Below are positions 1 to 25,928 of a DNA stretch of 25,928 nt, one piece after another. This DNA is from a virus: the IMG/VR virus record IMGVR_UViG_3300029915_000130, positions 1 through 25,928 of that record. One strand, written 5' to 3'. How positions within the stretch are numbered: position 1 is the stretch's first letter; every line of letters starts with the position of its first letter. The notes beneath the pieces were generated by a model. It was not told the DNA's origin. It ran no database searches and saw only the letters and a list, made by a program, of their open reading frames with translations. A program made the position numbers and the translations under genes.

Positions 1-47
1 AGGCCAAGCGTGACTATTAGGGAGTCAATGACCGTCGCGTCAGCCAT
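1..47 (-). CDS. Tape measure protein, 5' end only
   Basis: Only the first 15 codons and part of the next lie in the window, reading MADATVIDSLIVTLGL. The start ATG (complement of 45-47) follows an AAAAGGA ribosome-binding site. It lies inside the last codons of the frameshifted tail chaperone, whose stop is at 40-42. Small N-termini of this kind (an 'xIDSLxVxLGL' opening) are common in tape measure proteins of contractile-tailed phages. The position directly after the tail assembly chaperone is where a tape measure gene is expected. Identification rests mainly on context, because the rest of the gene is outside the window. Confidence 0.7.
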   Translation of the reverse strand, partial: MADATVIDSLIVTLG

Positions 48-677
48 CGGGATTGTCCTTTTCCCGAGCTATGCGGCGGTTGATGGCGTCCACTTCAGCG
101 ATCTCCAAGAGCTTGTATGCGTCTTCAAGACCATAAACCGACTGTAGTTCGGCTAGAGTGGCAAGTCCGCTTGAGACGATTGTTCCGATGATTCCAGAGA
201 CGTTAGCGAAGTCGATAAAGCCATATCCATCAAGGTCTGCAGCGCCGACGTCCCGGTCAATAGGGCGCCGGCTATCGAAAAACCCGTACAGAGTTCAAAG
301 ACCTTATCTCGCAAAAATATGCGGGTTGAGGCCTCTTCGATATCGTCCGATGCCGGTAGGAGCTTGCGGCGAAGCGGATCGCCGCCTTCGGCGCGCAGCT
401 CGGGCGACTGCCATTGCACGCAGTCCATCATTTCCGTCAGAAGCGGGTGGACCTCTATCCAAGGCGCGGAGAAGAGCGCCTTGAGCCCGACCATGGTGAG
501 GCCCGCCATGCCGCTCGCGATGATCTCGGGGGGAATGTCCACGCCGGAACGCGTCATGGCGCCGAACGCACGGAACGCCCAGGATTCTTGCTGTTCGGCC
601 GCCATTTCGGTGAGGAAGAACGTCTTGCCTTGGTCGCGGCCTTCCGAAACCACGGTCACTTCCCGGGTCTTGCGCAT
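40..677 (-). CDS. Tail assembly chaperone, -1 frameshifted long form (GT-like)
   Basis: In the -1 frame an open stretch begins just after a TGA at 297-295 and runs to a stop at 40-42. It encodes 79 further residues ending AINRRIAREKDNPDG, with ordinary codon use and no start codon of its own. The slippery heptamer G-GGT-TTT at 285-279 lies right at the beginning of this open stretch and is in phase with the short form. Slippage there after Phe133 would give a product of about 212 residues. Shifted chaperone pairs of this type are well known in lambda and in most long-tailed phages. The overlap with the tape measure start also fits the usual arrangement. Confidence 0.8.
153..677 (-). CDS. Tail assembly chaperone, short form (lambda G-like)
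   Basis: A 174-residue acidic to neutral protein directly after the tail tube gene (stop of tube at 679-681, ATG here at 675-677). In many phages the gene between the tube and tape measure genes encodes a chaperone that coats the tape measure during tail assembly. It is made in a short form and a longer form by ribosomal frameshifting. The position and the clear -1 frame extension (see the 40..677 entry) identify this as the short form. The sequence itself shows no motif I can name. There is no strong ribosome-binding site, so translation is probably coupled to the tube gene. Confidence 0.75.
   Translation of the reverse strand: MRKTREVTVVSEGRDQGKTFFLTEMAAEQQESWAFRAFGAMTRSGVDIPPEIIASGMAGLTMVGLKALFSAPWIEVHPLLTEMMDCVQWQSPELRAEGGDPLRRKLLPASDDIEEASTRIFLRDKVFELCTGFSIAGALLTGTSALQTLMDMALSTSLTSLESSEQSSQADLPL
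279..285 (-). promoter_or_regulatory. Programmed -1 ribosomal frameshift site GGGTTTT
   Basis: The minus strand reads G GGT TTT in the zero frame, matching the X XXY YYZ rule for tandem slippage. It lies ten bases after the last -1 frame stop and upstream of the zero-frame stop at 153-155. This is where a G/GT-type shift must happen. Confidence 0.8.
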
Positions 678-678
678 A

Positions 679-1116
679 TTACGCAGCGGCCGGCGTGACC
701 GACTCCCAAGTGACCGTGAAGCGGCGGGGCTTCATGACCTTGCCGGCGGACGGCATACGCGGAACGCTGGTCAGGTAGCCATTGACCGCGCTGTAGGTCT
801 TGCCGACGCCGGGGAAGGTGTAGTTGGCGGACAGTTGGATAGGCGCGCGACCGCTCACTTGCTGCGCGTCAATCTGTTCGAAGAGGTCGATTGACGGGCT
901 GTTGGCCTGCAGCGTGAACGTGACCTTGACCATGGCCGGGGTGTACCCGGCCGACAACTGGCCATCGACGCCCATTTGCGTTTCGACCGTCTCCGAAGAG
1001 TCGGTGTCCGCGATATCGTCCGTTGAGAACCCTTGGAGCTGCACGCCGCTGAAGAGGCCGGCGGCGGACAGCGTGATAACTGCGTCCGAAGAGTTGATCG
1101 TGCGCTTGTTGGCCAT
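679..1116 (-). CDS. Tail tube protein (DUF3277-like)
   Basis: A 145-residue protein beginning MANKRTINSSDAVITLSAAG. It has mixed beta-strand character and a C-terminus of the type '...RFTVTWESVTPAAA'. Size and position, immediately after the sheath gene and before the tail chaperone, are those of the inner tube protein in myoviruses with DUF3383 sheaths. It would polymerise into the tube that the contracted sheath drives through the host envelope. The ATG is preceded at a short distance by the sheath stop at 1125-1127. The family assignment is from recollection of the sequence pattern, so it is likely but not certain. Confidence 0.8.
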   Translation of the reverse strand: MANKRTINSSDAVITLSAAGLFSGVQLQGFSTDDIADTDSSETVETQMGVDGQLSAGYTPAMVKVTFTLQANSPSIDLFEQIDAQQVSGRAPIQLSANYTFPGVGKTYSAVNGYLTSVPRMPSAGKVMKPRRFTVTWESVTPAAA

Positions 1117-1124
1117 TGGAAACC

Positions 1125-2612
1125 CTATTGGACGTTAAGGCTGTTGAGCGCGACCTTCTGCACGGACTGGCCGTCCATGTACCAGAGGGTGCAGGGGAAG
1201 GAGCCGCGCGCGGTGCGCACCGTGGGCGAGGCGTCTTGGATCTGAAGATACCAGCCGCGCGCCTGCAGCGTCGTTGAGATCGTCACGCCGGCCGCGTTGT
1301 CGACGTTGGACGCTTGCGAGGCCGACAGCGTGACCCCGGCGCGGATGATCCCGGCGTTGAGCGCGGCGGCGATCGGGCCATCGCACCAAGAGCGCTGAAT
1401 GCTCTTGCCCTGCGCGTTGTACGGGAGGCTGCGCACGGTGGTGAGGCCGTTGATGATCGACGCTTGAAGCTGACTGTTGAGGATGATCTGCCCGAGGAAG
1501 CTATCAAGCCAGAGGTACGATCCGGAGATCGTGCCCTCGCGCAAGTAGGTGTAGCTGCCGCTCATGGCGGCGATGTAGTTGTAACCGCTGGCCTCCAAGT
1601 ATCCCGCGACGGTCGGGTCCGACACGCCCGCCAGGAGACCGGCTTGCGTGCGGAACTTGGCGGTCGCCCGGCCGTTCGTCGCATTCCAGTTGATCGACGC
1701 GGCGTAGCCCAGGACGAAGGGCGCCCCGTACAGTTCGGACGGTTGCCACAAGGGCACGGACCCGCTGTAGCCGGCGGTCTTGATCTGGTAGCCGATGGAC
1801 GTGACGTCGCCCGACTGAGTGGGCGTGGTGCTCTCGTCCCAAGGCACGTAGAACACCGAGTAGTTTTGCGCGCTGGTCCACGCGGCGAAGGCGACGGCTT
1901 CCGAGGTCGACGGCACCCAGTTGGTCGTGAAGCCCGCCCAGGAGTTGTTGGTGGCCAGGAGCGTGGTCATAAACGCACCCGGGACTGCCGCCGCCGCGCC
2001 GGCCGACGTGACGGCCCCGGTCGCAGCGGTGAGGCTTAGGGCGGTCGCGAAGGCGGACGTTGTAACCACGACAGACGAAGAGCCGCCCGTGCTGCCGCTG
2101 GTGATGACGAAAGCGGACAGCACCGCGTCCCATGCACACGTGGCCGCGGAGGTCGCCGTGGTGAGGGCGGCGGAAATGATAGCCGCGGCGTTGCTGAAGC
2201 TGGTGGCGGCGGACAGGTTGATCGAAGCGGTGGTCTTCGGCGATCCACCGTCCGTCGTGACCGTGAGCGTTCCGGCGGCGACCGCTTGCAGTTGCGCCAG
2301 GGTCATGGCCGCAAGCGAGGCGCTGCGCACGTAGCCGGCCACGGCCGCCTCGGGATACTGCGCGAAGTAGAGCGTGGAGGGGAGAATCTGGCTGTTCGTG
2401 AAGCCGCCGAAGTAGACCAGCGCGTAGTTGTATTCGGTCGACGTCAGCCCGAAATATGCGCCCACCGCCAGCGCGCTCGGGAACGCGGGAACCTGGCCGA
2501 TCGGGGGCCGGGTGGACTGCGTGAGCACCAAGCCGTTCAGGGTCGCGCCAGCGCCCCCGGTCGGCACAACGCCAGGAATGATGTTGACGTCCTGGCTGAT
2601 AGGGATGGTCAT
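1125..2612 (-). CDS. Contractile tail sheath protein (DUF3383)
   Basis: A 495-residue protein opening MTIPISQDVNIIPGVVPTGG. It has a central variable, Ala/Thr/Ser-rich insertion (about residues 100-215) and a C-terminal part containing 'RSWCDGPIAAALNAGI' and 'RGWYLQIQDASPTVRTARGS'. These are typical of DUF3383 sheath proteins. The sheath surrounds the tail tube and contracts on infection. This gene is the main evidence that the phage has a contractile tail. The insertion probably forms a surface domain. A GAGG ribosome-binding site precedes the ATG. Confidence 0.9.
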   Translation of the reverse strand: MTIPISQDVNIIPGVVPTGGAGATLNGLVLTQSTRPPIGQVPAFPSALAVGAYFGLTSTEYNYALVYFGGFTNSQILPSTLYFAQYPEAAVAGYVRSASLAAMTLAQLQAVAAGTLTVTTDGGSPKTTASINLSAATSFSNAAAIISAALTTATSAATCAWDAVLSAFVITSGSTGGSSSVVVTTSAFATALSLTAATGAVTSAGAAAAVPGAFMTTLLATNNSWAGFTTNWVPSTSEAVAFAAWTSAQNYSVFYVPWDESTTPTQSGDVTSIGYQIKTAGYSGSVPLWQPSELYGAPFVLGYAASINWNATNGRATAKFRTQAGLLAGVSDPTVAGYLEASGYNYIAAMSGSYTYLREGTISGSYLWLDSFLGQIILNSQLQASIINGLTTVRSLPYNAQGKSIQRSWCDGPIAAALNAGIIRAGVTLSASQASNVDNAAGVTISTTLQARGWYLQIQDASPTVRTARGSFPCTLWYMDGQSVQKVALNSLNVQ

Positions 2613-2623
2613 GCTTCAGCGCC

Positions 2624-3166
2624 TCAAGGGGGATAGGTCGAATCGACGTCAATGAGTCCGACCGAGAGGGTATCGGCGAACTGTTGGGTTGTCGATATGG
2701 TGAAGTCTCCCTCAAAGGAGACGGTCAGCTTCCATCGGTTCTCATACTGTTGTTCGCCGTTGATCATCGGCATTTGAACGCCCTCGTCACCATAAAGCGG
2801 CGTGAGCGGAAGGTCTAAGCCTTGGAAATAGTCATAAGCGTACCCGCTACGGAATAGCGCCTTGATCAACCGGCAGTTATCGCCCGCGTTCGGGCCGTAT
2901 ATATCTAGCTGCACGTCAAGCTGTTCTGAGTCCGTATGGTTAAGGACTGTCGGCGTCTGCGTGGTCACGTCCCAAGTCTCAACATTCGTTGCGAGACGGT
3001 TGGACCCTAGGGGCGTCCAGTAAATGAAGTCCGTCCCCTCGGGCGGGGGCGTGACCATGTTTACCTGCGTCTTGAGCACCTGAAGCGACGGAAGGATCGA
3101 CAGCAGGAAGCTGCGAAGGGCCGTCCCAATCTGAACTTCCGTGAGGTCGATCGTGGGCGCGGTCAT
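2624..3166 (-). CDS. Tail terminator / neck protein (LIC_12616-like)
   Basis: A 180-residue protein. The start MTAPTIDLTEVQIG is chosen because its ATG overlaps the stop of the preceding gene as ATGA (3163-3166). The reading frame stays open further upstream, but that part lies within the neighbouring gene. The middle part ('IYWTPLGSNRLATNVETWD', 'SEQLDVQLDIYGP') resembles the phage neck terminator family that caps the tail tube and sets tail length. The position just before the sheath gene supports a tail completion role. Confidence 0.65.
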   Translation of the reverse strand: MTAPTIDLTEVQIGTALRSFLLSILPSLQVLKTQVNMVTPPPEGTDFIYWTPLGSNRLATNVETWDVTTQTPTVLNHTDSEQLDVQLDIYGPNAGDNCRLIKALFRSGYAYDYFQGLDLPLTPLYGDEGVQMPMINGEQQYENRWKLTVSFEGDFTISTTQQFADTLSVGLIDVDSTYPP

Positions 3167-3558
3167 GGCACTTGCCTCGTGATCCCCACCTTGCACCAGC
3201 CGGGCGACCACGTTTCGAGTACGGCCACGCAGAGCCAAGTGGTGCTGGCCAGGTCTGCCGGCGCGGTGCTGTCGAACGTGATCAGATCGCCGCCCTGGCT
3301 ACCGGGCCGGTTCACCGCCTGGACGTTGCCTTGCATGAACACGGTCCGCTGCACGCCCTGGATCCCGAGGCCGTCAAGCTGGCGGATATCCTTGCCGGTG
3401 AGGAACTGCACTTGCATGGGGACGGTCTGAGGCGCGGCATAGGTCGGCGTTTGCGTGCCGTCCGCACCCGTCGTGCTGCCCGTGCTTTTGAGCCACGTCC
3501 CGATGACGTCCGGGTTGATCGACCCTATGGCGCCTCGCACAACTTGGTGAAGGTTCAT
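3163..3558 (-). CDS. Head-tail joining (collar/neck) protein
   Basis: A 131-residue protein (MNLHQVVRGAIGSINPDVIG...) lying between the gp10-like gene and the tail terminator, with four-base overlaps at both ends. The content is that of a small beta-rich joining protein: 'VPMQVQFLTGKDIRQLDGLGIQG', then 'LITFDSTAPADLASTTWLCVAVLETW'. Similar proteins occupy this slot in DUF3383-type myoviruses. Function is inferred from order rather than from a catalytic or binding motif. Confidence 0.6.
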   Translation of the reverse strand: MNLHQVVRGAIGSINPDVIGTWLKSTGSTTGADGTQTPTYAAPQTVPMQVQFLTGKDIRQLDGLGIQGVQRTVFMQGNVQAVNRPGSQGGDLITFDSTAPADLASTTWLCVAVLETWSPGWCKVGITRQVP

Positions 3559-4061
3559 GCACTCTTGACCTCATAAGCCACGCTGTTGCGCATTTTGCCG
3601 GTGCGGATCAAGGGCTTTGCGCCGAACGTGGCCGCGTCGGAAGGATTGTACTTTGTGCCCGGGTCGACGCCGCGGCTGCGCAACGTGGACGGGGCGAGCG
3701 GCGGGTCGTTCGTGTCGACGATCGACTGTTGAAGCTGGCCGGATATGACCTCGCCCATAAGCGCAAGCGCCCGCTCGGCGTCGTAGTCGCACGCCTTCAG
3801 GGCCGCACCGAGGGCCGCGCCCCAGCCGGGTGATTCCTTGTTGACCATGTTCGTGAAGAACGGCCGGGGCGGAATGCCGCGGGCTGGCGCTCCGAAGTTT
3901 TGGATCGCCGCGACCATGGCGACCGACTCGCCCGTCTCTTCGTAGAAGTTGCCCGCCAAGAAGCCGACGTTGAGCGCGTGCTTGCCGTCTAGCCGGCGGT
4001 CGATCTCCGCCAGGGCCTCCGCCGCCTTGTCGCCCCCCGTGACCTTGACCGTGACGGGCAC
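3555..4061 (-). CDS. Tail completion protein (HK97 gp10 / Mu gpG-like)
   Basis: A 168-residue protein. Near residues 45-75 it has the pattern '...GESVAMVAAIQNFGAPARGIPPRPFFTNMV', the hallmark of the gp10/gpG morphogenesis group ('...AxxNEFGxxxxxIPPRPFxR...'). Its C-terminus 'KPLIRTGKMRNSVAYEV' also matches that group ('PLxxTGxLxxSI'). Members of this group help join heads to tails and set the tail end. The order (connector, gp10-like, neck, terminator, sheath) agrees. Confidence 0.8.
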   Translation of the reverse strand: MPVTVKVTGGDKAAEALAEIDRRLDGKHALNVGFLAGNFYEETGESVAMVAAIQNFGAPARGIPPRPFFTNMVNKESPGWGAALGAALKACDYDAERALALMGEVISGQLQQSIVDTNDPPLAPSTLRSRGVDPGTKYNPSDAATFGAKPLIRTGKMRNSVAYEVKSA

Positions 4062-4062
4062 G

Positions 4063-4515
4063 CTAATACCGCGGGTAGGGCCCGGCCCCCGGGTAGCCCG
4101 GGACGCCTAGGTTCGGATTGCAGCCCGGGCGCCAGTGCCCGCCCATGCGATAGCCGCGCATGGACGCCCAGTATTGCGCGCCGTAGGGGGTTTGATTGAA
4201 GTACGCTTGCGAGGCGCTGGTGACGGTCCCCATGTCCGTGGAGAGCGTCACGCTGCCCTCGCTGGCGCTGGCGATCCGCCCGACCACGCCCTGCCCGCCT
4301 TCCTCGCTTGGGATTGAGAGCTTGGCGATGTGAGCGGTTAGCCCGTTCAGGAGGCGAAGGCGTTGCGTGACGTCTTGGACCACGCTGCACGGCGTGTTGT
4401 CCAGCAACATGCAGGCGTCAAGGAAGAACTCGTTCGCCTGGTCCGAGGTCACGCTCGCGAACTCGGGGTAGCGGGCGATCCACGCCGCGTAGTCGAAGAC
4501 CGCCACACCGCCCAT
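4063..4515 (-). CDS. Head-tail connector protein (DUF4054)
   Basis: A 150-residue protein. Its N-terminal half ('FDYAAWIARYPEFASVTSDQANEFFLDACMLLDNT', then a helix with 'LLNGLTAHIAKL') is characteristic of DUF4054, a helical adaptor that docks under the portal. The C-terminal 'YFNQTPYGAQYWASMRGYRMGGHWRPG' is also typical. It is separated by three bases from the next upstream gene stop. The start could alternatively be the GTG at the fourth codon. Confidence 0.85.
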   Translation of the reverse strand: MGGVAVFDYAAWIARYPEFASVTSDQANEFFLDACMLLDNTPCSVVQDVTQRLRLLNGLTAHIAKLSIPSEEGGQGVVGRIASASEGSVTLSTDMGTVTSASQAYFNQTPYGAQYWASMRGYRMGGHWRPGCNPNLGVPGYPGAGPYPRY

Positions 4516-4518
4516 GGT

Positions 4519-4962
4519 TTAGTCTTCCTCGATCGCAGCGCCGCGCTTGCGGCCCTTTTGCTTGTTGTTCACTTTTTGCTGTTCGTCCGTGGGCGCCACG
4601 CCGTATCCCGGCTTCTCGGGATCCAGGGGCTCAAGGCCGCTCTTCACTTCGGCCATTTCCTTTGCCATGGGGGCGACGAGGTTGCGGTCTTGCACCTTGA
4701 AGACCAGGCCGTTCTTCACGGCCGGAAGCCAGGAGTGCTGTTCAAGCCAGGCGTCGTAGAGGGCCGCGTCCACGCCGTGCGTGATCCCAAAGCCGCCGAC
4801 CGCGTTGTCGTCATTCGTGCCCTTCAGCGTGGCGAAGCGTTCGAAACTGAAGCGCGGTCCGCGCTCGTCTTTGCTGCCCGTGCCCGGCAGGGGCTTACGA
4901 ATCTCAAGGTGCAGCCCGTTGGGCAGCTTGCACCCGATGCTGTAGGTCGACGCGGTGGCCAT
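4519..4962 (-). CDS. Conserved phage structural-region protein, function unknown
   Basis: A 147-residue protein beginning MATASTYSIGCKLPNGLHLE and ending in a charged tail with the run KVNNKQKGRKRGAAIEED. It is the first gene after the terminator behind the major capsid gene, and precedes the DUF4054 connector. The region 'LPNGLHLEIRKPLPGTG' and a central block with 'ALYDAWLEQHSWLPAVKNGLVF' look like a folded domain. The C-terminal third is probably disordered. It is common in this kind of gene cluster, but I do not know its role. A GGAGC site precedes the ATG. Confidence 0.75.
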   Translation of the reverse strand: MATASTYSIGCKLPNGLHLEIRKPLPGTGSKDERGPRFSFERFATLKGTNDDNAVGGFGITHGVDAALYDAWLEQHSWLPAVKNGLVFKVQDRNLVAPMAKEMAEVKSGLEPLDPEKPGYGVAPTDEQQKVNNKQKGRKRGAAIEED

Positions 4963-5002
4963 TTTGTCAGCTCCAAAAGTTATGACGAATCATAGGATAT
5001 GC

Positions 5003-5033
5003 AAAAAAGGCCCCGGCTAGTACCCGGGGCCTT
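5003..5033 (-). terminator. Rho-independent terminator after the major capsid gene
   Basis: The minus strand forms a perfect ten-base stem (5033-5024 with 5016-5007, GC-rich AAGGCCCCGG) with a seven-base loop. It is followed at once by six T residues (5008-5003, the first two also pairing in the stem). It lies about 30 bases after the capsid stop. It would separate the abundant capsid message from the connector and tail genes. Confidence 0.85.
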
Positions 5034-5064
5034 GAGTGCTCTAACCCTTCCGGGGAGGAAGCTC

Positions 5065-6093
5065 TTACATACCTTGCATTTGCGCCATGGCCACGGGGCG
5101 GCGGTTGATCCATCCCCACGTCCCGGCCGACTTCTTCTGGCGCCAGCCCGACAGATCGGGAAGCACCGGGTGAACGCGCATCTTCTCGGTGAAAGCGCAA
5201 TAGGCGGTATCGGTGCCTTCGATCTTTTCGACGGTGAGCTGCATGAGCTCGCCCGAGCTGTTCGCGTTGGAATACTCGGGGGCAGTTTTGACCTTCAGGT
5301 TCGGAAAGTTCTTTTTGACCAGATCGGTCACGTTCACGCCGAAGGTGGACGAGTCGGCGAAGTAGACCTGCAGCTCGGGCGACATGGTGAGCAGGAAGTC
5401 CGACTCCATGTCCACGATCCCCTTGAGGCTCGTGATCAGGGCCGACACCAGCCGCTTGATATCGTTGAACACGCCCAGGACGTCCAGGGTGGACCACGCC
5501 GCGGTGGGCGAGATCGACGCCGGCAGGCTCGGGTCGTTCAGAATGCCGTAGTTGTCCAGAAGGTTGACGCCGAAGAACCACGACTTGTTGAGGAACTTGT
5601 TGATCACCAGAGCCGAGGCGATATCGACCTCTGACTTGTAGTTGATCTTGGCCTCGCCATACATGTCCATTTCGCGCTCGCCCCACTGGGAGATCGTTTG
5701 GAAATGGTAGGACTGGCGGGGAATCCAGTTGAAGTTGGCGCCGGCGGACCCGTCGTTGTTGAAGTCGCCGTAGCTGGTGACGTTGCCCGTCGCTTCGCCA
5801 ACCGGGAACTCAACGGACCACTTCGTCCAGTCACCCTTTTTGACCGCGCCGAACAGCTCTTCAGCCTTCATGGGCTGCACGAGCACGCGGACCATTTCGG
5901 GGTCGATCAAGTTCGCGAACAGCGCGGGAATGCCCGCGTTGGGCGTGGTGATCAACGTCGGCTGGGCGTCCATGGCGAGCTGAAAGCCGCCCTCTTCGTC
6001 CAGCCATTCCGGCTCGATGTAGCAGGGGCGCAACGCCGAATCGAAGACGATACCGTGCTTGCGCAATTCCTTGAGATCGGCTTGTGAAAGCAT
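5065..6093 (-). CDS. Major capsid protein (DUF2184)
   Basis: A 342-residue protein with several stretches typical of DUF2184 capsid proteins: 'NAGIPALFANLIDPEMVRVL', 'MKAEELFGAVKKGDWTKW', 'EATGNVTSYGDFNNDGSAGAN', 'RQSYHFQTISQWGEREMDMYG' and 'NKSWFFGVNLLDNYGILNDP'. The family has the HK97 fold, forms the icosahedral shell and is the most abundant virion protein. It follows the cement protein gene by seven bases and is followed by a strong terminator, which fits high expression. Confidence 0.93.
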   Translation of the reverse strand: MLSQADLKELRKHGIVFDSALRPCYIEPEWLDEEGGFQLAMDAQPTLITTPNAGIPALFANLIDPEMVRVLVQPMKAEELFGAVKKGDWTKWSVEFPVGEATGNVTSYGDFNNDGSAGANFNWIPRQSYHFQTISQWGEREMDMYGEAKINYKSEVDIASALVINKFLNKSWFFGVNLLDNYGILNDPSLPASISPTAAWSTLDVLGVFNDIKRLVSALITSLKGIVDMESDFLLTMSPELQVYFADSSTFGVNVTDLVKKNFPNLKVKTAPEYSNANSSGELMQLTVEKIEGTDTAYCAFTEKMRVHPVLPDLSGWRQKKSAGTWGWINRRPVAMAQMQGM

Positions 6094-6100
6094 GGCCGCG

Positions 6101-6841
6101 TTAAATCCTCGTGCTGATAACCGCCAGCTCGCCCGCTGCGCAGGTTTGCTCGACGTAGAAGGACGTTTCGTAGTTCAGCGTGACAGTGACCGTCTCCGCC
6201 GCCTCGGTGGTCTCCGAAGCCGACAGGGTGTAAGTCCCCACGCCGCCGGCCGCGCCGGTGAGCTGGTTCACGATGTACGAGCCGGCCGCGATGCCTGTGC
6301 CCGACACCGGCATTCCGGGGGCGAGCGGGTAGGTTCCGGCGGCAGTCACGGTCATGACCGTGGCGGCCAGGGACGCGGTGATCGTCTCGGTGATCGGCGT
6401 TGCGGTGGCGGCGGCCAGGAGCGAGCCGTCGTTGTACGAGGCATAGACCTTCTGGCCGATGGTCGCGCCGCCGGCATTGCCGAGGCTCGCAGAGAAGCGG
6501 CCCCAAAAGTCGCCGGTGTTGTGCAGCGTGATCTCAAGGCCCGATTGGACCACGAGAGACGCGGACGACAGCCATGTGGTGATCAGGGCCGGGGTCTGGC
6601 CGGTGCGGCTCACGAAGCCGATTTGAGCGTTGGCCGTGCCCGGGTTTTGGTTCGAAACCTGGCCCGTGGTCGCGTCCACCCAAGCGAAGCGCCCAACGGT
6701 CACGCCGGCCGCGCCCGCGATATTCGCGCCGCCTACGATCGGAGGGACGCGGGTTGACCGGGGGTTGGCGCCGTAGAAGTCGCCTTCGACCGCGTAAGAG
6801 GGGTCGGCGTTGATCGTCTTTTGGAAGGTTCCGAGTGCCAT
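6101..6841 (-). CDS. Capsid cement / decoration protein
   Basis: A 246-residue protein starting MALGTFQKTINADPSYAVEGDF. It continues with 'GANIAGAAGVTVGRFAWVDATTGQVSNQNPG' and 'ALITTWLSSASLVVQSGLEITLHNTGDFWGRF', as in the cement proteins next to DUF2184 capsid genes. Residues of roughly 160-230 form a Thr/Ala/Gly-rich insert ('APGMPVSGTGIAAGSYIVNQLTGAAGGVGTYTLS'). Modules like this recur in phage surface proteins and were probably acquired as a cassette. The role is stabilising and decorating the capsid. Confidence 0.8.
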   Translation of the reverse strand: MALGTFQKTINADPSYAVEGDFYGANPRSTRVPPIVGGANIAGAAGVTVGRFAWVDATTGQVSNQNPGTANAQIGFVSRTGQTPALITTWLSSASLVVQSGLEITLHNTGDFWGRFSASLGNAGGATIGQKVYASYNDGSLLAAATATPITETITASLAATVMTVTAAGTYPLAPGMPVSGTGIAAGSYIVNQLTGAAGGVGTYTLSASETTEAAETVTVTLNYETSFYVEQTCAAGELAVISTRI

Positions 6842-6848
6842 GGCGTGC

Positions 6849-8219
6849 TTAAGCCCTCTTCAGCTTGGCGGCGGTGGGGAAGCGTTCGGCGAAGGATTGA
6901 GCCGCGCCCTTGGCGTCCTGCGCGATGACGGGCGACGGGCCGCCCTTGTCCCGCGTGGACAGATGCATCTCGACCAGCGACTTATAGGCGGTCGGGTGAA
7001 CGTCCTTCGTCGCGATCTTTAGGTGATCCAGGGCGAACTTGTGGACGCCGGCCGCGCTGTCGAAAGCGGAGACCTTCAGCTTGCCGACGATCGGTTCGAC
7101 CAGCGTGATGGCTTCATGCATCGCGTTCACGCGGTGAACGGCGCGGGTCTCGGCGTCTTGGGCGATCTTGCGCACGGTGGCCTTGTCCATGGCCGGGGCC
7201 GGGTCGCCGCCAGCCGCATCGTCGTCCTCTTCCGCCGGGGCGTCTTCGTCGGCAGCGGGAGCGGCCGGGCTGGTCAGAATGCCGGTCAGTTCGGTGTAGT
7301 CGTCTTCGCCCATTTTGCCTTTGCAGAAGGCCAGGGCCTTGCTCGCGGGATCCTCTTCGGCGTCCACGGCGGGTTGATCGACAATCTTGTCGTCTTCGTC
7401 CGTGCCGTCGTCGACCTTTTCCAGCGAGTCCAGAAGCTTGATCACGCCGTCAAGGTCCGCGTCTTGCGCGAGCTTGCCCTTGGTGAGCGCCTTCAGGCCG
7501 GTGGCGATGGTCGCCTTTTGGCCCTTGAAGTTCGCCCGCGTGACGTTGGCCAACAGCGGGGCGAGGTTGATCTTGGCGTCCGCCGCCAGAAGGGGAAGCA
7601 AAGCCCCGGACAGCGCACCATGCAACAACAGTGCTTTGCGGGACTTGAGGACGGCCTTGGCCATAGAAATAATCTCCGGTTGTTCGTCGCCGACTACTAC
7701 CTCAGGCCCTTGGCGGCCCTCTTCGACAAGCGCAACATGATTTCCGACTATGTTTCGCATGATTCCGTCGTAAGACAAGCCCTCAAATTTACCGGGAGTC
7801 ATGTCTGCAACGTAAGCATAGGCGGGGCTCAACTCTTCGACCCGCTCGTCTTCAATAGCTTCAATAGCGCCCTTGTCCCATACAACGAGAGACGACTTGA
7901 GGAACGGCGCTTCCCAAAACACGCTATCACCAGTAGAGCCGACCGTCAGCTTAGGTTGCGGCTTGTCGGCTGTTACGGGAACGTGCTCGTCTAGTAGCTG
8001 AACATTGTTGAACGTCGCGGCGGCCTCCTCAAGCTCTACCGGATCGCGCAACAACATATAGACGCGGTTGGGATCGAGGCCCAAGTCCTTGTGGTTGGGG
8101 ATCTCGCTGCCCTGGTAGGGGGACACGCACGCCTTGGCGATGTTACTGACGCGGACGTGTAGACGCCCAAAGTCGTCATAGTAACGGTTCTCGGGCGCAC
8201 GGTCGAAAGCCAGGATCAT
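6849..8219 (-). CDS. DUF2213 prohead protease fused to scaffold
   Basis: A 456-residue protein. Residues 1-190 resemble DUF2213, a phage maturation protease domain ('YYDDFGRLHVRVSNIAKACVSPYQGSEIP', 'NNVQLLDEHVPVT', 'DGIMRNIVGNHVALVEEGR'). The His in DEHVPV and the later NHVALVEEGR block are the places where catalytic residues lie in this group. The remainder is Ala, Asp and Lys rich with an acidic stretch near residues 310-345, as in scaffolding domains. A single gene supplying protease and scaffold is usual upstream of cement and capsid genes. Confidence 0.85.
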   Translation of the reverse strand: MILAFDRAPENRYYDDFGRLHVRVSNIAKACVSPYQGSEIPNHKDLGLDPNRVYMLLRDPVELEEAAATFNNVQLLDEHVPVTADKPQPKLTVGSTGDSVFWEAPFLKSSLVVWDKGAIEAIEDERVEELSPAYAYVADMTPGKFEGLSYDGIMRNIVGNHVALVEEGRQGPEVVVGDEQPEIISMAKAVLKSRKALLLHGALSGALLPLLAADAKINLAPLLANVTRANFKGQKATIATGLKALTKGKLAQDADLDGVIKLLDSLEKVDDGTDEDDKIVDQPAVDAEEDPASKALAFCKGKMGEDDYTELTGILTSPAAPAADEDAPAEEDDDAAGGDPAPAMDKATVRKIAQDAETRAVHRVNAMHEAITLVEPIVGKLKVSAFDSAAGVHKFALDHLKIATKDVHPTAYKSLVEMHLSTRDKGGPSPVIAQDAKGAAQSFAERFPTAAKLKRA

Positions 8220-8257
8220 GCGGCGAGGCTAGGGCCGCGCTTGATTCGAGGCAAGGG

Positions 8258-9037
8258 CTAGGCCAGCCCCGGAATTATCGACCGACTCACGCACCTGCAG
8301 TTGATCAATTCGCCCGGCCAGATCCACGCCTCTTCGTCCGGGTCATACCAGCCCGTCGCCACGTTGTATGGCTTGCCGTCGTTGGCTAGGTGCGACGGCC
8401 TGGGCTCTTTGCCGCCGTGCGAGTGCATCCAGATCGCCTCGGTGATCCCGAGCTCTTGCTGACGCACCCGCGTGAACACGGCCGTGGCCTTATTGTTCTG
8501 GTCGCGGCAGATAAGAGCCGCCCGCCGCTTCGTGACGCCATACCGGGTCTGAAGGTCCGCCACCATGTCGGATAGGTCACGCCCCTGCGACACGTTGCGC
8601 ATGATCTGGCCTTGGACTTGGCCTAGGTACTGTTGCGGGATGGACTTTATGAGCTGGACGTTCTCAGCGACCACGGCTTGATAGGCGTCGTTCTGGGCCC
8701 GCGTCGGCTTGAACTGAACGGCCCAGCCGGCCTTGCGCAAGGCGGCCTGAAGCTGGCGCTTGGATCGGTCCTCAACAGCCGTTGCGAAGTACTTGGCCAG
8801 ATCGTCGGACAGATCGTCAAAGCGCCGCTGCCACCGCCGCGCCAGCTTGCGCATGAGCCGTTCCATGGTGCGCGCCGGGCTTTCGTCGGCGGCCAGCTCG
8901 GGCGGATTGGCTTTGTACTTGGCGCGCGCCCAGTAGGTCACGCTGTTGTGCATTTCGTCGATCAACGCGTCCAGCCGGCGCCGGTACGCCAGCGCCAGGC
9001 CGACGCTAGGGCGCACGGGGTCGATGGTCTTGGCCAC
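8258..9037 (-). CDS. Phage head morphogenesis protein (SPP1 gp7 / Mu gpF family)
   Basis: A 259-residue protein. Its last third carries the family signature: 'RAALICRDQNNKATAVFTRVRQQELGI...WMHSHGGKEPRPSHLANDGKPYNV' followed by 'WPGELINCRCVSRSI'. The HxGGKEPRPSH and CRC elements are the conserved, possibly metal-binding, part. These minor head proteins are packaged in the procapsid and interact with the portal. The N-terminal two thirds are helical and charged. It lies immediately before the protease/scaffold gene. Confidence 0.9.
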   Translation of the reverse strand: MAKTIDPVRPSVGLALAYRRRLDALIDEMHNSVTYWARAKYKANPPELAADESPARTMERLMRKLARRWQRRFDDLSDDLAKYFATAVEDRSKRQLQAALRKAGWAVQFKPTRAQNDAYQAVVAENVQLIKSIPQQYLGQVQGQIMRNVSQGRDLSDMVADLQTRYGVTKRRAALICRDQNNKATAVFTRVRQQELGITEAIWMHSHGGKEPRPSHLANDGKPYNVATGWYDPDEEAWIWPGELINCRCVSRSIIPGLA

Positions 9038-9040
9038 GGC

Positions 9041-9547
9041 CTAGAACGCCAGGGCGTCGAACACGATGACGTCCGCCGCCACCGTGGTCCCGGTCAGAGT
9101 GCAGCTTGTGGGGGAGTAGGCGGTTTGTTTGAGGGCGTCGGCCGGCGTGGTCAAGTCCCTCGCGTTACAGCTCCACCCGTTCGCCGCCGTGGTCGCAAAC
9201 GTCAAGATCACGGTTTGGTTCGTGCAGGTTGCGGCGAACTTGCCCGCCGTGTTCCCGCCAACCTGGGCGGACGTGGTGCATGTCCCGGTGAGCGTCGGCG
9301 GGGAGCCCCCCAACGCCACGCCGTTCGTGAAGGTCTTCAAGCCTCCGAGGCTTTGCGCCGCTCCGCTCGCGATGGCGTCCAGGGCGGCGTTGTGATCCTG
9401 CTTACCCGTCGTGCAGCCGTTCAGCGCCGCGGCGGTGAGCTGCGTATGGTAGCCGAACGCGCAACTCGTCTGAGCGTAGGCGGGCGCCGTGCAGCTTGCG
9501 AGGGCGAGCGCGAAGAGGGCGAACAGAAAGTGCTTCATGGTGGTCAT
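9041..9547 (-). CDS. Exported Ala/Thr-rich protein, possible fibre-like C-terminus
   Basis: A 168-residue protein. The ATG at 9547 (MTTMKHFLFALFALALASC...) is chosen for its AGGGA ribosome-binding site. The N-terminus is a signal peptide with either a lipobox-like LASC or an AYA-Q cleavage site. The rest has 'LNGCTTGKQDHNAALDAIASG', 'GLKTFTNGVALGGSPPTLTGTC' and 'VILTFATTAANGWSCNARDLTTP...', which resemble repeat modules in phage fibre and appendage proteins. Three Cys pairs could form disulphides outside the cytoplasm. The signal peptide is unusual for a virion protein made in the cytoplasm. Function unknown. Confidence 0.7.
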   Translation of the reverse strand: MTTMKHFLFALFALALASCTAPAYAQTSCAFGYHTQLTAAALNGCTTGKQDHNAALDAIASGAAQSLGGLKTFTNGVALGGSPPTLTGTCTTSAQVGGNTAGKFAATCTNQTVILTFATTAANGWSCNARDLTTPADALKQTAYSPTSCTLTGTTVAADVIVFDALAF

Positions 9548-9609
9548 TGTGCGTCCCTCGCCTGCGGTATCCATGCCTGTAGGGGGCGTGATTTGAGACC
9601 CTGAACGTC

Positions 9610-9615
9610 ATTATA
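9610..9615 (-). promoter_or_regulatory. Possible -10 box TATAAT
   Basis: A perfect TATAAT on the minus strand lies about 65 bases upstream of the exported protein gene at 9547, in the only sizeable gap nearby. There is no good -35 box at 16-18 bases, so this is only a candidate. Confidence 0.25.
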
Positions 9616-9639
9616 GCTGAGCATGGGCTGCGCGTCGGT

Positions 9640-9738
9640 CTATTGTTGAACGATGGTTGCACCAGTGTCGAAGGTCGCCGACCCGAGCAGGCTCTTGTCC
9701 CCCGTGAAAGCCGGGGCTGGCGATGGAGCATTCCGCAT
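9640..9738 (-). pseudogene. 32-codon ORF, likely remnant of an appendage protein C-terminus
   Basis: After the DUF2961-like gene there is a short open stretch (MRNAPSPAPAFTGDKSLLGS..., ending TGATIVQQ). Its codon use is GC3-rich like the late genes and unlike its upstream neighbour. It has no convincing ribosome-binding site. The composition resembles the end of a tail or decoration protein. I suggest it is the 3' remnant of a gene displaced when the lower-GC gene at 9743-10807 arrived. A true miniature gene cannot be excluded. Confidence 0.4.
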
Positions 9739-9742
9739 CCCA

Positions 9743-10807
9743 TCAGTTCGGTGTATAGTAAAGGAAAAGCCAAGCCAAATCGGCTAAAGTAGTCTGAGTT
9801 CCGGTCGACTTACCTGCCGGCAATTCCAGACATACTTTAACACCATTATTGAACTTGATTCCGCCGTGCAGCTCCAGGAGGTCAAGCGATGCGCTGACGA
9901 CATCGCCAAACCCTGACACCGATCCTTTTTCGAGCATCATCCAGGGCTGCCAATAGGGAGCAGCAGGCTGGAAGTAGTAGGCGCCCTGAAAGTAATCTTC
10001 GCCGCCGCTGACCTGGTACTGCGCATTGGGCCATGTACTTTGTCCCGCGCAGCCCGTGGTCCCGTCCAGGTAGTAGGAAGGGCCGTTTTCCAGGAAGCTG
10101 TAATTGGTGGCGTTGGCCCACGTAATCTGGCTATAGACCACCCACCCGGGCCCACTCGGCACATTCAGGAATACGACTGAGCCATTTTGCTGGTTGGCAA
10201 TCGACACCGCCAATGAACGATTGAGTATAGTCACTCCACTTGACCACAGCTTGTACGGCACATTCACACCATTCACATAGTGAATGTCGGAATAGTAAGT
10301 CAAAGTGCCGGTGTCGATATTGGTAAAAGTGATCGTGACGCTGGATTTGTATGGGATCGGATAGGTAAACGTCCAACTAGGCGCTGAAGCGGCAGTGGAG
10401 AACTGCACGCCAAGGTGCTTCATGGCGTTGATGGTATTGGTGACGGTCATGAACGCGCCGCCGAGTCCATTCATGTCGGTCGTGATACTCGGGGTGCTCT
10501 CGCCGTCCACATAGACCTTGAGGATGCCGTCCTTCATGTTGTTGGCGGCGAGCCCGGTCATCCAGATATGGTCCACATATCCCGGAACTCCAGGAGAAAT
10601 GTTCAGGATGGTTAGGGTCGATCCGCTGGTGATCGAAGTCCCCACTTGATTGGCGCTTCTGGGCTCGCCTTGATTCAAATTAAGCGTGGCGGCAGGGGAT
10701 GCGAACAGATTTGGCGCTGCTCCCGGCGGGATGGCCGGTGCCGCCGCTAGCACCGGCGCAGCCAGAAACACCAAAAACGCGACGAGGGCGTTGCGAAGCA
10801 TATTCAT
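9743..10807 (-). CDS. Exported DUF2961 / GH172-like protein
   Basis: A 354-residue protein with an N-terminal signal peptide (MNMLRNALVAFLVFLAAPVLAAA). The N-terminal half has 'SPGVPGYVDHIWMTGL...ILKVYVDGESTPSITTDMNGLGG'. The C-terminal half has 'VSGGEDYFQGAYYF'. Together these match the landmarks of DUF2961 ('GxIxHIWxT', 'RIYWDGExxPSVexPlGDFFG', 'GTEDYFxGxxxF'), the double jelly-roll family now classed as glycoside hydrolase family 172. GH172 enzymes cleave arabinofuranosides or fructofuranosides. Here FFG is replaced by LGG and GTED by GGED, so activity is uncertain. The gene has more AT-rich codons (ATT, TTG, AAT) than its neighbours, which suggests recent transfer. It may act on host envelope glycans or be a virion appendage. 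Confidence 0.7.
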   Translation of the reverse strand: MNMLRNALVAFLVFLAAPVLAAAPAIPPGAAPNLFASPAATLNLNQGEPRSANQVGTSITSGSTLTILNISPGVPGYVDHIWMTGLAANNMKDGILKVYVDGESTPSITTDMNGLGGAFMTVTNTINAMKHLGVQFSTAASAPSWTFTYPIPYKSSVTITFTNIDTGTLTYYSDIHYVNGVNVPYKLWSSGVTILNRSLAVSIANQQNGSVVFLNVPSGPGWVVYSQITWANATNYSFLENGPSYYLDGTTGCAGQSTWPNAQYQVSGGEDYFQGAYYFQPAAPYWQPWMMLEKGSVSGFGDVVSASLDLLELHGGIKFNNGVKVCLELPAGKSTGTQTTLADLAWLFLYYTPN

Positions 10808-10809
10808 GG

Positions 10810-11544
10810 TCAGTTCCCTGTCACAGCAATTTTGTCGGTCGTGGACGCTGCCGAAACAATGTAAATGGCGTTCGCGTTGGTGACGCCGTAGGAAATAGAA
10901 GCGCCAGGTTGGAGTTTGTAGCCCGTCGAAGTTGTCACTCCGCTCGGACCAACGTAGATCGCCGCGCTGTTCGTAAGATCAGCCGTGATGACAAGGCCGT
11001 TGGAAAGCGCCTGAGAGACCAAGGCGACGGCTGACGTAGTGACGGTTTGTTGAGCGCTGTAGATGGTGGCTGGGTTGACGGTGGAGTTCACCACAACCCC
11101 GTTCGTGGTCCCCGGTGTGGTTTGGTCGATGCCGAATTTGCCAGCGATAGCCGAGCCCGCCTGGAGTTGGACGTTCAGCGTATTCGTGACCGCGTGATAA
11201 ATGCCCGACAGGAAGCCCAACACCCCCGATCCGCCACTGGGCGGGTTGTAGCCGGTCCCTTGGGCGCCCTGGGCCGTCGCGGTAGTCTGCTCCGCGGTGA
11301 TCTGCGTGGCCTGGTTCGCGGCCGTGGCCGCGCCGGTCGGAAGAGCGGCGGCCGGCGGGGAGCACGTCGCCGTCTTGCCGACGATGCACGGCGAGCCCGA
11401 CACGCTGTCGTAGCCGACTTGTTGAACCGGGCCGGGCTTTTCGTTCTCTCCGCCCCAGTTGACGATCGGGGGGCCAAGGTCCGCAGCGAGGGCCGCAACG
11501 GGCAATAGCCACGCGGCTAGAAGGGCAACGAACAGCTTGCGCAT
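10810..11544 (-). CDS. Exported low-complexity protein with C-terminal beta domain
   Basis: A 244-residue protein with a clear signal peptide (MRKLFVALLAAWLLPVAALAAD) and a GGAGC ribosome-binding site. Residues 65-110 are Ala/Thr/Gln/Gly-rich. The C-terminal ~80 residues ('TTSAVALVSQALSNGLVITADLTNSAAIYVGPSGVTTSTGYKLQPGASISYG...') resemble the small beta-sandwich seen at the end of phage baseplate or decoration proteins. There 'xIyvGpsgVtxstGyxLxPG' is a recurring pattern. It stands next to the plus-strand cassette and heads a three-gene run of exported proteins. Function unknown. Confidence 0.7.
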   Translation of the reverse strand: MRKLFVALLAAWLLPVAALAADLGPPIVNWGGENEKPGPVQQVGYDSVSGSPCIVGKTATCSPPAAALPTGAATAANQATQITAEQTTATAQGAQGTGYNPPSGGSGVLGFLSGIYHAVTNTLNVQLQAGSAIAGKFGIDQTTPGTTNGVVVNSTVNPATIYSAQQTVTTSAVALVSQALSNGLVITADLTNSAAIYVGPSGVTTSTGYKLQPGASISYGVTNANAIYIVSAASTTDKIAVTGN

Positions 11545-11605
11545 GGGCGCTCCAATGGTTCGAATCGTCGCCAGGATACGGCGCGCAACTTTTTTCTCAT
11601 AGGGG

Positions 11606-11623
11606 GCTTGTATATGACGTCAG
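11606..11623 (+). promoter_or_regulatory. Repeated promoter/operator element, copy 1
   Basis: GCTTGTATATGACGTCAG lies 18 bases before the ATG of the first cassette gene. It contains the perfect palindrome TGACGTCA. A copy with one mismatch precedes the second cassette gene. TTGTAT may serve as the -10 region, with the palindrome near the start of transcription as an operator. The neighbouring ribbon-helix-helix gene is a candidate to bind it. Confidence 0.65.
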
Positions 11624-11641
11624 AAACCAGGAGCAACCGTC

Positions 11642-12220
11642 ATGCAACAAGTCGCCCGATACATCCCCGCCGGCGCCCGCGCCGTGAAGTCCCGCAAAGC
11701 CGAGGCCGTGGTCTACGTCCACGAGCGCAACGGCGTCCCCTTCGCCATCGCCTACGCCTTCAAGCGCGGCAAGCCCGAGTGGAACTTCCGGTTCCGCAAC
11801 GAGGCGGACCGCGCCAAGCGGATCGAATTATTTTTCAAGGGCATTGAGGCGGCGGAGGTTTACCTAGCCGAGCAAAAAGCCCGCGCCAAGGAACTGGCGA
11901 AACCCGGCAACGTGAAGGTCGGTCAGGTGTTCGTTTCCTCCTGGGGCTACGATCAGACCAACGTGGACTTTTACGAGATCGTCGCGCTCAAGGGCGCCGC
12001 CTCCGCCATGGTCGTGAAAATCCCCTGCGATACCCTTGAAGGGTCGGAAGGCCAAATGTGCGCCCATGTGCTCCCTTCCACCGCTCCGGACCGGGCCGCG
12101 GGCAAAGAGCCTTTCATGGTCCGGATCAAGGGCAACCGAATCGTGAGCTCCGAGATTAACGGCCGGGGCGGCGCGAGCGCTTGGGAAGGCAAGCCACAAT
12201 ATCAGAGCTGGTACGCATAA
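11642..12220 (+). CDS. Conserved hypothetical protein with SSWGYDQTNVDFYE motif
   Basis: A 192-residue protein with a CAGGAG ribosome-binding site. The N-terminal part (residues 1-80) is basic and ends in a helix rich in Glu, Ala and Lys. The second half opens with 'VGQVFVSSWGYDQTNVDFYEIVAL'. I recall this as a recurring pattern in uncharacterised proteins of plasmids and phages, with no known function. The gene lies on the strand opposite to the surrounding late genes, is the first of five plus-strand genes, and has its own repeated upstream element. This suggests a separately transcribed accessory gene (moron). Confidence 0.75.
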   Translation: MQQVARYIPAGARAVKSRKAEAVVYVHERNGVPFAIAYAFKRGKPEWNFRFRNEADRAKRIELFFKGIEAAEVYLAEQKARAKELAKPGNVKVGQVFVSSWGYDQTNVDFYEIVALKGAASAMVVKIPCDTLEGSEGQMCAHVLPSTAPDRAAGKEPFMVRIKGNRIVSSEINGRGGASAWEGKPQYQSWYA

Positions 12221-12223
12221 AGT

Positions 12224-12241
12224 GCTTGTATCTGACGTCAG
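12224..12241 (+). promoter_or_regulatory. Repeated promoter/operator element, copy 2
   Basis: GCTTGTATCTGACGTCAG matches copy 1 at 17 of 18 positions, again with TGACGTCA intact. It begins four bases after the stop of the first gene and lies 37 bases before the ATG at 12279. The flanks differ from those of copy 1, so the conserved block itself is probably the functional unit. Confidence 0.65.
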
Positions 12242-12278
12242 TTATGCTGGATTGAGTTGTAGCCAATGGAGAGACGGA

Positions 12279-12545
12279 ATGCAACAGCCCGACAACAAGC
12301 CCGGCGCCTACTATGTGTCCGTCGTGGACGGCCCGCGCGTCGGTAGGCTTCTGGGCCCTTTTATCAATAACCACGCGGGCGCGCTCACCATGGTCGAAGC
12401 TGCCCGCAAGAAAGCCGAAGAGTGCGACCCCCGCGCGGTCTTCTACGCCTACGGAACCATCCGTGAAGACGTGAAGCTGTTCGAAGGCGTCCCGATGAAC
12501 CGCTCGGGTAGCCTCAACAAGTTTTTCCCCGATCTCAACATTTAG
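12279..12545 (+). CDS. Conserved hypothetical protein of the plus-strand cassette
   Basis: An 88-residue protein starting MQQPDNKPGAYYVSVVDGPRVG. This ATG, not an upstream in-frame codon, is chosen because GGAGAG precedes it and the TGACGTCA element lies just upstream. The middle part ('LLGPFINNHAGALTMVEAARKKAEECDPRAVFYAYGT') looks like a compact alpha/beta domain. I do not recognise a named family. Its first codons resemble those of the preceding gene (MQQ), but the proteins are otherwise unrelated. Confidence 0.7.
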   Translation: MQQPDNKPGAYYVSVVDGPRVGRLLGPFINNHAGALTMVEAARKKAEECDPRAVFYAYGTIREDVKLFEGVPMNRSGSLNKFFPDLNI

Positions 12546-12557
12546 GAGAACTGAGCC

Positions 12558-12746
12558 ATGAAAGAATCCGATATCATGCACGAGAACGGCGACTTCTGGG
12601 TTGGGCGCGAGCGCGGGTCTTACACCGTGTTCCGCGTCAACGGTACGCACTCGGTCAGCGACAGCGCGTACGCCAGAGACCCGGACGGCTTGTCGCTCGC
12701 CATAGCCCGGTGTGACTATCTCGCCAAGCGCACGGCCGTGCTATAA
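12558..12746 (+). CDS. Small hypothetical protein of the plus-strand cassette
   Basis: A 62-residue protein (MKESDIMHENGDFWVGRERG...). It has an AGGAGA ribosome-binding site and beta-rich content including 'GSYTVFRVNGTHSVSDSAYAR'. Its stop TAA shares one base with the ATG of the ribbon-helix-helix gene (TAATG), so the two are translationally linked. No known family recognised. Confidence 0.65.
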   Translation: MKESDIMHENGDFWVGRERGSYTVFRVNGTHSVSDSAYARDPDGLSLAIARCDYLAKRTAVL

Positions 12747-12922
12747 TGGGCCGCCCGAGCAAAGGCGACCGCGTGCGCCTGACCGTCCGCCTCCCTGCCG
12801 ATCTGGTGCGGGGGGTGGACACCCTGCCCCTAGAGGGCGATCGTAACCAAAAGATCGAAACCATCGTAAAGGAGGCCGTCAATGGCCAACGAACAGAAGC
12901 CAAAGCCCGCGCCGATCCATGA
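12746..12922 (+). CDS. Ribbon-helix-helix (CopG-like) DNA-binding protein
   Basis: A 58-residue protein. Residues 9-45 follow the ribbon-helix-helix plan: a short strand (RVRLTVRLP) that would enter the major groove, a first helix (ADLVRGVDTL), a turn with GDRNQKI, and a second helix (IETIVKEAV). Proteins of this group bind palindromic sites as dimers and repress their own operons or act as antitoxins. The TGACGTCA elements upstream of the first two cassette genes are its most likely targets. The start ATG overlaps the stop of the preceding gene. Binding is inferred. Confidence 0.8.
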   Translation: MGRPSKGDRVRLTVRLPADLVRGVDTLPLEGDRNQKIETIVKEAVNGQRTEAKARADP

Positions 12923-13046
12923 CGAATACGACTTCGGCGGCCCGATCAATGAGCCATTGACCCCGGAAGCCATCGCGCAAATTGAAGCAACCTGCGGCCC
13001 GGTCCCCAAATCTAAGGGTGGAACCGGACCCGAGCGCGCCAGCTAG
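12882..13046 (+). CDS. Small hydrophilic protein, last gene of the plus-strand cassette
   Basis: A 54-residue protein (MANEQKPKPAPIHDEYDFGG..., ending GGTGPERAS). It starts inside the ribbon-helix-helix gene after a near-perfect AAGGAGG ribosome-binding site, in another frame. It is Pro- and charge-rich at the N-terminus and probably mostly disordered. Its stop TAG overlaps the stop of the convergent minus-strand gene within the palindrome CTAG at 13043-13046. As neighbour of an antitoxin-like regulator it could be a partner protein, but nothing in it resembles a known toxin. Confidence 0.6.
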   Translation: MANEQKPKPAPIHDEYDFGGPINEPLTPEAIAQIEATCGPVPKSKGGTGPERAS

Positions 13047-13273
13047 GGCCGCCCGCTCCGCTTGCCCGCGTCGATCTCCGGAGGGCTCTTTGACCCTTGC
13101 GAGATCAGCGCCGGCTCTTGGCCACGCGGGACGTTGTTGTCCCTGAAAGACCAGCGGTCCGCGTGCTGGCGTAGCTGGTCGAAGTTGGCTTCGTTGTGCT
13201 TGTTGCTCAAAACAACCTCCGGCGGGACGAACCGGCCGGATCCGTCGTTCTTATCCGTCAGGAAGCGGGCCAC
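13043..13273 (-). CDS. C-terminal stub resembling zeta-toxin-like kinases
   Basis: A 76-residue reading frame from GTG at 13273. The segment 'DGSGRFVPPEVVLSNKHNEANFDQLRQHADRWSFRDNNVPRGQEPALISQG' follows the C-terminal pattern I associate with zeta-toxin / UDP-GlcNAc kinase-like proteins ('RFVPPxVVLxxxxNxxNFdxLkxxaDxWxxYDN...PxLIa'). The P-loop kinase core is absent, so the product would be inactive. An alternative start is ATG at 13372, which overlaps the apparent portal stop as ATGA and would give 109 residues. Codon use upstream of 13273 is poor in this frame, which favours the shorter form. Either a deletion remnant or a small stand-alone protein. Confidence 0.5.
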   Translation of the reverse strand: MARFLTDKNDGSGRFVPPEVVLSNKHNEANFDQLRQHADRWSFRDNNVPRGQEPALISQGSKSPPEIDAGKRSGRP

Positions 13274-13442
13274 CGCGCGCTTTGACCAAAGCGGCGGTCT
13301 TGCGCAGCATCTCGCCCGTCTGGCCGGGAAACTGGTGGATAATCGAAGCCGCGTCCGCCCGGGCGTCGTCATGGTGCGCCGCGTAGGCCGACGCGCTGAA
13401 GTGCTTGGCGGGGATCGCAAGCTTGTTGCGCGACGGCGCCCT
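13251..13442 (-). other. Frameshifted C-terminal extension of the portal protein
   Basis: In the +1 frame relative to the portal, an open stretch follows a TAG at 13445-13443. It encodes about 63 residues including 'NKLAIPAKHFSASAYAAHHDDARADAAS', 'IIHQFPGQTGEMLRKTAALVKARGG' and a stop at 13251-13253. Codon use is good (AAC, AAG, ATC, GCC, CAC, TTC), whereas the portal frame over the same bases uses rarer codons (CAA, CTT, CTA, CCA). There is no usual start codon before 13310. The best reading is that the portal originally continued here and a single-base change between roughly 13442 and 13415 shifted it. Sequencing error, real mutation or programmed shift are all possible. Confidence 0.55.
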
Positions 13443-15060
13443 CTACGCCCCCGGGCCCGCTTCCGAACTGCCCGTTCTCTGCGCGGGGATGGTCTTCTTC
13501 CCGAAAGGCGGCGTCTTCAGCGCCGCCCTCCGTGTCGCCAGGGTCTTCCTCACTGTCCGGGTCCGTCTCTTGCGAGGGGTCTGCCGGCGGCTCGGGCGGG
13601 GGGCCCGACAAGTCGACGCCCGCGTAAATGCTGTCCGGGTCGTTCTGCAGGCGCTCGCGCTCTTCCTCGGGGTCGATCACGCCGGCCTGGATATAGGCCA
13701 CGCTGGTGTCGGCCTTGGTCTTGTTGATCGTGGCCTTCTCGGTGTCGGACTCTTCCCATAGCGGGACGAACTCAATGTCGATCGTCGGGTCGTTGTCGCC
13801 GAACTCGTTGAGCTCCACGAGCCGGATCATTTGCATGAGTTGCGGCTTGTCGTCTTCCTGGCGCGACTTGATCCAGCCCTGGTATGTCTTCAGCTCGCCG
13901 TCGCTGGACGCGTTCAGCCCCGTGGGCGTGATCCCGAACAGCACCACGAGCGGAATGCCCCACGCCGCGGCCTGGTGCTCTTGGGCTTGCGCCTGCAGCT
14001 TGTCCAGGCCCGCGAGCGAGGCGGATATCTGCGTGAACTCTTCGTCAGAATTGAGCGCCAGAATGCCCCGGTTGGTCCGGGTCTTGGCGAAGAGGTCCAA
14101 CCGATTCCAGAAGCCAGACGCTTGCGCGGGCGACTCTAGCGCGCTCATGTCCGTCTTGAGGACCGGCACGTTGAACGAAATGATCAGGTCTTGCACGCCC
14201 TGGCGGGTGTTCAGATAGTTGTCGACGTAGGGCTTGCCGAGCTGCGTGAGCGCCAAGCCGCTGAAGGCGTAGGCGGGCTTGAGGATATCCGGAAGCTCGC
14301 GCGCCACGAACCGCACCAGCCGCGAGACGTGAATGGCCTTGGCCATGACGTACCACATTTGGGGCTTGTAGAAGTAGGGGTCCAGGGGGTCCGTGGCGTT
14401 GAACGCCGCCGGGTAAATCCAAAAGGGTTCGACGTTGACAAAGCCCTTCAGGTCGCCCTTGCCGATCTTGCGCTTGTCCAGAATTAGCGGCCGCGTGAGC
14501 TCTTTGTCGTCGTCCGTGTCGCCGGTGTCCGGGTAGATCACGCCGCTGCCAAAGAAGCCGTCGTGCATGATGGCCGTGCGCCAGTAGTTCGCCACCATAA
14601 AGCGGCGGCAAGCGTCGGCCAGGAGGGCGGAGCGTGACTCTTTGCCCGGTGTCTTCTGGTCTTTCCCGCCGATGATCCTGAAGCCCTTGCGGGTCATATC
14701 CTTGGCGATGATCTCAACCGGCCGGCGGTATTCGGAGCGCTGCGACAGTTCGGCCAGGTACGGGAAGCCCAGGAAGCCCAGGCCCTCTTTCCAATAGCCG
14801 TAAGCGACCGTGGCCGCGTATTGGCTCCCCAGGCCCGTCATGTCGTCCATGGCCAGGAGCGTTTGGCCGTCTACCTTCTGACGTGTCGCCGGCCGCGCGC
14901 CCGGCATGGGCGGGGCGACCGTGAAGGCGTCCAGCTCGGTTGGCTCGCGGTACTTGAGCGAAGCCTGCACAACCGCCGACGCGGGGATCTTGAGCGGGCG
15001 CTTTGGCTTGGCGGCCGGGGCGGGCGTGGGCTTGCTGAAGAGACCGGCGAACGGGTTCAT
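13369..15060 (-). CDS. Portal protein (DUF1073 / phage_portal_3 type)
   Basis: A 563-residue portal subunit. The dodecameric portal forms the DNA entry channel at one capsid vertex. The start MNPFAGLFSKP is chosen because its ATG overlaps the terminase stop as ATGA, although the frame is open further upstream. Typical stretches are 'GYWKEGLGFLGFPYLAELSQRSEYRRPVEIIAKDMTRKGFRI', 'SRLVRFVARELPDILKPAY', 'FNVPVLKTDMSALES' and 'AWGIPLVVLFGITPTGLNASSDGELKTY'. The C-terminus is Pro/Asp/Glu-rich and carries 'EEDHPRAENGQFGSGPGG', a common phage linker, before the frame appears to shift. This family is sometimes labelled anti-CBASS Acb1-like. I see no Acb1 phosphoesterase motifs here. Confidence 0.9.
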   Translation of the reverse strand: MNPFAGLFSKPTPAPAAKPKRPLKIPASAVVQASLKYREPTELDAFTVAPPMPGARPATRQKVDGQTLLAMDDMTGLGSQYAATVAYGYWKEGLGFLGFPYLAELSQRSEYRRPVEIIAKDMTRKGFRIIGGKDQKTPGKESRSALLADACRRFMVANYWRTAIMHDGFFGSGVIYPDTGDTDDDKELTRPLILDKRKIGKGDLKGFVNVEPFWIYPAAFNATDPLDPYFYKPQMWYVMAKAIHVSRLVRFVARELPDILKPAYAFSGLALTQLGKPYVDNYLNTRQGVQDLIISFNVPVLKTDMSALESPAQASGFWNRLDLFAKTRTNRGILALNSDEEFTQISASLAGLDKLQAQAQEHQAAAWGIPLVVLFGITPTGLNASSDGELKTYQGWIKSRQEDDKPQLMQMIRLVELNEFGDNDPTIDIEFVPLWEESDTEKATINKTKADTSVAYIQAGVIDPEEERERLQNDPDSIYAGVDLSGPPPEPPADPSQETDPDSEEDPGDTEGGAEDAAFREEDHPRAENGQFGSGPGGVEGAVAQQACDPRQALQRVGLRGAP

Positions 15061-16688
15061 GAGGCGTCGACAACTTCGCGAGGAATGCGCAGGGGGGCGC
15101 GGACGCATGGACTGTAGAGCATCATGACGCCATCGCCTAGGTTGGGGGACTTCGCGCCATCGGGCGTCTTGTCGACTACCATCTTGCCCACGCTGTTTTC
15201 CTGCCATGTCGGTTGCGACAGTTCGGCCAGCAACTTAGACAGATTCGGCATGGTCGACGAGAAGCTGATTATTTCATCCGGATCGAACTTTGCGCCCTCT
15301 GTGACCGCTCGATACGTCAGATAAACGCGCGTCATGAGCGAATGCCACGACTGGGCTTTAGCGTTCATGAAGTAATCTTTGTTCTTGCGCCGCGTGCCGG
15401 GCGCGATGGACTCAGGCTTGACCACTTCGCCCGAGCCACGGAACGCCGCGAGCACAAGCTGGCGCTGCGCCTTGGCCGCGCGAATCTCGTTGATCACCCG
15501 GGCCGCGCCGCGTGCGCCGGCGCCCATGCCGTCCGCGTCGTAGGTGAAGCCGTCTAGATCGTGCGCGTCGGCGATCCCGAAAGCCTTCTGCGTGGACTTG
15601 TGGATATCCTGCCCGACGCCGGACCACTCTTCAGCGCTATCGACCAGAATGCCGCGCGCCGTCACGAACGAGCACAAGTCCTTCCCCTCGTCCGCCACGT
15701 CGAACGCCCCGCGCGACTTGCCCGTGATCCGCACGTTCAGCTTCAGGTGCGAGTCAATGCACGCCTGCAGCCATGCGCTCGGGATGATCACGCCTTCGAC
15801 CGACGCCGCGAAGTCCATGTCGATCTCTTGCGCCACCACAACCGGGTTCTTCAAGTCGTCCACCTGCTTCAGATACCAGGCCTCGTCTTTGCGCGGATCA
15901 TCGCGCCAGGAGAAGCGGAAGACGCGCTCGGGCGGCCAGGTGTTCACCTTCGTGTAGAACGGATTGGCCATGCCGTGCGGGGTGCTTATGTCGATCTGAC
16001 AGTTGGTCGTTTGCGATAGGGACGCGTCGGCCAGCTCGGGGTGCTCAAGGAAGCCCGCTTCGTCCACGAAGTAGATGGCCGTCCGGCCGCCGCGCCCGAT
16101 GTCCGTTCCGCCCTCGCCCTTGATCGAACTTGTGGTCTTGCGGAACTTGACCAGCTTCTCGGGCGCATCGGCGCGCGTCCAGCCGCCGGTGAACTCAGGC
16201 GGCAGGTGGTCCATGAACTCGCGGGCTTTCCAAAAGAGACAGTCCGGGTCGCCTAGCTTGTCCACCAGCTCAAGCTTGCGCGAGCCGAAGCCGATGGCCA
16301 TGCGGTTGTTGAAGAGGCAAAGCGTGCAGGCCAGGGAGACGCAGAGCCAGGAGAAGCCCACGTCCCGGCTCTTGACGCCCGCGCCCCGTTGCCGCCCGCG
16401 CCACAAGCCCACCACCCAACGGCAGAACTCAAACTGGCGCGGGAACAACAGGAAGGGCACGAGCGCCGGCAAGCCGCGCTCTACGTTGCGGGGGTCCACC
16501 GTCACGCCCCAGTGGTCGATAAAGTCCCACGGGTTGACCTTGTAGTAGGTGAATGCCTGGCTGAAGCGGGTTGTCGCGATCTGGGCGCGCAGTTGTAGGT
16601 CCGCGACCTCTTCCGCGCGCAGGTAGCTTAGGCGCCGCTGCCGCTCCGCCCAGACTGGCGCATAGTCGGGCGACTTCCAATCAAACAC
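15057..16688 (-). CDS. Terminase large subunit
   Basis: A 543-residue packaging motor starting at GTG 16688. Residues 103-113 (GAGVKSRDVGFSW region) form the Walker A-like loop, and 204-213 (AIYFVDEAGF) the Walker B with the catalytic acid. The coupling segment 'CQIDISTPHGMANPFYTKV' follows near residues 230-250. The C-terminal half would be the RNase H-like nuclease; 'GILVDSAEEWSGVGQDIH' and 'FTYDADGMGAGARGAARVI' contain the acidic residues expected in the active site. The start overlaps the preceding gene by eight bases and the stop overlaps the portal start. Confidence 0.92.
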   Translation of the reverse strand: MFDWKSPDYAPVWAERQRRLSYLRAEEVADLQLRAQIATTRFSQAFTYYKVNPWDFIDHWGVTVDPRNVERGLPALVPFLLFPRQFEFCRWVVGLWRGRQRGAGVKSRDVGFSWLCVSLACTLCLFNNRMAIGFGSRKLELVDKLGDPDCLFWKAREFMDHLPPEFTGGWTRADAPEKLVKFRKTTSSIKGEGGTDIGRGGRTAIYFVDEAGFLEHPELADASLSQTTNCQIDISTPHGMANPFYTKVNTWPPERVFRFSWRDDPRKDEAWYLKQVDDLKNPVVVAQEIDMDFAASVEGVIIPSAWLQACIDSHLKLNVRITGKSRGAFDVADEGKDLCSFVTARGILVDSAEEWSGVGQDIHKSTQKAFGIADAHDLDGFTYDADGMGAGARGAARVINEIRAAKAQRQLVLAAFRGSGEVVKPESIAPGTRRKNKDYFMNAKAQSWHSLMTRVYLTYRAVTEGAKFDPDEIISFSSTMPNLSKLLAELSQPTWQENSVGKMVVDKTPDGAKSPNLGDGVMMLYSPCVRAPLRIPREVVDAS

Positions 16689-16845
16689 GCCGCCCTGCGA
16701 TCTCTAGGGCCGTGGCGAGGCGGAAGCACGCGGGGCGAACGTATTGCTCCACAACCCCGTGCGGCCAGCGTTGGGCTATCACCAGATAGAGGCCGCCGGG
16801 GGCTTCGTGGTCGGCCACAACGAGGTCGCCGATATTGGCCCTCAC
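16681..16845 (-). CDS. Small hypothetical protein before terminase
   Basis: A 54-residue protein starting at GTG 16845, which overlaps the stop of the methyltransferase as GTGA. The sequence ('ANIGDLVVADHEAPGGLYLVIAQRWPHGVVEQYV') looks like a small beta-barrel-type domain. The frame is open further upstream, but there it overlaps the methyltransferase and its codon use is poor. Its end overlaps the terminase start by eight bases. No family recognised. Confidence 0.65.
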   Translation of the reverse strand: MRANIGDLVVADHEAPGGLYLVIAQRWPHGVVEQYVRPACFRLATALEIAGRRV

Positions 16846-17402
16846 CGCTTCACGCGCCCTTTGCGACGGTCCGGCCCGAGGATCCAGCGCAAGACCGGCG
16901 CTTGGCCGCACTGACTCGCCGCCTCCCATGTCGCGAAGCTGCCCTTGTCCCAAACGCACCAGGCGAAGTCCTCAAAGCCGCCGCCCGGGGATATGCCCGC
17001 TTCGATCACTGGGCCGGGCGGGCAGGAGGGGCGCGGCGTGATCAGATAGACGCGCGCGGGCGGAAGCTTCGTCCAGAAGTCGCGCGCACGGTCGCCGCCC
17101 CAAAGGAACTTGGAGGGGACGAACGCCGCAATCTTTTGCACGCTCGGGAAGCTCATGGCCTTGCGAATGAACGGTTCGGAGCCCTGTCCCTTCTCAAGAT
17201 ACGGGGGGTTCATGATCACGCTGGCGCACACCGGGTCAGCGTCCGACGTCAGGAAGTTGTGCCGGTGGACGAACCAATCCGCCGCGCCGGTCCGGTCGCG
17301 CAGGTCGCTCCCTACCGCCGGCAACCCCGCGGCCAGCGCCTCAAGCACGATATGCCCGCGCCTGGGCGATGGTCTGAGCGGCTTGTGGAAAGCGCGGGGC
17401 AA
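16842..17402 (-). CDS. N6-adenine DNA methyltransferase-like protein, short N-terminus
   Basis: The protein contains the catalytic motif IV 'SVIMNPPYLEKGQGSEPFIRKAM' and downstream 'IAAFVPSKFLWGGDRARDFW' and 'PPARVYLITPRPSCPPG', as in phage adenine methyltransferases. The region before it, 'RGHIVLEALAAGLPAVGSDLRDRTG', corresponds to motifs I and II (SAM binding). The usual '(W/L)EPxxGxG' is however present only as 'RPSPRRGH', and the preceding 20-30 residues found in relatives are missing. The probable start is TTG at 17402 (about 186 residues), with no clear ribosome-binding site. It could be N-terminally truncated or divergent. Modification of phage DNA against host nucleases is the likely role if active. 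Confidence 0.65.
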   Translation of the reverse strand: MPRAFHKPLRPSPRRGHIVLEALAAGLPAVGSDLRDRTGAADWFVHRHNFLTSDADPVCASVIMNPPYLEKGQGSEPFIRKAMSFPSVQKIAAFVPSKFLWGGDRARDFWTKLPPARVYLITPRPSCPPGPVIEAGISPGGGFEDFAWCVWDKGSFATWEAASQCGQAPVLRWILGPDRRKGRVKR

Positions 17403-17409
17403 GCACGAC

Positions 17410-17973
17410 TTAGTGCGCCCCCGCCGCGGTCGGTATGAACAAAGTCCAGTTCGCTGCGATACGCCTCTGCAGGTCGGCCAGGTTGCCGCCCGCCTTGACC
17501 AGCGCCATGACGTTGTGTTCGGCGAAGCGATCCTTGATCTTGAACTCGCGCACGCCCACCAGCACCGGAGCGGAGCCGGGCGCTTGGCATTGCGGCCAGA
17601 CGTTATCGAGGGTGTCGGCCCCACCGCTGGCCAGGTCGACAACATGGTCCAGCTCGCAAGTCTGGTTTGCGCCGGTGTTGTTGGCCGGCGGGGTGATCCC
17701 GTACCAGCCGTACACCACGCGCTTGGCCGCCTCGCTCGTCACCTTGTCGCGCACCATGCCCGTGCGGAACGCGGGGTCCGTGAGCACCGCGACCGTGAGC
17801 GTCGGATTGATCGCGCCGGGCGTACAGAGCGGGTCGGGCAACTGGTAGCCTACCGCCGCGATCCGCACGTGACACGAGCCGGGCGCATGGTCCGCTGCGG
17901 TAGGCGCGAGCGGGACGCTGGCGGTCGGGTTGAGCCCGGCCAGCGCCGCCGCGGCTAGAAGGGCGACGATCAC
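17410..17973 (-). CDS. Exported HNH-type nuclease
   Basis: A 187-residue protein starting at GTG 17973 in a GTGA overlap. The N-terminus (VIVALLAAAALAGLNPTAS) is a short signal peptide-like hydrophobic stretch. Residues around 105-130 read 'CELDHVVDLASGGADTLDNVWPQC', the HNH core with the D-H pair, the central Asn and a following W-P. The upstream 'LCTPGAINPTLTVAVLTDPAFRTGMVRDKV' and the downstream 'VREFKIKDRFAEHNVMALVKAGGNLADLQRRIAANW' match a bacterial family of secreted HNH proteins. Phage HNH proteins beside terminases usually stay in the cytoplasm, so the export signal is unusual. It may degrade extracellular or incoming DNA. Confidence 0.75.
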   Translation of the reverse strand: MIVALLAAAALAGLNPTASVPLAPTAADHAPGSCHVRIAAVGYQLPDPLCTPGAINPTLTVAVLTDPAFRTGMVRDKVTSEAAKRVVYGWYGITPPANNTGANQTCELDHVVDLASGGADTLDNVWPQCQAPGSAPVLVGVREFKIKDRFAEHNVMALVKAGGNLADLQRRIAANWTLFIPTAAGAH

Positions 17974-18353
17974 TTGGCGGGCGGAGCGGCGAGCGCGGCC
18001 TTAGCCTTGAGCGCCCAGGCGTCGGCCGCGTCCTTCACGGCCTTGGCCATCGCGTCGATCCCGTCGTTGACGAAGGGATTGAGGCCGACCGACGCCCCGT
18101 GCGTAGCCGTGGCGAGCGCGGCGTCCAGCGCCGTCTCAACAGCGAGGGTGGCGGGCGCGGCGGCCTGACCGATCATTGTGTCGGCGGCCGTGATGGCGTC
18201 GGAAGCGGCTTGCTTCACAACGGCCAGGGCGGCGCCGGCGTCGGCGGCCAGCGCCGGGTTGGACGTGACCAGGGCGGTCGCCCAGGACGCGGCTTCAGCG
18301 GCGGCGGTGGCGAAGGTGATCTTCTTCGCGAACAGATCGGACAGAATGCTCAT
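17970..18353 (-). CDS. Ala-rich helical protein of the lysis region
   Basis: A 127-residue protein in which more than a third of residues are Ala. It is preceded by AAGGAA. It begins MSILSDLFAKKITFATAAAEAASW and ends with a Lys/Ala helix and APPAK. Long amphipathic helices are likely; there is no signal peptide. Proteins of this kind are common next to holins in phages of alphaproteobacteria, but the role is unknown. It lies between the holin and the exported HNH gene. Confidence 0.65.
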   Translation of the reverse strand: MSILSDLFAKKITFATAAAEAASWATALVTSNPALAADAGAALAVVKQAASDAITAADTMIGQAAAPATLAVETALDAALATATHGASVGLNPFVNDGIDAMAKAVKDAADAWALKAKAALAAPPAK

Positions 18354-18365
18354 AGTCGGGTTCCT

Positions 18366-18602
18366 TCAAGTCGACGGCGCGACGGCCGCCTTATGGCTCG
18401 CGTAGGACCAGCCGAAGCCGGCGATCATGAGGACGCCGGAGACGCCCCACGCGATGAACTGATTCTCTTGGCCCACGTTGGGAATGAACCCTGCGGACAG
18501 AAGCGCGCCGCCGGCCGTGGTCAGCAGGTGACGAACTTGGCCCTTCACAAGCCAAGTGACGAGCGGCGGCAGATCGATCGGCGGGTTGTTGGCGTCGGTC
18601 AT
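18366..18602 (-). CDS. Holin
   Basis: A 78-residue membrane protein starting MTDANNPPIDLPPLVTWLVKG. Its ATG overlaps the endolysin stop as ATGA; an in-frame ATG four codons upstream is also possible. There are two hydrophobic segments ('LLTTAGGALLSAGFI' and 'FIAWGVSGVLMIAGFGWSYA') separated by a polar loop, and a short basic C-terminus. This arrangement fits small two-span phage holins, which open the inner membrane so the endolysin can reach the cell wall. The neighbouring endolysin supports the call. Confidence 0.75.
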   Translation of the reverse strand: MTDANNPPIDLPPLVTWLVKGQVRHLLTTAGGALLSAGFIPNVGQENQFIAWGVSGVLMIAGFGWSYASHKAAVAPST

Positions 18603-19279
18603 GGCGTGCCCCATAGCGCTTGAAGCTTGTTGAACGAATCAGTCGCTTGCTGAAGGCCGATGCTGCCATCGTTCCAAGCGCGACGGCAAGTCGTCACGTC
18701 GCCCGCGTCCGCGGCAGTCAGCGGCACGCGCTCCACGAAGAACTCAATCGTGACCTGAGCGCACGTGTCGATCTGCAGCATGGCGTCCGGGTTGGCGACC
18801 AGATCGACGCCCGATAGCAAGCTGAAGTGCGTGTAGTTGTAGCGGCCCGTCAGTTGTGGCCAGCCGCGCCCCCGGAACAGGTAGCCGTCGCCCGGCTGCG
18901 TGTTTCCCATGCGCCCGCTGTAGACGAGGTTGGCAATCGCAGGCTCGTTGTCTGCGTAGGCGGCGGGGTTGGCGAAGCCGTTCCCAAAGCGCGACGGCCA
19001 GGTCTTCACGAGGCCCGCGGCCGTGTAGTTGAAGCGCTCCGCCACCAGCTTGAAGCCACTCTCCGCCGCGATCTGGGCTAGGAGCATGTTCACGCGGGCA
19101 GGGACCGCCCACCAGCTCGGGGGGATGGCGGAGGCGAGCGCCAGGCCCGCGCCGGCCGGACAGAACGTCGACACGGCGTCCACGAGCGCTTCAAGCGTCA
19201 TGGGGCCGGGCTCGCCGTCAATGGCGCCCAGGTAGTGCCCCGCGCGCTGTAGGTTGGCTTGGAGGGTCTGAACGCTCAT
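18599..19279 (-). CDS. Endolysin, GH19-like with N-terminal peptidoglycan-binding segment
   Basis: A 226-residue protein starting MSVQTLQANLQRAGHYLGAIDGEPGPMTLEAL, which resembles a PG_binding_1 repeat. The catalytic part has 'LLAQIAAESGFKLVAERFNYTAAGL', with the Glu of AESG where the GH19 acid lies. It continues with 'ANLVYSGRMGNTQPGDGYLFRGRGWPQLTGRYNYTHFS', the conserved substrate cleft. GH19-type endolysins cleave the glycan strand of peptidoglycan. There is no signal peptide, so a holin is required. The start overlaps the stop of the preceding gene (ATGA). Confidence 0.9.
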   Translation of the reverse strand: MSVQTLQANLQRAGHYLGAIDGEPGPMTLEALVDAVSTFCPAGAGLALASAIPPSWWAVPARVNMLLAQIAAESGFKLVAERFNYTAAGLVKTWPSRFGNGFANPAAYADNEPAIANLVYSGRMGNTQPGDGYLFRGRGWPQLTGRYNYTHFSLLSGVDLVANPDAMLQIDTCAQVTIEFFVERVPLTAADAGDVTTCRRAWNDGSIGLQQATDSFNKLQALWGTP

Positions 19280-19479
19280 TCCCAACCCTTGCACCGTGCG
19301 CGCAGACAGCCCCCCGTACTGGCGACCTGGCGGCGGCTGCGGAAGCACACCGGGCAACTATCGAGCGTGCGCGTGACGCGGCGACCCCGCATGAGCACCG
19401 AGAGGGCGACGGCGGCCAAGACCAGCGGGGGGCCGACGATCGTGACGGCGAGCACAAGGAAGGCCAGGAGGTCAGACAA
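19276..19479 (-). CDS. Small membrane protein with Cys pairs, lysis region
   Basis: A 67-residue protein with a TTG start at 19479, chosen because GGAGG stands six bases upstream. Residues 2-30 are a long hydrophobic segment, followed by basic residues (MRGRRVTRT). A C-terminal part then has CPVC and a C-x3-C pair, suggesting a small metal-binding knuckle on the cytoplasmic side. It directly precedes the endolysin, where accessory lysis proteins such as spanins or holin regulators are found. It has no lipobox and no coiled coil, so I do not call it a spanin. Confidence 0.6.
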   Translation of the reverse strand: MSDLLAFLVLAVTIVGPPLVLAAVALSVLMRGRRVTRTLDSCPVCFRSRRQVASTGGCLRARCKGWE

Positions 19480-19765
19480 GTTCAGCCTCCGGATGGTTAC
19501 GTTCGACGCTGCGCACCATGGACAGATCGCCGCGCAGCACCGCTTGCTGGTAGCTCGGGGCGATGAACGCAACGCGCTTTGCGCCCTTGGCGATGGCGGC
19601 GGCTTGCTGTTCCGCGGTGATCAGGAAGTTGAACCAAGACGTGAGCGGCTGCGCGTCGGCGATCGTCAAGCCCATGTCGTAGCCGAAGAGGATCGCTTCG
19701 TCCTGATCCGGGAAGGACCACAAGCGGCGCTTGCCCTGCCATTCGGTGTCGGCGGTGTAGATCAC
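19472..19765 (-). CDS. Hypothetical protein
   Basis: A 97-residue protein starting at GTG 19765 in a GTGA overlap with the previous gene. It opens with 'IYTADTEWQGKRRLWSFPDQDEAILFGYDMGLTIADAQPLTSW' and ends 'RNHPEAELV'. It looks like a compact cytoplasmic alpha/beta protein. I do not recognise a family. Its last eight bases overlap the TTG start of the next gene. Confidence 0.65.
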   Translation of the reverse strand: MIYTADTEWQGKRRLWSFPDQDEAILFGYDMGLTIADAQPLTSWFNFLITAEQQAAAIAKGAKRVAFIAPSYQQAVLRGDLSMVRSVERNHPEAELV

Positions 19766-19926
19766 GCTGGTCGCTCCGCCCCGTTGGCCTTGGCCGGTAT
19801 GTCGAGCTCTAGGTGCTGGACATAGGCGACCAGCGCTTCGACGTCATGGGCGCGCAGGCGGAAGGGCGTGACCGCTTTGCCTTCGGCGCGGGCCTCAAGT
19901 TGCCTCAACACGGCGGGACGGTTCAT
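19762..19926 (-). CDS. Small hypothetical protein
   Basis: A 54-residue protein (MNRPAVLRQLEARAEGKAVT...). The ATG at 19926 is preceded by CCGGAG and overlaps the stop of the upstream zinc-knuckle gene as ATGA. It is probably two helices ('RLRAHDVEALVAYVQHLELDIPAK'). No family recognised. Confidence 0.65.
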   Translation of the reverse strand: MNRPAVLRQLEARAEGKAVTPFRLRAHDVEALVAYVQHLELDIPAKANGAERPA

Positions 19927-20090
19927 GGGTTGCGAGCTCCGGTGCGTAGGGTGTGGCGGCAACAATCGGGGCAAACGAGCGTGACGGCAAGTCCCTCAAA
20001 GTCGCAAGCCGTGCAGTGGGCTTCGAAGAGCCGCGGGGCGGGCTTCAACGCCGGCCGGTATCGCGCTCGCTTGATTCGATGCTTGGACAC
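19923..20090 (-). CDS. Small CxxC zinc-knuckle protein, GTG start
   Basis: A 55-residue protein starting at GTG 20090 (a GTG two codons upstream is an alternative). GAGGGG lies about nine bases before the chosen start. After a basic N-terminus (SKHRIKRARYRPALK) it has 'HCTACDFEGLAVTLVCPDCCRHTL', that is CxxC-x10-CxxC, the spacing of a zinc ribbon. Its stop overlaps the next ATG. It is too short for many gene finders and may be unannotated. It may bind nucleic acid near the terminase, but this is inference. Confidence 0.65.
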   Translation of the reverse strand: MSKHRIKRARYRPALKPAPRLFEAHCTACDFEGLAVTLVCPDCCRHTLRTGARNP

Positions 20091-20137
20091 CCGCACGGCC
20101 CCTCAACTCAGAGGCGTCAAGGTGAAGGCTGATTCGG

Positions 20138-20893
20138 TTACTCGTGCAAGCCTTTGACCATCGCCAGGTATGCCGCCATGGCCGCGTCCGGGTTGGCTGC
20201 GTCAGCCTCGATATTGGCGACCACGGCGTTGAGGTCCAGCTTCACGGTATCCTTGAAGGCCGCGATGATCTTGGAAGCGTTCTCCAAGGCGCGCTGGCGG
20301 TCCGTGGTGAGTATTTCGAGGTCGCCGTTGCCCTTGCGCTTCACGCCGGCAAAAAGCGCCCTGGCGCCCTTGGAAAACTTGGACGTGTCGCGGGCGAACA
20401 CCCGCTCCGCGCCGTGGCCCTCGCACTCGGGGCAATCCTTGTTCGGATCCTTGCTGAACCAGTAATCGAGGCCGCCGGTGGCGTCGGGCATTGGCAACGT
20501 CGGGTCTTTGACCACGTTTCGCTCCCATTCCTTCATGGCCGCTTCGTACTCGTTGAGCTTCCAATGGTACAGGTGGCCGACCGACCAGCAATGGCGACAC
20601 GAGCCAACCTTGAGCCCTATCAGTTCGTTGGGATCCGCCGTCGCGATGTCCAGGAACATCGTCAGGGCGGTGGCCGCCGTGAAGGGCTCGGGAAGCTTGG
20701 CTGTCACTTCCTTCAGCAACTCGTCGCAACGCGTAGCAATCGAAGAGGTTGCCAGCAACGTGGAGCCGGCTGACCGACAAGCTGCGTCCGAAGTTGTGGA
20801 GGCTACGTTATGGCTCGCACGGTACGCCCGGCCCGGGTTGCGATCGACAACGTAGGCTCTGCAGAAAGCTTCCTGTTTAGCGGTGAGCGCCAT
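20138..20893 (-). CDS. Terminase small subunit
   Basis: A 251-residue protein. It opens 'ALTAKQEAFCRAYVVDRNPGRAYRASHN', the DNA-binding helix-turn-helix start typical of small terminase subunits ('LTxKQexFxxxYlxxxNxxxAxxxAG'). The central part has two Cys pairs, 'GSCRHCWSVGHLYHW' and 'DCPECEGHGAE', which probably bind zinc, as in a subgroup of phage small terminases. The C-terminal part is helical. It would recognise the packaging site and load the large subunit, and it is the first late gene. Its gene lies 3.4 kb upstream of the large subunit, separated by the lysis genes. Confidence 0.85.
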   Translation of the reverse strand: MALTAKQEAFCRAYVVDRNPGRAYRASHNVASTTSDAACRSAGSTLLATSSIATRCDELLKEVTAKLPEPFTAATALTMFLDIATADPNELIGLKVGSCRHCWSVGHLYHWKLNEYEAAMKEWERNVVKDPTLPMPDATGGLDYWFSKDPNKDCPECEGHGAERVFARDTSKFSKGARALFAGVKRKGNGDLEILTTDRQRALENASKIIAAFKDTVKLDLNAVVANIEADAANPDAAMAAYLAMVKGLHE

Positions 20894-20935
20894 GCGGATG
20901 GTGTCTCACAACCCGGATAGTCACGTCAAGCCAAC

Positions 20936-21279
20936 CCCCAGTATGAATTCGTACTGGGGCCCATACTGGGGGTCCATACTGGGGATTCTATATTCTCTTT
21001 AAGATCAACTACTTAACTAAATAAATCCCCAGTACCCCGGTACAAAACGCAAAATCGCCTCACGCGCATGGCGCACGCGCGTATATACGCACGCACACAC
21101 ACAGAGGGTTCGAGGGTACTGGGGGCACAGGGGGTACTGGGGATTTCGGTTGTCCACAATTGTTACGCTAAGGATTTCAATAGCTTAGCAACCCCCAGTA
21201 CGGCCCATTTCATACTGGGGGTCACAACTCCCCCACAACAGTTAGGCGTGACAATTCAAGCACTTAGCTTCCCCCAGTA
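20936..21279. repeat. Cluster of ten CCCCAGTA sites; candidate origin or multi-operator region
   Basis: This divergent intergenic region (20894-21349, no convincing gene) holds the word CCCCAGTA forward at 20936, 21027, 21193 and 21272. It appears reversed (TACTGGGG) at 20952, 20964, 20977, 21117, 21135 and 21213. The first two form a 24-base near-perfect inverted repeat centred on GAATTC. An AT-rich stretch (about 20985-21026) lies between the third reverse copy and the second forward copy. The word TTGTCCACAA at 21150, close to a DnaA box, occurs again in reverse at 21467. Repeated short words, an AT-rich tract and a DnaA-like word are the usual parts of an iteron origin. Operators of a regulator controlling both strands are the alternative. 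Confidence 0.7.
21071..21103. other. 33-base alternating purine/pyrimidine run
   Basis: Every base from 21071 to 21103 alternates purine and pyrimidine (GCGCACGCGCGTATATACGC and then repeated CA). Ten further alternating bases precede it in the other phase. Such tracts can adopt Z-DNA under negative supercoiling and unwind easily. It lies inside the CCCCAGTA cluster. Confidence 0.55.
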
Positions 21280-21286
21280 CCGGGGC

Positions 21287-21315
21287 TTGACGCCGGCTCA
21301 TTGAGCCCATATGGT
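21287..21315 (+). promoter_or_regulatory. Promoter P1 with GGCTCA-T-TGAGCC operator
   Basis: TTGACG (21287-21292), a 17-base spacer, then TATGGT (21310-21315) form a sigma70-type promoter for the early operon. The spacer contains the perfect palindrome GGCTCATTGAGCC (21295-21307), so a bound dimer would block RNA polymerase. One CCCCAGTA site (21272) lies just upstream. Similar units occur at 22684 and 24524. Confidence 0.75.
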
Positions 21316-21349
21316 GCCTTCACAACTTACCACAACTTATGGAGGCTTC

Positions 21350-21553
21350 ATGCCTGGTTACGAATTCCGCCAGCCACAAGTTACCACAACCCGGCACATG
21401 GCCACGGACGAGGACGCGAAGGGTCGGGCAGGTCGCCTGGCCAAGCGCCACAACTGCCCCGTGGAGTTGTGGACAACCGCCGGCGCCTATCTCACAACCG
21501 CACAACCCAGCCCCACGCACTTCCGCGGCTATCGCTTTGAGGCACGGACATGA
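21350..21553 (+). CDS. First early-operon protein, unknown function
   Basis: A 67-residue protein. The start MPGYEFRQPQVTTTRH at 21350 has GGAGG four bases upstream. An in-frame ATG at 21311 is unlikely because it lies within the -10 box of P1. The C-terminal part 'NCPVELWTTAGAYLTTAQPSPTHFRGYRFEART' looks folded. The stop overlaps the next ATG as ATGA. The coding DNA contains several CCACAAC words shared with the adjacent intergenic region. No family recognised. Confidence 0.65.
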   Translation: MPGYEFRQPQVTTTRHMATDEDAKGRAGRLAKRHNCPVELWTTAGAYLTTAQPSPTHFRGYRFEART

Positions 21554-21783
21554 GTCGGCTACGGGTCGTTCTCGCTGCGTGGGCCCTGGCCGGGACGGTT
21601 ATCGTCGCGAGCACCTTTGTGCAGCCGGCCCACCTAGACCGCACGACTGAGTCGCGGATCACCGCGGCGTGCGCCCAGATGGTCACGACAGGCTGGCTTG
21701 ACGAGTGGCGCTGTCGGGACAACGCTCGCCGCTACGTGCGCTGGTCGCAGACTGACCGCGCTAGAGCCCTGGTGCTGCCATGA
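21550..21783 (+). CDS. Small exported or membrane-anchored protein
   Basis: A 77-residue protein starting in an ATGA overlap. Residues 1-23 (MSRLRVVLAAWALAGTVIVAS) form a signal anchor or signal peptide. The rest has two Cys ('AACAQMVTTGWLDEWRCRDNARRYVRWS') that could form a disulphide in the periplasm. Small proteins of this kind in early regions may change the host envelope. Function unknown. Confidence 0.65.
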   Translation: MSRLRVVLAAWALAGTVIVASTFVQPAHLDRTTESRITAACAQMVTTGWLDEWRCRDNARRYVRWSQTDRARALVLP

Positions 21784-21956
21784 GCACAACCCTCGCCCAC
21801 TTGGCTAAAGCGTTGAAGGCGTGGGCTGTGCATGACGACGAATGCAGCCGTAACCAACTTTATTCGCCCGTCAATCACACCTGCACCTGTGGCCTCACCG
21901 CTCTGCAACAGCAACTCGCCGAGGAGTTGGCGAACCAACCCAAGGACCCCCAATGA
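21780..21956 (+). CDS. Small Cys-containing hypothetical protein
   Basis: A 58-residue protein (MSTTLAHLAKALKAWAVHDD...) overlapping both neighbours by four bases. It contains C-x12-C-x-C ('DECSRNQLYSPVNHTCTCGLTALQQQL') between two helices, which could be a small metal site. This motif, a helix followed by 'HxxxC...CTCGL', is seen in many phage early proteins. Function unknown. Confidence 0.65.
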   Translation: MSTTLAHLAKALKAWAVHDDECSRNQLYSPVNHTCTCGLTALQQQLAEELANQPKDPQ

Positions 21957-22504
21957 CAACCCTGAGAGAAGCGCTGGAGCTGACACTAGACGCCCTGGAT
22001 AGTTTCGGGCGCGAGGCCAATTGGGGCGCGTCTTGCCTATCCGCCGAAACGATCCGCAAGATCAACGAAGCGCCGTCCATCGCCGCCCAAGCCCTCGCCG
22101 ACAACCCCGTGGACGCGGATAAGCGGGAGAGGGTCGCGCAGATTATTGAGGATGAGGCTTGGCTACGGAGGTTGAGGCTGCCAGACAGGCTTGCGAAAAA
22201 GTGGGGCGAAGAGGACAAAAACGCCTGCATCGACCGCCTCCTCGACCGACTTCGCGCGCCTAGGGTGGATGAGGGGTGGGTGTTGGTTCCAAGGGAGCCG
22301 ACCGAGGCGATGATCGCGGCTTGCCTGAGCGCGCTGTCCGACTGGCGCAAAACCCTGGACGCAGATGAACGCATGTTGCGGCGCGACCCTGAGCGGCTCC
22401 AGCGAAACGGCAAGCCTTTCGAGGCGTCGGCTACATCCGAGGAAAAGGCAAGGTTGCGTTACCACGCCATGATCGCCGCGGCCCTCTTGGAGCCCAAGCC
22501 ATGA
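21953..22504 (+). CDS. Phage early protein with EGWVLVPREPTEAMIAA motif
   Basis: A 183-residue, mostly helical charged protein. The motif 'DEGWVLVPREPTEAMIAACLSAL' near residues 105-128 recurs in many unrelated phage and prophage proteins ('xGWxLVPxePTxeMxxA'), often joined to variable partners. The N-terminal half ('LREALELTLDALDSFGREANWGASCLSAETIRKINEA') probably forms a separate helical domain. No enzyme motif visible. It overlaps both neighbours by four bases. Confidence 0.7.
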   Translation: MTTLREALELTLDALDSFGREANWGASCLSAETIRKINEAPSIAAQALADNPVDADKRERVAQIIEDEAWLRRLRLPDRLAKKWGEEDKNACIDRLLDRLRAPRVDEGWVLVPREPTEAMIAACLSALSDWRKTLDADERMLRRDPERLQRNGKPFEASATSEEKARLRYHAMIAAALLEPKP

Positions 22505-22734
22505 CCACGAGCACCGAAACAACCTACGAGATCCGCAACGCCATCGGCCGCGTGGTCTACACCACGAGCGAGCCCGATCTGGTCTGGCGCTTCCTGGCGT
22601 CGGACCGCGCCCGAGGCCTTGGGCCGCTCACGCCCGTGGAGGTCACGCGGACGACAATCGAGCGCGTGCGTCGGCTGCGGCCGTTGACAAGGCGCATTGA
22701 GCCGGTACATTCGCACGCATCATTTGGAGGCTGA
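22501..22734 (+). CDS. Small hypothetical protein
   Basis: A 77-residue protein (MTTSTETTYEIRNAIGRVVYTTSEPDLVWRFLAS...). It starts in an ATGA overlap. It is probably a small alpha/beta domain with a basic second half. Its 3' part contains promoter P2 and the ribosome-binding site of the next gene. No family recognised. Confidence 0.6.
   Translation: MTTSTETTYEIRNAIGRVVYTTSEPDLVWRFLASDRARGLGPLTPVEVTRTTIERVRRLRPLTRRIEPVHSHASFGG
22684..22711 (+). promoter_or_regulatory. Promoter P2 with GGCGCA-T-TGAGCC operator
   Basis: A perfect TTGACA (22684-22689), a 16-base spacer and TACATT (22706-22711) form a promoter inside the 3' end of the preceding gene. The spacer carries GGCGCATTGAGCC (22691-22703), one base different from the P1 palindrome. 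It would start a transcript just before the gene at 22739. Confidence 0.7.
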
Positions 22735-22738
22735 GACT

Positions 22739-23038
22739 ATGGAACTTCCTAACGGTTGGGTGCGCTACGAGGGCGACGGCTGGCATGTCCTGGCGACGGG
22801 CGGCCCGGTGTTGGACTTGCTGCCGGGCGCCACGCCCCCGCACGAGCTGCCCGAGCCGCTACGGCGCGATATCTGTTGGATCAAGACTGATGGCGTCTGG
22901 TTCCTCGCCCCGGCCGGCGTGTCCATCCGCTTCCCCGTGCTAGGGGAGCCCCCGGTGGCGGCCCCTCCGCCAGCGGCGCCCAAGCCGCACGCCCCCAAAG
23001 CTAAGCCCACGGGCCCCCGACACCAAGGCGCAAGCTGA
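22739..23038 (+). CDS. Early protein with Pro/Ala-rich tail, zero-frame product
   Basis: A 99-residue protein starting MELPNGWVRYEGDGWHVLATGG at 22739. GGAGG lies upstream and promoter P2 lies 28 bases upstream. The first 75 residues look folded ('PEPLRRDICWIKTDGVWFLAPAGVSIRFPV'). The remainder is rich in Pro, Ala and Lys. The frame ends abruptly after TGPRHQGAS, while the +1 frame continues with a protein-like acidic tail to 23099 (see the next entry). An in-frame start further upstream exists but lies inside the preceding gene. Confidence 0.65.
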   Translation: MELPNGWVRYEGDGWHVLATGGPVLDLLPGATPPHELPEPLRRDICWIKTDGVWFLAPAGVSIRFPVLGEPPVAAPPPAAPKPHAPKAKPTGPRHQGAS

Positions 23039-23099
23039 ACAAGCCGCACATGTCCCGGGTTCCGAGGCCGACGAGCCCGACGCCCCTACCGGAGAGTGA
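23013..23099 (+). other. +1 frame extension of the preceding gene
   Basis: In the +1 frame the bases after 23012 encode 'DTKAQAEQAAHVPGSEADEP' and end with DAPTGE and a stop at 23097-23099, four bases before the next ATG. The composition (Ala, Glu, Asp, Pro; good codons) matches a natural tail for the Pro/Ala/Lys-rich region before it. The shift would occur at CCC-CGA (23015-23020). A Pro tRNA there could slip one base forward within a run of five C, next to a rare Arg codon. The joined product would have about 119 residues. Sequencing or natural indel in the C run is the other explanation. Confidence 0.5.
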
Positions 23100-23102
23100 C
23101 CC

Positions 23103-23285
23103 ATGGCCCTATTAAAGCTTGTCTTCCGCATGATCGACACCGAGACCGGCGAAACTGTCGTTCCCGAGAGTCAGACGCTCGTGACGGTTCCGGCCGGTGC
23201 GCCCCGCGGGTACGTCAAGGAATTGTTCGAATCGGCGGGTATCATCGTTCAGAAGTTTTGCTTCAACGCCTTCGAAAGCCGATAG
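23103..23285 (+). CDS. Small hypothetical protein
   Basis: A 60-residue protein (MALLKLVFRMIDTETGETVV...) with GGAGAG six bases upstream. Strand-rich first half and a helix with 'APRGYVKELFESAGIIVQKF' near the end. It looks like a small alpha/beta fold. No family recognised. Confidence 0.65.
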   Translation: MALLKLVFRMIDTETGETVVPESQTLVTVPAGAPRGYVKELFESAGIIVQKFCFNAFESR

Positions 23286-23289
23286 CCCC

Positions 23290-23475
23290 ATGGTCCGCGA
23301 GTTGAGCGACTTAGTTGAGGCGGTCCAACGCCACTTGGCGACCGCGCCCGTCTATCGCAACGCGGTAGGCTCCCCGGGGTCTATCGTGCGCCAGAAGCAA
23401 GACGAGGCGATCGCCAGCGAGGACTGCTTGTACCGCGCGCTGCGCGCGGCGGAGAGGGAGCTAGGCACGCCATGA
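23290..23475 (+). CDS. Small helical hypothetical protein
   Basis: A 61-residue protein starting MVRELSDLVEAVQRHLATAP four bases after the previous stop. It is two helices with 'QKQDEAIASEDCLYRALRAAERELG'. Its stop overlaps the next ATG as ATGA. The frame is open upstream but there it runs inside the previous gene. No family recognised. Confidence 0.6.
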   Translation: MVRELSDLVEAVQRHLATAPVYRNAVGSPGSIVRQKQDEAIASEDCLYRALRAAERELGTP

Positions 23476-23753
23476 TCCTTTCGGAGCGTAAGCGCTACAC
23501 CGACATTGGCTACCATTTTGCGGAAGGGGTCTTCCGGAGCGTGGGGGCCTTTTGCCTCGGCCTCCTGGCCTGGGCTTTCCTTGTGCACGAGGCGCACAAC
23601 CGCTTCGGTTGGGGCGCGGACAACTCCGACCCGCCTCACGGCTACAGCGGCATGGCGGTCCTGACGGATCACCTGACCGGCTGTCAGTACCTCAACGCCG
23701 CGAGCCTGACGCCCCGCCTGGACGTCGCCGGCCGTCAAGTGTGCAAGCCATGA
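23472..23753 (+). CDS. Membrane protein with DUF6440-like C-terminus
   Basis: A 93-residue protein. Residues 15-38 (HFAEGVFRSVGAFCLGLLAWAFL) form one membrane segment. The C-terminal half reads 'NSDPPHGYSGMAVLTDHLTGCQYLNAASLTPRLDVAGRQV', matching the DUF6440 pattern ('xDxxTGvqYLxxxxGxLTPrlDxxG'), a small domain common in phages and with no known function. The fusion to a membrane helix suggests the domain is displayed at the inner membrane. Confidence 0.75.
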   Translation: MILSERKRYTDIGYHFAEGVFRSVGAFCLGLLAWAFLVHEAHNRFGWGADNSDPPHGYSGMAVLTDHLTGCQYLNAASLTPRLDVAGRQVCKP

Positions 23754-23920
23754 GGCAGACGTGGCCCACCCCCATTGTCCAGGCCCTCACGCGGCACGTC
23801 GAAGCTGCCCTTGCCGACGCCGCACGCTGGTCGCAACAGCCCCACGGCGGGGGCCTAGCCGCCCTACGCGAGCGTGACGCCGCGGCCCTGCGTGCGATGG
23901 CCAGGGAGCGCTTGGCGTGA
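23750..23920 (+). CDS. Small helical hypothetical protein
   Basis: A 56-residue protein (MRQTWPTPIVQALTRHVEAAL...) in four-base overlaps with both neighbours. It is Ala/Arg-rich and almost wholly helical. No family recognised. Confidence 0.6.
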   Translation: MRQTWPTPIVQALTRHVEAALADAARWSQQPHGGGLAALRERDAAALRAMARERLA

Positions 23921-24246
23921 GGCTACTTGACCCCTTTGGTGAATGGAACGCCCTTGCCCGCGACTCGCGCGGTATGCCGCCTTCCATACTCGCGCAGGAC
24001 GTTGAGCGGCTGCTGGCGCCAAGTGCGTGGTTACGGGCCCGGGCCGAACGGTTCTGGCGGGAAGACCTCAAGAGCGCCCTGGCGCTTCGGCTACGCTCCA
24101 CGCTGCAGCCGGTGGCCACGCATGAGGGCTTCTATCACGGCGTGCGGCTGATCTACCTGCAGGCGTTGCTCAACGGCAAGACGCCGTGGGCGGCCAGGCG
24201 CGACGGGCTGCAGGTGATTCTCATGATCCCGAGGGCTACACAATGA
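23917..24246 (+). CDS. Hypothetical early protein
   Basis: A 109-residue protein starting at GTG 23917 in a GTGA overlap. It is basic, with 'WLRARAERFWREDLKSALALRLRSTL' and 'HGVRLIYLQALLNGKTPWAARRDGLQVILM'. This suggests a helical protein that might touch nucleic acid. No family recognised. The stop overlaps the following ATG. Confidence 0.65.
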   Translation: MRLLDPFGEWNALARDSRGMPPSILAQDVERLLAPSAWLRARAERFWREDLKSALALRLRSTLQPVATHEGFYHGVRLIYLQALLNGKTPWAARRDGLQVILMIPRATQ

Positions 24247-24371
24247 AAGACGGCTGCTATCTGATCATGGGCGCCGAGGGCGTCCGTCGCATGACGAAGC
24301 GGTATCCCGGCCTGGCGCGCGATGAGATCGACGTCTTCGTCAAGCTGACTGTGGAGCACGTGCAGGTATGA
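24243..24371 (+). CDS. Very small hypothetical protein
   Basis: A 42-residue protein (MKDGCYLIMGAEGVRRMTKR...) between two four-base overlaps. The tight coupling on both sides is the main evidence that it is expressed. No family recognised. Confidence 0.55.
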   Translation: MKDGCYLIMGAEGVRRMTKRYPGLARDEIDVFVKLTVEHVQV

Positions 24372-24541
24372 CCGCCGCTGAGTTCACCGGCGCCCTTGAG
24401 CGCCTGGGCTGGTCGACCAGTGAGGCGGCCAAGCGCCTGGCGAGCGCGCCCCGCTCCGTGCGCCAGTGGAAGGCCGGCTCGCGCAAGGTGAGCGGGCCCG
24501 TGGTGGCGCTGCTACAAGGGCACTTGACCCCGGCTCAATGA
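24368..24541 (+). CDS. Small helix-turn-helix regulator
   Basis: A 57-residue protein: MTAAEFTGALERLGWSTSEAAKRLASAPRSVRQWKAG and so on. The segment 'LGWSTSEAAKRLASAPRSVRQWKAGSRKVSGPVVALL' follows the helix-turn-helix plan of small phage and antitoxin-type regulators ('LGWsqxeaArrLgvsxrtVrrWxxGxxxvpgpvaxLL'). The recognition helix would be around APRSVRQWKAG. The last codons and stop form the -35 box and operator of promoter P3. It is the best candidate in this window to bind GGCTCA-N-TGAGCC, which is inference. Confidence 0.75.
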   Translation: MTAAEFTGALERLGWSTSEAAKRLASAPRSVRQWKAGSRKVSGPVVALLQGHLTPAQ

Positions 24542-24552
24542 GCCACTAGAGG
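24524..24552 (+). promoter_or_regulatory. Promoter P3 with GGCTCA-A-TGAGCC operator
   Basis: TTGACC (24524-24529), a 17-base spacer holding the palindrome GGCTCAATGAGCC (24532-24544), and a weak -10 candidate TAGAGG (24547-24552). It overlaps the end of the helix-turn-helix gene and stands 29 bases before the gene at 24581. From the C before the -35 box through the palindrome it matches P1 at 20 of 22 positions. Confidence 0.6.
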
Positions 24553-24580
24553 TAGGCCATCAGCTACAGGAGATTGAGCG

Positions 24581-24784
24581 ATGGCCCGGCCCGGCGACAT
24601 TCGAGTTAACTCAACGGACTACGACGGCGACGTCGTGATCGAACAATACGCCCACTGGAATTGCGGTCTGACCTGGGCCGTCCCGGCATGGGAAGAGCGG
24701 GGAGACGGCGACTTGGCCGGACCGTTCGTCAATCGCGCCGAGGCAGAAGACGCCTTGATCCGATACGAAGCCATCTGGGCCTAG
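24581..24784 (+). CDS. Small hypothetical protein
   Basis: A 67-residue acidic protein (MARPGDIRVNSTDYDGDVVIEQYAHWNCGL...) with an AGGAGA ribosome-binding site. The C-terminal 'AGPFVNRAEAEDALIRYEAIW' is a helix. It is first after promoter P3. No family recognised. Confidence 0.65.
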   Translation: MARPGDIRVNSTDYDGDVVIEQYAHWNCGLTWAVPAWEERGDGDLAGPFVNRAEAEDALIRYEAIWA

Positions 24785-24819
24785 CCCGTCAACACCCACC
24801 ACAAAGGACACCCAACGCC

Positions 24820-25428
24820 ATGACCACGTGGATTGAAGACGCCAACGGAAACAAATGCTCTGTCGAGTATTTCGGCTCGGCCGAGGACTCCCAGAAGGCG
24901 CTCGACAGCCTGAAGGGCTGCCGCAACTGTGTTAACTGCTCGGACTGCTCGGACTGCTCGGGCTGCTCGGGCTGCTCGTACTGCTCGGACTGCTCGGGCT
25001 GCCGCAACTGTGTTAACTGCTCGTACTGCTCGTTCTGCTCGGACTGCTCGTACTGCTCGGGCTGCTCGGACTGCTCGGGCTGCTCGTACTGCTCGTACTG
25101 CTCGGCATTGAAAGACACGAAGGGCGGCTTCGTGCCCCTGGTTGTTCCGGTGATCGCGGACATCCACCGCGTGATCTACGAAGCGGCGTCCGCACCTGAG
25201 GCCCTTCACATGTCCGATTGGCATAGCTGCGGAACGACACATTGCCGTGCCGGGTGGGCCGTTCATCTGGCCGGCGAAGAGGGCTACGCGCTCGAACACT
25301 TCCACGGGACCGCCCTGGCCGCCCAACTGATATACGACGCCAGCGGACACCCGATCAGCCCCGTTCGGTTCTTCGACAGCAACGAGGACGCGCTCGCCGA
25401 CATGAAGCGCCTAGCGGGGGCCGTATGA
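24820..25428 (+). CDS. Cys-triplet repeat protein fused to a phage C-terminal domain
   Basis: A 202-residue protein. After a short head (MTTWIEDANGNKCSVEYFGS...) residues 34-96 are 21 tandem Cys-x-x triplets, mostly CSD, CSG and CSY, with CRN-CVN twice. The C-terminal domain has 'SDWHSCGTTHCRAGWAVHLAGEEGYALEHFHG' and 'ISPVRFFDSNEDALADMKRLAG', a pattern I recognise from many uncharacterised phage proteins. One Cys every third residue would put all Cys on one face of a solenoid or three-residue helix, suited to metal binding. No enzyme function can be assigned. AAAGGA lies eleven bases before the ATG. Confidence 0.75.
   Translation: MTTWIEDANGNKCSVEYFGSAEDSQKALDSLKGCRNCVNCSDCSDCSGCSGCSYCSDCSGCRNCVNCSYCSFCSDCSYCSGCSDCSGCSYCSYCSALKDTKGGFVPLVVPVIADIHRVIYEAASAPEALHMSDWHSCGTTHCRAGWAVHLAGEEGYALEHFHGTALAAQLIYDASGHPISPVRFFDSNEDALADMKRLAGAV
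24919..25107 (+). repeat. 9-bp tandem repeat coding for Cys-Ser-x
   Basis: Twenty-one units of TGC TCG NNC (four of them CRN or CVN variants; the last ends in GCA). Ser is always TCG, and the variable codon is GAC, GGC, TAC or TTC. Thus only one or two bases per unit vary. The near identity indicates recent expansion by slippage or recombination. Confidence 0.85.
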
Positions 25429-25472
25429 AGGCCGCCGCCCTTTAAGCCGCTTAACCAAAAGGAACCACAACC

Positions 25473-25928
25473 ATGAAAACGCACCTAATCACCGCTGACC
25501 AACTCACGGACGGCACGTACACCGGCCCCGTCGATCTGACGGCCTTCGACGGGCATATTGAAATTGCCGCACGACTCGGGACCGTCAAGTTCACGGGGTG
25601 GCTCCGCGCTGCCGGCGACATTCGCGCCAAAGCGGGCTCGGGGATCAAAGCGGGCTCGGGGATCAAAGCGGGCTCGGGGATCGAAGCGGGCTCGGGGATC
25701 GAAGCGGGCTGGGGGATCGAAGCGGGCTCGGGGATCGAAGCGGGCTTGGGGATCGAAGCGGGCTCGGGGATCAAAGCGGGCTCGGGGATCAAAGCGGGCT
25801 CGGGGATCAAAGCGGGCTGGGGGATCGAAGCGGGCTGGGGGATCGAAGCGGGCTCGGGGATCGAAGCGGGCTCGGGGATCGAAGCGGGCTTGGGGATCGA
25901 AGCGGGCTCGGGGATCGAAGCGGGCTTT
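25473..25928 (+). CDS. Hexapeptide-repeat protein, 3' end outside the window
   Basis: The frame opens at ATG 25473 (AAGGA upstream) and stays open to the window end (152 codons). The head (MKTHLITADQLTDGTYTGPV...) is followed from residue 57 by sixteen six-residue repeats of the form G-I-(E/K)-A-G-(S/W/L/F). In the phase I-E-A-G-S-G each fits the left-handed beta-helix hexapeptide rule ([LIV]-[GAED]-x2-[STAV]-x). This suggests a triangular solenoid of at least five turns. The partner strand also stays open here because of the repeat, but this strand has the start signal and the operon context. Function unknown; a structural or binding role is likely. Confidence 0.75.
   Translation, partial: MKTHLITADQLTDGTYTGPVDLTAFDGHIEIAARLGTVKFTGWLRAAGDIRAKAGSGIKAGSGIKAGSGIEAGSGIEAGWGIEAGSGIEAGLGIEAGSGIKAGSGIKAGSGIKAGWGIEAGWGIEAGSGIEAGSGIEAGLGIEAGSGIEAGF
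25641..25928 (+). repeat. 18-bp tandem repeat, sixteen complete units
   Basis: Units of GGGATCRAAGCGGGCTNG (last unit ending TTT) run in perfect register to the window edge, so more copies may follow. Variation is confined to the third codon (AAA or GAA) and the sixth codon (TCG, TGG, TTG or TTT). Blocks of units recur, which points to unequal recombination. Confidence 0.9.

Follow-up and report, generated by a model that had tools for sequence, protein, structure and literature searches.

The window analysed here, an IMG/VR virus contig taken at its full length of 25,928 bases, contains an intergenic gap (20894..21349) between two divergent gene blocks. The minus-strand block starts at 20893 with the gene for the terminase small subunit (TerS; 20138..20893, -; PF03592, phrog_51) and consists of late genes, namely TerS, TerL, head and tail genes. 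On the other side of the gap, the first plausible plus-strand open reading frame (ORF; 21350..21553, +) encodes a 67 aa protein with no family match; its start at 21350 is inferred from the GGAGG that precedes the ATG. Inspection of ORFs and start codons detected no credible gene within the gap, in agreement with an earlier note on this DNA. The same note regarded the minus transcripts as late and the plus transcripts as early. The former assignment is borne out by the gene content, whereas the ORFs beyond the gap on the plus strand are small and were assigned no function in family scans, so that the "early" character of this block is unproven. No replication gene is present in the record, the contig ending before any, and no DNA-level matches to it were found in phage and plasmid collections. 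The terminal part of the window (24811-25928) carries strongly repetitive ORFs with Cys-rich SCSDCSGCS-type repeats, and the AGSGIKAGSGIEAG repeat of this region continues past the contig end.

The gap accommodates all 10 copies of the word CCCCAGTA that are present in the record. These are confined to 344 bases (20936-21279), with four copies in the forward orientation (20936, 21027, 21193 and 21272) and six in the reverse orientation (20952, 20964, 20977, 21117, 21135 and 21213), against 0.39 copies expected per record; ten copies were reached in 0 of 100 shuffles. The count in the earlier note is exact, and the even spread of the word over the genome that it named as refuting is not observed. 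Two variants, CCCCGGTA, are also located in the gap, at 21035 (+) and 21278 (-). Together, these half-sites fall into two arms, 20936-21042 and 21117-21285. The left arm opens with a 24-bp inverted half-site pair, CCCCAGTATGAA/TTCGTACTGGGG (20936..20959), the inverted repeat already recognized in the earlier note, which consists of two 12-nt arms that are 92% complementary and are not separated by a spacer; the 24-bp pair GCCAGTATCAAAGCGCGTACTGGC in a relative matches it in kind. Two more reverse half-sites follow (20964..20984, -; 20964-20971 and 20977-20984) and, after an AT-rich tract, a half-site CCCCAGTA directly followed by the variant CCCCGGTA (21027..21042, +). The right arm comprises two reverse half-sites (21117..21142, -; 21117-21124 and 21135-21142), an inverted pair (21193..21220) formed by the copies at 21193 (+) and 21213 (-), and a half-site CCCCAGTA that overlaps an inverted variant CCCCGGTA, the joint sequence being CCCCAGTACCGGGG (21272..21285).

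Two features of base composition that were pointed out in the earlier note are the extremes of the record. The AT-rich tract (20985..21026), flanked by two inverted half-sites and a candidate unwinding element, includes the most AT-rich 40-mer, which starts at 20985 (32/40), and the run of alternating purines and pyrimidines located roughly midway between the two arms (21071..21103, 33 nt) is the longest one. A perfect 16-nt inverted pair (21023-21038/21131-21146) is centred within ~2 bases of this run, and the site is therefore roughly dyad-symmetric. The description of the cluster as iteron-like does not apply in the classical sense: inverted half-sites, grouped in two arms, surround a central tract, and a classical plasmid iteron origin was rejected given the mixed orientation, the irregular spacing and the lack of an adjacent rep gene. 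The alternating centre raised the possibility of a telomere-resolution site, which was likewise rejected because, on inspection, the central tract does not form a long perfect palindrome. Palindrome scans of the collections yielded mostly single chance sites. Apart from the half-sites, the word CACAAC is represented by 9 copies on both strands at 20907-21510, some of these within the first plus ORF, compared with 29 copies record-wide.

Comparison with related phages, one of the checks named in the earlier note, revealed conservation of the layout. The position and the organization of the array are kept in four other lineages in which the word itself has diverged, the drifted words among the relatives being GCCAGTAC, CCCCGTAT, TACCCCGTA, CCCCAAGTAC and ATACCCCGA. 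The respective gap contains 12 of the 14 genome copies of GCCAGTA in G001 (IMGVR 3300044684_000176), where the array includes four 16-bp palindromes GCCAGTACGTACTGGC; 7 of the 9 copies of CCCCGTA in G002 (3300006129_000002), a genome that is circular-complete as indicated by a 100-bp terminal repeat; 11 of the 16 copies of TACCCC in G003 (3300009695_000019); and 6 of the 7 copies of CCAAGTAC in an isolated phage, Stenotrophomonas phage B2 (ON146294), with the corresponding region at 40515-40949. Thus, confinement of the repeated word to one site is true of the window and, by their own words, of the relatives. The window and G001-G003 have structural genes in common, with ~35-55% identity. TerS has the array directly upstream in each of the five main lineages, such arrays comprising 10-12 half-sites over 350-480 bp. 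The 40-mer with the highest AT content genome-wide falls in the array in all five (in G002, as one of two tied maxima), and the longest alternating run does so in four (the window and three relatives). Because this layout is kept despite the different words, the gap is probably the start of replication. GC skew, another check that had been named, provides no usable signal and lends no support to the origin: the array coincides with a maximum of the cumulative skew in G001 and lies partway along a slope in the circular G002.

Repeat-bearing noncoding regions were also noticed in other phages. Klebsiella phage KpV52 (Jedunavirus; NC_041900.1, L321) contains a ~300-bp noncoding block twice (47275-47405 plus 1-170, and 14040-14340); the two blocks are 95% identical, AT-rich, carry TACCCCG words and are located upstream of late genes. 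In Pseudomonas phage Amjad_SA (OP917824, L357), eleven GAGCACA words in both orientations (6658-6929) are found between the gene for a DUF3987 protein and an Sf6-type TerS, an arrangement comparable to the present one but accompanied by a different replication module.

Three IHF-like sequences are present between and beside the half-sites: ATCAACTACTTA (21004..21015, +) next to a half-site, and TTCAATAGCTTA (21176..21187, +) and TTCAAGCACTTA (21255..21266, +), each with a half-site 5 bases downstream. The pattern TTCAANNRCTTR occurs twice in the record, both times within the gap, and is confined to the arrays in the window, G001, G002 and G003. This pattern was derived from those same arrays, and other arrays were therefore used for the test: the textbook IHF consensus WATCAANNNNTTR has 3 matches in eight arrays that were not used for its definition, compared with 0.23 in shuffles, and 3 matches were reached by 0 of 200 shuffles. 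These matches suggest that IHF binds the array. The DnaA-box-like word reported in the earlier note does exist, as TTGTCCACA (21150..21158, +), but is the weakest part of that description, recurring in one relative only. Its sole other copy in the record (21468-21476, -) is embedded in a 13-nt perfect inverted repeat. DnaA boxes recur in G001, as two TTATCCACA, and are absent from the arrays of G002, G003 and B2 and from eight independent arrays. A universal DnaA-box origin is not supported, given that, among the arrays examined, such boxes are found only in the window and G001.

The relatives encode a primase-helicase that, according to a domain scan, contains the NrS-1 polymerase HBD and DUF5906 domains and, in a sequence search, matches the solved NrS-1 primase structures. 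This gene is present in G001, G002, G003 (as a fragment) and B2, and in many relatives it is preceded by a gene for a small TetR-HTH protein, phrog_8723. Arrays are associated with this replication gene in the relatives: they were identified in 9 lineages among 80 viral primase loci compared with 1 of 119 control loci (Fisher 0.0013), and a local AT maximum is located within 700 bp upstream of TerS at 27 of the 28 primase loci that include TerS compared with 28 of 82 TerS loci lacking an NrS-1-type primase in the flank (Fisher 4e-9), although the compared phages are all related, so that both P values overstate independence. A tenth array candidate (L433), which is mostly one-directional, was left out of the nine lineages. 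Further array words at primase loci are ATACCCCGA, AATACCCAT, CCGGTCAT, ATGACGAGT and ATCATAA. In G002 and at locus L407, the array is located just downstream of the primase-helicase gene. No recognizable array was detected in G005, where the primase, the TetR protein and a 45% identical TerS are all present. At the control locus L107, eight TGTCACA words in both orientations occur within 300 bp (3966-4272).

The location directly upstream of TerS in the five main lineages is compatible also with a packaging initiation (pac or cos) site comparable to P1 pac or lambda cosB, at which TerS would bind the words of both arms, IHF would bend the DNA and the central tract would be cut. The IHF-like sites between the arms are in line with this reading, and the two arms around a centre are reminiscent of P1 pac. 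However, the array does not track TerS similarity: TerS proteins 43-45% identical to that of the window (L197/G005 and L211) are encoded without a recognizable array, whereas those with 30-34% identity (G002 and G003) are accompanied by one. Arrays are also found upstream of GP3_package, an unrelated TerS family, and accordingly a single TerS family does not explain them; the AT maximum, furthermore, tracks the primase. Altogether, we deem a packaging site unlikely. A TerS-wide feature was rejected, with no such array found upstream of TerS in Itty13, F116, BcepC6B, LASTA, BcepMigl and Skulduggery.

The flanking gene blocks are divergent in the window and in B2, as would be expected of an early/late transcription switch, in which a repressor or activator on the half-sites would control promoters that diverge from the two ends of the gap. 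TTGACG adjoins the array on both sides, the plus-side copy being part of a weak promoter-like match, TTGACG-17-TATGGT (21287..21315, +), upstream of the plus ORF. Moreover, the array in L390/L397 and in L407 has a small DNA-binding-like gene as its neighbour, and the TACCCCG-bearing block of Jedunavirus is located upstream of two late genes. Nevertheless, the flanking genes are co-directional in G001, G002 and G003, TerS lacks a promoter with a good -10 at the minus end of the gap, and the large number and extent of the half-sites, combined with the AT maximum, the IHF-like sites and the alternating run, exceed the needs of an operator. A switch as such appears rather unlikely, and it may coexist with an origin. 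In L390 and L397, phrog_8723 is not adjacent to the primase; instead, a gene that on inspection looks like a ribbon-helix-helix protein is found beside the array. The CCGGTCA arrays and these genes (L390, 7506-8330; L397, 7699-9027) are adjacent, and the encoded proteins are possible array binders.

Mixed orientation of the words is compatible, too, with a partition centromere, that is, a parS-like array of a phage-plasmid, and at L406 a related array is followed by a ParB-like gene. However, family scans detected no partition gene in the window or near the arrays of its nearest relatives, and the word differs from lineage to lineage, making a centromere very improbable.

The earlier note named the right pair of alternatives, a replication origin or a late/early switch, of which the relatives favour the origin, but left out a packaging site. 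We conclude, with a probability of roughly 0.6, that the gap 20894-21349 is the replication origin of a phage with an NrS-1-type primase. Because the record lacks a replication gene, the initiator is deduced from the relatives; by the same comparison, this phage is predicted to encode an NrS-1-type primase, and the gap to initiate replication. In this model, both arms would be occupied by a dimeric phage-encoded protein bound to the inverted CCCCAGTA half-sites, and bending of the intervening DNA by IHF or a similar protein would bring the site into a folded form; melting of the AT-rich tract (20985-21026) would then allow the NrS-1-type primase-helicase to be loaded there and synthesis to start. 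The origin-or-switch reading of the earlier note, with its dimeric binding protein, is partly supported. The leading candidate for the reader of the word is phrog_8723, which adjoins the primase in relatives of the window and, as a TetR-like protein, would be suited to reading inverted half-sites as a dimer; alternatively, the primase itself could read the word. An AlphaFold model of the primase C-terminus, built with a P4-like origin-binding domain in mind, was too poor to use (pLDDT 44).

A broader generalization can be put forward only tentatively. It is possible, if doubtful, that these sites represent a widespread, undescribed class of origins, such that phages with an NrS-1-type primase-helicase initiate at a two-armed array of inverted half-sites upstream of TerS, with phrog_8723, encoded directly before the primase, reading a fast-evolving, lineage-specific word of 7-9 bp and recruiting the helicase. 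To our knowledge, the origins of most phages are unknown, and a search of the literature on origins in these phages found nothing. If the generalization is correct, a primase gene together with the gap before TerS would predict where replication begins in many phages of the Jedunavirus-like and related groups, the diverged words and their recognition proteins would provide a natural series for studying changes of initiator specificity, and the system would show how D5/SF3-like helicases are loaded on duplex DNA without DnaA.

Among the known systems, P1 pac and lambda cosB combine short TerS words with IHF near the TerS gene. The array resembles them in the short words and IHF-like sites near TerS but, unlike them, is independent of TerS similarity or family. 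The lambda origin consists of palindromic iterons and an AT-rich region inside gene O. Palindromic sites, bound by the initiator in lambda, and an AT tract are common to both, whereas the site described here is intergenic and two-armed, and no O-like gene is seen. In phage P4, the alpha primase-helicase acts at an origin with type I iterons. Here again, short words in both orientations lie by an AT-rich tract, in P4 used by the phage primase-helicase; the word, however, is different. Finally, the polymerase of phage NrS-1 needs an 8-nt template word, TTTGGTTA, two copies of which, one per strand, are located at the genome centre and constitute the proposed origin (PMC7102993, PMC8718748). The window similarly has a short, 8-nt word on both strands, and its relatives carry the same PrimPol-DUF5906 type of enzyme. 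In contrast to the two copies of TTTGGTTA in NrS-1, however, the sites described here combine 10-12 half-sites with an AT tract, IHF-like sites and an alternating run, and the array-bearing phages additionally possess a separate PolA-like polymerase.

Follow-up and report, generated by a model that had tools for sequence, protein, structure and literature searches.

Three putative early promoters in a phage contig share a spacer palindrome resembling Aca operators

Three promoters in a viral contig of 25,928 nucleotides (IMGVR_UViG_3300029915_000130; the whole stretch is referred to as the window) carry one palindrome, GGCKCA-W-TGAGCC, inside the spacer between the -35 and -10 boxes. What recognises this palindrome, and what would the three sites control? 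The core promoters all lie on the forward strand: P1 at 21287–21315 (TTGACG-17-TATGGT), P2 at 22684–22711 (TTGACA-16-TACATT) and P3 at 24524–24552 (TTGACC-17-TAGAGG, with a weak -10 box). Their boxes were read in the sequence, and P1 and P2 were also found by a sigma-70 consensus scan. The predicted operators, motif matches with no strand assigned, are O1 (GGCTCATTGAGCC, 21295–21307, a perfect 6-1-6 dyad), O2 (GGCGCATTGAGCC, 22691–22703, one half-site mismatch) and O3 (GGCTCAATGAGCC, 24532–24544, a perfect dyad), the last of which includes the stop codon of a helix-turn-helix (HTH) gene.

The initial annotation had described TTGAC boxes with a shared palindrome at 21287, 22684 and 24524, and an HTH gene (24368–24541) ending within the third copy; all of these coordinates are confirmed. 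It had also noted 20 identical positions out of 22 between P1 and P3, and in 20894–25928 no other non-tandem pair of 22-mers is that similar. Its judgement that the first two -10 boxes are good agrees with the sigma-70 scan, which covered both strands of 20800–25928 and returned two promoters, P1 and P2 (shuffled sequences average 0.8); P3 is missed because its -10 box is poor. At all three promoters exactly 2 nt separate the palindrome from a -10 box that starts with TA, and the distance to the -35 box differs by 1 nt among them. Downstream follow a Shine-Dalgarno sequence and then an ATG, at 21350, 22739 and 24581, respectively, and the transcripts would have 5' leaders of about 20–28 nt. 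The promoters share one orientation and none lies within the late genes. P2 is inside the 3' end of ORF 22501–22734. The region is presumed early from its position and gene content.

One explanation would be a chance resemblance among unrelated sequences, and indeed 13-mer matches with up to three mismatches occur in the window at chance level. However, only the three sites match with zero or one mismatch, where 0.038 are expected in the early region, and none of 2000 second-order Markov simulations contained at least three. The stricter arrangement, in which TTGAC directly precedes a perfect 6-1-6 palindrome and TA follows it after two bases, has two occurrences in the real region, and 0 of 2000 simulations contained one. 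Together with the recurrence in other phages described below, this excludes chance in practice. Two further readings were rejected. An intrinsic terminator is not called at any of the three sites and there is no T-run. Spacer operators of the MerR type have a -35 to -10 spacing of 19–20 bp, and the spacers here (17, 16 and 17) are outside that length.

Each promoter precedes a cassette of forward-strand genes. The P1 cassette (21350–22734) consists of five small genes with end-to-start overlaps (21350–21553, 21550–21783, 21780–21956, 21953–22504 and 22501–22734), among which only 21953–22504 matches a viral family, one of no assigned function. In the P2 cassette (22739–24541), genes 22739–23038, 23103–23285, 23290–23475 and 23472–23753 are followed by 23750–23920, 23917–24246 and 24243–24371, with the HTH gene last. 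The P3 cassette (24581–25928) contains 24581–24784, 24820–25428 and a repeat-rich ORF running from 25473 off the contig end. Scans of the small genes against Pfam, NCBIfam and PHROGs gave no named family, only a few without function, and a search for relatives with the early proteins 24581–24784 and 21350–21553 returned nothing.

Phages control anti-CRISPR genes with anti-CRISPR-associated (Aca) repressors, and the aca gene is usually the last of its operon, downstream of the acr genes. This close precedent, the Aca repressors of acr-aca operons, was absent from the initial annotation. The window palindrome is one half-site base away from two proven Aca operators, those of Aca10 (ATACGCTCATTGAGCGTAT) and Aca1 (GGCACAATGTGCC): the half-site GGCTCA matches five of the six bases of CGCTCA in Aca10 and five of six of GGCACA in Aca1, and is identical to neither. 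The core of O1, GCTCATTGAGC, is also the core of the Aca10 operator. By our own estimate, a match within one half-site base of any of about ten Aca operators would arise by chance in about 5% of cases.

The position of the sites is likewise shared. The Aca10 site of the acrIC7-acrIC6-aca10 promoter in Pseudomonas citronellolis sits within the core promoter TTGCAA-N16-TATTCT (PMC9410881), as the dyads do in the window, and Aca sites have been predicted in the core promoter in every bacterial family analysed, with the promoters repressed by their own Aca (PMC9410906). Aca10 is about the size of the window HTH protein and has the same predicted fold, and both genes close their operon or cassette. 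However, the outer operator bases differ (C..G in Aca10, G..C here), Aca10 has one promoter where the window has three, and its minimal site is 19 bp whereas the symmetry in the window covers only 13 bp. The Aca1 operator of Pseudomonas phages such as DMS3, GGCACA-N-TGTGCC, differs from the window palindrome by one base per half-site and also lies in the -35/-10 spacer, in operons where small genes are followed by an HTH gene, as in the window. The window HTH protein is, however, no close homologue of Aca1, and in DMS3 a single promoter carries two dyads.

The HTH protein (57 aa, 24368–24541, forward strand) stands where an aca gene usually would, closing the P2 cassette. Its single-sequence fold was poor (pLDDT 68.7), and an alignment-based AF2 model (pLDDT 89.6) was used instead. 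In a Foldseek search with this model Aca2 ranked first and Aca10 (7xi5) aligned with TM scores of 0.83/0.83 and an rmsd of 0.9; all E-values were above 0.03 and the fold is common to many repressors, P22 c2 being matched as well. In sequence, Aca10 was the second of four PDB matches, below significance (E 0.19). The window protein has R29, Q33 and R39 at the positions of Aca10 R34, Q38 and R44, while the contact residues Q22 and Q37 are changed to T17 and R32. The profile of a five-member HTH family, which includes the Aca1 homologue of contig L075 (see below), matched Aca3 (9e-5), Aca1 (4e-4) and Aca10 (0.05), as well as Aca7 and Aca2. We call the protein Aca-like, short of assigning it to a named Aca family given the E-value of 0.19 to Aca10. 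The motif was not found near the HTH genes of the closest cultured relatives (Bradyrhizobium phage ppBeUSDA76-2 and Pan3), nor a comparable operator near the HTH relatives carried by L076–L079.

The same promoter architecture exists in other phages. A degenerate scan of a viral contig collection with TTGAC-N2,3-GGCNCANTGNGCC-NN-TA, a motif used before its meaning was known, retrieved only two other contigs, L074 and L075. In both, the spacer of an early promoter divergent from the terminase gene contains GGCACATTGTGCC, which is also the palindrome at the acr-aca1 promoter of the DMS3 record. In L075 the operon at that promoter encodes an Aca1 homologue (E 2.2e-11), whose best phage matches are HTH genes from DMS3 and other Pseudomonas phages, providing an internal positive control. 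Contig L019 has GGCACAATGTGCC beside the terminase, and the operon there includes an HTH gene from the family represented in the window. A scan with GGCTCAWTGAGCC-NN-TANNNT gave 12 matches, and the sole early promoter among them, in L104, adjoins a terminase-like gene and contains GGCTCATTGAGCC, identical to O1, in the register of DMS3 (-35 box, 4 nt, dyad, -10 box).

The other matches were set aside. L105 resembles a terminator and the remainder of that scan lie in long open frames, or in a short one (L108). From the exact-pattern scan, L004 and L006 fall in coding genes and L005 and L007 show nothing promoter-like, and all four were treated as chance, as were L084–L089 from the Aca1-type scan, which are mostly in coding frames.

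Among the other phages, L074, L075 and L019 have the Aca1 type of palindrome and L104 the identical one. L008, the nearest relative by terminase, has no copy at zero or one mismatch and a different early region, and in Magia and IFTN9, cultured relatives by large terminase, the motif is absent and the CI/Cro region ordinary. Megablast against cultured phages gave no match. The exact operator 13-mers, searched as words in the literature, gave no phage paper, since the published Aca sites appear within longer oligonucleotides or have a different half-site.

These comparisons bear on two other explanations. Mobile promoter cassettes have been described for T4-type phages, and on that model the promoters here could have spread by recombination, the dyad acting as an RNA stem-loop and not as a protein site. 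P2 and P3 are at gene ends, where read-through RNA would form 5-bp hairpins. However, the dyad is upstream of the expected start sites, the terminator calls are lacking and other phages keep its promoter position with a different half-site, which favours protein recognition; the stem-loop explanation is highly improbable. Alternatively, the palindrome could be bound by a host transcription factor whose site was adopted by the phage, and the palindrome type does recur in phages with terminase genes from different families. Against this, 385 genomes from the class of Parvibaculum, which may not be the host's, have no promoter-like match and seven in coding sequence, while the four matches in 398 genomes from its phylum, with the same reservation, are all non-palindromic and none is promoter-like. 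The known binders of such palindromes are phage-encoded Aca proteins, and we regard a host factor as very unlikely.

A CI-like immunity repressor deserves more weight. As the contig is partial, ending at 25928, such a repressor could be encoded outside it, with the 57-aa HTH protein being Cro-like or unrelated; no CI-like or integrase gene is among the proteins examined. Spacer operators in early promoters are typical of immunity repressors too, and the P22 c2 match fits. Moreover, several 13-bp operators and stoperators are scattered over the genomes of Cluster A mycobacteriophages, mostly in the direction of transcription and some in early promoters, with a repressor-site specificity that drifts among related phages (PMC6550527). 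However, those sites are asymmetric and mostly outside promoters, while the window sites are dyads in promoters; the palindrome is also near proven Aca operators, and in L075 this promoter type accompanies an Aca1 homologue. An immunity repressor therefore appears unlikely.

We suggest instead that the sites are probably operators of an Aca-like autorepressor, three and not one, and that about 15 small genes under them are anti-defence candidates. The initial annotation's proposal of one small early repressor for three transcripts remains the best reading of the sequence, from the recurrence of the sites, their near-identity to Aca operators and the matching HTH protein. Its suggestion that the repressor controls its own downstream genes needs correction in the wiring: the HTH gene closes the P2 cassette, and autoregulation would therefore act through O2 and not through the O3 that this gene overlaps. 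On infection, host RNA polymerase would transcribe the three cassettes simultaneously from P1–P3. The 57-residue protein made from the P2 cassette would then dimerise, bind GGCTCA-W-TGAGCC and shut off its own promoter, P2, along with P1 and P3. Since the dyad fills the -35/-10 spacer, we propose that a dimer bound there keeps RNA polymerase out. Both the binding by this protein and the repression of P1–P3 are inferred. Such wiring would match an acr-aca operon, with three promoters in place of one, and by analogy the other 15 or so small proteins may be anti-defence or host-takeover factors.

A comparable regulon has been described in the rudivirus SIRV2, where one regulatory promoter sequence is common to many early small genes, which are thought to be under one small Aca protein, Aca8, with repression inferred; the shared sequence served to predict anti-defence genes (PMC11065993). 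However, SIRV2 is an archaeal virus with archaeal promoters and mostly single-gene transcription units. The window may represent an Aca family that is new and has an operator type to itself, GGCTCA-W-TGAGCC, governing a three-operon early regulon of anti-CRISPR or other anti-defence proteins in a bacterial myophage.

Anti-CRISPR genes are seldom alike and are usually found through their neighbours. Should the operator prove to be an Aca site, about 15 small genes would be flagged as anti-defence candidates by a single promoter motif, and the bacterial Aca scheme would widen from a single operon to a regulon with several promoters. If the family is indeed new, these genes, most without known relatives, would form an unexplored anti-defence set, and the operator could be used to find such regulons elsewhere, as with L104. 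The degenerate motif is already a workable search tool, since it retrieved Aca1-type operators and, with them, the Aca1 homologue of L075.

The minus strand of this IMG/VR virus record (25,928 bases) carries genes for tail sheath, major head, portal and terminase, while small genes occupy the plus strand from 21.3 kb to the end. The initial annotation placed three promoters with a palindromic operator at 21287 (P1), 22684 (P2) and 24524 (P3), and these positions are confirmed exactly on the sequence. By sequence inspection, the plus-strand promoters read TTGACG-CC-GGCTCATTGAGCC-CA-TATGGT in P1, TTGACA-A-GGCGCATTGAGCC-GG-TACATT in P2 and TTGACC-CC-GGCTCAATGAGCC-AC-TAGAGG in P3. Two bases separate the end of the dyad from the -10 box in all three. 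Downstream of each comes a GGAG-type ribosome site and then an ATG, at 21350, 22739 and 24581, respectively.

In the early region, three dyads with at most one mismatch are observed versus 0.038 expected, and two perfect dyads lie between TTGAC and TA versus none in 2000 Markov simulations. When both strands were scanned over 5.1 kb for the sigma-70 consensus, two promoters came out, P1 and P2; P3 is missed because of its TAGAGG. The 13-mer alone, with three mismatches allowed, is at chance level in the window, so it is the close copies, and where they lie, that carry the claim.

The exact pattern gave only matches judged to be chance in the viral collection, but a degenerate form, TTGAC-N2,3-GGCNCANTGNGCC-NN-TA, with one half-site position freed, matched two contigs in the whole collection, L074 and L075. 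In each of them, a promoter directed away from a terminase gene contains GGCACATTGTGCC in its spacer (TTGACA-17-TATCGT, then ATG, in L074; TTGACT-17-TACTCT in L075). A third phage contig, L019, obtained independently via its terminase, has TTGCCA-ACC-GGCACAATGTGCC-GCATAG at the corresponding place. A further scan found the window's own palindrome in contig L104, as TTGATA-ACTA-GGCTCATTGAGCC-TATATC, flanked on one side by minus-strand genes, one of them terminase-like, and on the other by two small plus-strand genes; the contig's GC content is 64%, like that of the window. This early promoter and its downstream small genes (L104:7340-7943) occupy the end of the contig, which is 7.9 kb long. By Pfam, the terminase small subunit is Terminase_2 in the window and L019 and Sf6-type in L074, with no Pfam match for it in L075 or L104; the large terminase is common to L019 and L075. 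The element is thus a recurring feature of early promoters and not peculiar to one phage lineage.

Published operators of anti-CRISPR-associated (Aca) repressors indicate the type of system involved. For Aca10 the minimal site is ATACGCTCATTGAGCGTAT, inside TTGCAA-N16-TATTCT, and the Aca1 site, which contains GGCACACTGTGCC and GGCACAATGTGCC, is unbound by Aca10 (PMC9410881); small protein and half-site changes are therefore expected between families. The Aca1-site palindrome is that of L074, L075 and L019, and GCTCATTGAGC is common to the Aca10 site and the window operator. From these comparisons the window seems to represent a separate family, near Aca10 in the operator core. In the DMS3 record, GGCACATTGTGCC and GGCACAATGTGCC precede the annotated anti-CRISPR gene and the HTH gene. 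In L075 the HTH protein is homologous to Aca1 (E 2.2e-11 versus the crystal structure), and the phage sequences it matches best are HTH genes from Pseudomonas phages, for example DMS3. Applied before its meaning was recognised, the motif thus led to an aca1-type operon, which serves as an internal positive control. The segment L075:3493-4123 encodes, under the Aca1-type promoter, an uncharacterised protein some 100 residues long and then the Aca1 homologue, and is a strong candidate for an acr-aca1 operon. By our own estimate, the probability of matching one of about ten Aca operators to within one base per half-site by chance is roughly 5%. The Aca reading therefore depends on operator, promoter position, gene order, fold and other phages all converging, not on the operator alone.

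The HTH gene (24368-24541, 57 residues) closes the P2 cassette. From an alignment (A1) with four relatives from other loci, a four-helix HTH is confidently predicted (pLDDT 89.6). Its best solved-structure matches include Aca2 (rank 1) and Aca10 (TM 0.83 both ways, rmsd 0.9), with E-values that are weak, as is usual for a domain of this size. A profile of the family, with the L075 Aca1 homologue among its members, matches Aca3, Aca1, Aca7, Aca10 and Aca2 by sequence. Aca10 residues R34, Q38 and R44 are kept as R29, Q33 and R39, while Q22 and Q37 are changed; R44 is the most critical DNA contact in Aca10 (PMC9410881). The L019 HTH belongs to the same family, through the HTH of another locus, L079 (L019-L079 E 1e-12, L079-window 8e-10), and L019 pairs it with an Aca1-type operator.

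Upon phage entry, strong host-type promoters would fire; the HTH protein encoded in the P2 cassette would build up, bind the dyads and block RNA polymerase at P1, P2 and P3. This repression logic is reported across the bacterial Aca families, in each case with a single inverted repeat located in the core promoter (PMC9410906); what sets the window apart is how many promoters it has. For control of several promoters by one Aca, the closest precedent is the predicted SIRV2 Aca8 regulon (PMC11065993), and a literature search of incomplete coverage gave no bacteriophage Aca regulon with several operons. Alternatively, a CI-type repressor may be encoded outside the window, which is a genome fragment and may lack such a gene or further operator copies. 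In the nearest cultured relatives of the HTH protein, Bradyrhizobium phage ppBeUSDA76-2 and Pseudanabaena phage Pan3, no nearby palindrome of this kind was seen, and such HTH proteins may therefore also use other sites. The Pan3 layout resembles the window (terminase small subunit, divergent small gene, HTH gene), and its HTH protein is 56% identical to that of L079. The divergent small protein and HTH pair adjoining the Pan3 terminase small subunit (L117:434-1094, ON968454) is a candidate for an acr-aca-like pair in a cyanobacterial phage.

Neither Pfam nor NCBIfam gives a named family for the window's small genes, and matches to PHROGs, all of unknown function, are limited to a few of them (21953-22504, 23472-23753, 24820-25428). 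In the last, a 9-base repeat present nineteen times (24935-25105) encodes a Cys-Ser-rich stretch (CSDCSGCSGC). An 18-base repeat, AAGCGGGCTCGGGGATCG, present sixteen and a half times and reading IKAGSG/IEAGSG, fills the contig end (25630-25926), probably the point at which the assembly broke. A 350-bp, lower-GC stretch separating the terminase gene from P1 (20936-21286) holds all ten window copies of CCCCAGTA/TACTGGGG, the last abutting the P1 -35 box, as well as an AT-rich patch near 20990 and, at 21150, a DnaA-box-like TTGTCCACA. It is probably a replication origin with iterons; a matching cluster in another phage contig, L008, has four GCCAGTACGTACTGGC with two DnaA-box consensus matches.
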